A stretch of DNA of 64,000 nucleotides from an uncultured Opitutaceae bacterium (GTDB taxonomy: Bacteria > Verrucomicrobiota > Verrucomicrobiia > Opitutales > Opitutaceae). Below, piece after piece: positions 1 through 64,000 of the stretch (the first letter of the stretch is position 1; each line of letters begins with the position of its first letter). The position numbers were made by a program, and so were the translations under genes. The notes under the pieces were generated by a model. That model was not told the DNA's origin. It made no database searches and saw only the letters and a program-made list of their open reading frames with translations. The stretch covers positions 248,001-312,000 of the forward strand of contig CALFNN010000103.1 in NCBI GenBank assembly GCA_937902925.1, given 5' to 3'.

Positions 1-925
1 TCGTGATGTCGGCGACGGGGCCGGTGTGGAGAATCTCCTGCGAGACGGCGACGACGTTCTCCCCCGGCACGCAGAGGGTGAACTTGCCGTCCTCGGCGCG
101 CTTGGTCTCGCCGTGGCGCGACTGCCACGAGTCGGGAAACGCGGCGCCGGGCCCGGGCAGGAAGGTGATGATCTTCTTGCGCGCGCCGCCCGCGTTTTCG
201 AGGCGGTCGAGCGCGCCGTCGTAGATTTTCACGCCCTTGTGAATCACGATGACGCGTTCGCAGAGTTCCTTGATGTCGGCCATATAGTGGCTGGTGAGGA
301 GGATCGTGACGCGGTGGCGGCGGTTGTATTCGCGGAGGAACTGGCGCACGGCGCGCTGCGAGACGACGTCGAGGCCGATGGTCGGCTCGTCGAGAAAGAG
401 GACGCGCGGCCGGTGGAGCAGGGCGGCGATGAGCTCCATCTTCATCCGCTCGCCGAGCGAGAGCTCGCGCACCATCACGTTGAGCTTGGCGCGGACATCG
501 AGCAGGTCGACGAGTTCATCGAGGGTCGCCTGGAACTGGTCGGGCGGAATGCCGTAGATGGCGCGGAAGAGGTTGAACGATTCGATCGCCGGGAGGTCCC
601 ACCAGAGTTGGTTTTTCTGGCCGAGCACGAGCGCGAAAAGGCGGCGATAGGCATTTTCGCGCTTGGTGGGATCGTAACCGGCAACGCGCGCGGTGCCGCT
701 GGTCGGGTAAATGAGGCCCGAGAGCATCTTGAGGGTGGTGGTCTTGCCCGCGCCGTTGGGCCCGAGGAAGCCGACGAACCCGCCCTCGGCGATCGTGAAC
801 GACACGTCGCGGGCCGCGGCGATTTCCTCGAACTCGCGATGGAAGATGCCCCTCACGCCACCCCAGAAGCCCGGGCGCTTCTTGTAGGTGCGGAACACGC
901 GCGTGAGGTGCGAGACTTCGATCAT
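1..925 (-). CDS. ABC-2 type transporter ATP-binding protein (partial, 3' end outside window)
   Basis: Reading leftwards from ATG at 925, 308 codons are open up to the window edge. The product has a Walker A motif GPNGAGKTT at about residues 55-63, a signature ELSLGERM at about 154-161, Walker B VLFLDEPTIGLD at about 175-186, and a switch histidine in TSHYM. An insertion around residues 15-35 (FWGGVRGIFHREF) before the A-loop and a C-terminal extension after residue 235 are usual for ATPases of ABC-2 export systems (YbhF/CcmA-like families). It would energise export together with an ABC-2 permease, which is probably encoded just beyond position 1. The substrate cannot be inferred. The start is clear because the N-terminus matches the family. 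Confidence 0.9.
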   Translation of the reverse strand, partial: MIEVSHLTRVFRTYKKRPGFWGGVRGIFHREFEEIAAARDVSFTIAEGGFVGFLGPNGAGKTTTLKMLSGLIYPTSGTARVAGYDPTKRENAYRRLFALVLGQKNQLWWDLPAIESFNLFRAIYGIPPDQFQATLDELVDLLDVRAKLNVMVRELSLGERMKMELIAALLHRPRVLFLDEPTIGLDVVSQRAVRQFLREYNRRHRVTILLTSHYMADIKELCERVIVIHKGVKIYDGALDRLENAGGARKKIITFLPGPGAAFPDSWQSRHGETKRAEDGKFTLCVPGENVVAVSQEILHTGPVADIT

Positions 926-1013
926 GGGAGCACGGAGCAAAGCGCGCCGCGCGCCGGGCGCAAGCGGGACGTGGACCGTCGGACGGATCCGCCGCGGGCC
1001 ACGGCGAAGACGG

Positions 1014-1769
1014 CTATTTCCACAGGACGACGAAGGGCGCCTTGCGCCGATGGTGGGCCATGAACCGGATGAGCCGCAATTTACCGAGCACGTAGCGGAA
1101 AAAAACATCGGCCTGGCCCGTGGCGCGACCGTAGGCCGGCCGGTAGAGCCGGCGGACGACGTCATGCGGTCGGGGAAGAAAAACATGGCGACGGAAGCCC
1201 GCCTCGCGCCCGAGCCGGACGATGTAACCAGCCGGCATGTCCTTTTCGTGGACGCCATATTCGCGGACAGCGCGGACCGATGCGTCCGTTTCGCTGTGGC
1301 CGTAGCCGGGCTCGAAGGCGATCAACATGCCGCCGTCGCGGAGCGAGCGGTGGGCGCAGCGCAACGCCGCGCGTTCGTCCTCGGCATGGTGGAGCGAGTC
1401 GTAGAACAACGCGCAGTCGAACGGCTGTGGCGCGGCGAATTCCTCGTAGTCGGCGACGACGAAAGTGGCGCCGGCCACGCGCTGCGCATCGCGCTGGGCG
1501 CAGGCTGCCGCGATGGCGTCGGGCGAAATGTCGACGCCGGTGACGGCGTAGCCACGGCGGGCGAGGAAGAGCGAGAGCCAGCCGACGCCGCAGCCGAATT
1601 CGACGACGCGCTGCGGCGGCGAGTGGAGGAGGTGGAACAGCGCCGTCATGTTGGCGAGGTTGACCTCGCAGTGGTCGTCGGTGAACGGCTTGCCGGTCGA
1701 GTGGGCGATGCCGGCGGGCCCGATCCGGGCAAAGTATTCGCGTTCGCCTTGCTTGGGATCGGTTTGCAC
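1014..1769 (-). CDS. class I SAM-dependent methyltransferase
   Basis: The product is about 251 residues with a Rossmann methyltransferase core. Motif I is VEFGCGVGWLSLFLARRGY, followed by an acidic loop VTGVDISPDA, the VVADYEEF segment and the DSLHH post-motif. This is the Methyltransf_11/25 type. The frame stays open upstream into the preceding aldo-keto reductase gene, but similarity to a methyltransferase begins only near the GTG at 1769, which I use as the start; no convincing Shine-Dalgarno site precedes it. The C-terminal part (RRLYRPAYGRATGQADVFFRYVLGKLRL) is basic. The substrate is unknown; a small metabolite or lipid is typical of such stand-alone enzymes. The gene lies 58 nt downstream of the aldo-keto reductase and is probably co-transcribed with it. 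Confidence 0.8.
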   Translation of the reverse strand: MQTDPKQGEREYFARIGPAGIAHSTGKPFTDDHCEVNLANMTALFHLLHSPPQRVVEFGCGVGWLSLFLARRGYAVTGVDISPDAIAAACAQRDAQRVAGATFVVADYEEFAAPQPFDCALFYDSLHHAEDERAALRCAHRSLRDGGMLIAFEPGYGHSETDASVRAVREYGVHEKDMPAGYIVRLGREAGFRRHVFLPRPHDVVRRLYRPAYGRATGQADVFFRYVLGKLRLIRFMAHHRRKAPFVVLWK

Positions 1770-1827
1770 GGGACCGTTTAAGCCATGATGGACGCCGGGT
1801 AGTCGAGCCCGGTGTGGTTGCAGGCAA

Positions 1828-2829
1828 TCAAGGCGCGAGGCCGGAAGCGGAGGCGAGTTCGAGGCGCCGCAGCTCGTTCTCGGCCAGGCGCACGGGCAGC
1901 GCGGCAAAACTGTCTTCCAACTGCTCCGGCGTGCGCGAGCCGATGATCGGGACGACCGGAAACGGGCGCGACCAGAGATAGGCGAGCACGATGGCGCTCG
2001 GCGCGACGTTTTTTGCCGCCGCGAGTTCGACGACGACCTTGCCGGCGGCAAGGTTGGGCGGCGTGTGGTAGTCGTGTTGTGCGAGGCTGGCCGGCTGGCG
2101 GTCCTTGGGCAGTGCGAGCTTGGAAAAAAATCCATTGGCTTGCGAAGTGTAGGGCACGACGGCGAGGCCGGTTTCGCAGTGGAAGCGGAGGAGATCGGCG
2201 TCGAACTTCACGTAGCCGGTAAACGGCGGCGGCCGCGACTGCTGGCAGCCGAGGCTCCAGAACGGCTGGTTGACGGAGAAGCCCTCCTGGCCGGAGGCGC
2301 GGGCATGGGCGTTGGCGGCGCGCAGGCGCGCGGCGGTCCAGTTCGAGGCGCCGAACGCGCGGATTTTTCCCTCACGCAGGAAGACATTGAGCAGGTCGAT
2401 GAAATGTTCGACCGGCCGCGCGGGATCGTCGCGATGCAGCCAGTAGAGATCGACCACGTCGGTGCGCAGCGTGCGGAGGCTGCCCTCGAGGTCGTCGCGA
2501 ATCTCGGCGGCGGCGGAATGCGGGACGGTGAGCGACTCGATGAGGGGATGGGCGCCCTTGGTGGCGACGACGATCCGGTCGCGGTTGCCGCGGGCTTTCA
2601 ACCAGTCGCCGAGGATGCGTTCGCTGCGGCGTTTTTCGCCGGGCTCCCAGTCGGAATAAATGCGGGCGGTATCGACGAAATTTCCGCCCAGTTCCACGAA
2701 CCGGTCGAGCAATGCGAAAGTCTCCGACTCGGTGAGCGTGAGGCCGAACGGCACGCCGCCGAGACAGAGCGGGGACACCGCCAGGCGGGTGCCCGGGAGT
2801 GTGACGGGAGGCGGGAGCGGGGCGGCCAT
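1828..2829 (-). CDS. aldo/keto reductase
   Basis: The 333-residue product has the aldo-keto reductase TIM-barrel pattern. It begins with a strand carrying LGGVPFG, then FVDTARIYSDW (the catalytic Asp and Tyr of the D-Y-K-H tetrad), VVATKGAH (Lys), and VDLYWLHRDD (His), with a GASNWTAARL strand and a C-terminal NADPH-binding IIGSRTPEQL segment. It would reduce carbonyls or sugars with NAD(P)H in the cytoplasm. ATG at 2829 is chosen because the frame upstream of it is low-quality Arg/Pro/Ser-rich sequence. The divergent lipoprotein gene starts 80 bp away, so the short gap probably holds promoters for both. The exact substrate is not predictable. Confidence 0.92.
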   Translation of the reverse strand: MAAPLPPPVTLPGTRLAVSPLCLGGVPFGLTLTESETFALLDRFVELGGNFVDTARIYSDWEPGEKRRSERILGDWLKARGNRDRIVVATKGAHPLIESLTVPHSAAAEIRDDLEGSLRTLRTDVVDLYWLHRDDPARPVEHFIDLLNVFLREGKIRAFGASNWTAARLRAANAHARASGQEGFSVNQPFWSLGCQQSRPPPFTGYVKFDADLLRFHCETGLAVVPYTSQANGFFSKLALPKDRQPASLAQHDYHTPPNLAAGKVVVELAAAKNVAPSAIVLAYLWSRPFPVVPIIGSRTPEQLEDSFAALPVRLAENELRRLELASASGLAP

Positions 2830-2871
2830 GGGTGGTAGGAGAGGGAACGAGGATATTTTGTCACGCGATTC

Positions 2872-2899
2872 TTTACGAGCACGCGGTTTGGTGTATGAT
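2872..2899 (+). promoter_or_regulatory. candidate sigma70 promoter of Gly-rich lipoprotein gene
   Basis: TTTACG (2872-2877), a 16-bp spacer and TATGAT (2894-2899) form a reasonable -35/-10 pair. The predicted transcription start falls around 2905-2907, only a few bases before the ATG at 2910, so the transcript would be almost leaderless. Inference from consensus only. Confidence 0.4.
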
Positions 2900-2909
2900 G
2901 GCGCCCGAG

Positions 2910-3539
2910 ATGAGACATTTTTGGCCATGGTGCTCAGCTCTGGTCGCGGCCGGCGGGCTCGCCGGTTGTTCGTCGCCGCAGATGTCGCGCATCGACTCGA
3001 ATCGCGATATCTACGAGCAATGGCCGCTGGAGATGCGGCAGGCGGTGCTTGATGGGAAAGCGGAGCCCGGGATGACGCCCGAGATGGTGAAGATGGCGTT
3101 GGGGAAGCCGACGGAGGTCGTGACGCGCTCGGGCACGCCGAATACCGGCCAGGATGAGATTTGGATTTATCGCACGGGCGGCGAGACGGTGGACGATCCC
3201 ATGATGGGGGGCTACCCGCCGGGCATGGGTGGCTATCCGGCGGGCTATCCGGGGACGACCGGTGGTGGAATCGTGCTGGCACCCGGCCGCGGGGGCGGCA
3301 TCGGCATCATTCCGCCGAGCGTCGGCATCGGGGTGCCGATCGGCGGCAGTGGCAACATCGGTATCGGCACCGGAGGCACCGGCATCGGAATGGGGACGGG
3401 AGTGGGAATCGGCGGCGGGATGGGCGGCACGGGAATGTCGCCTTATCCGGTTTCCCGCACGCCCGTCGACGAACGCGAGGTCGTGTTTCGCGACGGCGTG
3501 GTTTACAGCGCGGATCCGCCGCCCGAGCCGCCGAAATGA
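2910..3539 (+). CDS. Gly-rich outer-membrane lipoprotein with SmpA/BamE-like motif
   Basis: The product is 209 residues. Residues 1-18 form a lipoprotein signal peptide ending in LAGC, so it is probably anchored in the outer membrane or periplasm. A GMTPEMVKMALGKPTEV stretch around residues 52-68 resembles the helix and GxP turn of SmpA/OmlA (BamE-like) domains, but the domain is short. From about residue 95 to 185 the chain is extremely rich in Gly with Met, Ile, Pro and Tyr (GGYPPGMGGYPAGYPG and GIG/GTG repeats), likely a flexible or adhesive segment. The C-terminus is Pro-rich. In-frame ATGs at 2895 and 2898 are possible starts, but 2910 gives the cleanest signal peptide. The function is unknown. 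Confidence 0.75.
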   Translation: MRHFWPWCSALVAAGGLAGCSSPQMSRIDSNRDIYEQWPLEMRQAVLDGKAEPGMTPEMVKMALGKPTEVVTRSGTPNTGQDEIWIYRTGGETVDDPMMGGYPPGMGGYPAGYPGTTGGGIVLAPGRGGGIGIIPPSVGIGVPIGGSGNIGIGTGGTGIGMGTGVGIGGGMGGTGMSPYPVSRTPVDEREVVFRDGVVYSADPPPEPPK

Positions 3540-3548
3540 CGCGGCGCG

Positions 3549-4328
3549 TCAGGTGCCGAGTTTCCGGTAGTCGAGAACCGAATGGCTGATGCAGCCGTCC
3601 TCGAGGGCGGCGCGATCGGTCAGCAGCCCGGCGGGCGAATGATCTTCGCCGAGGCGGAAGACGAGACGATGCGTGCCGTCGTCCGCCGCGGGCGTGAAGA
3701 GCCGCGGCACGACGACTTGGGCCGGAACGGTGCGACGCACCCCGGAACCGGGGTGGCACGAGAGCGGGAAATTCACGTTGTGCACGATGAAGCTATGCGC
3801 CGGCGTGGCGGCGACGAGGCCGGGCGTCAGCCGCGCGGCGTGTTGCGCGGAAATCTTGAGGATGGCGAGCAAGCTGGCGTCGGGGACGTCGCCGGACGCC
3901 TTGAGGTGGTCGTAGATCTCGGTCGTGAGATCCTGCGAGAACGCGATCGCCGGGAGGCCGTGGAGCGCGCCCTCCCAGGCGCCGGCGACGGTCCCGCTGG
4001 CGATGATGAATCCGAGGGTGGTGTTGAGGCCGACGTTGATGCCGCTGACCACGGCATCGAGGCGCGTATCGCGGGGCAGCAGGTGATCGAGGGCGATGTT
4101 GACGCCGTCGCTTGGCGTGCCGTCGACGATCCACGTAGGGCAGCCGAAGCCGCGTTCGGCGGCGGTGGCGTGGACGGGGCGATTGCGGGACTTGGCGGCG
4201 CCGATCCAGCTTTGTTCGCGCTTGGGCGCCACCACAAAAAGCTGGTGGCCGGCGGCGCGGAGCGCGTGGACGAGTTCGTGGAGGAAAGTGCTTTCGATGC
4301 CGTCGTCGTTCGTGACCAGAAGGTTCAT
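3549..4328 (-). CDS. surE: 5'/3'-nucleotidase SurE
   Basis: The 259-residue product starts with LVTNDDGIES, the metal-binding Asp-Asp motif of SurE, followed by VVAPKREQSW (family: VVAPxxxxSG) and DGTPSDGVNIAL (family: DGTPxDCVxxAL), then VVSGINVGLN with the metal-binding Asn. SurE hydrolyses nucleoside monophosphates and some polyphosphates in the cytoplasm and is linked to stress survival. Oddity: the usual Cys in DCV is Gly, and the serine-binding SGxS loop is replaced by SWIGAAKS. Its ATG overlaps the stop of the upstream membrane-protein gene by 4 nt (ATGA at 4325-4328), indicating translational coupling. Confidence 0.92.
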   Translation of the reverse strand: MNLLVTNDDGIESTFLHELVHALRAAGHQLFVVAPKREQSWIGAAKSRNRPVHATAAERGFGCPTWIVDGTPSDGVNIALDHLLPRDTRLDAVVSGINVGLNTTLGFIIASGTVAGAWEGALHGLPAIAFSQDLTTEIYDHLKASGDVPDASLLAILKISAQHAARLTPGLVAATPAHSFIVHNVNFPLSCHPGSGVRRTVPAQVVVPRLFTPAADDGTHRLVFRLGEDHSPAGLLTDRAALEDGCISHSVLDYRKLGT

Positions 4329-4843
4329 GAAGGGTTGACTCTTGGAGAATCGTCCGGCCTGTCAGGCATTTTCGCGGGAACGGAGCGAAGACGCCGCGAC
4401 TCGGTCAGGAGCCAGAGCATATAGGCGACGACGGCGACGTTGAGACCGAGGGCGGTGACTTTGATCCAGGTAAACCGGCGGGCGATCTCATAGATTTCCA
4501 CCGGCACGTAAATGAAGCCGCCGAGCGCGGCGAGCCACTCGGCCCACCGGCGGGCGTGCCAGAGACCGTAGGCCTCGACGAACCGGACCGTGGCATAAAG
4601 TGCGGCGAAACCGGCCAGCAGCCACAGACGGGCGTTGGTGACGTCGGCCATCGCCTGGAGGAAAATCTGCGGGTAGTGATGGGCCGGGTTGAGGTGCAGC
4701 CGGTAGATCAGGCGTTCGGCGGCGGCATCGACATCGCGGCCGAGGAAACTCAGCAGGCCGAAGCCAGCCGCGAGGACGATCGCGCCCTTGAACGCCTCCA
4801 GGAGGGCGATCGGACGAAGCGCTTTGTGTTCGGGAGTGGACAC
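4325..4843 (-). CDS. DUF2127-like integral membrane protein
   Basis: About 172 residues with four hydrophobic segments: [19 protein letters not shown] near the N-terminus, [38 protein letters not shown], and a C-terminal [16 protein letters not shown]. The pattern [11 protein letters not shown] near the start and RFVEAYGLW...EWLA in the middle match the DUF2127 family, whose function is unknown. GTG at 4843 is preferred; a TTG directly before it (4846) is also possible. The gene is coupled to surE through a 4-nt overlap. It lies after the pnp terminator, so it needs its own promoter in the short gap before 4877, which I could not pinpoint. Confidence 0.75.
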
Positions 4844-4876
4844 CAAGACGAACGTAGATGCGTTAAGCGGGTTGAA

Positions 4877-4908
4877 AATAAAAAAGCCGCGAGTTTCGTC
4901 GCGGCTTT
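4877..4908 (-). terminator. Rho-independent terminator of pnp
   Basis: GCCGCGA (4886-4892) and TCGCGGC (4899-4905) pair in a 7-bp stem, extended by A-T pairs. On the minus strand it is followed by a run of T with one A (complement of 4877-4885). It sits 22 nt after the pnp stop. Confidence 0.85.
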
Positions 4909-4930
4909 GGAGAGGGCCGGGTGGCGGGAC

Positions 4931-7141
4931 TTACGACTGGGCGGGCGCTTCAGTCGGGGCGGGCTCGCCGGATTGTTTCTGGCCTTCCATGTCCTTCATC
5001 GCGGCCTTGCGCGAGAGGCGGACCTTGCCGGAGCGCTCGTCGATGCCGATGCACTTCACCCAGATCATGTCGCCCATCTTGACGACGTCCTCGGTGCGGC
5101 GCACGCGGAAATCGGCGAGCTCGCTGATGTGGCAGAGGCCTTCCTTGCCGGGCGTGCACTCGACGAAGCAGCCGAAGTCCTTGATGCCGGTGACGCGGCC
5201 GTTGTAGAGCTTGCCCATCTCGATCGGGGCGCCGCCACCGCCGCCAGGGCCGGAGCCGCCGCCACAAAGGCCGTCGATCTCGGCGATCGCGCGGTTCATC
5301 GCGTCGGCGTTGTTCGAGTAAACGAACACCTTGCCGGAGTCGTCCTCGGCGATGTCGATCTGCGCACCGGTCGTTTCCGTGATGCGGCGGATCGTCTTGC
5401 CGCCGGGCCCGATGAGCAGGCCGATCTTTTCGGGATCGATCTGGATCGTCTGGATGCGGGGCGCGAACTTGCTGAGGTCGGCGCGGGGCGCGGGCAGCGA
5501 GCCGAGCATGACCTTGAGGATCTCGACGCGCGCGTCGCGGGCCTGGAAGATCGCGGTCTTGGCGATCTCGAACGGCAGGCCGTGAATCTTGAGGTCGAGC
5601 TGGAAGCCGGTGATGCCCTTGGTCGTGCCGGCGAGCTTGAAGTCCATGTCGCCGAAGTGGTCTTCCTCACCGAGGATGTCGGTGATGGTGGTCCACTTGA
5701 CGATCGAGCCGTCGGGGCCGTTCTCGGTCATGAGGCCGCAGGAAATGCCGGCGACAGGCGCGATGATCGGCACGCCGGCATCCATGAGCGCGAGACAGCC
5801 GCCGCAGACGGAAGCCATCGAGGTCGAGCCGTTGGAGGCCATGATCTCGGAGACGACGCGGATGGAGTAGGGGAAGACATCCTCGGGCGGGAGCACCGGG
5901 ACGAGCGAACGCTCGGCGAGGGCGCCGTGGCCGATTTCACGGCGGCCGGGGCCGGTGGTGCGACCGGTTTCGCCGACGGAGAACGGCGGGAAGTTGTAGT
6001 GAAGAATGAAGCTCTTCGAGGTGGCGCCGCCGGTGAGGCCATCCATGTCCTGGGCTTCCTTGGTCGGCCCGAGGGTGGTGATGGCGATGTTCTGCGTGTC
6101 GCCGCGCTGGAACATGGCGGAACCGTGCACGCGCGGGAGGACGCCGACCTGGGCCTGGAGCGGGCGGATCGACTTCGCATCGCGGCCGTCGGCGCGAACG
6201 CCGCGCTCGAGGATCGTCTTGCGGTAAGCCTTGTATTGGAGGTCCTCGAAAACGACGTTGAGGTCGATGTCGGTGAATTTGTCGGCACCGAGTTCGGCTG
6301 TGAGGGCGGCTTTGGCTTCGTCCTTGAGGACTTTGACGGCGGCGCCGCGAGCGGCTTTCTCTTTGCCGAAGATGGCCTCGGCAAGACGCGTGTCGGGGAC
6401 GACACGCTCGATGATGGCGCGGGCCGCGGGCGTGGCGCCGACGAGGGCGAACGTGGCCTTGGGCTTGCCGGCGAGCGTGACGAGTTCCTTGATCGCCGCG
6501 ATGATCGGCTGGATGGCCTGGTGACCGAACGCGAGGGCCTCGACGAAGCGCTCCTCGGTGATCTGGTCGGCGGAACCCTCGATCATCAGCATGTCCTTCT
6601 CGTTGCCGACGTAGATGAGGTCGAGTGTCGAGGAATACATCTGCTCGATGGTCGGGTTGGCGACGAACTGGCCGTCGATCTGCGCGACACGGATGGCGCC
6701 GATGGGCCCGTTCCACGGAATATCGGAGATGGCGAGGGCGGCGCTGGCGCCGTTGACCATCGGGATGTCGGAGTCGTTGAGCTGGTCGGCCGACATGAGC
6801 TGGCCGATGATCTGGACTTCGTTCAGGAAGCCCTCGGGGAAGAGCGGACGGCAGGGACGGTCGCAGAGGCGCGAGGTGAGGATTTCCTTTTCGGACGGAC
6901 GGCCCTCGCGCTTGAAGTAACCACCGGGGAAGCGGCCGGCGGCGTGGTATTTGTCGCGGTAATCGACGGTGAGTGGGAAGAAGTCCTGACCAGGGCGCAT
7001 GGTCTGCGCGACGCAGGCGGTGACGAGGACGTTGGTTTCACCCACGCAGACGTTGACGGCGCCGTTGGCGAGCGCGGCGATCGAGCCGGTGGAGAACGTG
7101 ATCCCGAGGCCGGGAACGGTGACATTGTGTTTCTGATTCAT
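4931..7141 (-). CDS. pnp: polyribonucleotide nucleotidyltransferase (PNPase)
   Basis: The 736-residue product has the complete PNPase layout: a first RNase PH domain with [21 protein letters not shown], a helical linker, a second catalytic RNase PH domain with [18 protein letters not shown] and [13 protein letters not shown], a KH domain ([19 protein letters not shown]) and a C-terminal S1 domain ([12 protein letters not shown]). It degrades mRNA 3'-to-5' using phosphate and normally acts in the degradosome. The length is slightly above the usual 700-710, due to a short Pro/Ala tail. The start ATG at 7141 gives a standard N-terminus. It lies downstream of rpsO in the conserved rpsO-pnp order, separated by a 293-nt spacer with two hairpins, and is followed by a strong terminator. 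Confidence 0.98.
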
Positions 7142-7311
7142 TTCGATTTCGGATGCGGACGGTGGTGTCGGCGGATGAGACGAGGACGGTCAGCGACACA
7201 CGACTGATGACGGACTCGGGGCGGCCGTGGGACGGCCGCGGCGACGGCACGGAGCCGCCGCGGGGTTTGGGTTTCACGAACCCGCTTTTTCTCCTCGTTC
7301 AGACGCGAGAG

Positions 7312-7360
7312 ATTTCCGTTTGGCGTCGTCGGCGCGGCGGTCGCGGCGGCAAACGGAAAT
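7312..7360 (-). other. long hairpin in the pnp 5' leader
   Basis: ATTTCCGTTTG (7312-7322) and CAAACGGAAAT (7350-7360) are perfect 11-bp inverted arms around a 27-nt GC-rich loop. The element lies 171 nt upstream of the pnp start, between rpsO and pnp. In enterobacteria an RNase III-cleaved stem in this interval controls pnp autoregulation; equivalence here is inference. Confidence 0.55.
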
Positions 7361-7393
7361 GTCCCGGTCTGGATGCGAGTGTCAGTAACGACA

Positions 7394-7422
7394 ACGGGCG
7401 ACCCGCGGATCGGGTCGCCCGT
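7394..7422 (-). terminator. rpsO-pnp intergenic stem-loop (attenuator or processing site)
   Basis: A perfect 12-bp GC-rich stem (arms 7394-7405 and 7411-7422, beginning ACGGGCGACCCG) with a 5-nt loop lies 12 nt beyond the rpsO stop. On the minus strand the downstream bases are TGTCGTTACTG, a poor U-tract, so termination would be partial at best. Confidence 0.55.
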
Positions 7423-7434
7423 GCGATAAAAGCG

Positions 7435-7701
7435 TTATTTGCGAAGGTTCAACTTCTGCAGCAGCTCGGTATACTTGGGCAGGTTGTGCCGTTTGAGATA
7501 GTCGAGGAGCTTGCGACGGCGGGAAGCCATCTGCAGGAGTCCGCGGCGCGAATGGAAGTCCTTGCGGTGCGTGCGCAGGTGCTCGGTCAGGTGATTGATC
7601 CGGGCGGTGAGCAACGCGACTTGGACTTCGGACGAACCGGTATCCTTCTCGTGAGTTTTGTATTCTGCGATGATTTCGGGTTTAACGACTGTGGTGGACA
7701 T
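7435..7701 (-). CDS. rpsO: 30S ribosomal protein S15
   Basis: The 88-residue product matches S15 throughout: the [17 protein letters not shown] segment, [23 protein letters not shown] and [17 protein letters not shown] are hallmark 16S rRNA-binding helices. S15 binds the central domain of 16S rRNA early in 30S assembly. The ATG at 7701 gives the normal S15 length; the frame remains open upstream but is not S15-like. It heads an rpsO-pnp arrangement. A TACAAT box 22 nt upstream may be its promoter. Confidence 0.97.
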
Positions 7702-7723
7702 GGTTTTATGGTTAGGATTCACG

Positions 7724-7729
7724 ATTGTA
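7724..7729 (-). promoter_or_regulatory. candidate -10 box of rpsO
   Basis: TACAAT on the minus strand (complement of ATTGTA at 7724-7729) lies 22 nt before the rpsO ATG, giving a leader of about 15 nt. No good -35 hexamer is visible at the expected distance, so this is weak. The rest of 7702-7990 contains only GC-rich inverted repeats and no gene I can support. Confidence 0.3.
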
Positions 7730-7990
7730 GGGAGCCCTTGCGGGCCCCGAGACGCCCGCCCCGACCCGCCGAGGCGGGCCTGAGCCGGCGTCACCGTTCC
7801 AATCCCGCCGGAGCGGGACCAATCATGGTGGGCACCCGCAACCGGCGGATGTCCACTGACGCAAGGGGGCAGATTCCCGAATCCCCGCCGGGCGCGCAAG
7901 CGAAAATTTAGGGTGTTTCCCGCGGGGACGGCTGCTGGCGGCGATCAACCGGTTGCCCGAGGGCGGGCGGCGTAACGAGGTCCTCCGCGA

Positions 7991-8980
7991 TCACGCGGGG
8001 GAGCCGTTTGCGACCACGAGCACGACTTTGCCGCGAGCATGACCCGCTTCGAGATACCGGATGGCCGCGGCGGCTTCGTGCAACGGATAGCATCGATCCA
8101 CGACCGGGGTCACCTGGCGGGTCCGCAGGAGATCGCGCAGGAGAGAGAGGTCCTCGTTTTTGCCCAACTGCGCAAGAATCATGACGAACTTTTGGCGGGT
8201 GAAGCGGGATAACAGCGCCGCCTTGAGAACCCCGGCCATCGGTCCGAGCCACTGGCCTTCGTTGGGACCGCCAACCATGACGCACACGCCAGTCGGCGTC
8301 AGCACGCGCCGGCGCGCAGAAAACGAGTGGTTGCCCACGCAGTCGAGGATGACGTCGTAGCGCGTCGGACGATGCGTGAAATCTTCGTGCGTGTAGTCGA
8401 CGACCCGATCGGCACCGAGCGACCGAACGAACCCGACGTTTCGCGTGCTGCACACCCCGGTAACTTCGGCATGGAACGACTTGGCGAGCTGCACGGCAAA
8501 CGTGCCCACGCCGCCCGCCGCGCCGTTGATCAAGACGCTCTGGCCTGATCGAATCCGCCCTTTGTCGCGAAGTCCTTGCAATGCGGTGAGTGCGGCGATG
8601 GGCGTTGCGGCGGCTTGCTCGAACGACACCTCTGCGGGCTTCGCGACCAGAGCGCGCTCGGCGGCGCAGACGTATTCGGCGAACGCGCCACGACAGGCGC
8701 CGAACACCTCGTCGCCGGGCTTGAATCGCGTCACACTTACGCCGACCGACTCTACTTCGCCGGCGACATCGATGCCCAGTCGCGGATTCCGCGGCCGACT
8801 CAACCCCGCGCCGAGACGGAGGAGGCGCGGCATGCCGCGCATGAAGTGCCAGTCGATCGGATTCGCCGACGCCGCGCGGACGCGGATCAAGGCCTCGTGC
8901 TCCCGGGGAGCGGGTTTTTCGATTTCGACGCACCGCAATACTTCGGGCGGGCCGTAATCGTGATAGACGATCGCTTTCAC
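7991..8980 (-). CDS. NAD(P)-dependent zinc-independent alcohol dehydrogenase / quinone oxidoreductase-like (MDR family)
   Basis: The 329-residue product is a medium-chain dehydrogenase. It has a GroES-like N-terminal half with PGDEVFGACRGAFAEYV, then a Rossmann cofactor domain with INGAAGGVGTFAVQLAK at about 150-167 (the AxxGGVG nucleotide loop), VTGVCSTRN and VILDCVG. The catalytic zinc ligands of true alcohol dehydrogenases are absent, placing it near the quinone oxidoreductase/RTN4IP1-like branch. It probably reduces quinones or enones with NADPH. The start is GTG at 8980 (MKAIVYHDYGPPEVL is typical). It is 18 nt downstream of the DUF721 gene and may be its last operon partner. Confidence 0.92.
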   Translation of the reverse strand: MKAIVYHDYGPPEVLRCVEIEKPAPREHEALIRVRAASANPIDWHFMRGMPRLLRLGAGLSRPRNPRLGIDVAGEVESVGVSVTRFKPGDEVFGACRGAFAEYVCAAERALVAKPAEVSFEQAAATPIAALTALQGLRDKGRIRSGQSVLINGAAGGVGTFAVQLAKSFHAEVTGVCSTRNVGFVRSLGADRVVDYTHEDFTHRPTRYDVILDCVGNHSFSARRRVLTPTGVCVMVGGPNEGQWLGPMAGVLKAALLSRFTRQKFVMILAQLGKNEDLSLLRDLLRTRQVTPVVDRCYPLHEAAAAIRYLEAGHARGKVVLVVANGSPA

Positions 8981-8998
8981 CGAGTTCGCCGGCAGCGC

Positions 8999-9382
8999 TC
9001 AACCGGCGCGAATGTTGAGCGATCGGAGGGCCTCGCAACCGGGCAGCCGGCGGATGCGCTGCACGATCTCGTCGCGATGGTGAAAAATCTCGTTGCGGAC
9101 GACGGAGTGGGCGGCGAGGACGATGAGTCGGCCGCGTTCGATGCGCGCGGCGTGGGAGTAGGAGGCGTTGGCGACGCCGACGATCTCCGGCCAGTGGTCG
9201 CGGATGGACTGCTCGGCCGAGGGGCGGCCGATCTGGTGCTTGACCATCAGTTGCTCGACGATGGCGGCGAGCGGCTGGGTGGCGCGCTTTTTGGAACGAC
9301 GGGGCTCGTCGAACGGCACACCGCGCAGGTCACCGACGAGTTCCTCGGCAAGTTTGCTGAACTGGTGCGGTTCCTCAGGCAT
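8999..9382 (-). CDS. DUF721 (DciA-like) protein
   Basis: The 127-residue product has the DUF721 core: SIRDHWPEIVGVANASYSHAARIERGRLIVLAAHSVVRNEIFHHRDEIVQRI, with the Trp and the L-V/A-hydrophobic strand followed by a helix typical of this family. In many bacteria a DUF721 protein, DciA, assists loading of the replicative helicase DnaB. The N-terminal 40 residues are charged and probably disordered. The start overlaps the upstream glycosyltransferase stop by 8 nt, so both are likely made from one mRNA. Whether this copy is the helicase operator cannot be settled from sequence alone. Confidence 0.75.
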   Translation of the reverse strand: MPEEPHQFSKLAEELVGDLRGVPFDEPRRSKKRATQPLAAIVEQLMVKHQIGRPSAEQSIRDHWPEIVGVANASYSHAARIERGRLIVLAAHSVVRNEIFHHRDEIVQRIRRLPGCEALRSLNIRAG

Positions 9383-10157
9383 CGGGCGAACGGCGGTTTT
9401 CCTCCTCGTAGAGGCGGCTGTAGCGGACGAAGGCGCCGAAAGCCGTGGCGCACGCGATGTAGAAACCGGGGTAGCCGTCGAGAAAGCCGCGGCGCAGAAC
9501 GTAGGCGCGGAAGAAACGCCAGAAGGGTCGCAGCACCGCGGCGCCGGCGGAGAATCTTTTTCCGCGCGCCTGTTGCTGGCGGACGAAGAGATCGGCGAAG
9601 GGATTTATTTTCGCGACATGACTCGCGAGCGTCGGAAACGAATAGTGGTGCAGATCGCCGCGGAGCGTGGCGACGGGGCCCTCGCAGACCACCTTCTCAT
9701 GGACGAATTCGTCTCCGCCCCAGCGAGCGTAGTCGCGGTTCAACAGGCGCAGGCCGAGGTCGGGATACCAGTCGCCGTGCGTGATCCAGCGATCGATGAA
9801 CCAGACCTTGCGGGGAAAGCGCGCGGCGACGAAGCGCGTGTGATCGCCGCGGGCAAAGAATCCGGCGATGGCCTCGCGGAGGTTCGCCGAAACCTCCTCG
9901 TCGGCGTCGAGCGAAAGCACCCACCGCTGCGTGGCGAGGGCGAGGGCGGCGTTCTTGGTGTCGCGATAACCCCGCCAGGAGAGATGGTAGACAGCGGCGC
10001 CGGATTTTTGAGCGATGGTCGCAGTGTCGTCGACGGTATCGTTCAGGGCGACCACGATTTCGGCGACCCAGCCCTGCACACTGGCGAGGCAGCGCGGGAG
10101 GTTGGCCGCCTCGTTTTTCGCGACGATGACGACGGAGATGGGAAGAGAGGCCGGCAC
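9375..10157 (-). CDS. family 2 glycosyltransferase (WaaE/KdtX-like)
   Basis: The 260-residue product has a GT-A N-terminus ISVVIVAKNEAANLPRCL, a nucleotide-sugar pocket and the SLDADEEVS segment (DxD-like metal site) at about 86-94. It continues with RFPRKVWFIDRWITHGDWYPDLGLRLL and a basic C-terminal region with FRAYVLRRGFLDGYPG, a pattern found in WaaE/KdtX-type enzymes that add a heptose or hexose to the LPS inner core. It acts at the inner face of the cytoplasmic membrane. The start is GTG at 10157. The short gap before it holds no gene. LPS core assembly fits the neighbouring GT2, GT9 and MsbA-like genes. Confidence 0.88.
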   Translation of the reverse strand: MPASLPISVVIVAKNEAANLPRCLASVQGWVAEIVVALNDTVDDTATIAQKSGAAVYHLSWRGYRDTKNAALALATQRWVLSLDADEEVSANLREAIAGFFARGDHTRFVAARFPRKVWFIDRWITHGDWYPDLGLRLLNRDYARWGGDEFVHEKVVCEGPVATLRGDLHHYSFPTLASHVAKINPFADLFVRQQQARGKRFSAGAAVLRPFWRFFRAYVLRRGFLDGYPGFYIACATAFGAFVRYSRLYEEENRRSPDA

Positions 10158-10212
10158 TTTAGGGCGGGTTTATCCCCGACTAGGCGCCGGGCGTAAAGCC
10201 CGACCTTTCCGG

Positions 10213-11118
10213 CTAGTTCAGCAACGCGTTCAATTGCGACTGCAGGACGTCGCGGACCGCGTTCGCGATCGCGCCGTCGACATTGAAGAACAGTTTCACG
10301 AGCGACTCGAGCTGGTTGAGGAGCGGGCTCACGAGGTAATTGAAAGCGCCGAGCCCCGAAATGTGGATCGAGACCGCGCCGCGGCGCAGCGTGAAGTCGT
10401 TCAACTGAATCGAGGTCAGCTTCGGCGAGCGCAGGTCGACGGTGAAGAGCACCTTGCTCGTGGCCGTGACGTTTGCGATGTTGGCCGACGCGGACGCGCC
10501 GATCGGGATGTTGATGCCGGCGAAGCCGCCATGCGCCTCGGCGAAACCGGAGGCGCCGAGCGTGCCGAACGAGATTCCGAGATTGGCGGACACTTTCAGG
10601 ATCCCGTCGGACGGACCCATCGTGCCCCGCACATCAAGGTTCGTGAAACGGACGGAACTGAGACCGCGCAGCTCGCTGAGCCCGGCCGAAGCGCCGCCAC
10701 CCGCGCAGATCGCCGGCAAGCAGATATTGACGACGATCTTCACGCACGCCCGCGGCAGGCAAACCTCGCCGCTGGCCTCGGCCGTGGCCTTGCCGTGAAA
10801 ATCCAGCGGGTCGAGCCGGTTGCCGGCTTTGCCGAAGAGGCTCACTGGCACGGTGCGAAATGCGTTGGGCAACGCGGTGTTTGCGCGGTCCATGAGCGCG
10901 TGGAGCAGCGCGTTGACGATCTGGAGTTGAGGGCTATCCGCGTAGCGGGTGAGCGCCTTGTCGGCGGTGGTCGACTTCAGGCTCGTCGCCGGCTTGCCGC
11001 GGCGCGCCGCGGCGCGGTGGCGGCGTTTGATTTTCGCGAGGTCGACCGTGTCGCGCACGTGCGCGGGCAGGGAGGCGTGCAGGTGGGCGAGCTTGGCCTT
11101 GAGTTCCGCGTTGGTCAT
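10213..11118 (-). CDS. hypothetical protein, possible lipid-binding-like fold
   Basis: This 301-residue protein is not recognised. ATG at 11118 is used because the coherent sequence starts there (MTNAELKAKLAHLHASLPAH); upstream reading is an antisense-like Arg/Pro-rich frame. Residues 1-70 are helical and basic. Residues 100-250 are rich in Gly, Ala and Ser with alternating hydrophobics (KVSANLGISFGTLGASGF), suggesting beta strands. Two CVK/CLP cysteine clusters lie near 125-140. The C-terminus is an amphipathic helix (AVRDVLQSQLNALLN), reminiscent of TULIP/BPI-type lipid-binding proteins, but this is only pattern resemblance. There is no signal peptide. It sits between two glycosyltransferase genes. 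Confidence 0.65.
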   Translation of the reverse strand: MTNAELKAKLAHLHASLPAHVRDTVDLAKIKRRHRAAARRGKPATSLKSTTADKALTRYADSPQLQIVNALLHALMDRANTALPNAFRTVPVSLFGKAGNRLDPLDFHGKATAEASGEVCLPRACVKIVVNICLPAICAGGGASAGLSELRGLSSVRFTNLDVRGTMGPSDGILKVSANLGISFGTLGASGFAEAHGGFAGINIPIGASASANIANVTATSKVLFTVDLRSPKLTSIQLNDFTLRRGAVSIHISGLGAFNYLVSPLLNQLESLVKLFFNVDGAIANAVRDVLQSQLNALLN

Positions 11119-11246
11119 CGGTGGGGAGGTGGGATGAAGCTTCTCCGTTTGGTGAAAGCCGGAGGTGGACGGGACAGCACGCCGGCCATTGCGCCGGATA
11201 GCAACGCGGAAACCGCCCGATGGCCGGGCGCGGCGATGACGGACGC

Positions 11247-12185
11247 CTAGACCCGCCCGAAGAACGAGCGCGGGATCTGGAACAGATAGCCGCACGAACG
11301 CCACGCGCGGACGAGTGCCTGTTTCGCGCCGCCGAAGCGGAAGACGACGGTGTTGAGCAAGGCGAGCACGGCGAAGCCGGGCGCCTTGAACAGATTGGCG
11401 AGGAAGCGCCCGGCGAGATAACCGGCGGCGCCGGGCTGGCCGGCGCGATCGATCACCCGCGAACGGGCGGAATCGAAGGCGTGGCGCGCGGCGTAGCGAA
11501 ACGTCGTGCGGCCCGCCGGCATCTGGTGCTTCACGGCGGCATCCGGGGCGAACCACACCTCGAGACCGGCGGCGCGGACGCGGCGGATCATCTCGCTGTC
11601 GCCGCCGGAAAAATAATTCCCCGCGGCGCGATCGAGTGCCGTGTGAAACGCGCCGAGCCGGTCGAAGACCCATTTGGGAAATGCGAGGTTGGCGCCCATC
11701 GGCGAGTGGCGGGCCTCGAGCGGGCCGGTGTCGGAGCGGAAGGCGAGCGGCGCGTGCCATTCGGCGACCCACGGCGGCAGGCCGTCGGGGAACACGGGGA
11801 TCACTTCGCCGCCGACGGCCCCGATGCGTTGCGCGCTGTCGGCCAGCAGCGGCACGGCGAGCTGCGCGAGCCAGTCGGGTTGCACGAGGATGTCGTCGTC
11901 GCCAAAGACGATGATTTCGCCCCGTGCCTCGGCGATGGCCCGATTGCGGGCCTGGTCGAGGCCTTGCTGCGACTCGTGGAGATAACGCGGGGCGGGGTGG
12001 TTTCCGGCGAACTCCGCCACGACGGCGCGCGTGTGGTCGGTCGAATTGTTGTCGATGACAAGGATCTCGAAGTGGTCGCGGGGAAACTGCTGCGTCGCGA
12101 GACCGGCGAGCGTCTGCCGCAGAAAGTCCGCGCGATTGTAGGTCGGAATCGCGACGGTGACTTTGATGGGTGCGGCGGGCGGCAT
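11247..12185 (-). CDS. family 2 glycosyltransferase
   Basis: The 312-residue product is a GT-A glycosyltransferase: VTVAIPTYNRADFLRQTL at the N-terminus, ILVIDNNSTDHT, RNRAIAEARGEIIVFGDDDILVQPDWL with the metal-binding DDD motif at about 98-100, then an acceptor region with GGEVIPVF and a histidine-rich FSGGDSEMIRRVRAAGLEVWFAPDAAVKH segment (ED-like catalytic base). The C-terminal 60 residues are hydrophobic (FAVLALLNTVVFRFGG) and probably membrane-associated. It would transfer a sugar during synthesis of a surface glycan. ATG at 12185 gives the standard beginning. A GC-rich interspersed repeat lies about 50 nt upstream. Confidence 0.9.
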   Translation of the reverse strand: MPPAAPIKVTVAIPTYNRADFLRQTLAGLATQQFPRDHFEILVIDNNSTDHTRAVVAEFAGNHPAPRYLHESQQGLDQARNRAIAEARGEIIVFGDDDILVQPDWLAQLAVPLLADSAQRIGAVGGEVIPVFPDGLPPWVAEWHAPLAFRSDTGPLEARHSPMGANLAFPKWVFDRLGAFHTALDRAAGNYFSGGDSEMIRRVRAAGLEVWFAPDAAVKHQMPAGRTTFRYAARHAFDSARSRVIDRAGQPGAAGYLAGRFLANLFKAPGFAVLALLNTVVFRFGGAKQALVRAWRSCGYLFQIPRSFFGRV

Positions 12186-12236
12186 GCGATGGGGGGAGCG
12201 GCGTTCGGGCGGTCCGGTTCGTGGCGAGAACCCGAC

Positions 12237-12258
12237 GGCCCGCCCGGAGGCCGGACCC
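12237..12258. repeat. GC-rich interspersed repeat, copy 1
   Basis: A 22-bp copy of GGYCCGCCCGGAGGYCGG plus NCCC, partly self-complementary. Related copies are at 24256-24277 and 31356-31377. This one sits in the divergent gap between a glycosyltransferase and a methyltransferase gene. Confidence 0.5.
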
Positions 12259-12281
12259 TACCGCACGGATGCGGGGGCGAG

Positions 12282-13046
12282 ATGACAACGCAGAAAAAGC
12301 TTTTCGCTGGTGGCAGCCCCGCGTTCCCTCGCCTCATGGCTTTCAAGCACTGGCCCCTCGTCCGCGACGTGCGGTTTGCGCAGAAATGCGGACGTTTCCT
12401 GCGCGGCGCACGCAAGCGGCGGCCGGACTTGAACTGGGACGAGTTCCGGCGCATCGCCCGGCATTTCAAGACGGACGACATGGGGAGCTTTCCGGAGCGT
12501 GGTTATCTTTTTCAACTGGCGAGCGATCTGCCGGCCGATGCGAAGGTCGTCGAGGTCGGTTCATGGATGGGCGCTTCGACGTGTTTCATTGCGGGCGGGC
12601 TGAAAGGGGAGAAAGCGAGGATTTACGCGGTGGACAATTTCGCGGGGTTGTCGACCTGCGGGGAGGACGCGGCGTGGTATAACCGTCATTTTCAGAAACT
12701 CGGGGCGACCAGCACGCTGGAGATTTTCCGGAAGAATTTCGCCGATCTCGGGTTCGCCACGCGGGCGGAGCCGGTCGTGAGCGACTCGCTCGCGGCGGCG
12801 CAAAGCCTGGCCGCGTTGCGGGGCGCGATCGATTTCGTGTTCATCGACGGCGATCATTCCTACGACGCCTGCAAGGCCGACCTGCTCGCATGGTCGCCGT
12901 TCGTGAAGCGCGGCGGCGTGATCGCGTTTCACGATTTCGGCAGCCGGGCGGATGGCGTGACGCGGGCGATCTTCGAGCAGACGAGGGCGGGGCGGTTCAC
13001 CGAGATCGTCGGCGTGGCGAACACGATCATCGCATTTCGAATATAG
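12282..13046 (+). CDS. class I SAM-dependent methyltransferase (Methyltransf_24 type)
   Basis: The product is 254 residues from ATG at 12282, which follows a GGGGGCGAG purine stretch; ATG at 12336 (MAFKHWPLV) is a good alternative giving 236. It carries KVVEVGSWMGASTCFIA (motif I), IYAVDNFAG, and the strongly diagnostic IDFVFIDGDHSYDACKADLLAWSPFVKRGGVIAFHDF, typical of Methyltransf_24 enzymes that often modify sugars or act in surface-polysaccharide clusters. Within this block of glycosyltransferases it probably methylates a glycan or its precursor. It is the only plus-strand gene among minus-strand neighbours, so it needs its own promoter. Confidence 0.85.
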   Translation: MTTQKKLFAGGSPAFPRLMAFKHWPLVRDVRFAQKCGRFLRGARKRRPDLNWDEFRRIARHFKTDDMGSFPERGYLFQLASDLPADAKVVEVGSWMGASTCFIAGGLKGEKARIYAVDNFAGLSTCGEDAAWYNRHFQKLGATSTLEIFRKNFADLGFATRAEPVVSDSLAAAQSLAALRGAIDFVFIDGDHSYDACKADLLAWSPFVKRGGVIAFHDFGSRADGVTRAIFEQTRAGRFTEIVGVANTIIAFRI

Positions 13047-13106
13047 AAAACAGAGGGAGAAGAGGGAAACCAGGAAGCCAGGAAATCAGGCTCCTGGCTT
13101 CGTTCT

Positions 13107-14162
13107 TCAACCCATCCTGCTCGCGACGGCGGCGAAGACTTCGGCCTCGGAAATCTTGCGCACACAGTAGCTGCGGTAGGAGTCGCCCTTGACACACGGG
13201 CCGGGGGCGTCGGCGCCAAGGCAGGCGCAGGGCAGCGAGGTTTGCAGGACCGTGTGCGGCGATCCGGGCGGGCGCCAGATCGTGGCGTTTTGCGAGCCAA
13301 AGAGCGCGACGACGGGAGTGCCGACGGCGGCGGCGATGTGCATGGGCCCGCTGTCGTGGCACAGGAACAACTCGAATTGGGCGAGGAGCGCGGCAAGTTG
13401 GGCGACCGTGAGCGCCTGATCGATGATCGCGGGTGCGCGCTTCGCGCGGGAGTGGATTTCACCGACGAGCGGCAGCTCGGCGGGGCCGGCGACGAGGGCG
13501 ACCTGGGCGCCGAGTTCGTTCTGGAGCCGATCGCAAACCGCGGCGAAATGCGCTGGCGGCCACACGCGATACGGGCTGCGGCTGCCGGGATGCACGAGAA
13601 TCCTGCGGTCGCCCGCGGGCGCGAGTTTCTGCGCAAACGCGACGTCCTCGGGCCGCGGGAGCAGCCGCACCTCGCGCGACGCCACCGGCACATCGATCGA
13701 TGTCAGCAGCGCGAGGTAGGTTTCCGTGATGTGATGGGAGTCGTAGAACGCGTTCGTGACCGTGGCGCGATGCGTGTAAAAGGACGCGTGGCGGAATTTG
13801 ATCAGTTCGCGATCGAATGTCACGCGGACGTCCGCGCCCGAGAGACGGGAGACGAGGGCGGTCTTGTCGGTGTTGTCGAAATCGAGGACGTGCGTGAACC
13901 GGGCGCGACGGAGCGAACCGAGGAATCCGGGCCAGCCGGCGGCGCCACGGGGGAAAGTGAGGGCGGCATCGACATCGGGATTGAGCGCGAGAATGCCGGC
14001 ATAGGCGGCCTCGGTCAGGACGACCAGGTGCGCGTGCGGCCAGTGAAGCCGGAGGTTGCGGAGCACGCTGCCGAGCAGGACGATGTCGCCGAGATAGCGG
14101 CGGCGGATGAGCAGGACTCGCGGGGCGGGCGGGCGGGACGGGGAACTGGCAGTGACGGGCAT
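13107..14162 (-). CDS. family 9 glycosyltransferase (heptosyltransferase-like)
   Basis: The 351-residue product has a GT-B GT9 pattern: RVLLIRRRYLGDIVLLGSVLRNLRLHWP at the N-terminus (family: R-x-GD-x-x-L), HVLDFDNTDKTALVSRL, ILVHPGSRSPYRVWPP (family: P-G-S-x-x-x-K/R-x-W) in the donor domain, and a CHDSGPMHIAAAVGTPVVALFG C-terminal motif (D/S-GPMH). GT9 enzymes such as WaaC/WaaF add ADP-heptose to the LPS core. A Cys-rich tail (LPCACLGADAPGPC plus a later YCV) follows, which is typical of some heptosyltransferase subfamilies. The start is set at the ATG at 14162; the 13 codons before it are Arg-rich and less likely to be translated. Confidence 0.92.
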   Translation of the reverse strand: MPVTASSPSRPPAPRVLLIRRRYLGDIVLLGSVLRNLRLHWPHAHLVVLTEAAYAGILALNPDVDAALTFPRGAAGWPGFLGSLRRARFTHVLDFDNTDKTALVSRLSGADVRVTFDRELIKFRHASFYTHRATVTNAFYDSHHITETYLALLTSIDVPVASREVRLLPRPEDVAFAQKLAPAGDRRILVHPGSRSPYRVWPPAHFAAVCDRLQNELGAQVALVAGPAELPLVGEIHSRAKRAPAIIDQALTVAQLAALLAQFELFLCHDSGPMHIAAAVGTPVVALFGSQNATIWRPPGSPHTVLQTSLPCACLGADAPGPCVKGDSYRSYCVRKISEAEVFAAVASRMG

Positions 14163-14232
14163 CCGGGACGCGAGTTGGCGCGAGTTGCGCCCGCGCGGCA
14201 AGCTCCCGGTGGCGCGGCGATCGCCAGTCGGA

Positions 14233-15411
14233 CTAGTTTTCGAGCCACCGATTCCACCACCACCGCGACGAGCCGCCGCTGGCCGACCGAAGCTCCACCG
14301 GTGGCGGGGCCGAACTGCGGCGGGTCACGGTGGGGGTCGGATCCGAAAGCGTGGTGAGCAGAACGGGCGTAAAGCCCAAAATGCTGGTGGGCGAAGGCTG
14401 GAGCGCGAGGTGCAGGGTCCGCAGGTCGCGCGATGCCCGCGCGGCCGGAACCAACGGGGCGCCGTTGCCGTGGGGCGATCCGGGATAGGGAGCGATGGCG
14501 TGGCGGAGCGAGTGGCGGAGGACGGTTTGCGAGAACGTCTGCGCCTGTCCGGCCGACAGGGATTCGGTGGTGGTCGCAGCAGTGAACGTGCGCACAAAGA
14601 TCGCGGCGCTGGCCGCCAGCGCCAGGAGGGACCGGTTCAGGAGAGCCTGGCGGGCGCCGTGGCGGACCCGCGAGGGGAACGAAAAGGTGCGCGTCGAGGC
14701 GCGCGGTTCGCCCCCGGCGGTGTCAGGTGTCGGGAGGGCGGAATCGCCGGGGCCAGGCCGCGCGGCCGGCCAGGCGAAGCTCACGCGCAGCAGGGCGCGA
14801 TGAAATTCGTAGCCGAACAGCTCGATGTCGCGCGCATAGTAGGCGGCGACAATGGAGCGGGTGGCGGCGTCGTAATAATGCGAATAGTGCAGGTGCAGCC
14901 GCCGGTTGCGATGCGGCAGCCGCACCGGTGGAACGCCAAGGCGCTCGCAGATGACCGGAAAGTCGTCCGACAGCCGCTCGAGGTGCGCGATGAAATCGAC
15001 GGCCGGCCGGCCATCGACGCTGATCCAGTCGGCCTGCGGACTCCAGCGGTGGATGTGCGACGACACCGCCCCGCCCCAGCGCTGGGGCTCATAGAAATCC
15101 GGCGCGGCCAGCGCGACCTCGACCCATTCGGCGAAATTGCGCTTCGAGCCGTTCGGGGTGAAGAGAAACAGCTTGGAGTCCTTTTCGCGGCTTTTCTTGA
15201 GTTGGTAATTGTAATCGGAAAAGAGGCGGTCCCACGGGTTGCGGACGATGGCGAACTTGAAGTAGCGGGCGAAATCTTCCGCCGGCAGCTCGTCGCGATA
15301 GCGCTGCAAGTCCTTGTGATCCTGCCAGCCGATGCCGAAGACGCGATTGACGCTGTTGCCCGCGGTCTTCGGGATGTGCACGAAGATGCACTGGTGTTCG
15401 TGACTGATCAC
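14233..15411 (-). CDS. sulfotransferase family protein with C-terminal membrane tail
   Basis: The start is GTG at 15411; the product is 392 residues. Residues 1-207 form a sulfotransferase: CIFVHIPKTAGNS at about 8-20 is the 5'-phosphosulfate loop for PAPS and AIVRNPWDRLFSDY at about 55-68 is the 3'-phosphate motif. This resembles Sulfotransfer_2 enzymes that sulfate surface carbohydrates. After a Pro/Ala-rich linker there is a hydrophobic segment near 260-276 (SLLALAASAAIFV) and then about 115 residues of unrecognised Ser/Thr/Pro-rich sequence ending in SRWWWNRWLEN. Such a tail is not part of the usual family length (about 220-280). A lost stop codon or a fusion with a neighbouring small membrane protein is possible. 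Confidence 0.8.
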   Translation of the reverse strand: MISHEHQCIFVHIPKTAGNSVNRVFGIGWQDHKDLQRYRDELPAEDFARYFKFAIVRNPWDRLFSDYNYQLKKSREKDSKLFLFTPNGSKRNFAEWVEVALAAPDFYEPQRWGGAVSSHIHRWSPQADWISVDGRPAVDFIAHLERLSDDFPVICERLGVPPVRLPHRNRRLHLHYSHYYDAATRSIVAAYYARDIELFGYEFHRALLRVSFAWPAARPGPGDSALPTPDTAGGEPRASTRTFSFPSRVRHGARQALLNRSLLALAASAAIFVRTFTAATTTESLSAGQAQTFSQTVLRHSLRHAIAPYPGSPHGNGAPLVPAARASRDLRTLHLALQPSPTSILGFTPVLLTTLSDPTPTVTRRSSAPPPVELRSASGGSSRWWWNRWLEN

Positions 15412-15575
15412 AGGTCGAGTAGGGCGGCCATGATGGGCGAGACATCGCAATGACGCGCCGCATGGGCGGATGTTTCAAAAAAAACTGCGTAACCAAGCTG
15501 TTACGCGCCGGCCGCCGACAATGCTGGGGCAACCACCCCAACGGGAACGTTGACGGTGGAGAAAAACGAACCGCA

Positions 15576-17315
15576 TCAACCGGCGCCCTGCTGGCGATCG
15601 TAGAGGGACCGGTAGAGGGAATTCGCGGCGTAGAGGTCGCCATGGCTTCCCGTGGCGACGATTTCACCGCGGTCGAAGACAAGGATTTTTGTCGCATCCC
15701 GGATCGTGGAAAACCGGTGCGCGATGATCAGGACGGTCTTGCCAACCACGAGCTTCTTGAGGGCGGCCTGGATGGCAGCCTCGCTGTCGCTGTCGAGCGC
15801 GCTGGTGGCCTCGTCGAGGATGAGGATGGGGGCGTTGCGAAGAAAGGCACGGGCAAGGGCGAGGCGCTGCCGCTGGCCGCCCGAGAGCGAGGCGCCCCGT
15901 TCGCCGACCATGGTGTCGTAGCCGTTCGGCAGGGCGGTGATGAAATCGTGGGCAAACGCGTCGCGCGCCGCCTGCTCGACTTCCGGGCGGGTCGCATCGG
16001 CGCGGCCCAGGAGGAGATTGGCGAGGATGGTGTCGTTGAAGAGGACGGGTTCCTGCGAGACCAGGGCAATGTTGCGACGCAAGTCGGCGAGGCGAAGGTC
16101 GCGAACGTCGTGGCCGTCGATGCGCACGTGGCCGCCGACGGTCTCGTAAAAGCGCGGCACGAGGTTGACGAACGTGCTCTTGCCGGCACCGCTGGGTCCG
16201 ACCAGGGCGCAGACCGTGCCGGCGGGAATCGCGATGGTGACTTCCCGGAGAACCGGCTCGCCGATCTTGTAAGCGAACGTCACGCCATCGAATGCGATGT
16301 CGCCGCGCAGCCGGCCGACCGGCACGGGCGCGGCGGGATCGGTGATGGTGACGGGTTCATGCAACACCACCTCCAGCCGATCGAGGGCGGCCTGGCCGCG
16401 CTTGAGCTCGTTGTTGAGCGTGCCGATTTTTTTGACGGGCTCGTAGGACGTATAGAGGGCGGCGATGATGGCGAGGAAGGAGGTTTCGTCGACGCCGCTG
16501 CCGTAGGCATAGATGAGCGTGCCCGCGATGCCGATGGCCGAGATCATCTCGATGGCCGGCGTGAGCGCCTGGGCGTATTTCGCGATTTTCATCTGGGCGG
16601 CGACGAGCGCCCGGGTGCCGGTGGCAAAGCGGCCGAGCTCGCGTTGCTCGAGGCCGAAGGCGCGCACCTCGCGGGCGGCGGAGAGATTTTCGCTGAACTG
16701 GCTGGTAACCGAGCCGAGTTGGGCCTGCAGTTGCGCGGCGCGGCGGATGACCTTGCGACCGACAAAACGCACGGGAAAAATCACCAGCGGCACCGCAGCG
16801 AGGCAGACGAGCATGAGCCACGCGCCCTGGGATTTGTAGGCGACCACTCCGAGGGCCACGAGCGAGCCGACGAGGGTCGCGGGCTGCTTGATGCCATCGT
16901 TGGCGAGGAGCGAGAGCGCGAATTGGAGTTGTTGCGTGTCAGCGAGGCCGCGCGAGAGGAGGTCGCCAGTCTGGCGGCTCTGCACGAACGAGAGCGGCAG
17001 ATATTGCAACTTGGAGAAATACTCGGTGCGGATCTGCTCGAGGATGCGAACGCCCGCATACTGGGTGTAGTAGCCGTTGAGGTAGCCGGTGACGGCGCGA
17101 AGCAAAAAAACAATCGGGATGCACGCCGCAATCAACGCGACGGTCGACAGTGCCAGCGAGCCCTGGAGATGGAAGACGGGCGGGAAGACGTATTTGACGA
17201 GCAGCGGAATGCCCGCGCCGCTGGCGGCGCCGTAGAGGACGCCGTAGACGATCGCTTTCGTGATCGGGCCGCGCACGGCCCGCAGGTAGCGGAGATAGGG
17301 AAGAAAGCGGCGCAT
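15576..17315 (-). CDS. MsbA-like ABC exporter (fused membrane and ATPase domains)
   Basis: The 579-residue product has six predicted membrane helices in residues 1-310, with FVQSRQTGDLLSRGLADTQ in the first coupling region, then an ATPase domain: Walker A ALVGPSGAGKSTF at about 367-379, Q-loop SQEP, signature GERGASLSGGQRQRLALARA, Walker B ILILDEATSALDS and H-loop IAHRFSTI. This layout matches MsbA/LmrA-type half-transporters. MsbA flips lipid A-core across the inner membrane, and the adjacent heptosyltransferase and glycosyltransferases support a lipid or glycan substrate. Multidrug export cannot be excluded. It starts 48 nt after oppC and may be co-transcribed with it. Confidence 0.92.
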   Translation of the reverse strand: MRRFLPYLRYLRAVRGPITKAIVYGVLYGAASGAGIPLLVKYVFPPVFHLQGSLALSTVALIAACIPIVFLLRAVTGYLNGYYTQYAGVRILEQIRTEYFSKLQYLPLSFVQSRQTGDLLSRGLADTQQLQFALSLLANDGIKQPATLVGSLVALGVVAYKSQGAWLMLVCLAAVPLVIFPVRFVGRKVIRRAAQLQAQLGSVTSQFSENLSAAREVRAFGLEQRELGRFATGTRALVAAQMKIAKYAQALTPAIEMISAIGIAGTLIYAYGSGVDETSFLAIIAALYTSYEPVKKIGTLNNELKRGQAALDRLEVVLHEPVTITDPAAPVPVGRLRGDIAFDGVTFAYKIGEPVLREVTIAIPAGTVCALVGPSGAGKSTFVNLVPRFYETVGGHVRIDGHDVRDLRLADLRRNIALVSQEPVLFNDTILANLLLGRADATRPEVEQAARDAFAHDFITALPNGYDTMVGERGASLSGGQRQRLALARAFLRNAPILILDEATSALDSDSEAAIQAALKKLVVGKTVLIIAHRFSTIRDATKILVFDRGEIVATGSHGDLYAANSLYRSLYDRQQGAG

Positions 17316-17363
17316 CAGGGCTGGACGGCCGGATAGAACATGCCGGGGCGAATGCGTTCCACC

Positions 17364-18266
17364 TCAATCTTTCGAGGAACGGACGTCGAGGGCGTCACGC
17401 AGGCCGTCGCCGAGGAAGTTCAGCGAGAAGAGCGTCAGCGAAAAGATCGTGCCGGGGAAAATCAGCAGCCACGGAAACTCCTCCATTTTCTCCGCGCCGT
17501 CCTTGATGAGCACGCCCCACGAGCTCATCGGCGGCTGCACGCCGAGGCCGAGAAAGCTGAGGAAGGCCTCGAGCAGCATGACGCCCGGGATGGTGAGCGT
17601 CGTGTAGACGATGATCGGGCCGAGGACGTTGGGGAGGATGTGGCGGAAGATGATCCGGCGGCGGCCGAGGCCGAGCGAGCGGGCGGCCTCGATGAATTCC
17701 ATTTTCTTGATCGACTGGACCTGGCCGCGGACGATCCGCGCCATCGTGAGCCACTCGACCGCGCCGATGGCGACGAAGAGCAGAATGATGTTCCGCCCGA
17801 AGAAAACCATGAGCAGGATGACGAAGATCGGGAAGGGCAGCGAATACATGATGTCGACGGTGCGCATCATGACGGCATCGAGCTTGCCGCCGAAAAATCC
17901 GGCAATCGCACCGTAGACCACGCCGATCGAGAGCGCGACCAGAGTGGCGCTGAGGCCGACCGCGAGCGAGACCCGGCCGCCGTAGAAGAGGCGGACCAGC
18001 AGGTCGCGGCCGAGGGTGTCGGTGCCGAGCCAGTGCGCGGCGCTCGGCGGCGAGGCGCCGAGGTCGAGATTCTGGTCCTCGTAGCCGTAGTGCATGACCA
18101 GCGGGCCGAACAGGCAGGCGACCGTGATGATGGCGAGCGCCCACATGCCGAAGACGGCGAGCCGGTTCTTGCGCAGGCGAAGCCACGCGTCGTGCCAGAG
18201 CGAGTTGCCCTTCTCGATTGGCTCAAGGACGGCGGCGGCGGGAACGGTGGGAGACGAAGAGAGCAT
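17364..18266 (-). CDS. oppC: oligopeptide ABC transporter permease OppC
   Basis: The 300-residue product has an N-terminal OppC leader with SLWHDAWLRLRKNRLAVFGMW, then HWLGTDTLGRDLLVRLFYGGRVSL, the classic OppC/DppC signature, six membrane helices and the EAA loop EAARSLGLGRRRIIFRHILPN near residue 195-215 that contacts the ATPases. The C-terminus carries PPMSSWGVLIKDG. It forms the inner-membrane pore with OppB and imports peptides delivered by binding lipoproteins. The oppB gene is 19 nt upstream. No OppD or OppF gene follows; the next gene is the MsbA-like exporter. Confidence 0.96.
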   Translation of the reverse strand: MLSSSPTVPAAAVLEPIEKGNSLWHDAWLRLRKNRLAVFGMWALAIITVACLFGPLVMHYGYEDQNLDLGASPPSAAHWLGTDTLGRDLLVRLFYGGRVSLAVGLSATLVALSIGVVYGAIAGFFGGKLDAVMMRTVDIMYSLPFPIFVILLMVFFGRNIILLFVAIGAVEWLTMARIVRGQVQSIKKMEFIEAARSLGLGRRRIIFRHILPNVLGPIIVYTTLTIPGVMLLEAFLSFLGLGVQPPMSSWGVLIKDGAEKMEEFPWLLIFPGTIFSLTLFSLNFLGDGLRDALDVRSSKD

Positions 18267-18285
18267 CGGGCGTTTCAGCGGGGCC

Positions 18286-19203
18286 TCATTCGAGGCGGAC
18301 CTTCGGGTTCATCCATGCCTGCGCGATGTCGACGAGGAGGTTGAGCGCCATAATGAGCGCGGCGTAGAGAATCACGGTGCCGAGCACGAGCGTGTAGTCG
18401 CGGTTGAAGGCGGAGTTGACGAATTCGCGGCCGATGCCGGGGATCTGGAAAATCGTCTCGATCACGAACGAGCCGGTGAGGATGCCGGCGATCGCCGGCC
18501 CGAGGTAGGAAACGACCGGAAGCAATCCGCCGCGCAGCGCGTGCCGCGTGATGACGCGGAACTCCGAGGCGCCCTTGGCCCGCGCGGTGCGGATGAAATC
18601 CTGATGCAACACCTCGAGCAGACCGCCGCGCGTGAGCCGTGAAATGGGAGCGGCATAGGCGATGCCGAGGACGAGACACGGGAGCACGCGGTCGGACGGG
18701 AGATACCAGCCCGAGGCGTTGAACCACCCGAGGTGAATCGCGAAGGCGAGGACGAGGAGCGGGCCGACGACAAACGTCGGGATGGAAATGCCGGTCATGC
18801 CGAACGACGAGGCGACGTAGTCGATCCACGTGTTGCGACGAATCGCCGCGAGGGTGCCGAGCCCGATACCGAGGACGAGCGCGATGGCGAGCGAGAGGAG
18901 GCCGAGCTCGGCGGACACCGGGACCTTGTCACCGATGATCTCATTGACGGTGCGGTTCGGATATTTGAAGGACGGGCCGAGGTCGCCGTGCGCGAGGCTG
19001 CCGAGGTAGTCGAGATACTGGCGGTAGAGCGGCTTGTTCAGCCCGTAGTGCGCCTCGAGGTTGCGGAGGATTTCCGGGGTGACGGCCTTCTCGGCGGTGA
19101 ACGGGCCGCCGGGCACGAAGCGGACCATGAAGAACGTCGCGGTGATGACAACGTAGAGGGCGAGCAGCGACTGCAGGAAACGCGACGTGATGAAACGAAA
19201 CAT
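18286..19203 (-). CDS. oppB: oligopeptide ABC transporter permease OppB
   Basis: The 305-residue product begins MFRFITSRFLQSLLALYVVITATFFMVRFVPGGPF, the typical OppB/DppB start, with LARGD...SFKYPNRTV-like periplasmic region, multiple membrane helices, and the EAA loop IRTARAKGASEFRVITRHALRGGLLPVV. The C-terminus includes GREFVNSAFNRDYTLVLGT. It pairs with OppC to form the channel for peptides. Its start lies 56 nt downstream of the last binding-protein gene in a continuous minus-strand run, so it is likely one transcription unit with the six binding proteins. Confidence 0.97.
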   Translation of the reverse strand: MFRFITSRFLQSLLALYVVITATFFMVRFVPGGPFTAEKAVTPEILRNLEAHYGLNKPLYRQYLDYLGSLAHGDLGPSFKYPNRTVNEIIGDKVPVSAELGLLSLAIALVLGIGLGTLAAIRRNTWIDYVASSFGMTGISIPTFVVGPLLVLAFAIHLGWFNASGWYLPSDRVLPCLVLGIAYAAPISRLTRGGLLEVLHQDFIRTARAKGASEFRVITRHALRGGLLPVVSYLGPAIAGILTGSFVIETIFQIPGIGREFVNSAFNRDYTLVLGTVILYAALIMALNLLVDIAQAWMNPKVRLE

Positions 19204-19259
19204 GGGCGGGAATGCCGGTAGACATAAGACGAATCACAAAACGGAGTTCGTCCAGCCGA

Positions 19260-20933
19260 TTACGGTTCGAGCCAGATGTCCTGGTAGGGATGAAAATCGA
19301 GCAGGTTGGGAAAACGGCCGTGGACGGCGGGATTCACGAGATGCGGCTTCGTGTCGTAGAACAGCGGCATGATGGGGAGGTCGCGCAGGAGCACGGTCTC
19401 GGCGTCGCGGTAGCGGGCGAGGCGGGTGGGTTCGTCGAGCGTGCGCGCGGCGGCGAGAGCGAGCCGGTCGTATTCGGCGCTGGCGTAGCGGGGCTCGTTC
19501 TGGCCGCCGCCGGTGAGATAAACGGTGAGGAAGGCGAACGGGTCGATGTAGTCGCCGACCCAGCCGGACCGCGTGAGCTGGAAACGGCCGCCGAGGCGGT
19601 CGTCGTAGAAGACCTTGCCCTCCTTGTTCGCGATGGTCACGCGCACGCCGAGATTCTGCGCCCACATTTGCTGCACGACCTCGGCGATCTCCTGGTGGCG
19701 CAGATTCGTGTTCGTGCTCAGCTCGACCGGCGGAAACCCGCGCCCATCCGGATAGCCGGCCGCGGCGAGCAGCCGGCGCGCCGCGGCGGGATCGAAGCGG
19801 AGGCGCGCATCGCCATCATAGACATAACCGGTGCCGGGCGGGACGAAGGAGAACGCGGGTTGGATGCCGCTGGCGGGCTGGCTGGCGACGACGCGGGCGC
19901 GGTCGACCGCGAGCGAAAACGCGCGACGCACGCGCACGTCGTTGAACGGCGGGTGCGAGATGTTGAAGGCGTAGGAATACGTCGAAAAGAACGGCGCGAT
20001 CACGAGCGGGCTCGACGGTTGTGCGGCGTAGGTCGACAGCTTGCTGCCGGGAACGAGTTCCGTGAGGTGCAACTGGCCGGAGCGGAAGGCGCGTTCCTCG
20101 GTGTCGGCGTTTTCGATGAAATGAAAATCGATCTCCGCGAGCCGCACCCGCGCGGCGTCCCAATAGAGCGCGTTCTTTTTGACGACGATGACCTGGCCCG
20201 GCTGCCAGTCCGCGAGGGTGAAGGGGCCGTTGCCGACGAAGCGGCCGGGCTTTGTCCAGCCGGAGTAGGGCTGGTCGAAGTGGCCGTATTTTTCGATGGT
20301 GGCGCGATGGACGGGATACCACGACCAGTTGCCGAGGAGAAAAAGGATGTAGGACGTGGGATGGGTGAGCTCGAGGCGGAGCGTGCGGGCGTCGAGCGCG
20401 CGGATGCCGACCGTGGAAAAATCGGACGCGGCGGAGGCGGAGAACTCCTTCGCGCCGCGCACGTCGTCGTAGTAGTAGCGATAGGGCGAGCCGAGAGCGG
20501 GCGAGAGGATGCGACGGGCGCTGAAAACGAAATCATCCGCCGTGACGGGGTCGCCGTTGGACCAGCGGGCGCTGGCGCGGAGGTGCAGCGTGAGAACGAG
20601 GCCGTCGGGGGAGAACTCCCAGCGCTCGGCGACGCCGGGCACGGGATGGAGATCGTGCGGGTCGTAGCCGACGAGTCCCTCGCCGAGCGCCATGGCGATG
20701 TTGAAGTGCGGATTGAACTGCGTGAGGTGCGGATCGAGATCCTCGGGCTCGGCGCCGATGCCCTGATGGAGAATCTGGAGGCGGTTGCCCGCGGCGACGG
20801 CGGTTTCACGGCGCGTGCAGCCAGCGAGAATGGACAGGCCGAGGACGAGAAACAGGAAACCGCGGAGGCCGCGCGTCCGGCGGGCGCGGCGCGAGCGAAG
20901 GCCGGGCGAGCCGGCTGGCCGCGGAGCGATCAC
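19260..20933 (-). CDS. peptide-binding lipoprotein A (SBP family 5, OppA/DppA-like)
   Basis: The start is GTG at 20933, sharing GTGA with the upstream binding-protein stop (TGA 20930-20932); the product is 557 residues. The signal peptide is unusual: a 25-residue Arg/Pro-rich n-region before FLFLVLGLSILAGC, with the lipid-anchored Cys at 39. The mature part has the family-5 core: EPEDLDPHL, WEFSPDGLVLTLHLRASARWSNGDPVTADDF, the FNISHPPFNDVRVRRAFSLAVDR lobe and the C-terminal DYIDPFAFLTVY motif. It delivers peptides to OppBC from the periplasm. Several strands are closely similar to the other five binding proteins in this locus, so the locus arose by duplication. Confidence 0.93.
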   Translation of the reverse strand: MIAPRPAGSPGLRSRRARRTRGLRGFLFLVLGLSILAGCTRRETAVAAGNRLQILHQGIGAEPEDLDPHLTQFNPHFNIAMALGEGLVGYDPHDLHPVPGVAERWEFSPDGLVLTLHLRASARWSNGDPVTADDFVFSARRILSPALGSPYRYYYDDVRGAKEFSASAASDFSTVGIRALDARTLRLELTHPTSYILFLLGNWSWYPVHRATIEKYGHFDQPYSGWTKPGRFVGNGPFTLADWQPGQVIVVKKNALYWDAARVRLAEIDFHFIENADTEERAFRSGQLHLTELVPGSKLSTYAAQPSSPLVIAPFFSTYSYAFNISHPPFNDVRVRRAFSLAVDRARVVASQPASGIQPAFSFVPPGTGYVYDGDARLRFDPAAARRLLAAAGYPDGRGFPPVELSTNTNLRHQEIAEVVQQMWAQNLGVRVTIANKEGKVFYDDRLGGRFQLTRSGWVGDYIDPFAFLTVYLTGGGQNEPRYASAEYDRLALAAARTLDEPTRLARYRDAETVLLRDLPIMPLFYDTKPHLVNPAVHGRFPNLLDFHPYQDIWLEP

Positions 20934-22567
20934 GGCGCGCCGAGCCAGACGGCCTTGTAGTCGGGGCGCTGGAGGGGATTCGTGGCCCAGTTGTGCACGG
21001 AAGGCTGCACGAGACGCACGTCGCGATCGTAGGAGACGGGGATCACGGGCATTTCGTTCGTGAGCCGGGACTCGACGACCTGGAGCCGCTTGAGGCGCAT
21101 GGCGGGATCCGTTTCGCTGGCGGCGGTGTCGAGGAGTTCGTCGTAATGCGGATCGGCCCAGTTCGTGAAATTCCAGCCGCCGTTGCCCCGCCAGAGTTCG
21201 AGAAAACTGGAAGGGTCGGGGTAGTCGGCGCTCCAGGCGCTGATGGCGAGATCGTATTGCTTGAGGTGCAGGGTTTCCCAGTGGGTGCGCGATTCGCGGC
21301 GGGCGATGGAAACATGGATGCCGAGGTTCGTGCGCCACGCTTCCTGAATCGCCTGCACCAGCTCGAGCGAGGCGCCGGTTTCGCAACTGAGCTCGAGAGT
21401 GGGAAAACCTTTGCCCGCGGGAAAGCCCGCCTCGGCGAACAGGGCGCGCGCAGCGGCCGGGTCCTCCTTCATGCGGACGTAGGGCTGATAGCCGGGCATG
21501 CCTTCGGGCACGATCGAATAGGCGGGCGCCATGCGCGCGGGATTGATGCGGCTGGCGATCTGCGCGCGGTCGAAGGCGAGCGCGAGGGCGAGGCGGATGC
21601 GCTGGTCGTTGAGCGGCGGATGGGCGACGTTCACGGTGATGAACGTCGTTGAAAGGATGGGCGTGCGGAGCAGGAGCGCCGAGTGATCCTTGAGGTAGGC
21701 GGTCGCTTTCGCGGCCGGCACGCCGGTCGTGACGTGAAGCTGGCCGGAGCGGAAGGCGACTTCCTGGGTGTCGGGACTGTCGATGGCGTGGAAGTAGACG
21801 GCGTGGAGGCTGACGTGGGCGGCGTCCCAGTAGGTCGGGGATTTTTCCGCGACGATGACCTGATTGGGCCGCCACTCCTTCAGGACGAACGGGCCGTTGC
21901 CGACGAAATTTTCCGGGCGGGTCCAGCCGGTGCCGCGCTGGTCGATCCGGCCCAGCCGCTCGATCGTCGCGCGGTGGACGGGATACCAGATGGCATTGGC
22001 GGAAACGATGCCGAGAAAATAGGGCGTCACGCGGGCGAGGCGGACGACGAGCGTGCGGGGATCGGGCGCCGAGAACCCGACCTGGGAAAAGTCGGCGAGC
22101 TTGCCGGAGGAGAATTCGTCGGCGCCACGGACGGCGTGGAAGAGAAAGGTGTATTGCGAGGCGAGGGCGGGCGAGAGGGCGCGGCGGAACGAGTAGAGGA
22201 AATCGTCGGCGGTGATCGGATCGCCGTTGGACCACTTGGCGTTGGTGCGGAGATGAAACGTGTAGGTGAGACCGTCGGGCGACACGTCCCAGGTTTCGGC
22301 GACGCCCGGTCGCGGCGCCATGGTGGCAGGATCGGCGTTGAGCAGGCCCTCGAACAAGGCGGTGATGATCTGGTAGTCGGGCGCGGCGTTGATGATGTGC
22401 GGGTCGAGCTCGCTGGGCTCGCCGACGTTGCCGAAATGGAGTGTCTGGGTGCGGTTGCCCTCGTCGACGGCGGTGGCGTGACGCGAGCAACCGGCGACGG
22501 CGAGCGTCATGCAGGCCAGAGTCGCGAGGCACCAGGAAGTCGCGGCGGGGGGCAGGGCGAATCTCAT
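20930..22567 (-). CDS. peptide-binding lipoprotein B (SBP family 5)
   Basis: The 545-residue product has a lipobox LAVAGC with Cys at 27. Characteristic segments are EPSELDPHIINAAPDYQIITALFEGL, DVSPDGLTYTFHLR, SNGDPITADDFLYSFRRALSP, YPVHRATIERLGRID, NVAHPPLNDQRIRLALALAFDR and SADYPDPSSFLEL, all of OppA-type binding proteins. ATG at 22567 gives a normal signal peptide; the codons above it are Arg-rich. Its TGA is shared with the GTG of protein A (4-nt overlap), indicating coupling. The specificity probably differs from the siblings because the ligand-lobe sequences vary. Confidence 0.94.
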   Translation of the reverse strand: MRFALPPAATSWCLATLACMTLAVAGCSRHATAVDEGNRTQTLHFGNVGEPSELDPHIINAAPDYQIITALFEGLLNADPATMAPRPGVAETWDVSPDGLTYTFHLRTNAKWSNGDPITADDFLYSFRRALSPALASQYTFLFHAVRGADEFSSGKLADFSQVGFSAPDPRTLVVRLARVTPYFLGIVSANAIWYPVHRATIERLGRIDQRGTGWTRPENFVGNGPFVLKEWRPNQVIVAEKSPTYWDAAHVSLHAVYFHAIDSPDTQEVAFRSGQLHVTTGVPAAKATAYLKDHSALLLRTPILSTTFITVNVAHPPLNDQRIRLALALAFDRAQIASRINPARMAPAYSIVPEGMPGYQPYVRMKEDPAAARALFAEAGFPAGKGFPTLELSCETGASLELVQAIQEAWRTNLGIHVSIARRESRTHWETLHLKQYDLAISAWSADYPDPSSFLELWRGNGGWNFTNWADPHYDELLDTAASETDPAMRLKRLQVVESRLTNEMPVIPVSYDRDVRLVQPSVHNWATNPLQRPDYKAVWLGAP

Positions 22568-22610
22568 GCGGTGAACCGTAGCACCATGCGGCGGCCGGAC
22601 GGAAGCCGGT

Positions 22611-24308
22611 TCAGTGCGGCGCGGCGAGGGACACCGCGGTCCAGTCGATTTTCTGGAGGGCGTTGTCGTGCCAGCCAACGACCGTCGGATGGACGAGGTG
22701 CGTGTGAATGGAGAAAAATACGGGCGCATACGGGACGTCCTCGGCGAGGATTTGCTCGCACGTGGCGATGGCGGCGCGGCGCGCCGTTTCGTCGAGGGCG
22801 GCCTGCATGGCGGCGAAGGCGGCGTCGTAGCGGGCGCTGCTCCAGCCGGCGTCGTCGTTCGGATCGTTAGTGACGCCGAGCGCCAGCATGTCGGCGGGAT
22901 CGTTGAAGCCCATGCTCCAGTCGTCAGCCGTGATCGCGAAGGACTTGGAGCGCAGGAGGTCGAGCCAGACCTTGAATTCGGTGGGCGCGAGCGAGACTTT
23001 CACGCCGAGGGTCTGCTGCCACATTTGCTGGAGCGCCTGGGCGAGCAGCAGCACATCCTCGCTGCGGGAGTTGAGCGTGTATTCGACGACGGGGAAACCG
23101 GCGCCGTCGGGGAAACCCGCCTCGCGGAGAAGTTTTTTCGCCTCGTTGGGATCGTAACGCGAGAACGGTGGAAACGTGTAGCCGCCGGCGCCGGTGGGCA
23201 CGAAGGAAAACGCGGGGTTGCCGCGGCCCTTGAGGACGGTGTCGGTGAGATGCTCGCGGTCGATGGCCAGGGAGAAGGCGCGGCGGACGCGCGGGTCGTT
23301 GAACGGCGGGTGCTGGGTTCCGAACGTGACATAGTCGCCGCGCAGCACGGGCGCGGAACGCAACTCGGGCGCATGGCGTGCCGTGTAGGCGGCGAGCTTG
23401 TTGAACGGCAGCGTGTAGGTGATGTGGAGCTGGCCGGTGCGAAACGCGCGCTCCTCGGTGGCGACGTCCTCGATCGGATAAAAGCGGATTGCGTTGAGGC
23501 GGACGCGCGCGGCGTCCCAGTAGCGGGGATTTTTTTCGACGACGAGGACGACGTTGGGCTGCCATTCCGTGAGGACGAACGGACCGTTGGAGACGAGGTT
23601 CCCCGGTTGCGTCCACTTGCCGCCGCGTTGATCGCGGCCGTTGAACCGGTCGAGATTCGGCTGATAGAGCGGGGAAAGGTGGGAGTCGGCGAGGACCGTG
23701 AGAAAATACGGAGCGCGGAACTGAAGGTGCAGGACGATCGTGCGCGGGTCGGGGGCTTTGACGCCGACGGACGTGAAGTCCTTGTTGCGGCCCTCGAGAT
23801 AGTCGCGGGCGCCGACGATGGGGAAAATGATGTTCACGCCCTCGCAGCCGAGCTTCGGCTCGAGGAACCGGCGGAAGGCGGCGAGGAAATCGTCGGCGGT
23901 GACGGGATCGCCGTTGGACCACCTGGCATCGGCGCGGAGATGGAACGTGTAGGTGAGGCCGTCGGGCGAGATCTCCCAGCGCTCGGCAACGCCGGGATGG
24001 ATCGTGACGCCATCGTTGTCGAGGCGGACGAGGCCCTCGAAGAGCGCGCTGCAGATCCAGTCGACGTTGGACGCGTTGTTGGTGTGCGGATCGAGGTCGG
24101 GCGGTTCGGCGCTGTTGCCGAAGTAGAGAGTCTGGGTGCGGACGCCGGCGTCGACGTCTGTCTCGTGGCGCGAGCAACCGACAACGCCGATGACTCCGCC
24201 CAGAAAAATCGTGGCGAGTGCGGCGATGAGCGGCCGCATCGCGAGCAAGGCAAACGGTCCGCCCGGAGGTCGGGCCCCACCTGTCGCGTGCTGGACGAGA
24301 GAGCTCAT
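22611..24308 (-). CDS. peptide-binding lipoprotein C (SBP family 5)
   Basis: The product is 565 residues from ATG at 24308, which directly abuts the TGA of protein D (24309-24311). An internal ATG at 24239 (MRPLIAALATIFLGG) would give a normal 22-residue lipoprotein signal peptide with Cys after GVVG; from the upstream start the n-region carries a translated GC-rich repeat (GGARPPGGP). I keep 24308 but the later start is a real alternative. Core motifs include EPPDLDPHTNN, WEISPDGLTYTFHLR, SNGDPVTADDFLAAFRR and HPPFNDPRVRRAFSLAIDRE. It binds peptides for OppBC. The segment DDWSMGFNDPADMLALG replaces the DYxDPxxFL pattern of its siblings. Confidence 0.93.
   Translation of the reverse strand: MSSLVQHATGGARPPGGPFALLAMRPLIAALATIFLGGVIGVVGCSRHETDVDAGVRTQTLYFGNSAEPPDLDPHTNNASNVDWICSALFEGLVRLDNDGVTIHPGVAERWEISPDGLTYTFHLRADARWSNGDPVTADDFLAAFRRFLEPKLGCEGVNIIFPIVGARDYLEGRNKDFTSVGVKAPDPRTIVLHLQFRAPYFLTVLADSHLSPLYQPNLDRFNGRDQRGGKWTQPGNLVSNGPFVLTEWQPNVVLVVEKNPRYWDAARVRLNAIRFYPIEDVATEERAFRTGQLHITYTLPFNKLAAYTARHAPELRSAPVLRGDYVTFGTQHPPFNDPRVRRAFSLAIDREHLTDTVLKGRGNPAFSFVPTGAGGYTFPPFSRYDPNEAKKLLREAGFPDGAGFPVVEYTLNSRSEDVLLLAQALQQMWQQTLGVKVSLAPTEFKVWLDLLRSKSFAITADDWSMGFNDPADMLALGVTNDPNDDAGWSSARYDAAFAAMQAALDETARRAAIATCEQILAEDVPYAPVFFSIHTHLVHPTVVGWHDNALQKIDWTAVSLAAPH
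24256..24277. repeat. GC-rich interspersed repeat, copy 2
   Basis: A 22-bp copy of the GGYCCGCCCGGAGGYCGG family, located between the two candidate starts of binding protein C. If the upstream start is used it encodes ARPPGGP. Confidence 0.5.
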
Positions 24309-25955
24309 TCAATTCGACAGGTAGATGTATTTGTAGGGGTGGTTGTCGAGGAGCGTGGGGTAGTAGCCCTTGACCCGGGGGCTCACGGCGTGGACGCGCG
24401 TGTAGTAGTAGATCGGGATCACGGGGCACTCGTCGACGAGGATGGCGTCCATCTTCTGGTAAATTTCGTAGCGCTCGGCTTCGGTCTTCGCGGCGAGCGC
24501 GGCCTGGAGGAGGCGGTCGTATCCGGCGTTGGACCAGAGGGTGTCGTTGTTGCCGCTGTCGGTCTCGAAGATCTCGAGAAACACATGCGGGTCGACGTAG
24601 TCGGCGATCCAGCCGGCGCGTTCGACCATGAAGTTGTGCGTGCTGTGCTGGGTGTCGAGGTAGACCTTCCACTCCTGGTTCTGGAGCGTCACCTCGATGC
24701 CGAGATTCTTGCGCCACATCTGCTGGATCGCCTCGGCGATGGCGCGGTGATTTTCGGAGGTGTTGAAGAGGATCTGGATCGGCGGGCAGCCGCGGCCGTC
24801 GGGATAGCCCGCCTCGGCGAGCAGACGCTTCGCTTCCGCGACGCCGCCGGTGAGCCGGGCGTGCGGCGAGTAGCCGGCGGTGCCCGGGTAGCTGACCGCA
24901 TAGGCGGGTTCCTGGTCGCCGCGGGTGACGTTCTTCACGAGACTCTCGCGGTCGATGGCCAGCGCGAGCGCGCGGCGGACGCGCTTGTCGGTGAGCGGCG
25001 GCTTGGTGACGTTGCAGCGATAAAAATAAACGCCAAGGTAGGGTTCGATGCGGAGCGCGTCGGGATATTCCTTGCGGTAGACATCGATCTTCGAGTTCGG
25101 CAGCTCGTTGGTCATGTCGAGCTGGCCGGTGCGGAACATCCGCTCCTCGGTCGAGATGTCCTCGGTGGGGAAGAAATCGATCTCATCGAGCTTCACGTTC
25201 TTCGCATCCCAGTAATTCGGATTGCGCACGACGACGACCTTTTGCTGCGAAAGCCAGTCCTTGAGCATGAACGGGCCGTTGCCGACGAGATTGCCGGGTC
25301 GCGTCCACGCGGTGCGGCGCTCGTCGAGCGGGCCGAATTTCGCGATGACTTTCACGGGCACCGGCATCCACGAGTAGTGGCTGGCGATGATTTTCAGGAG
25401 GAAGGGCGTGGGATGGGCGAGGGTCACGCGCAGCGTGCGGTCGTCGACCGCCTTGAAGCCGACCTGCGAAAAATCCTTCTGCTTGCCGTCGTAGAAATCC
25501 TTCGCGCCGGCGACGAAGTTGTAGATGAGGTAGGCATATTCGTCGGCAAACGCCGGTGTCAGCGCACGGTGATAGGACTCGACGAAATCGGTCGCGGTGA
25601 GTGGATCGCCGTTGGACCATCTGGCGTTGGCGCGCAGATGGAAGGTGTAGACGAGGCCGTCCGGCGAAATCTCCCACGACTCGGCGACGCCGGGCACGGG
25701 ATGAAGATCGTGCGGATCCTCGGTCACCAGGCCCTCGAACAGCGCGATGATGATCTTGTGCTCGGGCACGCCGGTGACGGATTGCGGGTCGAGGTCCTGC
25801 GGCTCGGTGCCGTTGCCGACGCGCCAGATTTGTGGCACGGCCCCGGTCGCGGAGGCGGAGGAAGCGGTCGGGGCGGCGGAGTCTTGTTTGCTGCAACCGG
25901 CGGCGAGGCCCAGCGCGGCGGCGATAATAGGAAGGAACGGAAGGCGTCGAATCAT
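24309..25955 (-). CDS. peptide-binding lipoprotein D (SBP family 5)
   Basis: The 548-residue product starts at ATG 25955 with a clean signal peptide IIAAALGLAAGC (Cys 21) followed by a Ser/Ala-rich spacer. Family motifs: EPQDLDPQSVTGVPEHKIIIALFEGLV, WEISPDGLVYTFHLR, NGDPLTATDFVESYHRAL, CNVTKPPLTDKRVRRALALAIDRESLV and GWIADYVDPHVFLEIFETDSGNN. The end is YPTLLDNHPYKYIYLSN, closely matching the end of protein F. It starts 65 nt after the M28 peptidase stop. The likely role is capture of di- to oligopeptides released in the periplasm. Confidence 0.94.
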   Translation of the reverse strand: MIRRLPFLPIIAAALGLAAGCSKQDSAAPTASSASATGAVPQIWRVGNGTEPQDLDPQSVTGVPEHKIIIALFEGLVTEDPHDLHPVPGVAESWEISPDGLVYTFHLRANARWSNGDPLTATDFVESYHRALTPAFADEYAYLIYNFVAGAKDFYDGKQKDFSQVGFKAVDDRTLRVTLAHPTPFLLKIIASHYSWMPVPVKVIAKFGPLDERRTAWTRPGNLVGNGPFMLKDWLSQQKVVVVRNPNYWDAKNVKLDEIDFFPTEDISTEERMFRTGQLDMTNELPNSKIDVYRKEYPDALRIEPYLGVYFYRCNVTKPPLTDKRVRRALALAIDRESLVKNVTRGDQEPAYAVSYPGTAGYSPHARLTGGVAEAKRLLAEAGYPDGRGCPPIQILFNTSENHRAIAEAIQQMWRKNLGIEVTLQNQEWKVYLDTQHSTHNFMVERAGWIADYVDPHVFLEIFETDSGNNDTLWSNAGYDRLLQAALAAKTEAERYEIYQKMDAILVDECPVIPIYYYTRVHAVSPRVKGYYPTLLDNHPYKYIYLSN

Positions 25956-26020
25956 GAGGAACGAGAGTAGCACGCGCCGCGCCCAAGGCGGCACGTGCGA
26001 GGAGAGACGAACACGGCGGC

Positions 26021-27688
26021 TCAGCGTTGCGCGGCTTGCAACATCGCGTCGCGGCGGGCCTTGAACTCATTGCCGTCGCGCCACTGGGGCCAGGCGTCGT
26101 CGTTGGCGACGCGCAGTCCGACTTGCATGAGGAACGCAGTGTCCTGCGCGGCGCCCTCGAACGACCAATCGGGCTTCACCTCGTCGGAGGGCTGGTGATA
26201 GTCGTGGGCGATGTAATCGTTGATCAGCTTCTCGCCGTAGTCCGCGGGATGGCCGATGAAGAGTTTTCCGGCCTTCGGATAATAGGAGGGCACGCCGACC
26301 TTCGCGAATTCGAAGTGGTCGCTGCGATAGTAGGAGCCGCGCTCGGGATGGCTGTCGGGCTTCATGATCCGACCCTGGGCGTTCGCGACGGAGACGCCGA
26401 TGTCGTCGAGGGTCGAGGCGCCGAACCCGACGGTCTCCATGTCGGACGTCGGGCCGAACTGGTTGGCGCCATCCATGTTGATGTTCGCGACGGTTTGCAC
26501 GAGCGGGTAGAGCGGGTTCTGCGCGTAGTAACGCGAGCCGAGCAGGCCCTTTTCCTCGGCGGTGACGGAGAGGAAGAGGATGCTGCGCCGCGGGCGCTCG
26601 GCGGCAGGCAGGGCGTGGAAGGCTTGCGCGAGCTCGAGCAGCACGGCGGTGCCGGCGGCGTTGTCGGCCGCGCCGTTGTAGATCTGGTCGCCCTTGAGCT
26701 GCGGATTGCGGCCGAGATGATCCCAGTGCGCGGTGTAGACGAGATACTCGTGGCGCAGCTTCGGATCGGCGCCGGGAAGAAGGGCGAGGATGTTTTTCGA
26801 CGCGATGTTGCGGACGGTATTGTCGACGGAGAACGCCACCTTCGCGTCGAGCGCGACCGGGCGAAAATCGCGGCGGGCGGCGGATTTTTTCAACGCCTCG
26901 AAATCCTGGCCGCTGGCGGTGAGCAGGCGCTTCGCGGCGTCGACGGTGAGCCAGCCCTGGATGGCGACGCGACTGGCATTGCCGTCGGTTGCGCGGAGGT
27001 CGAAGTTCTCCCGGCTCTGGCTGGCGACGATGACACCGAACGGATAGGAGGCGGGCCCGGTCTCGTGGATGATGAGGCAGGCGGCGGCGCCTTTTTCGGA
27101 GGCGATGTCGTATTTGTAGGTCCAGCGCCCGTAGTAGGTCATCGCCGGGCCGCCGAAGATCTTCGGGTCGAGCTGACCGGTTGCGGGATCGACGACGGGC
27201 GGGTCGTTGATGAGCATGACGACAGTTTTGCCGCGGACATCGACGCCCTTGAAGTCATCCCAGCCGAATTCGGGCGCGACGACGCCGTAGCCGACGAACA
27301 CGAGGTCGGTCGGCTTCACTTCGACATGCGGCGCGACGCGAAACGACGGGCAGACGTAGTCGTTGATCGGTTCCATCGGCACGGGTTGTCCGGCGGCGGT
27401 GAACGTGGCAGCGGTCTTCGACGTGATGCCGACGAGCGGGACGTCCTGGATGTAGGTGCCGTTGGGATTGCCGGGCTGGAGGCCGAGCTGGCGGAATTCT
27501 TTCGTGAGGTAGGCGATGGTTTTCTCCTCGCCGGCGGAGCCGGGGGCGCGGCCCTCGAACTCATCCGACGCGAGGATTTTCGTCCGCGCGAGCAAACTCG
27601 CGGCGGAGATGGCGGGAGTGGAGTCGGCAGCGGACAGCGCGCAAGTCGCGACCAGCGCCACACCCATGACGGGCAGTAAGTTTCGCAT
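26021..27688 (-). CDS. secreted M28 family metallopeptidase (aminopeptidase-like)
   Basis: The 555-residue product begins with a cleavable signal peptide (ALVATCALSAADS, cut near 20). A protease-associated-like insert lies around 115-240 (VFVGYGVVAPEFGWDDFKGVDVRGK). The M28 zinc-peptidase domain starts near 290 and contains AHWDHLG (His 321), GAADNAAGT (Asp 342, usually GADDNASG) and TAEEKGLLGS (Glu 378), with a later HFEFAKVGVP histidine. It probably removes N-terminal residues from peptides in the periplasm. Upstream is a 581-nt gap. Between the hydrolase and the binding proteins, it fits peptide scavenging. Confidence 0.93.
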   Translation of the reverse strand: MRNLLPVMGVALVATCALSAADSTPAISAASLLARTKILASDEFEGRAPGSAGEEKTIAYLTKEFRQLGLQPGNPNGTYIQDVPLVGITSKTAATFTAAGQPVPMEPINDYVCPSFRVAPHVEVKPTDLVFVGYGVVAPEFGWDDFKGVDVRGKTVVMLINDPPVVDPATGQLDPKIFGGPAMTYYGRWTYKYDIASEKGAAACLIIHETGPASYPFGVIVASQSRENFDLRATDGNASRVAIQGWLTVDAAKRLLTASGQDFEALKKSAARRDFRPVALDAKVAFSVDNTVRNIASKNILALLPGADPKLRHEYLVYTAHWDHLGRNPQLKGDQIYNGAADNAAGTAVLLELAQAFHALPAAERPRRSILFLSVTAEEKGLLGSRYYAQNPLYPLVQTVANINMDGANQFGPTSDMETVGFGASTLDDIGVSVANAQGRIMKPDSHPERGSYYRSDHFEFAKVGVPSYYPKAGKLFIGHPADYGEKLINDYIAHDYHQPSDEVKPDWSFEGAAQDTAFLMQVGLRVANDDAWPQWRDGNEFKARRDAMLQAAQR

Positions 27689-28269
27689 GCGCCGAGTCTT
27701 GGGGGCCGGGGAGAAATGGCAACGCTGGGCTGGCCGGTGGCGGCGCCGGGGAAAGCCTGGATGCCAGGCGTGGATCAGGTCCGCTAAGTTTACGATGGGA
27801 TCGATTTGTCCGACGGACCGCCCGCGGGCCGCGGCACCCGCTCTTTTCGCCTCCATGTCATTCCGGGCCAGGCCGGCGGCCTGAGTTTTCCGCACGGCGC
27901 GCTCCATCGCTGACCGCCGCCACGGCGCGTGCGGTCTGGACGAAGCGGACGAACCCGTCGCCGAGGAGACGACCGTCAATGCGCGCGAGGGCCTGGAGGC
28001 GTCCGCGTCGCGCTTCCCCGAGCACGTCGCGCCCGCCGCCGACGTGCCCGCCTCGCGCCTTGCAGCGATTGTCAGCTAATAGTTGACAGCCGATCCAGCG
28101 CCACCGGGCATTTGCCAGTAGCGGCGATGCCGCGCCCAGTCGCAGCCGCCCTCCGTGTTCCCAATCCAATCCTCGTGGTTGCGGCGTCGGCCACGCTTGG
28201 ACAGATGGCGATCGATCCTGAGCGACGCGGGTGGGTCGCAGCCCCGTTCGCCTTGAACCGCGCGGCCTG
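27689..28269. other. 581-nt gap without a recognisable gene
   Basis: No protein I recognise is encoded here. A short minus-strand frame (stop at 27858-27860, about 60 codons with high GC at third positions, containing GEARRGRLQALARIDGRLL) could be a small or decayed gene. The only clear signal is a 19-bp palindrome at 28070-28088. Some GC-rich inverted repeats occur near 27810-27840. Confidence 0.5.
28070..28088. promoter_or_regulatory. palindromic operator candidate, copy 1
   Basis: TGTCAGCTAATAGTTGACA is a near-perfect inverted repeat (TGTCANCTANTAGNTGACA). It differs by one base from the site at 41290-41308, which lies just upstream of the ArsR-methyltransferase gene. This suggests a second site for the same regulator. 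Confidence 0.5.
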
Positions 28270-29742
28270 TCACTGAACGCGGAGGAAGATCTCCGGGGGC
28301 GAAGAACGGCGGACGACGTGCGTGACGTTGCCGGAGGGGTTTTTCTCGAACGCAAAAATGTCGGGTTGATCGAGGGTGAAGAACTCGTGATCGGACTTCG
28401 CAAATACCTCGACCCATGGCTGCCCTGAGGCGCGGAGGAAGAAACGATCGCCGCGCCGATAAAAAACGAGGGTCGTGTCCTCGCGCTCGTAGCGACCCAC
28501 CAACGGATCGAGGGCCTCCGGCGCAAGGGTGATGGCCGATTTCTCGACGACGCGGTAGTCGGGCCAGTCGTATTCCCGGGCGATGGCGCGGAGGATTTCG
28601 TTGATGAGCGCGCCGCCGTTGTCGGCGTTCGTCATGACGACGGCGCCGCGGCCGGTGCGGGGGTAAGTGACGAGCGAGCAGCGGAAACCCTCGTTGGCGC
28701 CGCTGTGGCTGAGTTGGAGACCGGCACCCGCGCCCTTCACGCCGATGCCAAGCCCGTAGTCGCTGCCCGCGAGCGGGGGCGTGAGCATTTGGGCGACCGT
28801 CGCCGGCGAGAGGAAACCGGAGCGGCCATCGACGGCGTGCTGGAGCGCGAGCGCAAAACGGGCGAGGTCGGACGGCGTGGTCCAAAGCCCGGCGGCGGCC
28901 ATCTCGGGATAAACGTGGGCATCGCCCGCGAGCCTCTGGCCGTCGGCGCCATGGCCGGCGGCGGCGCGCGCCGCGAGCGCGGCGGGAAGCGGTTGCTCGT
29001 AGGTGCTGGCCGCCATGGCGAGCGGGCCGAGCACGCGATCGCGCATGATCGCGGGAAACTCCTCGCTGGTGACATCGATCATGAGTTGTTGCAGCACGCA
29101 GTAACCGCCGCCGGCGTAGCGCCAGAGCGTGCCGGGTTTGACGTCGACGACAATCGGCGGCGAGTTGGCGGGCGGTGCGCCGGCCAGCACTTGGACGAGG
29201 GCTGGCCTCGGTGCGCCGGCGGCATAGCCCGCAAAACCGTGGACGGTGAAGCCGGCGGTGTGGGAGAGAATTTCGCGGAGTGTCACCGGCTGGCCGTCGA
29301 CGGCGGGCGAAGCGGGGATTTTCCAGGACTTGAGCGTCGCGTTCACGTCAGTGTCGAGTGTGAGGCGATGGTCCTCGACGAGCGTGAGAGCGGCGGCGGC
29401 CGCGACGGGTTTGCTGATCGAGGCGGCCTGGAACAGCGTGTCGGGCGTGACGGCGGTTGGGTCGCCGGCGCGGGCGACGCCGTAGCCGCGGGCCCATTCG
29501 ATCGTGCCGTGATCGATCACCGCGATGCTGACGCCGGGCACCTGTTGGTTTTCCATCCGCGCGGCAATGGTCCAGGGCTCGGACTTGGCGCCGGCGATCC
29601 GCGCGGGTGGCAGCAGGCCGTTCTCGACGCGCGCGATGCGGGCGGCGAGCGCGGCGTCGGGCGGCGTTTCCGCCGCAGCCGGCGTGGAGGCGGCGAAAAT
29701 TCCGAGACAAGCGGCGGCGACCAGGGACGGGTTAATTCTCAT
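28270..29742 (-). CDS. secreted serine beta-lactamase-fold hydrolase (class C / D-aminopeptidase type)
   Basis: The 490-residue product has a signal peptide cut near 24 (TPAAAETPP). The beta-lactamase fold motifs are SISK at 108-111 (nucleophile Ser and general base Lys), YAG at 209-211 in place of YxN, and HSGANEGF at 346-353 (third motif, HxG). A small C-terminal lipocalin-like domain follows (PLVGRYEREDTTLVFYRRGDRFFLRASG, about 413-490). Relatives include esterases, D-stereospecific peptidases and beta-lactamases. It overlaps the binding-protein E stop by 11 nt, so it is coupled to the peptide-uptake genes. The precise substrate is unknown; a peptide or peptidoglycan fragment is the best guess. 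Confidence 0.9.
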   Translation of the reverse strand: MRINPSLVAAACLGIFAASTPAAAETPPDAALAARIARVENGLLPPARIAGAKSEPWTIAARMENQQVPGVSIAVIDHGTIEWARGYGVARAGDPTAVTPDTLFQAASISKPVAAAAALTLVEDHRLTLDTDVNATLKSWKIPASPAVDGQPVTLREILSHTAGFTVHGFAGYAAGAPRPALVQVLAGAPPANSPPIVVDVKPGTLWRYAGGGYCVLQQLMIDVTSEEFPAIMRDRVLGPLAMAASTYEQPLPAALAARAAAGHGADGQRLAGDAHVYPEMAAAGLWTTPSDLARFALALQHAVDGRSGFLSPATVAQMLTPPLAGSDYGLGIGVKGAGAGLQLSHSGANEGFRCSLVTYPRTGRGAVVMTNADNGGALINEILRAIAREYDWPDYRVVEKSAITLAPEALDPLVGRYEREDTTLVFYRRGDRFFLRASGQPWVEVFAKSDHEFFTLDQPDIFAFEKNPSGNVTHVVRRSSPPEIFLRVQ

Positions 29743-31420
29743 CGACAGAGATTTTGCGGTAGGAGCGCGTCCAGAGGGCGTCCTCGTGCCAGCCGTGGAC
29801 CCGCGGGGACATGAGCCAGTTGCGGGCATTGAAATAAAGTGGGGCGACCGGAGCCGCGGTGAGGAGCAACGATTCCGCCCGGGCGAGTTCGGCCGCCAGC
29901 CGCGGGGCATCGCGCTCGGTTCTGGCGGCGGCCAGGAGGCGGTCGTATTCGGCGGATTGCCAGTGCGGGAAATTGTTCGCGCCGTCCGCCGTGAAGTTGT
30001 CGAGGAGGGCGACGGGATCGTTGACATCGAGGAGCGCGAGGGTGGTGACGAACGCGATGTCGTAGTCGCCGGTCGCCAGCGCGGCGAGCAGGACCTTGGC
30101 TTCGCGCGTGGCGACGGTCACGTCGATCCCGAGTTCATTGCGCCACATGGCCTGGATGACCTCGAGCACGGGGATCTGTGAATGAGACCAGGCGACCAGT
30201 TCGACGTGGGGAAAGCCGTTCCCGCCGGCGAAACCGGCCTCGGCGAGCAGGTGGCGTGCTTCCGCGGGGTCGTGGCTAAATTGACCCTCGGGTGGCGCCT
30301 CGCCGGGTGGTCGAAGCTGGGCCGGCACGAATCGCAGCGCGGGTTGCTGGCCGCCTTGCGTGATGCGCTCGACGATGCGGGCGCGATCGATGGCGAGCGC
30401 AAGAGCGCGCCGGACACGAGCGTCGGCCAGGGCGGGCCGGCGCGTGTTGAAGGAGAGAAACCGCGTCTCAGCGGTCGGCGCGTGGTGCAATTCCGCGGGG
30501 TGTTCGCGAGCGTAGACGGAAAGCTTGGTGCGCGGAACGGTGACCGTGACGTCGATTTGCCCGGTCCGGAAGGCGCGCTCCTCGGTGTCGTCGTCGTCGA
30601 AGCGGACGAAATCGATCTCGTCGAGGCGGATATTGCCGGCGGCCCGGTAACGGGGATTTTTTTTCACAACGATCCGCTGCTGCCCGCGCCATTCGGTGAG
30701 GACGAAGGGGCCGTTGCCGACGAAGTGAGCCGGTTCGGTCCAAGTGCGACCATACCGTGCTACGATTCGCGGATTGGCGGGCATCCACGGGCCGCTGGCG
30801 ACGTAATAGGGAAAGCGCGCGAAAGGCCGTTCGAGGGCGACAACGAGCGTGTGTGCGTTGGAGGCGTGGAATCCGACCTTCGAAAAGTCGGCGAGGGCAC
30901 CGGTGGCGAACGCGCGGGCGTTGTGCACCATGAAGAATAGGTCAGCCTTGGGCGCGGCGGTCGCAGGGTTGAGCAGTCGGTGATAGGACTCCGCGAAGTC
31001 GGCAGCGGTGATGGGTTCGCCGTTGCTCCAGACGGCCGCAGGGCGAAGATGAAACGTGTAGGTCAGGCCATCGCCCGAGATGTCGAAGCTGTCAGCCGCG
31101 CCGGGCAACGGGGCGCCGCCGGCCGGATCCGGGACAAGCAGGCCTTCGCTCAACGCGCCGATGATGAAGAATTCGTCGGGCAGCGAGGCGGTGGCGGGAT
31201 CGAGGTCGGCGGGTTCGTTGCGCTGGCTGACGCGGAGGATGTTGCCGCCAAACGTGGACGCGGGGCGGGAGCACGCGGCGAAGTTGAAGAGCAGCAGGAG
31301 CAGGCCGGCAGCGACGGCGAGCAGGTTCTTGCGATTGCGAGCGGCGCGCGAAAACGGCCCGCCCGGAGGTCGGTCCCTGCCGTCGGGGCGTCGGAATCGT
31401 TCACGGCTCCAGCCAGACAT
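29732..31420 (-). CDS. peptide-binding lipoprotein E (SBP family 5)
   Basis: The product is 562 residues from ATG at 31420, which lies inside the last 20 nt of protein F. Residues 1-31 are an unusual Arg/Pro-rich stretch including a translated GC-rich repeat (DRPPGGPF), followed by NLLAVAAGLLLLLFNFAAC (Cys 50). No in-frame ATG, GTG or TTG closer to the hydrophobic core is obvious. The mature protein has EPADLDPATASLPDEFFIIGALSEGLL, DISGDGLTYTFHLR, SNGEPITAADFAESYHRLL and DARVRRALALAIDRARIV. Compared with its siblings the C-terminal DYxDP motif is altered to LALLDVNDPVALLDNF. A role in peptide binding is likely; its divergence suggests a different ligand. Confidence 0.92.
   Translation of the reverse strand: MSGWSRERFRRPDGRDRPPGGPFSRAARNRKNLLAVAAGLLLLLFNFAACSRPASTFGGNILRVSQRNEPADLDPATASLPDEFFIIGALSEGLLVPDPAGGAPLPGAADSFDISGDGLTYTFHLRPAAVWSNGEPITAADFAESYHRLLNPATAAPKADLFFMVHNARAFATGALADFSKVGFHASNAHTLVVALERPFARFPYYVASGPWMPANPRIVARYGRTWTEPAHFVGNGPFVLTEWRGQQRIVVKKNPRYRAAGNIRLDEIDFVRFDDDDTEERAFRTGQIDVTVTVPRTKLSVYAREHPAELHHAPTAETRFLSFNTRRPALADARVRRALALAIDRARIVERITQGGQQPALRFVPAQLRPPGEAPPEGQFSHDPAEARHLLAEAGFAGGNGFPHVELVAWSHSQIPVLEVIQAMWRNELGIDVTVATREAKVLLAALATGDYDIAFVTTLALLDVNDPVALLDNFTADGANNFPHWQSAEYDRLLAAARTERDAPRLAAELARAESLLLTAAPVAPLYFNARNWLMSPRVHGWHEDALWTRSYRKISVDEN
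31356..31377. repeat. GC-rich interspersed repeat, copy 3
   Basis: A 22-bp copy of the GGYCCGCCCGGAGGYCGG family within the 5' codons of binding-protein E, where it is read as RPPGGPF. Confidence 0.5.
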
Positions 31421-33128
31421 ACTTGTAGGGATGATGGTCGAGCAGCGTCGGATGCCAGCCCTTCACCGAGGGCTGGATGAGAAAAACATGGGTGTAGAAA
31501 TAGATCGGGATGATCGGCGCGGCGTCGAGGAGCAGCGACTCGGCCTGCTGGAAGAGCGCGTTGCGGGCGGCGGGATCGGGCGTGCGCGCGGCGGCGAAGA
31601 GCGCGGCGTCGTAGGCCGGGCTGCTCCAGCCGCTGAAGTTGTTGCCGCTGTCGCTGCGGAAGACGTCGAGGAATGTCGACGGGTCGAGGTAGTCGCCGAT
31701 CCAGCTCGCCCGGAGGATCTGGAACGCGCCGGTCCGGCGCGAGGCGAAGGTGACCTTGAGCTCCTGGTTCGCCAGGCGGACATCGATGCCGAGTTCGCGG
31801 CGCCACATTTCCTGGACGGCCTCGGCGAGGAGGCGGTGGTTTTCGGAATTGGGGTAGAGCAGCTCGATCGGGGGAAGGCCCTTGCCGCCCTCGAAGCCGG
31901 CATCCTTCAACAACTGGCGGGCCGCCTCGAGCGCGGCCGTCATCGACGCAGGCGCGGCGAACCGCGACGGAGGCTGGTAACCGGCGGTGCCCGGCGGAGT
32001 GAACGAGAACGCGGGCTGCTGGCCGCCGTGAAGGATCTTGTTCACGATGGCTTCACGGTCGACGGCGAGCGAGAGGGCGCGACGGATGCGGACGTCGTTG
32101 AGCGGCGGACGCGTGGTGTTGAGCAGGTAGTAGTAGGTGCCGAGGTAGGGATCGATGCGGAGGAATTGCGGCGCGTCGTGACGGTAGGAATCGATTTTAC
32201 CGATCGGCAACGAGTCCGTGATGTGGAGCTGGCCGGCGCGGAACGAACGCTCCTCGGTGTCAACGCTGTCAATCGGGTGAAAGTGGATCGCCTGCAGGCG
32301 GACCGTCGCGGCGTCCCAGTAGGTCGGAGATTTTTCCACGACAATGACCTGGTTCGGCCGCCACGTTTTCAGCGTGAACGGGCCGTTGCCGACGAGGCGG
32401 CCGGGGCGGGTCCAGTCGGTGCCCCGCTCGTAAGGGGAGCCGTATTTCTCGATCGTGGCGATGGGCACGGGCCGCCATGCAATCTGGGTGAGAAGGGTGA
32501 GAAAATATGCCGTCGGATGATCGAGGGTCAGGCGGAGCGTGCGGGCATCGGGCGCGGCGACGCCGACCGAGGCGAAGTCGTGGGTCAGTCCCTTGTGAAA
32601 CGCCTCGGCGCCACGGAGCGCGTAGAAGAGGCTGGCATAGTCGGCGCCGAGCGAAGGCGTGAGAATCCGCCGGTAGGAGGCGACGAAATCAGCGGCGGTG
32701 ACCGGTTCGCCGTTGGACCACCTGGCGTCGGCGCGCAGGAAAAAAGTGTAGGTGAGACCGTCGGGGGAAATGTCCCAGCGTTCGGCGACGCCGGGCACGG
32801 GATGCAGGTCGACGGGATCCTCGCTGACAAGGCCCTCGAACAGCGCATCGAGCACGGCGGTCTCGGCGATGCCCGTGACGAGATGCGGATCGAGCCCGGT
32901 GATTTCGTAGCCGAGGTTGCGGTGAAGAATTTGTTCGCGGTTGCCTTGCTGGACGACGGTTCCCTGCTTCAGGCAGCCGGGAAGGAGCAACAGCCACATG
33001 GTCGCGGCCAAAAGGAACAGGACGGGAGGGGGGGGCGGGAAGCGAAGATCGACCCGGGCGCCGGACCCGCGGCCGATTGAGGCAGGGCGCGGGCGGAAGG
33101 GCCGCGCGACGTGGGACGCACCGATCAT
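31401..33128 (-). CDS. peptide-binding lipoprotein F (SBP family 5)
   Basis: The 575-residue product starts at ATG 33128, overlapping the ispF stop by 4 nt (ATGA). The n-region is long, with Arg and Pro, before VLFLLAATMWLLLLPGC (Cys 52). Motifs: LGYEITGLDPHLVTGIAETAVLDALFEGL, WDISPDGLTYTFFLR, SNGEPVTAADFVASYRRIL, NTTRPPLNDVRIRRALSLAVDRE and IGDYLDPSTFLDVFRSDSGNN. The end (TLLDHHPYKYVWLEP) is almost the same as in protein D, so F and D are close paralogues. It is the first binding protein of the locus in transcription order. Confidence 0.93.
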   Translation of the reverse strand: MIGASHVARPFRPRPASIGRGSGARVDLRFPPPPPVLFLLAATMWLLLLPGCLKQGTVVQQGNREQILHRNLGYEITGLDPHLVTGIAETAVLDALFEGLVSEDPVDLHPVPGVAERWDISPDGLTYTFFLRADARWSNGEPVTAADFVASYRRILTPSLGADYASLFYALRGAEAFHKGLTHDFASVGVAAPDARTLRLTLDHPTAYFLTLLTQIAWRPVPIATIEKYGSPYERGTDWTRPGRLVGNGPFTLKTWRPNQVIVVEKSPTYWDAATVRLQAIHFHPIDSVDTEERSFRAGQLHITDSLPIGKIDSYRHDAPQFLRIDPYLGTYYYLLNTTRPPLNDVRIRRALSLAVDREAIVNKILHGGQQPAFSFTPPGTAGYQPPSRFAAPASMTAALEAARQLLKDAGFEGGKGLPPIELLYPNSENHRLLAEAVQEMWRRELGIDVRLANQELKVTFASRRTGAFQILRASWIGDYLDPSTFLDVFRSDSGNNFSGWSSPAYDAALFAAARTPDPAARNALFQQAESLLLDAAPIIPIYFYTHVFLIQPSVKGWHPTLLDHHPYKYVWLEP

Positions 33129-33604
33129 GCTTTCGCGATGAGCGCGACGGCGTGGGCGGCGATGGCGAGGCCGCGGCCGATTTCATCCACGCCCTCGTTG
33201 GTCGTGGCCTTGAGGCCGATGTCGGCGAGGTTGAGACCGGTCGAGGCGGCGAGCACGGCCTTGATCTCGTTGAGGCGTGGATAAATCTTCGGCTTCTCCG
33301 CGAGGAGCGTCGCGTCGAGATTGACGGGTTGCCAGCCGAGGTTGGCGAGTTCGGCGCAGACCCGCTTGAGCAGGAGCTGCGAGTCGATGTTCTTGTAGGC
33401 CGGATCGGTGTTGGGAAAATAGATGCCGATGTCGGGCAGGCCGGCGGCGCCGAGGAGGGCGTCGCAGACCGCATGGGTGAGACAGTCGGCGTCGGAGTGG
33501 CCGTCGAGTCCGTAGTCGGTGTCGAACTTCACGCCGCCGAGCACGAGCGGGCGGCCGGCGATGAGGCGGTGGATGTCGTAGCCGTGGCCGATGCGGAAAT
33601 TCAT
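33125..33604 (-). CDS. ispF: 2-C-methyl-D-erythritol 2,4-cyclodiphosphate synthase
   Basis: The 159-residue product has MNFRIGHGYDIHRL (zinc-binding Asp and His), GHSDADCLTHAVCDALLGAAGLPDIG and FPNTDPAYKNIDS, all hallmarks of IspF. It closes the cyclodiphosphate ring in the MEP isoprenoid pathway. The ATG at 33604 matches the standard length; upstream reading is not conserved-looking. ispD lies 64 nt upstream and the first peptide-binding protein gene overlaps its stop, so isoprenoid synthesis and peptide-uptake genes share a transcript. Confidence 0.97.
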   Translation of the reverse strand: MNFRIGHGYDIHRLIAGRPLVLGGVKFDTDYGLDGHSDADCLTHAVCDALLGAAGLPDIGIYFPNTDPAYKNIDSQLLLKRVCAELANLGWQPVNLDATLLAEKPKIYPRLNEIKAVLAASTGLNLADIGLKATTNEGVDEIGRGLAIAAHAVALIAKA

Positions 33605-33668
33605 GAGTGGGGCGGGAGTGAAGCGACGGGTGGAAGGAAGTGACACCGGCGCCGGCTGGGAACCGGCG

Positions 33669-34340
33669 CTACCTGGTCAGCAGAAACTCCAAATAAGAGA
33701 GATCGGCGGGGGTGGTGAGCTTCGGATTGGGGTGCGGATTGTCCAGGAGCGCGATCGGATGGCCGAGTTGCTCGACGGCCTGGGCGTCGTCGGTGATCTG
33801 CAGGTTGCATGCCTGCACGCGCGCGTAGGCGCGCACGATGAGGGCGCGGGCGAAGACCTGCGGCGTTTCCATGGCCCAGAGGCGCGAGCGGTCGAGCGTG
33901 CGAAGGCGGGCGTCGTCGCGGTGCTGCTTGATCGTATCGGTGACACGGTGGGCGAGGACCGCGGCATCCTCGCGGCGGACGATCTTGTGCAGCGCGACGA
34001 GTTGCTCGGGACGGACCAGCGGGCGGGCGCAATCGTGAATGAAAACGTGGGCGATGTCGCCGGGCAGCGCAGCCAGCGCGTGGGCGACCGAGTCCTGCCG
34101 GTCACGCCCGCCACGGACGAGGACGGACGGCGTGGGCGCGTAGGCCGAGAGGTCCATCATCTGGCGCTGATCGCGATAGACGACGACGTAGAGATCGGCG
34201 ACCGCGCTCTGCATGAACGCCGCCGCCGAGTGTGCGAAGACCGGCCGGCCGGCGAGCGGGGCGAGCACCTTGTCGGCGACCGTTCCGTTCATGCGCGAGC
34301 CGCTGCCGGCGGCGAGAAGGATGGCGGCGGTGCGGCTCAT
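33669..34340 (-). CDS. ispD: 2-C-methyl-D-erythritol 4-phosphate cytidylyltransferase
   Basis: The 223-residue product has ILLAAGSGSRMNGTVADKVLAPLAGRPVFAHS (the CTP-binding loop), VRGGRDRQDSV and HDCARPLV, followed by TDTIKQ and ETPQVF, all typical of IspD. It transfers CMP to MEP. Slight drift: the usual Gly-x-Gly-xRM loop is GSGSRM, and the KQ pair of the loop is VADKVL. It is directly upstream of ispF and 34 nt downstream of pyrF. Confidence 0.95.
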   Translation of the reverse strand: MSRTAAILLAAGSGSRMNGTVADKVLAPLAGRPVFAHSAAAFMQSAVADLYVVVYRDQRQMMDLSAYAPTPSVLVRGGRDRQDSVAHALAALPGDIAHVFIHDCARPLVRPEQLVALHKIVRREDAAVLAHRVTDTIKQHRDDARLRTLDRSRLWAMETPQVFARALIVRAYARVQACNLQITDDAQAVEQLGHPIALLDNPHPNPKLTTPADLSYLEFLLTR

Positions 34341-34374
34341 GTTTAGCCGAGGGCTGAGAGCGGAGAGTCGGGGC

Positions 34375-35070
34375 TCATGGGGTGGCGATCTCGGCGAGGA
34401 TCGCGCGGGCGGCGGCGGCGGGATCGGGGGCCTTGAAAATCGGGCGGCCGACGACGAGAAAGTTGGCGCCGGCTTGCGCGGCCTCGGCGGGTGTCATGAC
34501 GCGGGTTTGATCGTCGGCCTTCGCGTCGCGGGGGCGGATGCCGGGAGTGACGAGGGCGACGTCGGCCGGGAGCGCGGCGCGGAGCGGGGCGATCTCGAGC
34601 GGCGAGCAGACGAGGCCGCGCAGGCCGGAATCGACGGCCAGTCGGCCGAGGCGGACGACCTGGTTCGCCGGCGGGTCGCCGACGCCGGTTTCGGCGAGCC
34701 CGGCGGCGCTGGTCGAGGTGAGGACGGTGACGCCGAGCAGCAGCAGGTCGGGCGCGTGCTGCTGACGGGCCTTGACGGCCCACTGCATCATTTCCCGGCC
34801 GCCGGAGGCGTGCAGGGTGAGCATCCGGATGGGCAGCCGGGCGGCGGACTCGACCGCCTTGGCGACGGTGTTGGGAATGTCGTGGAGCTTGAGGTCGAGA
34901 AAGACGTTGAAGCCGAGCCCGGCGATCTCGCGCACGCAATCCGGGCCGCAGGCGGTGAACATCTCCAGGCCGACCTTGACCCAGCGGACGGTGCCTTGGA
35001 GACGTTGGAGGGTGGGGGTGACTTCGCGCGGCGATTGCGCGTCGAGAACGAGAATGAGGTCGCAGGCCAT
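34375..35070 (-). CDS. pyrF: orotidine 5'-phosphate decarboxylase
   Basis: The 231-residue product contains VKVGLEMFTACGPD, the catalytic FLDLKLHDIPNTV (Asp-Lys-Asp array), TLHASGGREMM, and the phosphate-binding ends VTPGIRP and LVVGRPIFKAPDP. It makes UMP in pyrimidine synthesis. ATG at 35070 (MACDLILVLD) is chosen because the barrel's first strand begins there. It is the first gene of the minus-strand run leading into ispD-ispF and the peptide locus, and it diverges from ispE. Confidence 0.95.
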   Translation of the reverse strand: MACDLILVLDAQSPREVTPTLQRLQGTVRWVKVGLEMFTACGPDCVREIAGLGFNVFLDLKLHDIPNTVAKAVESAARLPIRMLTLHASGGREMMQWAVKARQQHAPDLLLLGVTVLTSTSAAGLAETGVGDPPANQVVRLGRLAVDSGLRGLVCSPLEIAPLRAALPADVALVTPGIRPRDAKADDQTRVMTPAEAAQAGANFLVVGRPIFKAPDPAAAARAILAEIATP

Positions 35071-35081
35071 GTTGCAGCGGC

Positions 35082-35111
35082 CACTAATGGACACTAATGA
35101 AGACTAAGCAA
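35082..35111. repeat. three head-to-tail decamers in the pyrF-ispE divergent promoter region
   Basis: CACTAATGGA, CACTAATGAA and GACTAAGCAA follow one another without gaps at 35082-35111. The exact 10-bp period puts all copies on one face of the helix, a typical arrangement for cooperative binding of a regulator. They lie just upstream of the pyrF start. Confidence 0.5.
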
Positions 35112-35171
35112 AAACCAAAATCGGACTGGCCCGGCGGAGCGGCGTGAGCGAACATCGCCCGGACCCAAACC

Positions 35172-36062
35172 GTGACCGCCCTTTCCGTCTTTGCCCCGGC
35201 CAAGATCAATCTCTTCCTCGCCATCACCGGCCGGCGGCAGGACGGATATCACGAGTTGGTGTCGGTGACGGCACCGGTGGAATTCGGCGACACGCTGCGC
35301 GTGGAAGCGGCGCGGGATTTTTCGCTGGCGTGCGACGACGCGACCGTGCCCGTGGACGAAACGAACCTGGTGCTGAAGGCGGCGCGCGCATTTCGCGCGG
35401 CGACGGGCTGGGGCGGCGGCGCGAGGTTCACGCTCGAGAAACGCATCCCACTGGGCGCGGGGCTGGGGGGCGGGAGCAGCGACGCGGCGGCGGCGTTGCG
35501 CGCGCTCAACGCCCTGGCCGGCGAGCCGCTCGCATCCGCGAAGCTGGCGGAAGTCGCCGCGCAGGTCGGGTCGGATTGCGCGCTGTTTTTCGCCGGGGGC
35601 CCGGCGGTGATGCGCGGGCGGGGCGAGCGCGTCGAGCCGCTGGCGGAGGAGGCGGCGGCGCGGCTGCGCGGCCGGCGCGTGCTGATTTTCAAACCGGGCT
35701 TTGGCGTGTCGACGGCGTGGGCTTACGCGCGGATGGCAGCGAAGCCGGAGACTTATCTGCCGCTGGCCGGGGCGGAGGCGCGGCTCGCGGCGTGGCGGGA
35801 CGACGCGCGGGTGCCGGCGTCCGCCCTGCTCTTCAACAACATGGAACCGGTGGTGTTCGCAAAATACCTGGCGCTGCCCGTGCTGCTGGAACAGCTGCGC
35901 GCGAAGTTTGGGCTGACCGCGCGGATGAGCGGGAGCGGGAGCGCGTGCTTCGCGCTGTTAGGGGACGCGGACGGCGGGGATGAAAAAATCCCGGCGATCC
36001 GGGCGGCGATACGCGGGGCATGGGGGGAGTCGGCGTCGGCCATCGAGACGCGGCTGGGGTGA
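35172..36062 (+). CDS. ispE: 4-diphosphocytidyl-2-C-methyl-D-erythritol kinase
   Basis: The 296-residue GHMP kinase starts at GTG 35172 with SVFAPAKINLFLAITGRRQDGYHEL, the standard IspE beginning. PLGAGLGGGSSDAAAAL at about 97-113 is the ATP-binding loop, and MSGSGSACFALL near 255 is the third GHMP motif. It phosphorylates CDP-methylerythritol, so this window carries ispD, ispE and ispF together. It is divergent from pyrF; the shared gap contains the decamer repeats. Confidence 0.97.
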   Translation: MTALSVFAPAKINLFLAITGRRQDGYHELVSVTAPVEFGDTLRVEAARDFSLACDDATVPVDETNLVLKAARAFRAATGWGGGARFTLEKRIPLGAGLGGGSSDAAAALRALNALAGEPLASAKLAEVAAQVGSDCALFFAGGPAVMRGRGERVEPLAEEAAARLRGRRVLIFKPGFGVSTAWAYARMAAKPETYLPLAGAEARLAAWRDDARVPASALLFNNMEPVVFAKYLALPVLLEQLRAKFGLTARMSGSGSACFALLGDADGGDEKIPAIRAAIRGAWGESASAIETRLG

Positions 36063-36099
36063 GACGCGAAGGGTAAGACCTTGTTTTTACAAATCCGCA

Positions 36100-36129
36100 T
36101 TGACCCGTTGCGAGCGGGGCGCGTTATCG
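36100..36129 (+). promoter_or_regulatory. candidate promoter of ptsI
   Basis: TTGACC (36100-36105) is followed after 18 bp by TTATCG (36124-36129), giving a leader of about 40 nt before the ATG at 36178. A fair -35 and a weak -10. Confidence 0.35.
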
Positions 36130-36177
36130 TCTGGGGCCGCCAGCGTTAGTCCGGCTGGAGGGCCCAAGAATCAATTA

Positions 36178-37941
36178 ATGGATCCCCGCGCTAAAAACGA
36201 ATTCACGGTGCAAGGCATCTCCGCCTCGCCCGGCATCGCCTATGGGCAGATCTTCGTTTACATCCAGAGCGACGTCGAGGTGCCGGGCTACGATGTCGAT
36301 GGCGCCAAGCGGATCGAGGAAGTGGCGCGTTTCGACCGCGCACTCGTCACCACGCGCCAGCAAATCTCGAAGATCAAGAGCGAGGTGGAGAAAAACATCG
36401 GGCCCGAGGAGGCGATGATCTTCGACGCGCACCTGATGGTGCTCGAGGACCAGGCGCTGATCGGGGAGACGATCCGCGAGTTCGAGGCGACGGGCCGCAA
36501 CATCGAGACCTGCTTCAACAAGGTGTCGACGCGTTATATCCAGGCGTTCGCCGAGATCGACGACGCCTATCTCCGCGAGCGCGCGGGCGACATCCGCGAC
36601 GTGGCGCAGCGGGTGTTGCAGAACCTGCTCGGGCAGGCCGAGAATTCGCTGAGCCGGCTGGCGGACAAACGCGTCGTCGTGGCGACCGATATCTCGCCCT
36701 CGGATTCCGCGAGCATCGACCGCAGCGCGGCGCTGGCGCTCGTGACCGATTCGGGCAGCAAGACGAGCCATGCGGTGATCGTGGCGCGCTCGATGAACGT
36801 GCCGGCGGTCGTGGGCGTGCGCGACCTGACGAAGCGCGTGAAGAGCGGCGACTGGGCGATTGTCGACGGCTACGAAGGGGTCGTCATCCTGAACCCGGCC
36901 GAGAGCACGCTGTTCCGCTATGGCAAGATCCAGGAGCGGAAAAAGACCTTCGAGTCGCGGTTGATGGAGGCGAGCCGGCAGCCGGCGGTGACGCTCGACG
37001 GCGTGGCGGTCACGCTGATGGCGAACATCGAGAAGGTCGAGGAGGCGAAGCAGGTGAAGGATTTCTCGGCCGAGGGCGTCGGGCTGTATCGGACGGAGTA
37101 TCTGTTCCTCAACTCCTCGCGGATCCCGACGGAGCAGGAGCAGTTTCTCGCCTACAAGGCCGTGGCGGAGGCCGTCGCGCCGCAGCCGGTGATCATCCGC
37201 ACGCTGGACCTCGGCGGCGACAAGCCGATGGCCGGGAACGAGGATCTTTTTCCCAAGGAGGACAACCCGTTCATGGGATTCCGGGCAATCCGGTTCTGCC
37301 TCGAGCACACGGATATTTTCAAGGACCAGCTCCGCGCCATCCTGAAGGCGAGTGCGCACGGCCGGGTGCAGTTGATGTATCCGATGATCAGCGGGGCCGC
37401 GGAGCTCGCGCGGGCCAACGCGGTGCTGGCCGAGTGCATGGCGGAGTTGCGGTCGCGCCACCAGCCGTTTGACGAGAAGCTGGCCATCGGGGCGATGATC
37501 GAGATTCCCAGCGCCGCGGTGACCGCCGACCTGCTGGCGAAGAATTGCGCGTTCTTCAGTGTCGGCACGAACGACCTCATCCAATACCTGCTCGCGATCG
37601 ACCGGGTGAACGACCGGATCGCGCACCTTTACGAGCCGACCCACCCGGCGGTCATCCGCACGTTGAAGCAAATCGTGGACGAGGCGCACAAGGCCCGGAT
37701 CCCGGCCGGGGTCTGCGGCGAAATGGCGGGGGATCCGATCTTCACGCCGTTGCTGCTCGGGCTCGGGTTCGACAGCCTGAGCATGGCGCCGGCCTGGGTG
37801 CCGTCGGTCAAATATCTCGTGCGGGCCATGACCATGGCCGATGCGCGGGCGCTCGCCGCCGAGGCGCTGACCATGAGTTCGCCGAAGGAAATCTATGCCA
37901 AGTGCGATTCGTTTTACCGGACCCGGGTCAAGATGGAATAG
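36178..37941 (+). CDS. ptsI: phosphoenolpyruvate-protein phosphotransferase (PTS enzyme I)
   Basis: The 587-residue product has the EI layout: an N-terminal domain with GISASPGIAYG, a helical HPr-interacting part, the phosphohistidine motif GSKTSHAVIVARSMNVPAVVG near 194-214, and the C-terminal PEP-binding barrel with GVGLYRTEYLFL, DLGGDKP, MGFRAIRFCLE, GAMIEIPSA and FFSVGTNDLIQYLLAIDR plus the catalytic Cys in IPAGVCGEMAG. It passes phosphate from PEP to HPr. No HPr or EIIA is adjacent, so the PTS here may be regulatory or its partners lie elsewhere. ATG at 36178 gives the family N-terminus. Confidence 0.96.
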   Translation: MDPRAKNEFTVQGISASPGIAYGQIFVYIQSDVEVPGYDVDGAKRIEEVARFDRALVTTRQQISKIKSEVEKNIGPEEAMIFDAHLMVLEDQALIGETIREFEATGRNIETCFNKVSTRYIQAFAEIDDAYLRERAGDIRDVAQRVLQNLLGQAENSLSRLADKRVVVATDISPSDSASIDRSAALALVTDSGSKTSHAVIVARSMNVPAVVGVRDLTKRVKSGDWAIVDGYEGVVILNPAESTLFRYGKIQERKKTFESRLMEASRQPAVTLDGVAVTLMANIEKVEEAKQVKDFSAEGVGLYRTEYLFLNSSRIPTEQEQFLAYKAVAEAVAPQPVIIRTLDLGGDKPMAGNEDLFPKEDNPFMGFRAIRFCLEHTDIFKDQLRAILKASAHGRVQLMYPMISGAAELARANAVLAECMAELRSRHQPFDEKLAIGAMIEIPSAAVTADLLAKNCAFFSVGTNDLIQYLLAIDRVNDRIAHLYEPTHPAVIRTLKQIVDEAHKARIPAGVCGEMAGDPIFTPLLLGLGFDSLSMAPAWVPSVKYLVRAMTMADARALAAEALTMSSPKEIYAKCDSFYRTRVKME

Positions 37942-37945
37942 GGCG

Positions 37946-37965
37946 ACGCGACGACGGGGTCGCGT
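37946..37965 (+). terminator. weak stem-loop after ptsI
   Basis: ACGCGAC (37946-37952) and GTCGCGT (37959-37965) form a 7-bp stem with a 6-nt loop, 4 nt beyond the ptsI stop. It is followed by AACATTTCC, a poor U-tract. Confidence 0.4.
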
Positions 37966-37989
37966 AACATTTCCGTTACCTGTCCCCAG

Positions 37990-38017
37990 TTGCGAATTTC
38001 CCGTGGACGGATATAGG
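37990..38017 (+). promoter_or_regulatory. candidate promoter of lipoprotein gene at 38035
   Basis: TTGCGA (37990-37995), a 16-bp spacer and TATAGG (38012-38017) precede a short leader with a purine-rich GCGAGAGAAG ribosome-binding stretch before ATG 38035. Confidence 0.4.
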
Positions 38018-38034
38018 GAACGGGCGAGAGAAGC

Positions 38035-38676
38035 ATGAATTTCACCCGTAGTTTTTTCTCCGGCCCGGCGGCGGTGGCGGCCGTCGGCGGCATCTTGTTT
38101 TTCGCCGGCTGCAGCGTCGACTGGCTGATGGTGAAGCAAAAAGTGATGGTCGACGCGATCAGTGCCCCGGGCGCGCCGAAACCCGCGGGGCAGTCCTACC
38201 GGCTGGTGGCGCGGAAGTCGGTCGTGATCGGGCAGCAAGTGCAACTGCCGGTGGTCAAGGCGTGCGTCGACGCCGCGCTCCTGCAGCAAGGGATGTATGA
38301 GGCGCCGTCAAACGTCCCGTCGGACCTGTTTATCGAGGTAACCTATGGGATGGACACGTCGTCCCGGGTCGATCCGTCGACGCGCGAGAGTTTCCTCGAG
38401 CTTTCGGCCCGCGCGAATCACAAACACGCGATCGACACGTCGCAGGAAGAGGAGTTGTGGGATGTCCGCACGGCGATCACCGGACTGGCGGGCCGGCTGG
38501 AGACGGCGATGCCGTTGCTGGCGACCGTGGCCGCGCGGTATGCGGGGACGGACACGCACGCGGAGACAGTCCAGCAGGTGGCGGACAACTCGCCCGAGGT
38601 CAGCGCGGTGCGCGACAACGCGGTGAAGGCGCTGGCGGCGAAGGAGTCGCCGCCGGTGTCGGCACCGGTGAAGTAA
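38035..38676 (+). CDS. hypothetical lipoprotein
   Basis: The 213-residue product has a lipoprotein signal peptide (VAAVGGILFFAGC, Cys at 26). The mature part includes YRLVARKSVVIGQQVQLPVVKACVDAALLQQGMYEAP and VPSDLFIEVTYGMDTSSRVDP, a pattern seen in small periplasmic proteins of the DUF4136-like kind that contain a conserved beta-strand repeat, but I cannot name a family with confidence. The C-terminus is Ala/Pro-rich. It stands alone on the plus strand downstream of ptsI. The function is unknown; outer-membrane or periplasmic location is likely. Confidence 0.75.
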   Translation: MNFTRSFFSGPAAVAAVGGILFFAGCSVDWLMVKQKVMVDAISAPGAPKPAGQSYRLVARKSVVIGQQVQLPVVKACVDAALLQQGMYEAPSNVPSDLFIEVTYGMDTSSRVDPSTRESFLELSARANHKHAIDTSQEEELWDVRTAITGLAGRLETAMPLLATVAARYAGTDTHAETVQQVADNSPEVSAVRDNAVKALAAKESPPVSAPVK

Positions 38677-38714
38677 GGCCGTCGATTGCGGACCGGCCGG
38701 CGTGGCGCCGATGT

Positions 38715-39293
38715 CTACGATTTCGCGGGACCGGCGGGCGCCGTCTTCTCCTCGAAGCTGTCCTTCACCAGGCCGAGCAGCGTCTGGTATTCCTTGCCGG
38801 CGGTGTCGTTGCTGAGGAGCGTGAACACGATCGCCCAACCCGACCACACCTTCACGCCGGTCGTGACGGACAGGTATTCGCCCTTGGGCGGGGTGTTCCC
38901 CACGAGACTCGCGTCGGTGAACGAGCAGTAGGTCCCCGTGCCGGAATGGGGTTCAAGCGGCTTGAAATCGAAACTGTGCTCGACGGAACTCTCCGCGTAG
39001 CTCCGGCAGACCTGGGCAAGGAAATCGATCTGCTGCTGCTCGGTGCCCAGCCGGCTCGTCGGATCCGCGCGGAAGGAAACCTGCAGTTCGTTCTTCTCCT
39101 TCGGATCCGAAATCTTGGTCATGATCGTGCCGTCGTCGTCGCGCCCGCTCGAGTAGACGAATCCGCGTGGCACGGCGATCGCGACCCGGTGGTTCTGGAA
39201 GAGGATGATGTTTTCGGCGTCCTCCCCGGCCCGCAGCGCCGTTGCGACCGGAAGCAGGGCAAGAAGGACGAGACGGAGAAGGGAGGGTTTCAT
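38715..39293 (-). CDS. hypothetical exported protein
   Basis: The 192-residue product starts at ATG 39293 with a signal peptide (LRLVLLALLPVATALRAGE, cleavage near 22). The mature chain has HRVAIAVPRGFVYSSGRDDDGTIMTKISDP and an LVGNTPPKGEYLSVTTGVKVWSGWAIVFTLLSND segment, resembling small beta-rich proteins with a PsbP-like or DUF-type sandwich; no named family is certain. It is convergent with the lipoprotein gene at 38035. The function is unknown; periplasmic location is likely. Confidence 0.7.
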   Translation of the reverse strand: MKPSLLRLVLLALLPVATALRAGEDAENIILFQNHRVAIAVPRGFVYSSGRDDDGTIMTKISDPKEKNELQVSFRADPTSRLGTEQQQIDFLAQVCRSYAESSVEHSFDFKPLEPHSGTGTYCSFTDASLVGNTPPKGEYLSVTTGVKVWSGWAIVFTLLSNDTAGKEYQTLLGLVKDSFEEKTAPAGPAKS

Positions 39294-39509
39294 GACGTGG
39301 CAGCGCAATCCGTGGGTGGCCGGTGCGAGGGGCCGGCGCGAGGCGATCGCAGGGAAACCCGTGCGGCCCCCACCGTCAAAGCCGAATCGGGTCATCCCAG
39401 AGAGCCCCGGCAGGCAAAACACGATGGCGAACCGACGTGACACGCCGGGGCAGGGGGTGGTTCCCCGCAGCCCCTGCCAGTCCTGATTCCGGTGCAACCC
39501 GCCGGCGCC

Positions 39510-39884
39510 CTACCCATGAAACGAAAGGGAAAGCGTATTGCCGTCGGGGTCCTTGAACCACGCGACCTGCGCGCCGCCGGGCGCCGCCCAGATGCCAAGA
39601 TCGTCCTGCTCCATCCCCGGGAAGCGTTCGAAGACCACGCCGCGTTTTTTCAAGGCCGCGACCGTCCGCCGCAGATCCGTCACCTGCCAGCCGAGAATGG
39701 TGTAGGGTGCCGGCGCGAAATCGCCGGCCTTGACCACGCGAATCATCGTGCCGTCGCTTTCGAAAACCAGGGCGAAGTCGTCCGTCGCAATCAGGCGCAG
39801 GCCCAGTTTTTTTTGGAAGAACGTCCGCGCGCGACGGAAGTTCTTTGTCGGGATGAAGCCAATGACGGGCTTGGTGGCGAGCAT
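39510..39884 (-). CDS. VOC (glyoxalase-like) family protein
   Basis: The 124-residue product has the paired beta-alpha-beta units of the vicinal oxygen chelate fold: VIGFIPTKNFRRARTFFQKKLGLRLI, then FVFESDGTMIRVV-like strand and VTDLRRTVAALKKRGVVFERFPGMEQDDLGIWAAPGGAQVAWFKDPDGNTLSLSFHG, with the terminal DPDGNTLSLS motif of VOC enzymes. Possible roles are glyoxalase, dioxygenase or a resistance protein; the metal ligands are not all evident. It is an isolated gene, on the minus strand, with a 216-nt gap downstream in which I see nothing. Confidence 0.85.
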   Translation of the reverse strand: MLATKPVIGFIPTKNFRRARTFFQKKLGLRLIATDDFALVFESDGTMIRVVKAGDFAPAPYTILGWQVTDLRRTVAALKKRGVVFERFPGMEQDDLGIWAAPGGAQVAWFKDPDGNTLSLSFHG

Positions 39885-40269
39885 GGCGCTGGGTTTCGGT
39901 GCCCGGCGGATGGTGGTGGCGCCCGCCTCTTCGCACCGGGGCGTCCGGTCAGGCGGCTTGTTCGTCTGAATCCGGCAGGGCCCTGGCCGCCGCCGCGGTC
40001 AAGACGGGTGGAGGAGGCCGCAAGCGCGCCGGCACGCCCGCTCCTTGCGAGCCATCGTCAGGGTCGCGGGGCCTTTTCCCCTGCGGTGCAACCAAAGCAC
40101 GGCACACGGACCTGATCTTCCTTCCGAGCGCGAGGAGAAGCCGGGGAATCATGGGGGAGCCGGAGGGCGCAAAAAACGTAGACGGTTTTGGCCGCATCCT
40201 GCAACGCGATAAGGTGCTTCGCGGGAGTGGGGTCGGATCACCCGGCGGCAGGGCCGACCGCATGGCGGG
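39885..40269. other. 385-nt gap without a supported gene
   Basis: A minus-strand frame of 104 codons crosses it (about 39949-40263), but its third-codon positions are not GC-biased as in neighbouring genes and the product resembles nothing, so I do not annotate it. No clear hairpin or repeat was seen. Confidence 0.5.
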
Positions 40270-41208
40270 CTACCTGCCCGATTTGATTCCGCTCGCCAGC
40301 AAGGTTTCGAAGTGCGGCTCGGCGGATTCGCGGGCGACCGCCGCGACCTCGACCTTGGTGAAGCCGGCTTTTTTCAAGAACGCATGGAGCGCGCTTTCCT
40401 TGAACCCGAGCCAGACATCGGCGTAAAGCTCGCGGGCTTTCGCGAACGCGTGCTCGTTGAGGTCGAGCACGAGGAGCTGCCCGCCGGGCCGGAGGATGCG
40501 ATGCGCCTCGTTGACGGCCGCCTGCGGGTGCTGGGCGTGGTGCAGGGCCTGGCTCAAGATCGCCAGATCGACGGACCGGTCGGGCAGCGGCACCTTCTCG
40601 ATGTCGCCGAGCTTGTAGACGAGGTTGGCCAGCCCGTTTTTCTTCGCGAGCTCGGTGCCGACCTCGACCATCTTGACCGAGTTGTCGATGCACCAGACCT
40701 GGCGGGCGCGATGAGCGAGCAGTTGGGAAACGAGACCCTCGCCGGCGCCGAGGTCGGCGATGTCGATGGCGGGCGTGAGGCGCAACGCGAGGTGGCCGAT
40801 GGCTTCCCACGAGCGGCCGGGACAGTGGTTTTTGCCGAGCCGCCCGGCGATGAGGTTGAAATACTGCTCCGAAACGCGGCGGCGTTTCTGGAGGATGCGG
40901 TCGAGGTTGGCACGATCCTCGCCGAGGACGGGAAGATCGGCCACGGAGTCGAGGGCGGCCCGGAGGAGAACAATGGTCTTCGGGGGGAGCTGGGCACGAA
41001 TCGAGTAAAACGCTTTTTTGCCCTCGCGCCGGTCGGCGACGAGGTTGACCTGGCGGAGCAGGGCGAGTTGCGAGGAGATGCGCGACTGCCCCATCCCGAG
41101 GATTTCCTGGAGTTCGGCGACGGAAAGTTCCTCGCGGGTGACGAGTGCGAGCAGGCGCAGGCGCGTGGAATCGGAGAGCGTCTTGAGGATTTCCCAGGAG
41201 GTGTTCAC
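40270..41208 (-). CDS. ArsR-family regulator fused to SAM-dependent methyltransferase
   Basis: The 312-residue product starts at GTG 41208. Residues 1-90 are an ArsR winged helix: ILKTLSDSTRLRLLALVTREELSVAELQEILGMGQSRISSQLALLRQVNLV, with the recognition helix GMGQSRISSQLALL and a wing EGKKAFYS. The typical metal-binding Cys ligands of ArsR are not evident. Residues 140-312 form a class I methyltransferase: IDIADLGAGEGLVSQLLAHRARQVWCIDNSVKMVEVG and LSQALHHAQHPQAAVNEAHRILRPGGQLLVLDL. Such fusions often sense or act on SAM-cycle metabolites (inference). A 19-bp palindrome lies 82 nt upstream of the start and is probably its operator. Confidence 0.9.
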   Translation of the reverse strand: MNTSWEILKTLSDSTRLRLLALVTREELSVAELQEILGMGQSRISSQLALLRQVNLVADRREGKKAFYSIRAQLPPKTIVLLRAALDSVADLPVLGEDRANLDRILQKRRRVSEQYFNLIAGRLGKNHCPGRSWEAIGHLALRLTPAIDIADLGAGEGLVSQLLAHRARQVWCIDNSVKMVEVGTELAKKNGLANLVYKLGDIEKVPLPDRSVDLAILSQALHHAQHPQAAVNEAHRILRPGGQLLVLDLNEHAFAKARELYADVWLGFKESALHAFLKKAGFTKVEVAAVARESAEPHFETLLASGIKSGR

Positions 41209-41289
41209 GCGGGGGCGAGGCTGGGGAAGGCGCCGTGGAAATGCAATTTTGTTGGCGAGTCGGAGCCGGCGAAAAGGGCCGGACAAACT

Positions 41290-41308
41290 TGTCAGCTATT
41301 AGTTGACA
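41290..41308. promoter_or_regulatory. palindromic operator candidate, copy 2
   Basis: TGTCAGCTATTAGTTGACA is an inverted repeat with 8-bp half-sites (TGTCANCTA). It sits between lysE and the ArsR-methyltransferase gene, 82 nt upstream of the latter's start, and is one base different from the copy at 28070-28088. Confidence 0.6.
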
Positions 41309-41332
41309 ATGGATCCCGGGGGTTGGGCATGG

Positions 41333-41950
41333 TCACGCGCGGGCGAGGGAGAGGAGTTGCCACGCGCCGAAGGCGGCGATGACGAGGCCGGAGGCGAGAT
41401 TGAGAATGCGGAGACCGCCGTGATCGAGGCGGCGACCGAGCCAGCCGGCCGCGGAGCCCAGTAGCAGCCACCAGGTGGCGGACCCGAGAAACACGCCGGC
41501 AACCAGCCGGCACGCCGGCCAGGCGCCGCCTGTCGACGCACCGACGCCGAGACCGGCGAAAATTCCGAGGAAGGACAGGATCGTCATCGGGTTGGTGAGC
41601 GTGAGGACGAGGATTGTGAGGTAGGCGGTCGACAGGTTGGGGGCCGGGGCCACACGGGCCTCGGCGGCAGGTGGCCGGGCGCGGAGCGTCGCGATGCCGA
41701 GGTAGAGCAGAAAAATTCCGCCGCCGAGTTGGAGCCAGGCGCGGTGTCCGACGAGGGCGTGGGTGATGGCGGTGAGGCCGAGGGCGGCGACGAGGCCGTA
41801 GCAGGCGTCGGCGGTGGCGGCGCCGAGTCCGGAAACGAAACCGGCGAGGCGGCCGTGGGCGAGCGAACGCCGGATGCAGAGCAACCCGATCGGGCCCACG
41901 GGCGCGGCGATGGAGAACCCGAGGAGGAGACCTTTGAGGAATGCCGGCAC
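41333..41950 (-). CDS. LysE/RhtB family amino-acid exporter
   Basis: The product is 205 residues from GTG at 41950. The N-terminus FLKGLLLGFSIAAPVGPIGLLCIRRSLAHGRLAGFVSGLGAATADACYGLVAALGL is the LysE signature, and five or six hydrophobic segments follow (YLTILVLTLTNPMTILSFLGIFAG with the conserved NP). It probably exports an amino acid or similar metabolite. Oddity: the start lies only 5 nt after the U-run of the greA terminator, so it needs a promoter inside that region or a later start; no clear alternative ATG is near. A hydrophobic region before 41950 is not visible. Confidence 0.85.
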   Translation of the reverse strand: MPAFLKGLLLGFSIAAPVGPIGLLCIRRSLAHGRLAGFVSGLGAATADACYGLVAALGLTAITHALVGHRAWLQLGGGIFLLYLGIATLRARPPAAEARVAPAPNLSTAYLTILVLTLTNPMTILSFLGIFAGLGVGASTGGAWPACRLVAGVFLGSATWWLLLGSAAGWLGRRLDHGGLRILNLASGLVIAAFGAWQLLSLARA

Positions 41951-41955
41951 GAGGG

Positions 41956-41988
41956 TAAAAAAAAGCGCCGCCTGACGAAGGCGGCGCT
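41956..41988 (-). terminator. Rho-independent terminator of greA
   Basis: AGCGCCGCC (41964-41972) and GGCGGCGCT (41980-41988) form a perfect 9-bp stem with a 7-nt loop. On the minus strand eight T follow (complement of 41956-41963). It lies 18 nt downstream of the greA stop. Confidence 0.92.
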
Positions 41989-42006
41989 GGTGGGAAAAGA
42001 GGTTTC

Positions 42007-43848
42007 TCAGGCCGTGTCCGCGTAACGGCCAATGCTGACAATGCTGTAATTCTCCTCGGATGTGCCGGTCTTCACCTTGACGGTGTCGCCGGGCTTCTTG
42101 CCGAGGAGGGCGGCGCCGAGGGCGGTCTTGTAGGAGATGATGTGGTTGTCGGGATCGCCGTCCCACGCCCCGAGGATGGTGTAGCGGGTCGCCTTGCCGG
42201 AATCGGCCTTCACCTCGACGATCGTGCCGACGCTGACCTGGTCGACGGTGGCTTCCTTGAAATCGGTGATGCGGGCGCGGCCAAGGTCCTTCTCGAGGTT
42301 GGTCTTCTGCGCCATGAGGACCTGCTGGTCCTGCTTGGCCATCTTGTATTCGGAGTTTTCCTTGAGGTCGCCGTGCTCGCGGGCGGTGGCGATGGCCTTG
42401 GAGTTTTCCGGGATTTTCTTCGAGACGATGGTTTCGTATTCCTCGCGCTTGCGCTCGAAGCTGGCCTTGGAGACGAGGAGTTGCTCCTCCTTGCTCTCGG
42501 CATCGGCGGCGACGAGGGACTGGATCTTCGGGAAGATCTTGATGAAGCGGGCGAGCAGCGACTTCTTGGTGAGTTCCTCGAAGCCCTGGTTGAGCATGAG
42601 CGTGTTCGCGAGGTCGCGGGCCGTCTCGGGGTCCGCGGTCGAGAGGAGGTCGGAGATGAGCTCGGTGTCCTCGCTGAGGATGTCGCCGAGGGGAATGCGA
42701 CGGGCGTTGGAGGCCTGGAGCGCCTCGTAGTCGATGGCGAAGAAGATCGAGCTGAGGAGCCGCGGCGTGATGAGGTCGTTGAGCAGCTTGGCGAATTTCT
42801 TCGAGTGGCGGTTCTTGACGACCCAGAGGAGGACGGGTGCGCGCAGGTTTTGCTCGGTCTGCCAGCGCTTGAGGGTGGTGGCGAGTTCGGCGGAGTGGTC
42901 GTTCTCGACGAGGAAATTGATGCACTCGGTCGTGAACTTGCCCTGCGAGGTCTTGAGCAGGGTGAAGAGGACGTCGCGACACTCGATCGGATGCGTCTCC
43001 TTGATGAGATCGAGGAAACGGGACTGGAAGTGGACGGGGATTTTTTCCGCGATGGCGGGCAGGTCGCGGACGTTGGCGATCAGCGAGGCCTGCGTGGGCT
43101 CGAAGGCCCCGTCCGAACCGATGTATTTGGCGAGGTCGTCGCGGATATAGGCGCCGTAAAGGCGCTCGGAGGCGTCGAGCTGGTTCGAGTCCTTGACGGC
43201 GTCGGCGACGCCCTTGAGGACGGAGGAGAGATCGGCCTTGATGTCTTTTTTCGCGGTGGCGCCGATGAGTTCCTCGGCGAGGGCGATGCGCCGGCGGGCG
43301 GAGCGGGTGGTGTTGAACTGCTCGAGGATCTCGTCCTCGGCGGACACCGGGGTCTCGCGGAGCACGAAGCACTCGGTCTTCTTCTCCGGCACGGAAACGC
43401 GGGGATCCTTGCCGACCGCCTTCTTGGCGACGGCCCACCACTTCTTGAACTTCTCCTCGCCGACGACCTGGGCGAGGGTGATCTCCATCTCGATGACGGT
43501 GGCGGCGTGGTTGGGATAGGATTCGAGGGCCTCGACGACGAGCTGGGCGGGGTTCTCGGAAATGAGCTCGGCGATCTTCTTCGGCTCGGTTTCCTTGCGG
43601 ACCAGGAGATGGTTGGCCGGCAGGACCTCCATGGTGGTCAGGCAGAAGGCGGGGTCCATCGCGTGGCTTTTCTTGCCCTTGAAATCGATCAGCAGTTTCT
43701 GCGCCGCCTCGTCGTAGCTCTTGATCTGGCCAAAGCCCCAGCTCCGGTGGACCACGTAGGCGCCGGGTTCCATCGCCTCGAGTTTGGCTTTGGCCGCCTT
43801 AAGGGAGGGCGTTTTGGCGACGAGTGCGGAAACAGCTTCGGAATTCAT
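42007..43848 (-). CDS. greA: GreA transcript-cleavage factor with long N-terminal extension
   Basis: The product is 613 residues against about 158 for ordinary GreA. The last 153 residues (about 461-613) are GreA: a coiled coil with AREHGDLKENSEYKMAKQDQ (the acidic tip DLKENSEY that activates RNA polymerase cleavage), and the C-terminal globular domain with GTIVEVKADSGKATRYTILG, ISYKTALGAALLGKKPGDTVKVK. Residues 1-90 contain VVHRSWGFGQIKSYDEAAQKLLIDF, a CarD/Tudor-like beta module, and 100-450 are helical with several repeats of unknown function. Chlamydial GreA also carries a large extension, so this is a lineage trait. ATG at 43848 begins the coherent sequence. Confidence 0.9.
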   Translation of the reverse strand: MNSEAVSALVAKTPSLKAAKAKLEAMEPGAYVVHRSWGFGQIKSYDEAAQKLLIDFKGKKSHAMDPAFCLTTMEVLPANHLLVRKETEPKKIAELISENPAQLVVEALESYPNHAATVIEMEITLAQVVGEEKFKKWWAVAKKAVGKDPRVSVPEKKTECFVLRETPVSAEDEILEQFNTTRSARRRIALAEELIGATAKKDIKADLSSVLKGVADAVKDSNQLDASERLYGAYIRDDLAKYIGSDGAFEPTQASLIANVRDLPAIAEKIPVHFQSRFLDLIKETHPIECRDVLFTLLKTSQGKFTTECINFLVENDHSAELATTLKRWQTEQNLRAPVLLWVVKNRHSKKFAKLLNDLITPRLLSSIFFAIDYEALQASNARRIPLGDILSEDTELISDLLSTADPETARDLANTLMLNQGFEELTKKSLLARFIKIFPKIQSLVAADAESKEEQLLVSKASFERKREEYETIVSKKIPENSKAIATAREHGDLKENSEYKMAKQDQQVLMAQKTNLEKDLGRARITDFKEATVDQVSVGTIVEVKADSGKATRYTILGAWDGDPDNHIISYKTALGAALLGKKPGDTVKVKTGTSEENYSIVSIGRYADTA

Positions 43849-43961
43849 GGTTGCGTGTGTGAGGGCCTGAACGGGAGAGTTGAGCGGACAATGACTAAGC
43901 TTGTCAAACTGTGTGTCGAACGGGCCATCGGGGTGCTTTTCCGGCGGAAAGTGGGCGGCCC

Positions 43962-45269
43962 ATGAGCGCTGCACCAGAGGCGGGGCGGCCCGGGGGATGG
44001 CCGGCGGCGGCCCGGTTGGTGGCGCGCTGGCTGGACCAGCGGGAGCGAATCGACGGGTTGCTCGACACGCTGCCGCCGGGGTTGACGGGGGCGGAGCGGG
44101 CGCGCTGCCAGCACCTCGTGCTGGGCGTGGTGCGGCACTTCGGGCGGCTCGATGCGGCGTTGGGGCGGCTTGTGGCGCATCCGCCCCGGTTTTCGACCCG
44201 GGCGGTGCTGTTTATCGCGGGGTTTGAATTGATCGAGGCGTCCGGCTCACCGGAGGCCGAGGGACGCGTGGCGAAAATCGTCCACCATGCGGTCGAGCAG
44301 ACCAAGGCATTGGCGAGCCCGGCGGAAGCGAGACTGGTCAACGCCGTGGTTCGCAAGCTGGCCGGGGTGATTGCGTCGGGCCGGGTGCCGGGGACCGCCG
44401 CGGCGCCGGCGGAACTGGCGGAGTATTTTTCGCATCCGGAGTGGCTGGTGCGCGCGTGGCTGGCCCAATTCGGGGCGGAGGGGACCCGCGCGTTGCTCGA
44501 ATGGAATCAACAGCCGGCCACGGTCTACGCACGCTGGCGGGGCCCGGCGGAAGAGCCGGCGCCCGATTTCCTGAAGCCGTCGACATGGGCCGGGTTCTTC
44601 GAGGTGGCGTCGGGCCACTGGCCGCAGGTCGAGCCGCTGCTCAAGGGCGGGAAGCTCTATTTGCAGGACCCGGGCACGCGGCTGGCGGTCGACCTGCTCG
44701 CGCCGCAAGCGGGGGAAACGGTGCTCGACCTGTGCGCCGCGCCGGGCGGCAAGAGCCTGCTATGCGCCGATCGGATGCGGACGGGGAGGGTGGTGGCGAT
44801 GGACCTGCCGGGGCCGCGAATCGGCCGGTTGAAGGAAAACCTGTCGCGGGTCGCCGGAGTGGAGGTGGCGCTCGTGCAGGCGGATTTGCTGGAGGGTGCG
44901 GTGATGGCGCTGCGGGAGCACAAGCTTCCCGAGGTCTACGCCGCGGTCATGATCGACGTGCCCTGTTCCAACACGGGTGTGATGCGGCACCGCGCGGACG
45001 TGAAATGGCGGTTGCAGGCGGGCGACTTCAAGAAGCACCCGCAGCAGCAGCTCGCGTTGCTCCACGCGGCGGCGCGATTGGTAGCCGCCGGCGGGCGGCT
45101 CGTTTATTCGACCTGCAGCATCGATGCCGAGGAGAACGAGCGCGTGATCGAGGAGTTCTTCAACAGCCGGGCGGGTGGGCCGTTCAAGCTGGAAGCCAGC
45201 GCGACCAGCCGGCCGTGGGCGACGGGGCACGACGGGGCGGGGGCGTTTCTGCTGAAGAAAAGCAGCTGA
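43962..45269 (+). CDS. rsmB: 16S rRNA m5C967 methyltransferase RsmB-like
   Basis: The 435-residue product has an N-terminal NusB-like RNA-binding domain (HLVLGVVRHFGRLDAALGRL, VKIVHHAVEQTK-type helices, ARLVNAVVRKL) and a C-terminal NOL1/NOP2/Sun methyltransferase domain: VLDLCAAPGGKSLL (motif I), VVAMDLPGPRIGRLKENLSR, the DVPCSNTGVM motif with one of the two catalytic Cys, and the second Cys in LVYSTCSIDAEENE. It methylates cytosine 967 of 16S rRNA. Fusion of the NusB-like domain with the methyltransferase domain is the RsmB design. It is divergent from greA; a TTGACA at 43902-43907 on the minus strand might serve greA. Confidence 0.93.
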   Translation: MSAAPEAGRPGGWPAAARLVARWLDQRERIDGLLDTLPPGLTGAERARCQHLVLGVVRHFGRLDAALGRLVAHPPRFSTRAVLFIAGFELIEASGSPEAEGRVAKIVHHAVEQTKALASPAEARLVNAVVRKLAGVIASGRVPGTAAAPAELAEYFSHPEWLVRAWLAQFGAEGTRALLEWNQQPATVYARWRGPAEEPAPDFLKPSTWAGFFEVASGHWPQVEPLLKGGKLYLQDPGTRLAVDLLAPQAGETVLDLCAAPGGKSLLCADRMRTGRVVAMDLPGPRIGRLKENLSRVAGVEVALVQADLLEGAVMALREHKLPEVYAAVMIDVPCSNTGVMRHRADVKWRLQAGDFKKHPQQQLALLHAAARLVAAGGRLVYSTCSIDAEENERVIEEFFNSRAGGPFKLEASATSRPWATGHDGAGAFLLKKSS

Positions 45270-45335
45270 GTCGGCGTTGGGTTTCCCCGGTTCCAATCGT
45301 TCCCCGGCAGTCGCCGCGGCGAGCGAGAACGACCG

Positions 45336-46529
45336 CTACGGGACGAGCTCGAACACGGCAATGCGGGTCTCGGTCTCGGTCGTGCCGTTGAGGAACGTGA
45401 ACACGATGTCGTTGGCGGTGGCCACGAGCTGATCGTAGCGGAGCAGATTCCATGACGCCACCGGCTCGCCATTGATGCGGGTGACGAGGTCGCCGGGGTG
45501 CACCGGCAGGGATTCGGCCGGCGAGCCGGGGATGACGCTGGCGACGCGCCAATACGCGGGCGTCTTGCTGAAGCTCAGGCCGGCACTGCGCCGCGGCGGC
45601 GACGGGATCGGATCATGCGAGTCGCGATAAAAAGTCACGCGATCGTGCTCCTGGTCGAACGTGACCGTGAAATTTTTCAGGATCTCGCCGCCGATCTTGG
45701 AGAGGTCATCCGTGAGATCGACAATCGGCTGGGGCAGGGCGAAATCGCCGACGTAAAGCGAGGCGGAGATCCGGCCGACCTGTTGCAACCGATCGCCGGT
45801 GAGCGTGCTCACGGTCGCGCCGGGCCGCGGCGGCGAGGCGTATTTCGGGTCGAGCCCGAAGGGATTGAGACTGAGGGGGGCGTCGCTGCCCGAATCGAGG
45901 AGGGCAACCATGGTGCGGTCGCCCAGCCGGACGAGGATCAGCGGAATCTTGGCCGAATCGTCGAACGAAACCGGCGTCCCGGGCACGAGCAGCTTGGGAC
46001 CGGGCCGCTGGAGCAGCGCGCGATCGTGCAGGTAGTCGAGCGTGAGGACCGTCTCGCGAAACAGCGGAAAGCCGAGGATGCCGTCGATCTTGATCCCAAG
46101 ATGCGCCGAGAGCTGGGCGCAGTCGTAGATGAGGACGGGCACGTCGTCGAAGCGCGCATCGCCGAGCTCGATCCGGCCGAGCGTGGTGGCGGGCAGTTCC
46201 GCGGCTTCACCCTCGGAGGACTTGACGCGCACGTGCGGGGCGTCGGGCGGTGGGAGGCCGTTGGCGCCATAGCGCTTCGCGAGCGCGGGAGTGACAAGCG
46301 TGACCGACGAGCCGGTATCGAGAAGAAAATGGTAGGGTCCGTAGCGGTCCCACTTGGCCTCGATGACGAGGTAGTTGCCGAGGGTTTGGGCGGGCAGGGT
46401 GACGAGAGCCGAACCCAGCTTGGTGCGGCCGGGCCGCGGGGGCTCGCGGTGAAACGGGGCGGACAGCGTCGCGCAACCCCCGAGCAGCAGCCCGGCGCAC
46501 ACGGCGAGCGGCGGGAGAAGACGGTTCAT
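45336..46529 (-). CDS. retropepsin-like aspartic protease with C-terminal PDZ domain (lipoprotein)
   Basis: The 397-residue product has a lipoprotein signal peptide (LAVCAGLLLGGC, Cys 19). Two aspartic-protease half motifs occur, HFLLDTGSSVTLV near 68-80 and TMVALLDSGSDAPLSL near 208-223, which fit a single-chain two-domain protease of the bacterial retropepsin-like kind. A PDZ-like region (SVIPGSPAESLPVHPGDLVTRINGEPVASW, about 328-357) completes it. It probably cleaves or senses periplasmic proteins. Its ATG overlaps the MFS stop by 4 nt (ATGA at 46526-46529), so it is the last gene of the minus-strand run beginning near 57 kb. It is convergent with rsmB. Confidence 0.9.
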   Translation of the reverse strand: MNRLLPPLAVCAGLLLGGCATLSAPFHREPPRPGRTKLGSALVTLPAQTLGNYLVIEAKWDRYGPYHFLLDTGSSVTLVTPALAKRYGANGLPPPDAPHVRVKSSEGEAAELPATTLGRIELGDARFDDVPVLIYDCAQLSAHLGIKIDGILGFPLFRETVLTLDYLHDRALLQRPGPKLLVPGTPVSFDDSAKIPLILVRLGDRTMVALLDSGSDAPLSLNPFGLDPKYASPPRPGATVSTLTGDRLQQVGRISASLYVGDFALPQPIVDLTDDLSKIGGEILKNFTVTFDQEHDRVTFYRDSHDPIPSPPRRSAGLSFSKTPAYWRVASVIPGSPAESLPVHPGDLVTRINGEPVASWNLLRYDQLVATANDIVFTFLNGTTETETRIAVFELVP

Positions 46530-47869
46530 TTTTCCGGAGTCGGGAGCGGCAGCGCGAGGAGCCAGGGCGCCAGCACCAGAGCGGCGGCGAGCAGGTAGGT
46601 GGTCGTGGCGCCGAGCCACCAGTAGAGCGCGCAGGCGACGATGGGGCCGACGCCGCGGGCGAGCGAGCCGAGCGAGCGGAAGACGCCGAGCATCCGACCC
46701 TGCTGGGCGGCGGGACTGTAGAGCGAGACGAGCGCAGAAACGGTGGGATTCGTCAGGCCGGAGCCGAAGCCGATGGCGGCGAGCCCGGTGTAGAGCAGCC
46801 AGCTGGACGACGCGAGTCCGACGAGCGCGATGCCGAGCATCACCGTGAACAGCCCGGCGAGCAGCACGGGCTTTTCGCCATAGCGCGGGACGGCGCGGCG
46901 CACGATCCCGCCCTGCGTCAGGATCAGCACCATCCCGAGAAAGACGAAAATCTTGAACATGTCCGTCGGCCGGTAATGGAAGCGTTCCGCGGCGAGGAAT
47001 GGCAACGAGAACTCCATGCCGCTGAACGACAGGGTGAAGATGAAGTAGAGCCAGTTCGTGCGGCGCGCGGGGCCGGCCTCGGCGACCATGAGTTCGTGGA
47101 GCGGGTGGCGGATGCGGATGTGCCCGGCGGCGCCGCGGTGCGCGGGATCGAGGGTCTCCTTGAAGCGGAGCCACACCCAGGCGAGGTTGAGCAGGCTGAA
47201 GCCGAGCGACAGCAACGCGGGCAGCGAGAACGGGTTCACCCCCAGCCGCGCGAGCCCCGGATGCTGGGCGCTCAAGTCGTGAAACGCCGCGACGCTGCCG
47301 ATAGCCGGCCCGAAAAGGAAGCCCAGGCCGAAGGCGACACCGACGATGCCCATGCCCTTGGCGCGATTTTCGCGGGTCGTGACGTCGGCGACCGCGGCGG
47401 TGGCGACGGACAAGTTGCCGGCAAACGCGCCGCCGATGAGCCGCGCGGCGATGAAGAACAAAAACGAGCCGCTGAAGAACCAGAGCACGTAGCTGAGCGT
47501 GGTGCCCGCCACGGTGACCAGCAGCACCGGGCGCCGGCCATGGCGGTCGGAGAGCGCGCCCCAGATCGGCGCGAACAGGAATTGCAGCACGCCGTAGAGC
47601 GAGCCGAGCGCGCCGCCGAAGAGCACCGCGCGATAGTTGCCGTGCGAACCGGCGAGCTGCGCGAACGCATCGATCTGCCGCAACAACCAGCCCAGCCCGC
47701 CGCCCGAACCGTCGACGCGCAGGTAGTAGTCGAGCATCGCCGGGAACAGCGGGAAGATGATCGTGAACCCGAGGAGATCGATGAAGATGGTGAGGAAGAC
47801 GACGCCGAGCGAGACGGGGCGCGAAGGCGCGGGAGCGACGGCGGGCGGAACGGAATCGGGAGGGGACAC
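46526..47869 (-). CDS. major facilitator superfamily transporter
   Basis: The product is 447 residues from GTG at 47869 (VSPPDSVPPAV); the frame above is Arg-rich and not a transporter. It has 12 predicted membrane segments with the MFS signature LSDRHGRRPVLLVTVAGTTLSYVLW in the loop between TM2 and TM3 and VADVTTRENRAKGMGIVGVAFGLGF (motif C-like, TM5). The pattern resembles tetracycline-resistance-type DHA1 exporters (GVAFGLGFLFGPAIGSV). It probably exports a small organic compound; the substrate is unknown. The downstream protease gene overlaps its stop. Confidence 0.88.
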   Translation of the reverse strand: MSPPDSVPPAVAPAPSRPVSLGVVFLTIFIDLLGFTIIFPLFPAMLDYYLRVDGSGGGLGWLLRQIDAFAQLAGSHGNYRAVLFGGALGSLYGVLQFLFAPIWGALSDRHGRRPVLLVTVAGTTLSYVLWFFSGSFLFFIAARLIGGAFAGNLSVATAAVADVTTRENRAKGMGIVGVAFGLGFLFGPAIGSVAAFHDLSAQHPGLARLGVNPFSLPALLSLGFSLLNLAWVWLRFKETLDPAHRGAAGHIRIRHPLHELMVAEAGPARRTNWLYFIFTLSFSGMEFSLPFLAAERFHYRPTDMFKIFVFLGMVLILTQGGIVRRAVPRYGEKPVLLAGLFTVMLGIALVGLASSSWLLYTGLAAIGFGSGLTNPTVSALVSLYSPAAQQGRMLGVFRSLGSLARGVGPIVACALYWWLGATTTYLLAAALVLAPWLLALPLPTPEK

Positions 47870-47937
47870 GGTAAAGTCGAAAACGAAACAGGGTTCCCCG
47901 GCTGACGCCAAGGCGCAAAGGGAAGTTCCACCCAAAC

Positions 47938-48285
47938 TTATCGCAGCGTTGCCTGAATCTTCTTGGGCAGTTTCGCGACCACGAGGTCGTAGCTGTGGCG
48001 AATGAGACGTTCGAACCCGGCGCCGGGCAGGGCGAGCAGGTCCGCGGCCTGCACCCAGTGGCGTTTCGCGCAATAGGGCGCCTGGCCGATGCCGTCGATC
48101 TCGGTGAGGGCGTCGAATTCATCGGGCCGGCACTTGAAGATCACGGCGCTGGCGAGCTGGCCGTCGAGCGAGACGATGAGAAACATTTTCCCGGCGACCT
48201 TGAAGACGAGATTCTCGCCCCACTGCTTGACGACCGTGGTGTGCGGCAGCGAGCGCCCGAACGAGCGCAATTGGTCGAGGCGCAT
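47938..48285 (-). CDS. MmcQ/YjbR family protein
   Basis: The 115-residue product matches YjbR/MmcQ: an N-terminal helix LRSFGRSLPHTTVVKQWGENLVFKVAGKMFLIVSLDG, a middle FKCRPDEFDALTEIDGIGQAPYCAKRHWVQ with the conserved Lys-Arg-His-Trp, and a C-terminal helix LIRHSYDLVVAKLPKKI. The family has a CyaY-like fold and unknown function, possibly DNA-binding. ATG at 48285 gives the standard N-terminus. Only 2 nt separate it from the hybrid kinase stop, so both share a transcript. Confidence 0.9.
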   Translation of the reverse strand: MRLDQLRSFGRSLPHTTVVKQWGENLVFKVAGKMFLIVSLDGQLASAVIFKCRPDEFDALTEIDGIGQAPYCAKRHWVQAADLLALPGAGFERLIRHSYDLVVAKLPKKIQATLR

Positions 48286-48287
48286 GC

Positions 48288-50948
48288 TCAGCCGAGCAGT
48301 TCGCGCAGCTTTTGTTCGAGCGCGTCCCGCGTGAAGGGTTTGTGGAGGAACGCGAGCGGACCGCTGGCCGCATGGCGCGAGAGCATCTCGCCCTCGTGGT
48401 AGCCGCTGATCAGGAGCACGCGGATGTCGGGCCGGACGGCCCGCAGCAGCTCGAGCGTCTCTTCGCCGTTGAGGCCGGGCATGAGCAGGTCGAGGACGAC
48501 CAGCTCGTAACCGGCCGGGTCCTCGCGAAACAGCGCGAGGCCGGCCTGGCCGTCGGGCGCCAGGCGCGCCGCGAGACCGAACGTGCCGAGCAGCTGGCCG
48601 GCCACGACGCGAACCGCCTCGTCGTCGTCGATCAGCAGCACGTTGCCGGGATGGCTCCAGCTGCCGGTCGACGCGGCGACGGCGGCGGGTGCGGCGGGCG
48701 TCCCGTCGGGCGCCGGCGGCAGCAGCAGGCGGAAGGTCGAGCCGCGACCGGGCGCGCTCGCCACCAGCAGGGCGCCCTGGTGGCTGCGCACGATGCCGAG
48801 CACCGCGGCGAGCCCGAGGCCCCGGCCGGCAAATTTGGTGGTGAAGAACGGATCGAAAATCTTGGCGATGACATCGGGGGCCATCCCGCAGCCCGTGTCC
48901 TGGACCTCGAGGAAAACGTAGTCGCCCGCGGGCAGCGCGGCGCCGGCCACGGCGGCATCGAGCATGGCACGACTGGCGGCGGCGACGCCCGTGGTGACGA
49001 CGATCTCGCCACCCTCGTCGCCGCGGGCCTCGTGGATCGCGTCGGCGGCGTTGATCACGAGGTTCATGATGATCTGGCGGAGCTGCGTGGGATCGGCCAC
49101 GACGGCCGGCAGGGGACGGGTCAGTTCGAGGCGCAGGGTGGCCTGCCGCGCCGTCGAGATTTGCAGGAGCGGCAGCAAACCCTCGGTGAGATGATTGAGA
49201 TCGGTGGGTTCGACGATGAACCGGCCCTTGCCCGCGTAGGCGAGCATCTGCCGGCAGAGCTCGGCCGCGCGCATCGACGCGGTTTCGATGGCGTGGAGCT
49301 GGGGATCGACCGACGCGCCGGACGGCAGCGCGAGACGCGCGAGCCCGGCGTTGCCGAGGATGCCGGTCAGGAGATTGTTGAAGTCGTGGGCGACGCCGCC
49401 GGCGAGCAGCCCGAGGCTCTCGAGTTTCTGGCCCTCGAGCAGCTTGCGCTCGAGCGCGAGCCGGGCGGCCTCGGCCTCCTTCCGCTCGGTAATGTCGATC
49501 GCGAGGCCCTCGAACAACTCCAGCCGGCCGTCGTCGGCGTAGAGGCCGCGGCCGCGCGAGAGGACCCATTTCTCGCCGCCATCGCGGCGGCGGATGCGGT
49601 ATTCGACCTCGACGTCGCGGCGTTCCTGCAGCGCGGCGCGGGTGGTCTCGCGGACGCGTTCGACGTCGTCGGGGTGAATGAGGTCCCGAAAATGGGCGCT
49701 GCCGCCGATGAATTCATCCGGCGCATAGCCGGTCAGCGCGAGCGTGCCTTCGCTGACGTAAACGACGTCGAGCTGGGCGTCGTAGCGAGCGCGATAAGCC
49801 ATGCCGGGAAGCGCGTGAAGCATGCTGTCGAGCTGGCGACGGCTCTCGTGAAGCTCGGCGGTGCGTTCGCCCACCTGCCGCTCGATCTCCTCGGTGCGCC
49901 GCCCGAGCGTGTGCAGGAGGCCGGCGAACAGTCCGCTGACGAGCAGCACGCCGCCGAGCCGCATCCACGGCATCCAGGTGAGCTGCTGTTCGAGCCAGCC
50001 CGCACGCGGGCGATAGAGGACGCGCCAGTCGCGCCCACCCATGGGAATGGGGAATTCGCGGCTGAGATCGGGGCGAAAGTCGGCCTCGGTCGGGACCGGT
50101 GTGCGTGGCGCATGGTCGTCAGCCGGGCGGTAGTAGAGCACGCGTTTCGCGGGATCGTGCTCGGAAGCGTCGACAAAAAGCATGTCCAGCGCGGTGTCGG
50201 GATGCAGCGTGTGGGCGAGTTCGAGAAGGTCATGCACGCGGAACACGCCCTGCACGAAGCCGACGAAGACGTCGGGCCCCGCCGCCTGGGGCGCGCGGGG
50301 CGGACGATAGACCGGCGAGATCATGACGACGGCCAGGAGGTCCGATTTTTCCTGGACGAGGCGAAACTGGCTGGTGACGACGAACTGACGGGTGGCGCGC
50401 GCGCGTTCGAGAAAGTCGCGCGAGGGCGCGGTCGTGACGTCGTAGCCGAGCGCGGTCTCGTTGCCGGCCAGCGGCTCGATATAGCAGATCGGATAGTAGG
50501 CGGGGCGATCGGGCGCGCGCACCCGGCTCCCATCCGCGGCGAATTCGGTGAACTCGAAATCCCGCCGGGGAAAATAACGCTGCAGCGTGGCCTCGACCTC
50601 GGCGCGGTGCTCGAGGGTCACGAACGGAACCCACTCGACCGCCGTGGCGCCGGGCGTGCGTTCGCCGAGCCGCCGGGTCGCCCGCATGAATTCGCTGCGG
50701 GTGACATTGCCATCGAGCATGAACAGCGTCGACAGCGCGAACAGGCTGTCCTCGTAGCGGCTGAGGATTTCGCGCGTCAGCGCATGCCGGATGGAAACGC
50801 GCCGCCCGAACTCATCCTCGACCCGGTCGACCTCGCGCTGGCGGGCATCCTGAAAACTGGCGATGGCGGCGATCACGCCGGCGACGAGGATGGCCGCGAC
50901 AAGGTAGCGGCGGCCACGGGCGTGCGACTTGGGCGGGACGGGGACCAT
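48288..50948 (-). CDS. hybrid sensor histidine kinase (CHASE-PAS-HisKA-HATPase-REC)
   Basis: The 886-residue product starts at ATG 50948. A membrane helix lies at about 14-32 and another at 331-346 (MRLGGVLLVSGLFAGLLH); between them is a periplasmic CHASE domain (about 70-300) of the ligand-sensing kind. A short coiled coil leads to a PAS domain (about 370-490), then HisKA with the phosphorylation site GGVAHDFNNLL (His 521), HATPase_c with N-box MNLVINAADAI (Asn 633), DTGCGMAPDVI and GRGLGLAAV, and a C-terminal receiver with DDDEAVR and phosphoacceptor Asp 820 in VVLDLLMPGLNG. No separate output-domain response regulator is in the window. Confidence 0.95.
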   Translation of the reverse strand: MVPVPPKSHARGRRYLVAAILVAGVIAAIASFQDARQREVDRVEDEFGRRVSIRHALTREILSRYEDSLFALSTLFMLDGNVTRSEFMRATRRLGERTPGATAVEWVPFVTLEHRAEVEATLQRYFPRRDFEFTEFAADGSRVRAPDRPAYYPICYIEPLAGNETALGYDVTTAPSRDFLERARATRQFVVTSQFRLVQEKSDLLAVVMISPVYRPPRAPQAAGPDVFVGFVQGVFRVHDLLELAHTLHPDTALDMLFVDASEHDPAKRVLYYRPADDHAPRTPVPTEADFRPDLSREFPIPMGGRDWRVLYRPRAGWLEQQLTWMPWMRLGGVLLVSGLFAGLLHTLGRRTEEIERQVGERTAELHESRRQLDSMLHALPGMAYRARYDAQLDVVYVSEGTLALTGYAPDEFIGGSAHFRDLIHPDDVERVRETTRAALQERRDVEVEYRIRRRDGGEKWVLSRGRGLYADDGRLELFEGLAIDITERKEAEAARLALERKLLEGQKLESLGLLAGGVAHDFNNLLTGILGNAGLARLALPSGASVDPQLHAIETASMRAAELCRQMLAYAGKGRFIVEPTDLNHLTEGLLPLLQISTARQATLRLELTRPLPAVVADPTQLRQIIMNLVINAADAIHEARGDEGGEIVVTTGVAAASRAMLDAAVAGAALPAGDYVFLEVQDTGCGMAPDVIAKIFDPFFTTKFAGRGLGLAAVLGIVRSHQGALLVASAPGRGSTFRLLLPPAPDGTPAAPAAVAASTGSWSHPGNVLLIDDDEAVRVVAGQLLGTFGLAARLAPDGQAGLALFREDPAGYELVVLDLLMPGLNGEETLELLRAVRPDIRVLLISGYHEGEMLSRHAASGPLAFLHKPFTRDALEQKLRELLG

Positions 50949-51077
50949 GACTGATCGGGGCAAGCCTTGGTGCTGGCGCCGGCGCGCGCAAATGTTTCCG
51001 CGTCACCGGGCGAGACGGAGCGAGCTGGCGCCCACGCGGCGATCGACCGGGCGGTGTCGCCCGTCGGATTCGTTTGC

Positions 51078-52343
51078 TCAGGCCCGGTAAGGCAACGGAT
51101 GGCGGCCGGTCAACGCGGCGACACGGGTCTTCACGCCGGCCAGCGCGGCGAACTCGCCGGGCGTGCCGATGGCGGCGAGCACGGTGTCGATGCAGGCGGC
51201 GATCTCCTCCATCTCGGCCTCGACGAAGCCGCGCGTCGTGACCGCGGGCGTGCCGAGCCGGATGCCGGACGCCTGGAACGGCGAGCGCGTCTCGAACGGG
51301 ACCGTGTTCTTGTTGCAGGTGATGTGGGCGCGATCGAGCGTCTCCTGCGCGACCTTGGCGGTGAGGTCGGGAAACTTCGGACGGAGATCGAGGAGGAAGA
51401 GGTGATTGTCGGTGCCACCGGAGACGATCTTGTAACCACGCGAGAGAAACGCGGCGGCGAGGGCCTGGGAGTTTTTCACGATCTGCTCCGAGTAAGTCTT
51501 GAACTCGGGCTTGAGGCATTCGCCGAAGCACACGGCCTTCGCGGCGATGACGTGCATCAGCGGGCCGCCCTGCGTGCCGGGAAAGACGGCCGAGTCGATG
51601 GCCTTGGCGTGCGCCGCACGGCAGAGGATGAGGCCGCCGCGGGGGCCGCGCAGCGTCTTGTGCGTCGTGGTGGTGACGAAATCGGCGTGCGGCACGGGCG
51701 ACGGATGAACGCCGGCGGCGACGAGGCCCGCGATGTGCGCGATGTCGGCGAAGAGATACGCCCCGACGCTGCGCGCGATCTCGCCCATGCGGGCGAAGTC
51801 GATGACGCGCGAGTAGGCGCTGGCGCCGACGGTGATCATCTTCGGTTTCTCGCGCTGGGCGACGGCGGCGAGTTCGGCGTAGTCGAGCAGACCGGAGTCC
51901 TCGCGGACTCCGTATTGGCAGAAGTTGTAGAGCTTGCCGGAAAAGTTGGCGGGGTTGCCGTGCGTGAGATGGCCGCCGTGGCTGAGGTTCATCCCGAGGA
52001 GCTTGTCGCCGGGCTGCAGCACGGAGGCATAGACGGCGGTGTTGGCCTGGGCACCGGAGTGCGGCTGGACGTTGGCGTGGTCGGCGCCGAAGATTTTTTT
52101 TGCGCGGTCGATGGCGAGCTGCTCGACCTTGTCCACCTGCTCGCAGCCGCCATACCAGCGTTTGCCCGGGTAACCCTCGGCGTATTTGTTGGTGAGCACG
52201 CTGCCCTGCGCCTCGAGGACGGCGGGGTAGGTGAAGTTCTCGGAGGCGATCAGCTCGATGTGATTCTGCTGGCGGGCGAGCTCGGCGGCGATGGCCGCGT
52301 GGATTTCCGGATCGAGAGTCGAGAGGGGCGCGGCGGTGAGCAT
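51078..52343 (-). CDS. glyA: serine hydroxymethyltransferase
   Basis: The 421-residue product has [65 protein letters not shown], the Lys-PLP motif [14 protein letters not shown] and the C-terminal [12 protein letters not shown], all GlyA hallmarks. It converts serine and tetrahydrofolate to glycine and methylene-THF. ATG at 52343 gives the usual length. It is followed by a 129-nt gap, then the hybrid kinase. It is 53 nt from the phosphatase gene. Glycine supply links it with purD upstream. Confidence 0.97.
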
Positions 52344-52396
52344 GGGTGGAAAACCCGAACGCACACCCAACGCCGGCCCGACGCAAAGATTTTCGG

Positions 52397-52885
52397 TCAG
52401 CCCGCGGGCACGAGGCGTGTCTTAATGAACTCGAGCAGCGAGGGAATCGCCTCGACGAGCTCGTCGCGGGCGGACTCGTAGACCTTGAGCGGGCCGCCGA
52501 ACGGGTCGCCGATCTCCTTGTCGCCGCGCTGCGGCATGAACTCGCGAAAAAGGTAGAGATGCTGCGGCACGGGCTCGGCCTGGAGCTGGATCATCGCGCG
52601 GTGCGACTCGGTCATGCAGAGCACCAGTTGCGCGCCGTCGAGCATCTGCTGGGTGAGCGGCTGGCTGATGTGCCCGGAGATATCGAGGCCGACTTTCCTC
52701 AGCGCGACCACGGAATTCTCGGAAACGCGATCGCCGCTGCGCGCCGCGACGCCGGCGGACGTGACGCGGAGGGAACGGAGCGGCTCCGGCTGCGCCGCGA
52801 GGGCGTGCTGCAGGAGCGCGGCGGCCATCGGGCTGCGGCAAATGTTGGCCGTGCAAACGGTGACGATAGGGCCGGACGCGGACAT
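52397..52885 (-). CDS. low-molecular-weight protein-tyrosine phosphatase
   Basis: The 162-residue product begins with [18 protein letters not shown], the CX5R phosphate loop (Cys-x5-Arg) of LMW-PTPs, and has [19 protein letters not shown], containing the Asp of the D-P-F/Y motif. Such enzymes dephosphorylate tyrosine kinases that control exopolysaccharide synthesis, or arginine-phosphorylated proteins. ATG at 52885 (MSASGPI) is used; an ATG 12 nt upstream is possible. It sits between glyA and a secreted hypothetical protein. Confidence 0.93.
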
Positions 52886-52946
52886 GGATGAAGGCACGAA
52901 AGGACACGCTTTTACGCGAAAGGCAAAAGCGGATTCGGCGCCGCGG

Positions 52947-53678
52947 TCAGATCTTTTTCAGGGCGAGCAGCGTCCGGTGGAGCTGCACGGCCCGCTGCAG
53001 GACGGCATCGATGGGTGGCGCGGGCAGTTTGAGCTTGGCCGACTTGGCGTCGTCGGGGAGACCGGGCGGCTCGATCGCCGCGATCCGGTCGACCGGCGCG
53101 GCGCGGTTGGGCGGTCCCTCGGCGCTGTCGGCCGGAGCGCTGTCCGGTCCACGATCCCGCGCGAGTTGCGCCTCGTCGTTGCGGGGTTTGTCGACGTTTT
53201 CGACGAGCAGGGAGTCGATGGCGGCCCCGGTCTCGAGCGCGTCGTAGGCGCGGCGCTCGGCGTCGCGGGAAGTCCGGACCGCGATGTCGGGATTGAAACC
53301 GGGGGCCGCCGCGCCGAGGAGGACAACGCTCCCGGCGGAATCGCGGCCGAGGAAGGGCGCGAGCAAGGCATGGCTGGTGTCCGAATTGGCGAGGACGAAG
53401 ACCGGGGCGCGGGGCGTGGCGTTGAATTTCAACCAGGCGGCGAGGGTGGCCGCCGCCGTGGAGTCGCCGTGCACGTAACGCAGATCGAGCACGCTCGGCT
53501 GCTGGCGGCCGGACCCCGCGGCGGGCAGATCCTCCGGCAGCATGTGGACCCGATGATAGAGGAGGCCGCGTCCGAGATCGCGATCGAGTCCACCTGCGGG
53601 AACCGGGATCGGGGCTGCGCCCGGGCTGGAGGCGGCGAATGCGGTGAGGAAAACGAAAAACGAGAAAAGTTCTTTCAT
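52947..53678 (-). CDS. hypothetical secreted protein
   Basis: The 243-residue product has a signal peptide (FFVFLTAFAASSPGAAP, cleavage near 22). The remainder contains GRGLLYHRVHMLPEDLP, PSVLDLRYVHGD, FVLANSDTSHALLAPFLGRDSAGSVVLLGAAAPGF and a charged C-terminal tail; the central part resembles an alpha/beta fold with S41 peptidase-like strand order (LDLRYVHGD...VFVLANSDTS), but no catalytic set is visible. I cannot assign a family. Its ATG overlaps the purD stop by 4 nt (53675-53678), so it is coupled to purD. Confidence 0.75.
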   Translation of the reverse strand: MKELFSFFVFLTAFAASSPGAAPIPVPAGGLDRDLGRGLLYHRVHMLPEDLPAAGSGRQQPSVLDLRYVHGDSTAAATLAAWLKFNATPRAPVFVLANSDTSHALLAPFLGRDSAGSVVLLGAAAPGFNPDIAVRTSRDAERRAYDALETGAAIDSLLVENVDKPRNDEAQLARDRGPDSAPADSAEGPPNRAAPVDRIAAIEPPGLPDDAKSAKLKLPAPPIDAVLQRAVQLHRTLLALKKI

Positions 53679-54967
53679 CGGCGGTGGAGTTCGCGGGCGC
53701 CGATGTCGCGGCGGAAATATTTGCTGGCGCACTGGATTTGGTCGCAGACCGCGTAGGCGCGAGCGGCGGCGGCGCGAAGCGTGGGCGCGAGGGCGGTGAC
53801 GCCGAGCACGCGGCCGCCGTGGGTGACGACCCGACCGGAGGAATTCTTCGCCGTGCCGGCGTGGATGATCGAGACACCCGACGGGAGCGGAGAGGGAAGC
53901 GTGATGGCGTCGCCCTTGGGATAATTTTCCGGGTAGCCCTTCGCCGCGATGACCACGCAGAGCGCATGGTCGGGCTTCACGGCGAGCTGGGTGCCGGCGA
54001 GTTCGCCGCGGGCGGCGGCCCAGAGCACGGCGAGCAGATCGGTGGCGAGGCGCGGGAGCACCACCTGGGTCTCGGGATCGCCGAAGCGGGTGTTGAACTC
54101 GATCACGCTCGGGCCGTCGGGCGTCAGCATCAGTCCGATGAACAGTGTGCCGCGAAAATCGATGCCCGCGGCGGCGATGGCGTCGACGGACGGGCGGACG
54201 ATTTCGCGCTCGATGCGGTCGAGCAACGCGGGCGTGACCACGCCGGCGGGCGAGTAGGCGCCCATGCCGCCGGTGTTCGGGCCGGTGTCGCCCTCGCCGA
54301 TGCGCTTGTGGTCCTGCGAAGTGGGAAGAATCACGTAATCGCGTCCCGACACGACAACCAGGAGGGAGGTTTCCTCGCCGACGAGACAATCCTCGATCAG
54401 GAGCTGCCGGCCGGCGGCGCCGAATTTTTCGCCGGCGAGCATGTCGTGCACCGCGGTCTCCGCCTCGGCCAGCGTCGGCGCGACGACCACGCCCTTGCCC
54501 GCGGCGAGACCGTCGGCCTTGACGACGATGGGCGCGCCGCGCGTTTTCAGATAAGCGAGGGCGGGGGCGACTTCACTGAAAATACCGGCCGCGGCGGTGG
54601 GAATCTTGTTTTTGAGCAGGAGTTGCTTGGTGAAAATCTTCGAGGCCTCGAGGCGGGCGCCGTCGGCCTTCGGGCCGTAAACGGGGATGCCGGCGGCGAG
54701 GAGCCGGTCGGCGAGGCCGAGGGAGAGCGGGACCTCGGGACCGACGACGACGAACTCGATTTTCTCGCGTTGCGCGAGCGCGACGAGACCGGCGATGTCG
54801 TCGGCGGCGACGGGGAAGCACGCGACTTCGTCTGCGATGCCGGCGTTGCCCGGAGCGCAGATGATGCGCGGCCTGGCGGGCGACGCCAGCAGCGCGCGGA
54901 CCAGCGCATGTTCACGGCCGCCGGAACCGACGACGAGGATGGACGAGGGAAGAGTGGTGGGGGGCAC
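53675..54967 (-). CDS. purD: phosphoribosylamine-glycine ligase
   Basis: The 430-residue product starts at GTG 54967 (VPPTTLPSSILVVGSGGREHALVRALL). It has the N-terminal SGGREHAL, ICAPGNAGIAD, FVVVGPEVPLSLGLAD, the ATP-grasp PIVVKADGLAAGKGVVVA, QDHKRIGEGDTGPNTGGMGAYSP and VIEFNTRFGDPETQVVLPRL. It makes glycinamide ribonucleotide in purine synthesis. Eight nucleotides separate it from the small upstream gene, and it overlaps the following hypothetical gene; the set is one operon. Confidence 0.97.
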   Translation of the reverse strand: MPPTTLPSSILVVGSGGREHALVRALLASPARPRIICAPGNAGIADEVACFPVAADDIAGLVALAQREKIEFVVVGPEVPLSLGLADRLLAAGIPVYGPKADGARLEASKIFTKQLLLKNKIPTAAAGIFSEVAPALAYLKTRGAPIVVKADGLAAGKGVVVAPTLAEAETAVHDMLAGEKFGAAGRQLLIEDCLVGEETSLLVVVSGRDYVILPTSQDHKRIGEGDTGPNTGGMGAYSPAGVVTPALLDRIEREIVRPSVDAIAAAGIDFRGTLFIGLMLTPDGPSVIEFNTRFGDPETQVVLPRLATDLLAVLWAAARGELAGTQLAVKPDHALCVVIAAKGYPENYPKGDAITLPSPLPSGVSIIHAGTAKNSSGRVVTHGGRVLGVTALAPTLRAAAARAYAVCDQIQCASKYFRRDIGARELHRR

Positions 54968-54975
54968 GAGGGAAG

Positions 54976-55221
54976 TCAGTAGCCGCGCGCGGCGACGAGC
55001 ACGTCGCGCCAGTCGGTCTTGGCCATTTTGAGATGCGTGTGAAACTGTCCGAGGTCGCCGTGCGAGAGGTGGAGAATCGCGAAATGCACGCTTTCGGCGT
55101 TGCTGCCGGCGAGCGGAAAATCGGCGTCCGCCAGCCCGGCGCAAACGACGGCGACTTCGGCCGGCGGAAACAATTCCTCCGCCCGCTGGCGCACGTCGGG
55201 AGTCACGGCGACTTTCATCAT
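54976..55221 (-). CDS. small hypothetical protein
   Basis: The 81-residue product (ATGATG at 55216-55221, either start possible) has no recognised domain. It contains FPPAEVAVVCAGLADADFPLAGSNAESVHFAILHLSHGDLGQFHTHLKMAKTDWRDVLVAARGY, a compact alpha/beta-like sequence with a His-rich LSHGDLGQFHTHLKMAKTDWRD segment. It is cytosolic in appearance. It lies 13 nt downstream of the LOG-like gene and 8 nt upstream of purD, so it is part of the same transcript. Conserved-gene status cannot be shown from this window alone. Confidence 0.7.
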   Translation of the reverse strand: MMKVAVTPDVRQRAEELFPPAEVAVVCAGLADADFPLAGSNAESVHFAILHLSHGDLGQFHTHLKMAKTDWRDVLVAARGY

Positions 55222-55234
55222 CCGGAATACGGCG

Positions 55235-57142
55235 TCAGAGCACCTGGAGTTTCTTGCGGTAGAACTCGACGACCTCGTCGGGACTGTCGGTGAAGAGGAT
55301 GTAGTCGGCCATCCAGGCGGGCGCGCGCTTCGTGGCGATCATGTGGCGGACCTGCTTGCGGAGGTCGCCCCAGAATTTGGCGTTGAAGAAAATGTAGGGC
55401 ACGCGCGGACGGATGCCGAGCTTGAGATTGCAGAGCTCGATGCCGATCTCCTCGAGGGTGCCGACGCCGCCGACGTTGAAGATGCAGAAATCCGCCGACT
55501 CGAACCATTTTTGCCGGAAGTGGCGGGACGATTCCTGGAACGTGTTGAAGAAGTCGACGCCGAGCTCGGGCGGCTGGGCCTCGAGCTCGAGGAAGCACGC
55601 GCCGGTGAGCGCGCCTTTCTGGCGGGCCTGGTCGGTGGCGAGGCGCATCACGCCGCCGCCGCCGCCGGTGAGCACGCCGAGGTTGTGGCCGATGAACGTC
55701 GTGAGCTTGTCGACGAGCGACGAGATGCGGTCGGTGTCGGCCTGGTCGAGGCCGACGGCGGAACCGTAGAACGCGAGAATCGTGGACTCCTGGAACTTGC
55801 GTCCCATCTCCTCGCGGACGAAGAAGCCGTGGTCCTTCTTGTAGACGTGGGTGTAGAGCTCCTTCGTGAGCTCGTCGAACCAGTGGACCTGGAGGCCCAT
55901 CGCGTCGAGCATGTCGAGGCGCGCGTGGGCGTTGCTCGAGAGGAAATAGCCGTGGGTGCGGGATGCCTTGCGGAAGACGATCCGCTTGAGCTTCACGTCG
56001 CCGAGGCGCGTCACGAGTTCGATGTGCTCGAGGAGGTCGGGAAAGTAGTCGAGCACGAGCGTGTCGGCGTTGTCCGGGGCGCCGTCGAGCGCCTGGATCA
56101 TCGTGCGGTGGCCGACGGGGCAGGCGTCCTCCTCGAGGACCTTTTTCAGATCCTCGTTGGCGCGGACGAGGACGCAGCGGTTTTCCATCGAGCCGCTCTG
56201 GCCGCGGACGGTGATCTTGGTCTTGGGACGCGCGTCGCCGCTGTCGTGGGCGGGGCGGTCGTCGAGGCAGTGGTAGAGGTCGGTGGCGGTGGCGAGGAGG
56301 CGCTGGCGCTTTTTGGTGAGGGTCTTGAACTCGGGATCCGCGGCGTCAGGCGCGCGGAAAATCTCGACCGAGACGACCGGGTTGACCACGGGCTGGTCGC
56401 CGGTGTTGTAGATCTCGAGCATGATGTTCGTGCCGAAAGTCTTGATCGGGTCGAGCAGCACGGCGCTGGTGTGGATGCCGAAGTTGCCCTCGCCCTGGTT
56501 GAGCACGACAAAGTGCTCCTTGAGATACATCGAGCAGCTGGTGAGGATGCCCGAGCGCGGCGGGATGGTGAGCGGCGAACACTCGTGGCGGACCTGCACC
56601 TGGTCGAGATAGCCGCGGCCAGCGTTGCCGCTGACGATGCGCTCGAAGTTCGCCCGCTGCAGCTTGTGGTTGAGCGTGTAGCTGACGCCGTGCGGGGTGA
56701 GAAACACGCGGCCGAGGCGGTCGATGCTGATGGTGTTGGGCAGCTTGAGCCGGTTTTCCTTGATGGCGTCCCAGATCTCGCCGGTGGTGAGCTTGGCGGT
56801 GGCCGGCGCGTAATACAGGCGGCCGATGGGCGAGCCGACCCGGAGGAGCTTCTTCCAGTAGGGCGCGTTGGGAAAACTGGGGTCGAAGATGAACGCATCG
56901 GCCTCGAGTTCGAGCCGGTTGCCCTCCACGTGCGGGCTGCCATGGGTCAGCATCTCTATGCCAATGCGCGCCATGGAGCTGCGCTCGGAGAACTTGAGGG
57001 AGGCGAGCTGGGATTTGAGGAAATCGAACTCGACCGGATTGCGGGGCCAGAAAGCGAGGGTCAGGGTGACGGTCTGCTCATCCTTGTTCTTAACGGTGAG
57101 GATCTGGCCGTCCTGACTGACCCAGAATTGATCGGCATTCAT
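55235..57142 (-). CDS. two-part protein: possible dUTPase-like segment plus LOG-like nucleotide-binding domain
   Basis: The 635-residue product ends in a LOG-like domain (about 445-635): ILAFYGSAVGL, GVLTGGGGGVMRLATDQAR and FNVGGVGTLEEIGIEL, which corresponds to the PGGxGTxxE motif of LOG/lysine-decarboxylase-like proteins (here VGGVGTLEE). LOG enzymes release cytokinin bases from their 5'-monophosphates or act on other nucleotides. Residues about 190-265 (PPRSGILTSCSMYL, GIHTSAVLLDPIKTFGTNIMLEIYN, PVVNPVVSVEIF) resemble the dCTP deaminase/dUTPase beta-fold: a phosphate-side Ser, a GxxxT then DP and a strand with E. Residues 320-445 are unrecognised. The catalytic order of dUTPases is not fully met, so this is inference. 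It heads the transcript leading to purD and glyA. Confidence 0.8.
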   Translation of the reverse strand: MNADQFWVSQDGQILTVKNKDEQTVTLTLAFWPRNPVEFDFLKSQLASLKFSERSSMARIGIEMLTHGSPHVEGNRLELEADAFIFDPSFPNAPYWKKLLRVGSPIGRLYYAPATAKLTTGEIWDAIKENRLKLPNTISIDRLGRVFLTPHGVSYTLNHKLQRANFERIVSGNAGRGYLDQVQVRHECSPLTIPPRSGILTSCSMYLKEHFVVLNQGEGNFGIHTSAVLLDPIKTFGTNIMLEIYNTGDQPVVNPVVSVEIFRAPDAADPEFKTLTKKRQRLLATATDLYHCLDDRPAHDSGDARPKTKITVRGQSGSMENRCVLVRANEDLKKVLEEDACPVGHRTMIQALDGAPDNADTLVLDYFPDLLEHIELVTRLGDVKLKRIVFRKASRTHGYFLSSNAHARLDMLDAMGLQVHWFDELTKELYTHVYKKDHGFFVREEMGRKFQESTILAFYGSAVGLDQADTDRISSLVDKLTTFIGHNLGVLTGGGGGVMRLATDQARQKGALTGACFLELEAQPPELGVDFFNTFQESSRHFRQKWFESADFCIFNVGGVGTLEEIGIELCNLKLGIRPRVPYIFFNAKFWGDLRKQVRHMIATKRAPAWMADYILFTDSPDEVVEFYRKKLQVL

Positions 57143-57293
57143 GAAGGGAAAGGGTCACGTCATGGCGGATCGCGGGGGCCGACACAAGCGGGGAGTAATT
57201 GGTTGCATTCGGGGCGGGGCGCTGGCAGACCCGGCAACTTTTACGGCACAAAATGCCGTCCACCGTTACTCTCCTCTGTCCTAATCCCAACGC

Positions 57294-58109
57294 ATGAAAC
57301 TTACACACACCCTCACGATTTCCCTGCTTGCGCTCGGCCTCGCCGCGGCGCGTGCGCAGGAAGTCAAATTAAACGTCCCGGGCGAGCCCGCCACGCCGGC
57401 GCCCGCCGGTTCCGCGGCGCCCGCCGCCGCGCCCGCCCCGGCCGCCGTCTATCCCGACGCCCAGCTCGTCGAGGAATTCGGCTGGTTCATGGGCAAGCGC
57501 GTCGGGCTCACCGAGCTCGAATTCAACAAGACCGAGGTCGACGCCTTCCTGAAGGGCATCTCCGCCGCTGCCGCCGGCAAGGACTCGCCCTACGAGTTGG
57601 AAAAGATCGGCCCGGCCATGGACGAGTTCATGCAGAAAAAGCAGGGCGCATATCTGGCCAAGCTGAAGGATCAGAACAACGCGGCGAACACGGCGTTCTT
57701 CGCGAAGCTGAAGGAAAACAAGAACGTGGTCGAGCTGCCGAGCGGCCTGCGCTACGAGATTGTCAAGCCGGGCGACGGCGCCTATCCGAAGCCGACCGAC
57801 ACCGTGAAGGTGCACTACACCGGCACGCTGCTCGACGGCACGGTCTTCGACAGCTCGGTGCAGCGCGGCGAGCCGGCGGAGTTCCCGCTCGACCAGGTGA
57901 TCCCCGGCTGGACCGAGGGCATCCAAAAGATCAACAAGGGCGGCAAGATCAAACTCTACGTCCCGCCGCACCTCGGCTATGGCGACGAGGGCAACCAGAA
58001 GATCCCGCCCGGCTCGACGCTCGTGTTCGATGTCGAGTTGCTCGACGTGCACCCGACCCCGCCCCCGCCGGCGACGCCGCCGCCCGCCGCGGCCCCGGAC
58101 GCGAAGTAA
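57294..58109 (+). CDS. FKBP-type peptidyl-prolyl isomerase (FkpA/Mip-like)
   Basis: The 271-residue product has a signal peptide (ISLLALGLAAARAQE, cleavage near 21), a Pro/Ala-rich linker, an N-terminal dimerisation helix region (about 55-145: ELEFNKTEVDAFLKGI..., IGPAMDEFMQKKQGAYL) and a C-terminal FKBP domain (about 152-255): LPSGLRYEIVKPGDGAYPKPTDTVKVHYTGTLLDGTVFDSS, FPLDQVIPGWTEGIQ, YVPPHLGYGDEG, IPPGSTLVFDVELLDV. All common active-site residues (Y, F, D, F, V, I, W, Y-like) are represented. It folds periplasmic proteins. The C-terminus is Pro/Ala-rich. Its terminator follows at 58138. Confidence 0.96.
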   Translation: MKLTHTLTISLLALGLAAARAQEVKLNVPGEPATPAPAGSAAPAAAPAPAAVYPDAQLVEEFGWFMGKRVGLTELEFNKTEVDAFLKGISAAAAGKDSPYELEKIGPAMDEFMQKKQGAYLAKLKDQNNAANTAFFAKLKENKNVVELPSGLRYEIVKPGDGAYPKPTDTVKVHYTGTLLDGTVFDSSVQRGEPAEFPLDQVIPGWTEGIQKINKGGKIKLYVPPHLGYGDEGNQKIPPGSTLVFDVELLDVHPTPPPPATPPPAAAPDAK

Positions 58110-58137
58110 GCGCCGGATAAAACGATTCCGCCAACGA

Positions 58138-58165
58138 GGCCCGCGAATTACCCGCGGGCCTTTTT
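58138..58165 (+). terminator. Rho-independent terminator of the FKBP gene
   Basis: GGCCCGCG (58138-58145) and CGCGGGCC (58153-58160) form an 8-bp stem with a 7-nt loop, followed by TTTTT (58161-58165). It overlaps the last codons of the convergent threonine aldolase gene. Confidence 0.85.
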
Positions 58166-59248
58166 CTTGCCCGGACGCGGCGTTGGCTTTGGGACGGACG
58201 AGCCGACGGCGGCGCGTGCATCGGCGAGGAAGGCGGCGACATCGGCGTCCCGCGTCGCCCACGAGCACATCAAGCGGTAGCCGTGTTCGCCGACGAATTT
58301 ATAGAAATGCCAGCCGCGCGCCTCGAGCGCCGCGACGACGGCGGGCGGCAGCTCGACGAACACGCCGTTGACCTCGACGGGCGCGACCAGCTTGAACCCC
58401 AGGTCGCGCAGCCCGCCCGCCAGGGCCTGTGCCTGGCGGTTGGCGTGCGCGCCGTGGCGCAGCCACGCGCCATCGCGGAGCACGGCGGACCACTGGGCGC
58501 TGGCGAAGCGCATCTTGGAGGCGAGCTGGCCGGACTGCTTCACGCGGTAGTCGAATTCGCGCGCGAGTTCGCGGTTGAAAAACACCACCGCCTCGGTGGT
58601 GAGGAGGCCGTTCTTGGTGCCGCCGAAGCAGAGCGCGTCCACCCCGGCGCGCCACGTGAGGTCGGCGGGCGAATGACCGGCGGCGCGCGAGGCGGCGGCC
58701 GCGTTGGCGAAGCGGGCGCCGTCGACATGGACGGCGAGGCCGTGCGCATGCGCCCAATCACACAGGGCGCGCAGTTCGCCCGGCGTGTAGACGGTGCCGA
58801 GCTCGGTGGATTGAGTGAGCGAGAGCGCGCGGATCTTGGGAAAGTGCACACCGTGGCCGCGACGCAGCAGTGGCTCGAGATCGGCCGGCCGGAGCTTGGC
58901 GAGCGGTGCGTCGACCGGGAGCACCTTGGCGCCACCCGTGAAGAATTCCGGCGCGCCGCACTCGTCGTTATCCACATGCGACATCGCATGGCACAGGATG
59001 CCGTGATGCCGCTGGCAAAAAGCGCCGAGCACGAGCGCGTTGGCGGCGGTGCCGTTGAACACGAAGAAGACGTCGCAATCGGTCTCGAAGAGATCCGCGA
59101 AGAGTTTTTTCGCCGCGGCCGTGGGCGCGTCGTCGCCATAGCTCGGGAGACAGCCGGCGTTGGCCGCGGCGAGTGCCGCGAGCGCCTCGGGACAGACGCC
59201 GGCGGTGTTGTCGCTCGCGAAGGCGAAATGATCGGGGCGGGCTGTCAT
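58148..59248 (-). CDS. threonine aldolase family PLP enzyme
   Basis: The 366-residue product has the aspartate-aminotransferase fold of low-specificity threonine aldolase: FASDNTAGVCPEAL, YGDDAPTAAAKKLFADLFE, FFVFNGTAANALVLGA, HVDNDECGAPEFF, HVDGARFANAA (PLP Asp/Arg) and FGGTKNGLLTTEAVVFF with the PLP Lys. It cleaves threonine/allo-threonine to glycine and acetaldehyde, or a related beta-hydroxy amino acid. ATG at 59248 gives the family N-terminus. The C-terminus (KPTPRPGKKKARG) is basic. It is divergent from aroK and convergent with the FKBP gene, whose terminator overlaps its stop. Confidence 0.93.
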   Translation of the reverse strand: MTARPDHFAFASDNTAGVCPEALAALAAANAGCLPSYGDDAPTAAAKKLFADLFETDCDVFFVFNGTAANALVLGAFCQRHHGILCHAMSHVDNDECGAPEFFTGGAKVLPVDAPLAKLRPADLEPLLRRGHGVHFPKIRALSLTQSTELGTVYTPGELRALCDWAHAHGLAVHVDGARFANAAAASRAAGHSPADLTWRAGVDALCFGGTKNGLLTTEAVVFFNRELAREFDYRVKQSGQLASKMRFASAQWSAVLRDGAWLRHGAHANRQAQALAGGLRDLGFKLVAPVEVNGVFVELPPAVVAALEARGWHFYKFVGEHGYRLMCSWATRDADVAAFLADARAAVGSSVPKPTPRPGKKKARG

Positions 59249-59304
59249 AAGAATTTTGGTGTTTGGCAAGGCGCGGGGGCCGGCGTTTCGTGAGAGCGCA
59301 CGCG

Positions 59305-59856
59305 ATGAACGCCGCGGACGTCAATCTCTACCTCGTTGGATTCATGGGCACCGGCAAGACCACGGTCGGCCGGACGGTCGCGCACAAGCTCGGTTTCCAG
59401 CTCGTCGACAGCGACCACGAGATCGAGCGCCAGCGCGGCAAAACAATCGCCGACATCTTCGCGCAGGAGGGCGAGCCGGCGTTTCGCGTGATGGAGCGGG
59501 AATTCGTCGAGCGCGGGCATCCGGCCGAGCGCACGGTCGTTTCCTGTGGCGGTGGACTCGTCGTGCAGCCGGGGATGCTGGAGCGGTTGAAGGGCCAGGG
59601 CGTCGTGGTGTGCCTGCATGCGTCGATCGAGACGATCCTGGCGCGGACGGCGCGGCAGCGCAACCGGCCGCTGCTCGCGGTGGACAATCCCGACGAACGC
59701 GTGCGCGAGCTCTACGCGCAACGCGAGGCGATCTACAAGCAGGCGGGCACGGTCATCCTGACGGATGCGCGACCGTTGAACGACATCGTGTCGCATGTGC
59801 TGCGCGCGTGGCGGCGGGACGCGGCGGAGTTTGCGCGCGCCGCGACATCGAGGTGA
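59305..59856 (+). CDS. aroK: shikimate kinase
   Basis: The 183-residue product has NLYLVGFMGTGKTTVGRTVA (Walker A with Gly-Thr-Gly-Lys-Thr-Thr), LVDSDHEIERQRGKTIADIF (Asp-x-Asp for shikimate) and CGGGLVVQPGMLERLK (Gly-Gly-Gly motif), then ARTARQRNRPLLA of the lid. It phosphorylates shikimate for aromatic amino acids. ATG at 59305 begins at the first beta strand; GTG starts upstream give an Arg-rich leader. It is 18 nt before queG. Confidence 0.96.
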   Translation: MNAADVNLYLVGFMGTGKTTVGRTVAHKLGFQLVDSDHEIERQRGKTIADIFAQEGEPAFRVMEREFVERGHPAERTVVSCGGGLVVQPGMLERLKGQGVVVCLHASIETILARTARQRNRPLLAVDNPDERVRELYAQREAIYKQAGTVILTDARPLNDIVSHVLRAWRRDAAEFARAATSR

Positions 59857-59874
59857 TTGTCGAACGGCCCCGCC

Positions 59875-61032
59875 ATGACCGACACGCGGCAGGAGGAATT
59901 GCGGCGGCGGCTGACGGCGCTGGGGTTTGACGACGTGCGGTTCGCCGCGACGGCGGCTCCGCCCGGCGGCGGATTGCGCGAGTGGCTGGCCGGAGGAATG
60001 GCCGGCGAGATGCAGTGGATGGAGCGCACGGCGGAGAAGCGACTCGACCCGGAACTCGTGCTGCCCGGGGCGAAATCGATCGTGATGCTGGGCGTGAATT
60101 ACTGGAGCCGAGCGCAGCGCGCGGCCGACGATGCGCAGTCGCCGGCGTGGGCGCGTTACGCGCTGCACGAGGACTATCACGACACGATCAAGCCGGCGCT
60201 GGTCGCAGCCGGCCGGGCGCTCGAGGAACTCTACGGCGCGAACGCGGGCGATTATCGCTATTACACCGACACCGGCCCGGTGCTGGAGCGCGGCTGGGCG
60301 GCGCGCGCGGGGCTCGGGTTTGTGGGGAAGAACGCGATGCTGATTTCGCGCCGGCACGGAAACTGGCTGTTGCTGGCGGCGATCCTGACGCGGGTGGAGT
60401 TCGTCCCCGACGCACCGATCCGAAAGAAATTCCCGAGACGCAAAGACGGAACCCCGCCGGAGATCGGTGCGCTGTGTGGCAAGTGCACGCGTTGTCTCGA
60501 CGCGTGCCCGACCCGGGCGTTTCCACGGCCGGGGGTGGTCGACGCGCGCCGCTGCATTTCCTACCAGACGATCGAGAACAAGGGTGCGATCCCGCGCGAG
60601 CTGCGTGCCGGCATCGGCAACCGGATTTACGGCTGCGACGTGTGTCTCGACGTCTGCCCGTGGAATCGTTTCGCGCACGAGGGCCGGCGGATGCTGCTGG
60701 CGGCGCGGGATGACGTCGCGGGGCTGGATTTGCGTGAGATCCTCGAGCTGACGCCGGCCCGGTTCGCGGAAGTTTTCCGTCGGACGCCGATCAAGCGGCT
60801 GAAACTCGCCGGGCTCCTGCGCAACGCCTGCGTCGTGGCGGGAAATTCGGGCGATGCGAGTTTGGTGCCGGCGCTCGTGCGCCTCGCGAGCACGCCCGCC
60901 CCGCCGCTCGTGCGCGCGCATGCCGTGTGGGCGGTGCGGCGGCTCGGCGGCGAGACGTTGCTCGAATCGGCGCGGGCGGCGGAGACAGACGCCATGGTGC
61001 GGCCGGAATACGACGCGGGAGGCGTCAGTTGA
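59875..61032 (+). CDS. queG: epoxyqueuosine reductase QueG
   Basis: The 385-residue product has an N-terminal cobalamin-binding DUF1730 region (LDPELVLPGAKSIVMLGVNYW, YTDTGPVLERGWAARAGLGFVGKNAMLIS) and two [4Fe-4S] clusters: CGKCTRCLDACPTRAF and CDVCLDVCPWNRF, with a C-terminal HEAT-like repeat (LVPALVRLASTPAPPLVRAHAVWAVRRLGG). QueG reduces epoxyqueuosine to queuosine in tRNA anticodons. ATG at 59875 follows a TTG start that would add six residues. It overlaps the convergent YbgC gene by 8 nt. Confidence 0.97.
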   Translation: MTDTRQEELRRRLTALGFDDVRFAATAAPPGGGLREWLAGGMAGEMQWMERTAEKRLDPELVLPGAKSIVMLGVNYWSRAQRAADDAQSPAWARYALHEDYHDTIKPALVAAGRALEELYGANAGDYRYYTDTGPVLERGWAARAGLGFVGKNAMLISRRHGNWLLLAAILTRVEFVPDAPIRKKFPRRKDGTPPEIGALCGKCTRCLDACPTRAFPRPGVVDARRCISYQTIENKGAIPRELRAGIGNRIYGCDVCLDVCPWNRFAHEGRRMLLAARDDVAGLDLREILELTPARFAEVFRRTPIKRLKLAGLLRNACVVAGNSGDASLVPALVRLASTPAPPLVRAHAVWAVRRLGGETLLESARAAETDAMVRPEYDAGGVS

Positions 61033-61426
61033 AGAGCGCGTTCATCTTCGCGACGAACGCCGGAGGCGGGCGGGTGGGGCGGCCGTGGAGATCGCAAAAC
61101 GCGTGGGCGCTGTGGCCGGTGGCGAGCAGTTCGTCGCCGCGAAAAACTTCATACTCGATGCGAATGCGCAGAAGCGGCTTCTCGCGAATCGTGGCCACGA
61201 TGACGAGCGTGTCGTCGTAGAGGGCGGGACGCGTGAATTTCGCCGCCACCTCGAGCACGGGAATCCGGTAGCCCTCGGTCTCGAGCTGCCGGTAAGGGAA
61301 ACCCTGTTCGCGCAGGAGCTGCGTGCGGGCGACCTCGAACCACGGCAGGTAGTTCGCGTGATAGACGATCCCCATCATGTCCGTCTCGGCGTAGCGGACC
61401 GTGACTTGCGCCCGCGACTGGATCAT
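61025..61426 (-). CDS. acyl-CoA thioesterase, YbgC/4HBT type
   Basis: The 133-residue product has the hotdog motif VTVRYAETDMMGIVYHANYLPWFEVARTQLLREQGF, with the catalytic Asp in ETDMMG and the NYL pair typical of YbgC/tol-pal thioesterases. It hydrolyses acyl-CoA, and many such proteins are linked to envelope lipid metabolism. ATG at 61426 gives the family start. It overlaps the convergent queG and is coupled (4 nt, 61423-61426) with the upstream GT4 gene. Confidence 0.93.
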   Translation of the reverse strand: MIQSRAQVTVRYAETDMMGIVYHANYLPWFEVARTQLLREQGFPYRQLETEGYRIPVLEVAAKFTRPALYDDTLVIVATIREKPLLRIRIEYEVFRGDELLATGHSAHAFCDLHGRPTRPPPAFVAKMNALFN

Positions 61427-62583
61427 GCGTCGGCGGCGGCCGGACTGAAGAGGGTCTGGGCGGACTTTTTCCAACAGTTGCGCGGCGCCCACTCGCGGCC
61501 GGCGGCGCCGAGTTTCGCCCGCAGCGACGCATCATGGATGAGCTTTTCGAAGGCGGCGGCGAGCTGCGCAGGCCGGTCGGGCGGAACGAGCAGGCCGGTA
61601 ACGCCATCCACGACGGCCTCCGAGACGCCGCCGACATCGTGGGCGACGACCGGCAGCCCGTGGGCGGCCGCCTCCAGGTAAACGAGGCCGAAGCCCTCGA
61701 CGCTGTCGCGGTGGTTGATGCTCGTCATCGCAAAGATATCCGCGCGATCGTAGAGATCGGAAAGCTCGTCGTCGGGAATGTCGCCGAAAAACCGCACGGC
61801 GAGATCGGGCCGCGCGGTGGCGGCGGTGCGGAGGGTGGCCTCGTAGTTGGCCTTGGACTGGCCGCCGACGATCCAGTATTCGAGGCGTGCGCGGACATCG
61901 GGCGCGAGGGTCTGGAGGGCCTGCAACGTCGAGAGTTGCCCCTTGCGCGGGTGCAGGCGCCCGACGGTCAGGACCACGATCTTGTCTTTCGCGGCGGCCG
62001 GTTTCGGAGGCACGACCGCAAAATCGGAGCGCAGGGCGCCGGGCGTCAGGAAGATCTTGTCCGCGGCATCGGGGAAGCGCTCGATGAGGAGATGGCGCGT
62101 ATAGTTGGTCAGGGTGCTGAGCCGCGTGGCCCGCCGGATCAGGCGGCCGGCGAGCCAGCGGCGCAACGGACTGCCGGCGAATTTCAGGATCTCGGAACCG
62201 TGAAAGGTGAGCACCAGGCGGCGGGGGCGGAACGTGTGGAAAAACTGCAGGAGCATCATCGTCATCATCGGCCCGGGCTCGGGCAGATAGACCGTGGCGT
62301 GCCGGAGATCGCGCCGGTGGCGGATGAGTTCGCGCGCGAGGCGGAGCTGGCACCACAGATCATGCGTGCCCTTGAGCGGCAGCCGCCTCAGGCGAAACGG
62401 CCAGTCCGTCTTCTCCGCCGCCGGCGAGGCGGACTGGGCCCATACCTCGACGTCGTAGCCGAGATCCGCGGTGGCCCGGGCGATTTCCTCGGTGAAGGTC
62501 GCGATGCCGCCGCGCACCGGATAAAACTCGTGGGTGATCAGGAAAACCGGCCGGGCAAGGGTCGCAGCGGAAAGGTCGGACAT
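61423..62583 (-). CDS. family 4 glycosyltransferase
   Basis: The 386-residue product is a GT-B enzyme: VFLITHEFYPVRGGIATFTEEIARATADLGYDVEVWA at the N-terminus, LVLTFHGSEILKFAG, LTVGRLHPRKGQLSTLQAL (donor-site loop), YWIVGGQSKANYE and the C-terminal RDSVEGFGLVYLEAAAHGLPVVAHDVGG with the Glu-x7-Glu motif. This fits GT4 (PimA/WaaG-like) transferring a sugar from a nucleotide donor to a lipid-linked or glycan acceptor at the inner membrane. ATG at 62583 starts the coherent sequence. It is coupled to the YbgC thioesterase gene. Confidence 0.93.
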   Translation of the reverse strand: MSDLSAATLARPVFLITHEFYPVRGGIATFTEEIARATADLGYDVEVWAQSASPAAEKTDWPFRLRRLPLKGTHDLWCQLRLARELIRHRRDLRHATVYLPEPGPMMTMMLLQFFHTFRPRRLVLTFHGSEILKFAGSPLRRWLAGRLIRRATRLSTLTNYTRHLLIERFPDAADKIFLTPGALRSDFAVVPPKPAAAKDKIVVLTVGRLHPRKGQLSTLQALQTLAPDVRARLEYWIVGGQSKANYEATLRTAATARPDLAVRFFGDIPDDELSDLYDRADIFAMTSINHRDSVEGFGLVYLEAAAHGLPVVAHDVGGVSEAVVDGVTGLLVPPDRPAQLAAAFEKLIHDASLRAKLGAAGREWAPRNCWKKSAQTLFSPAAADA

Positions 62584-62806
62584 GCGGTTCGAGTGATGAA
62601 GACGACGGGCGTGGCGCGTGTCCGGTGTAGTGACACGAGGCGAGCTAAGTTCGTAACGACGAAGTGGCAAGCGCGGATGGACCGGGGCGGATGGGGAAGG
62701 TTGCGGAAACCGGGAACCAATCGGCGCGTCTCCTGACCATGAGGTCGATTCCCGGCCGAGAAATGGGTTTACTTTAAAGCCCCCTGCAACATACAAGGAC
62801 CGACCA

Positions 62807-63799
62807 ATGCCAGAAGCCGTTCAACCCAGTTCGGGCACCAACAAACCGTTCCCGCCGACGCCAAAACCGTTTGCTCCCGAGGACGAGGCGGCGTTGCGCG
62901 AAGCCCTGAAACGCTGCTCGCCGTCGGCGTTCGAGTCGGCGGTGCAGTTCCGGAAAACCGGCAATGCCGAGCACGTTCCGGCGGTGGTGATCGGGGTGAT
63001 CGAGCGGTTCGTCGAGCCCGATTTGCGCACGAAGCTGAAGGATGCGGATGACGATCTTCGGCTGATCGAGGACCTTGGGATCGACTCGCTGACGATGATG
63101 GAAATCGTCATCCTGGTGGAAGACGTCCTCCAGATGACGATCAACAACGACGAGCTGCGGAATCTGCGCACCGTCGGCGACGTGAAGACTTTCATCGACT
63201 GCAAAATCCGCGGACTGCCCCTGCCCAAGCCGACGAAGTTCCTTCCGATCGAGCACATCGGGGCGGTGATGCCGATCCAGCCGCCGTTTCTCTTCCTGAA
63301 CGAAGCCTCGGTCAGCTCCACGGCGGCGAACGGAAAATACAAGATCACCGGCCAGGAGTTTTTCCTGCAGGGCCACTTCAAGGACAACCCGGTGATGCCC
63401 GCTTCGATCATGCTCGAGGCGCTGGGCCAACTCGCGGTGCTCTACCTGCTCGAGGGGCACATTCCCGAGCCCGGCAAGACCGTCAATCCAGCGCAGATTT
63501 TCTTCACGGGTTGCGAGGGCGTCCGCGCCCACCGCCAGTGCAAACCCGGCGACATCCTCACGCTGTCGATCAAGCCCAAGCGCAACAAAATGCCGCTGGC
63601 GACGTTCGAGGGTTCGATCCGGGTGGGCACCGAGAAGGCGGTCATCGCCGAGGAGATTTCCCTGATCTTCGGCTATGCCGACGCGGTCAACCAGCCGGTC
63701 CCGCTCAACGGCGCGACTGCGGAATCCGGCGTCAATGGCGCCGCGGCTTCCATTCCCGCGGCTGATTCCCCGCCGCTGCGCGTGGCGATCAACGCCTGA
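62807..63799 (+). CDS. acyl carrier protein fused to FabA/FabZ-like dehydratase
   Basis: The 330-residue product has a Pro-rich N-terminus and a helical segment (23-50), then an acyl carrier protein domain (about 58-135) with the phosphopantetheine site DLGIDSLTMMEIVILVEDV (Ser 94). It continues into a hotdog FabZ-like dehydratase (about 145-290): MPIQPPFLFL, GHFKDNPVMPASIMLEALGQLAVLYLL with His 190 and Glu 204 (family: GHFPxxPxxPGxxxxEAxAQ). The tail (291-330) is Ala/Pro-rich. It would dehydrate the 3-hydroxyacyl chain carried on its own ACP in fatty-acid or polyene synthesis. AAGGA at 62795-62799 is a good Shine-Dalgarno site, and a ketosynthase starts downstream. Confidence 0.9.
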   Translation: MPEAVQPSSGTNKPFPPTPKPFAPEDEAALREALKRCSPSAFESAVQFRKTGNAEHVPAVVIGVIERFVEPDLRTKLKDADDDLRLIEDLGIDSLTMMEIVILVEDVLQMTINNDELRNLRTVGDVKTFIDCKIRGLPLPKPTKFLPIEHIGAVMPIQPPFLFLNEASVSSTAANGKYKITGQEFFLQGHFKDNPVMPASIMLEALGQLAVLYLLEGHIPEPGKTVNPAQIFFTGCEGVRAHRQCKPGDILTLSIKPKRNKMPLATFEGSIRVGTEKAVIAEEISLIFGYADAVNQPVPLNGATAESGVNGAAASIPAADSPPLRVAINA

Positions 63800-63962
63800 C
63801 CGCCGCGCGGCGCCTGCTCCGGGGGCGGCATCATAGCCGTCGTTTTTGTTGGTGCGATGCGCCCTCCCGCGTTGACCGGTGCGGGCGAAGCGCCTTCACT
63901 GGCCGTTTCATATTTGGCGCACACCCGCCCCGCGGGCGTGTCCATTGTGCAGCACCAACCGC

Positions 63963-64000
63963 ATGCCCAGAGTCTTCATCACCGGCCTTGGATTCGTCAC
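63963..64000 (+). CDS. beta-ketoacyl-ACP synthase (FabF-like), partial start
   Basis: Only the first 12 codons and two bases are present: MPRVFITGLGFV, then AC. The ITGLG pattern is the well-known start of FabF/KASII enzymes (VVVTGLGxVT). It lies 163 nt after the ACP-dehydratase fusion and runs off the right edge. The identity rests on these few residues plus context, so it is moderately certain. Confidence 0.65.
   Translation, partial: MPRVFITGLGFV

Follow-up and report, generated by a model that had tools for sequence, protein, structure and literature searches.

A Tandem DCD-Like Module Joined to a LOG Domain in a Conserved Protein of Opitutaceae

Gene and Domain Organization

The window, by which we mean the whole 64,000-nucleotide stretch of DNA that was analyzed (contig CALFNN010000103.1 of an uncultured Opitutaceae bacterium), carries at positions 55235..57142 on the minus strand a gene for a 635-aa fusion protein, in which two DCD-like barrels are followed by an alpha/beta domain and a C-terminal LOG domain, and which has full-length relatives. 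On the minus strand the gene order is the fusion gene, a small ORF (54976..55221, 81 aa, no Pfam match), purD (53675..54967; GARS_N/A/C, its start read from the sequence as a probable GTG), an ORF without assignment, a gene for a low-molecular-weight phosphatase, and glyA. The divergent upstream neighbor, considered only as context, is a gene for an FKBP-type peptidyl-prolyl isomerase (57294..58109, plus strand). An earlier sequence-only reading had described a 635-residue product with the motifs GSAVGL, LTGGGGGVMR, and VGGVGTLEEI; all three are present (residues 460-465, 491-500, and 557-566, respectively) in the minus-strand ORF, and the plus-strand frame at 55235-57142 was rejected as an antisense frame.

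We have no doubt that this ORF is more than a chance frame, because relatives align with it end to end at 49-86% identity and 59 of the 183 positions of the LOG domain are invariant in our conservation alignment (125 rows representing 124 distinct sequences, since that of the window stands in it twice, as the window and as L001). The start is also credible, since relatives align from residue 1-3, and none of the 24 sequences of alignment A2 deviates at F6, W7, S9, D11, or G12. Between the barrels and the alpha/beta domain lies a variable linker (residues 267-316, 56195..56344, minus strand), in which secondary structure prediction places a single long helix (271-295) and none of the 50 positions is invariant in the 125 rows.

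No Pfam or NCBIfam model found here spans the fusion protein as a whole. Even with the E limit relaxed to 1, nothing in Pfam matched residues 1-450 of the window protein, while scattered weak matches were seen in single alignment members (E 0.014 or worse). The fusion protein is a novel architecture assembled from known parts. The sequence-only reading knew of no characterized protein with this domain order, and the open-licence literature searched does not contradict it: among the papers listed, the titles and opening parts of abstracts gave no account of a DCD/LOG fusion.

The LOG Domain

Residues 453-635 (55238..55786, minus strand) are a LOG nucleotide phosphoribohydrolase domain, most closely related to the type-II LOGs, which bears out the LOG-like C-terminus of the sequence-only reading. 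PF03641 matched residues 543-626 of the window protein with 37.4 bits against a Pfam cut-off of 27, beside a sub-threshold match to a SLOG family, and both families were matched in 40/40 members of alignment A1 (E up to 1). The type-II LOG 5wq3 was the top match of a single-sequence PDB search (E 9.8e-8), the full-length AlphaFold model matched LOGs in the PDB with Z about 16, and the Foldseek list for this model was headed by 1wek and 5wq3. The curated cut-off of TIGR00730 was missed (34.6 bits vs. 96.35).

In CgLOGII, a change of R155, K156, T175, or E178 to alanine abolishes activity (PMC5379747). The counterparts in the fusion protein are R543, K545 (or Q544), T562, and E565, all invariant in 125/125 rows; the register of the Arg-Lys pair was set by eye from the 5wq3 match, because the loop length differs from that of CgLOGII. 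The pair lies in RHFRQK (residues 540-545, 55508..55525, minus strand), the stretch with the probable catalytic arginine (R543) and the substrate lysine region, where R540, R543, Q544, and K545 are invariant in 125/125 rows. The LOG motif PGGxGTxxE is represented by VGGVGTLEEIGIE (residues 557-569, 55436..55474, minus strand), in which the proline is replaced. The complete motif is absent: position 557 is V in 105, L in 7, M in 7, and T in 3 of the 125 rows, with no P among these four commonest residues, and the GG, GT, and E's of the motif are invariant. The fusion protein therefore has its catalytic residues in common with type-II LOGs (CgLOGII, 5wq3; TT1465, 1wek), but these are chains of about 210-265 aa with PGGxGTxxE, whereas the LOG domain of the fusion has another residue in place of the proline and comes after about 450 residues. 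Judging from the type-II LOG match and the invariant counterparts of catalytic residues, the domain probably acts as a nucleotide 5'-monophosphate phosphoribohydrolase, despite the replaced proline.

The Tandem DCD-Like Module

Our data support a tandem DCD-like module in the N-terminal half of the protein, starting near residue 1, with remote homology to dCTP deaminases. Barrel 1 (residues 1-117, 56792..57142, minus strand) and barrel 2 (residues 118-266, 56345..56791, minus strand) were each recognized by hhalign against a DCD alignment of 14 sequences (E. coli Dcd and 13 dCTP deaminases from Verrucomicrobiota genomes), and the AlphaFold model matched 2r9q over both barrels and 2qlp over barrel 2. 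The alignment of residues 118-253 of barrel 2 begins close to the start of Dcd and ends at E. coli residue 148 (score 37.2-37.6, P 2.3e-5 to 2.8e-5), and residues 54-115 of barrel 1 align, over 52 columns, with the stretch of the DCD alignment from RSSLARLG to the core strand (score 34.4-35.3, P 3.5e-5 to 5e-5). Column shuffles, 200 per barrel, reached at most 25.9 vs. 37.2 for barrel 2 and 24.6 vs. 35.3 for barrel 1; with the profiles reversed, the scores fell to 14.0 and 14.7, and the middle domain reached 14.0 with the DCD alignment. The hhalign probability of the DCD similarity was 58-78%, falling to 46% when only the C-terminal part of barrel 2 was compared. The Pfam dCTP deaminase family, PF22769, gave no match in the window protein and a best E of 0.07, in one of 46 alignment members. 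No profile match was found between barrel 1 and barrel 2. The sequence-only reading had placed a dCTP deaminase/dUTPase-like fold in a middle segment of the protein; the likeness is supported, the profile match beating 200/200 shuffles, but the extent given was too small, as the tandem module runs from near residue 1.

The profile comparison is independent of the AlphaFold model, which has a pLDDT of 72 and a pTM of 0.62 at full length, with residues 199-206 and 217-241 below 50 and values of 41-76 across barrel 2. Residues 2-265 of the model matched chain D of 2r9q (Z 12.1, 212 residues, rmsd 5.4), with barrel 2 at low confidence. This structure is a tandem 2'-deoxycytidine 5'-triphosphate deaminase of alphaproteobacteria (PF06559), which has two DCD-type barrels per chain, as does the fusion. 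The barrel that the sequence-only reading expected at 150-270 appears in the model as a match to Dcd-type folds, residues about 116-267 matching Dcd:Dut of Mycobacterium tuberculosis (2qlp) with Z 9.6 in a region of low model confidence. The match to E. coli Dcd (2j4q; Z 9.4) covers a range from 116 into the other domains, and the Foldseek list for the full-length model contains one E. coli Dcd (E 5.2e-3). Pizza and beta-propeller entries of the PDB, which matched at about 130-155 and head some of the lists, were rejected as a repeat artefact: one short stretch is repeated against designed repeat proteins, and no stretch is significant alone.

The conserved motifs of dCTP deaminases are divided between the barrels. 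In barrel 1, RSSMARIG (residues 54-61, 56960..56983, minus strand) corresponds to R110 S111 S112 ... R115. G117 of E. coli Dcd, and R54, S55, A58, R59, and G61 are invariant in 125/125 rows; the glutamate block was not seen in this barrel. In barrel 2, the stretch H224..A227...D231 P232...E243.Y245 N246 (residues 224-246, 56405..56473, minus strand) corresponds to H121..A124...D128 P129...E138.Y140 N141, and H224, A227, D231, P232, E243, Y245, and N246 are likewise invariant in 125/125 rows; NQGEGN stands at the place expected for RSSxxR. Thus RSSxxR and the equivalents of A124 and E138 are all present and invariant, yet they are split over two barrels and not carried by one. The fusion shares with E. 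coli Dcd (PF22769) the counterparts of S111, R115, A124, and E138, among which we take the residues acting in catalysis to be, every one of them invariant in 125/125 rows. It differs from Dcd in bearing the motifs on two barrels and in scoring under the cut-off of PF22769. The C-terminal lid of Dcd was not found either: the alignment ends at E. coli residue 148, and no counterpart of the triphosphate-binding region around Y171, K178, and Q182 was found by eye.

This division was compared with that in six plasmid-borne tandem sequences, read by eye, three of which are annotated as 2'-deoxycytidine 5'-triphosphate deaminase while the others lie in unannotated stretches (for L225 and L226 the reading began 38 residues before the annotated start). 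Like the fusion, which has RSSxAR in barrel 1, the tandem enzymes have an RSSxxR-like KSSxGR in barrel 1, and their barrel 2, with an H-x-A-G-x-x-D block and LEV, also lacks RSSxxR. However, their barrel 1 retains a glutamate-bearing strand (..YAE.. or ..YLE..) that the fusion lacks, so the division of motifs in the fusion is not simply theirs, and they end in a lid-like NYQxQG stretch whereas no lid was found in the fusion. A direct profile link to the alphaproteobacterial tandem dCTP deaminases was rejected, because the comparisons were without signal: the fusion against the six tandem sequences gave P 0.066, with shuffles scoring equally high, and the barrels of the two groups, taken one by one, showed no profile similarity. 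PF06559 had no match among the fusion alignment members at E up to 5, and it matched in 3/288 genomes of the phylum, none of them in Opitutaceae. The barrels of the tandem enzymes likewise fail to match each other in profile comparison, and they match the DCD alignment with 98.9% and 95.8% probability, compared to which the barrels of the fusion, at 58-78%, are more diverged.

The Middle Domain

The alpha/beta domain at residues 317-452 (55787..56194, minus strand) has no Pfam family, and none covers residues 320-445, in agreement with the sequence-only reading, which had called this third region unrecognized; nor was a known Pfam domain found over the middle part of the protein. Folded alone with 60 sequences, the domain gave a pLDDT of 80 and a pTM of 0.75. 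Its best VIA match was human dCMP deaminase 2w4l (Z 6.7, 91 residues, 3.6 Å), and 46 of the 50 VIA matches listed, at Z 6.7 or less, are titled as members of the cytidine-deaminase superfamily (APOBEC3, RibD, guanine and dCMP deaminases, TadA, and others), the remaining ones being three 3-dehydroquinate dehydratases and one adenylation domain (Z 6.0). Foldseek listed 35/50 matches from the same superfamily, with a best E of 0.03 and none at E 0.001 or better. A phospholipase-D-like fold, considered by eye, has no entry among the 50 matches listed in either fold search, though it may still apply.

The cytidine deaminase superfamily has the zinc motif H/C-A-E ... PCxxC, and this motif is absent from the middle domain in the sequences of relatives read by eye. 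Profile comparison with alignments of dCMP-deaminase-like and other cytidine deaminases gave no signal above shuffles (100 each). The domain shows a weak fold likeness to the zinc-dependent cytidine deaminases (dCMP deaminase, APOBEC, RibD, and TadA) but neither their zinc motif nor a profile match to them. The model weakly suggests a resemblance to a zinc-less cytidine-deaminase fold, a lead only, as a Z below 8 may reflect a common arrangement.

Distribution and Gene Neighborhood

The fusion protein is retained across the Opitutaceae. A single-sequence search of a 288-genome sample of the phylum found it at full length in 24/25 genomes of the same family, and a profile search of 387 Verrucomicrobiota genomes, which scored at most three candidate places per genome, in 35/37 Opitutaceae genomes; in the other 350, no full-length fusion was found and the matches were confined to residues 441-629, the LOG region. 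A phylogenetic profile had been proposed as a check by the sequence-only reading, and it comes out as family-wide: 239/252 Opitutaceae genomes have a match (162/165 of the better ones), some of these being partial or remnants. The profile searches covered the Verrucomicrobiota; a pattern-based scan of named genomes returned 196 relatives, and the 80 listed all have Opitutae, Opitutaceae, or Verrucomicrobia-type titles. Of the phage and defence families, PADLOC had no match and PHROGs a single one, at E 0.14. Viral contigs gave 24 pattern matches, none a relative, phage records gave two matches, both at E about 2, and the plasmid matches were confined to the LOG region, the best at E 0.05.

Two genomes of one genus, G223 and G310, retain only remnants with stops, comprising the first 74-107 and the last about 26-33 residues, where the gene normally lies, flanked by the FKBP gene and purD; this may be a single loss event.

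Gene order was compared in 123 loci, one of them the window's own, each unique by gene sequence and with 1400 or more bases downstream. In 97 of them purD lies downstream on the same strand, no more than 3 kb away, and the median distance to a point near the purD start is 128 bases. The small 81-aa ORF was matched in only two of the 123, the window's own and L017 (58% identity, E 8e-25), and an FKBP match lies on the opposite strand in 121/126 loci. The sequence-only reading had seen a run with a small protein, purD, and glyA and had suggested a role in purine metabolism. The purD part of this run is common in the family but the small ORF is not, and the link to purine metabolism, drawn from gene order, is plausible but thin.

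Proposed Function

We tentatively favor, with a confidence somewhat short of even, the reading that the fusion is a nucleotide nucleosidase regulated in the manner of PpnN, its activity being gated by a DCD-like module that binds a nucleotide. PpnN (YgdH) is a pppGpp-activated nucleotide 5'-monophosphate nucleosidase, in which accessory domains gate a LOG-type core upon pppGpp binding (PMC6717881). Like the fusion, it has a LOG-type Rossmann core and extra domains in one chain, and E. coli PpnN entries matched the full-length model with Z 13.1-13.7. The core of PpnN is central, between DUF4478 and DUF3412 (PMC6717881), while that of the fusion is C-terminal and its N-terminal part is DCD-like; neither accessory domain has a Pfam match in the window protein or in A1 members at E up to 1. 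The genome of the window has two PF03641 matches, one short LOG and the fusion, so no PpnN was seen in it.

In the proposed mechanism, the LOG domain would hydrolyze a nucleoside 5'-monophosphate, more likely a purine than a pyrimidine nucleotide, to the free base and ribose 5-phosphate. The active sites of the DCD superfamily lie in clefts between subunits, and dTTP allostery is known in DCDs (PMC4827122); from such inter-subunit sites, the simplest inference is one composite nucleotide site per barrel pair, to which barrel 1 would give RSSxAR and barrel 2 the glutamate-bearing block. The DCD-like module would bind a nucleotide there as an effector and hold the oligomer together, and the LOG site would be gated by the bound ligand, just as PpnN is gated when its accessory domains take up an alarmone. 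Because the lid that closes over the triphosphate was not found, the module is more probably an effector binder than a normal dCTP deaminase.

The invariant E243, S55, and R59 could equally represent a retained catalytic site, and since the equivalents of Dcd S111, R115, A124, and E138 are all kept, we regard as the main rival a bifunctional enzyme whose composite DCD-like site deaminates or hydrolyzes a C/U nucleotide, after which the LOG domain releases the base, a two-step nucleotide breakdown perhaps without a triphosphate clamp. The genome of the window has no Pfam DCD or dUTPase match, as would suit such an enzyme. We nevertheless consider it rather unlikely, as the profile alignment stops short of the lid, the fusion gene is kept beside a true Dcd and/or dUTPase in G389, G397, and G339, and dUMP might be reached by another route in the window's genome, which has a ComEB-like deaminase (120 bits against a cut-off of 219) and a ThyX-like gene (42.5 bits; 463 aa when begun at a GTG). 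Also to be weighed is a LOG enzyme with dead scaffolds, in which the barrels and the middle domain would serve oligomer formation only. It would be in keeping with the absence of the zinc motif from the middle domain and with the reported oligomeric states, trimers for DCD-type folds (PMC4827122) and hexamers for type-II LOGs (PMC5379747). A pure scaffold, however, need not retain the DCD motif residues, which are invariant where the linker has no invariant position, and we hold this explanation to be unlikely.

A non-orthologous replacement of Dcd or dUTPase, supplying dUMP for thymidylate synthesis where both are absent, came into question since none of Dcd, dUTPase, and ThyA was matched in the window's genome. 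Among the 25 same-family genomes scored for these enzymes, 23 of which have a full-length fusion, a DCD match over 100 bits was found in three and a dUTPase match in eight, and 16 have neither (two of the 16 are under 90% complete). A coupling to the type of thymidylate synthase could also be read from ThyA, which is full in the remnant-only G223 and G310, while six of seven other genomes tested had no match and one a partial match. On the other hand, Dcd, dUTPase, and a ThyX match are each present in some genomes that have the fusion and missing from others (ThyX, e.g., from G391, G393, and G506), which indicates that it is not a simple substitute for Dcd or dUTPase and weakens both the replacement and the ThyA/ThyX coupling, and the ComEB-like deaminase speaks against it as well. 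This explanation is very improbable in our judgment.

Returning to the PpnN-like reading that we favor, a more specific and more speculative form of it, which we regard as doubtful, is that the composite (deoxy)nucleotide site reads the pyrimidine deoxynucleotide pool and, via the zinc-less, deaminase-like middle domain, switches a purine-nucleotide-destroying LOG nucleosidase. If so, the status of DNA precursors would be coupled to purine salvage within one chain, and the family as a whole would possess its own equivalent of PpnN, one responding to dNTPs where PpnN responds to ppGpp. The gated nucleosidase, if real, would mean that a dNTP-making enzyme family was recruited, with its motifs split, as an accessory module of a nucleotide nucleosidase, and would be a second solution, besides PpnN, for regulating nucleotide breakdown, in a highly conserved protein present in nearly all of the Opitutaceae genomes that were searched.

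Nucleotide Enzymes and Eroded Copies of the Fusion Gene

Neither the DCD nor the dUTPase family of Pfam was matched anywhere in the whole genome that contains the window, and both were likewise unmatched in 16 of 25 sampled Opitutaceae genomes. The same genome encodes a ThyX-like protein of 463 aa (positions 1127-2518 of the extracted locus L231, from contig G000:C59), which matches PF02511 weakly (42.5 bits) and is about twice as long as a usual ThyX; among the family's matches listed, most ThyX-like proteins sit in frames of at least 450 aa.

Remnants of the fusion gene, of which only the beginning and end are left, with stops, were found at G223:C1:3284655-3285063 and G310:C10:35860-36264 (loci L151 and L152). 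Both keep the position between the FKBP gene and purD, and the two genomes belong to the same genus and both have ThyA.

Neighboring Genes and Reading Frames

The FKBP-type isomerase gene (57294-58109, + strand) is divergent from the fusion gene, and the FKBP match lay on the strand opposite to the fusion gene in 121 of 126 loci; a promoter region common to the two genes is possible. The antisense ORF of 1006 aa (55100-58120, + strand), which spans the fusion gene and extends past it, is probably a by-product of high G+C. The reading frame that separates purD from the low-molecular-weight phosphatase gene (52947-53700, - strand) matched no family in the Pfam search and gave zero tblastn matches against the loci searched. 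The rare 81-aa ORF just past the fusion gene (54976-55221, - strand) may be a real gene of patchy occurrence, because a counterpart with 58% identity lies at the equivalent position in L017, the fusion-gene locus of a relative.
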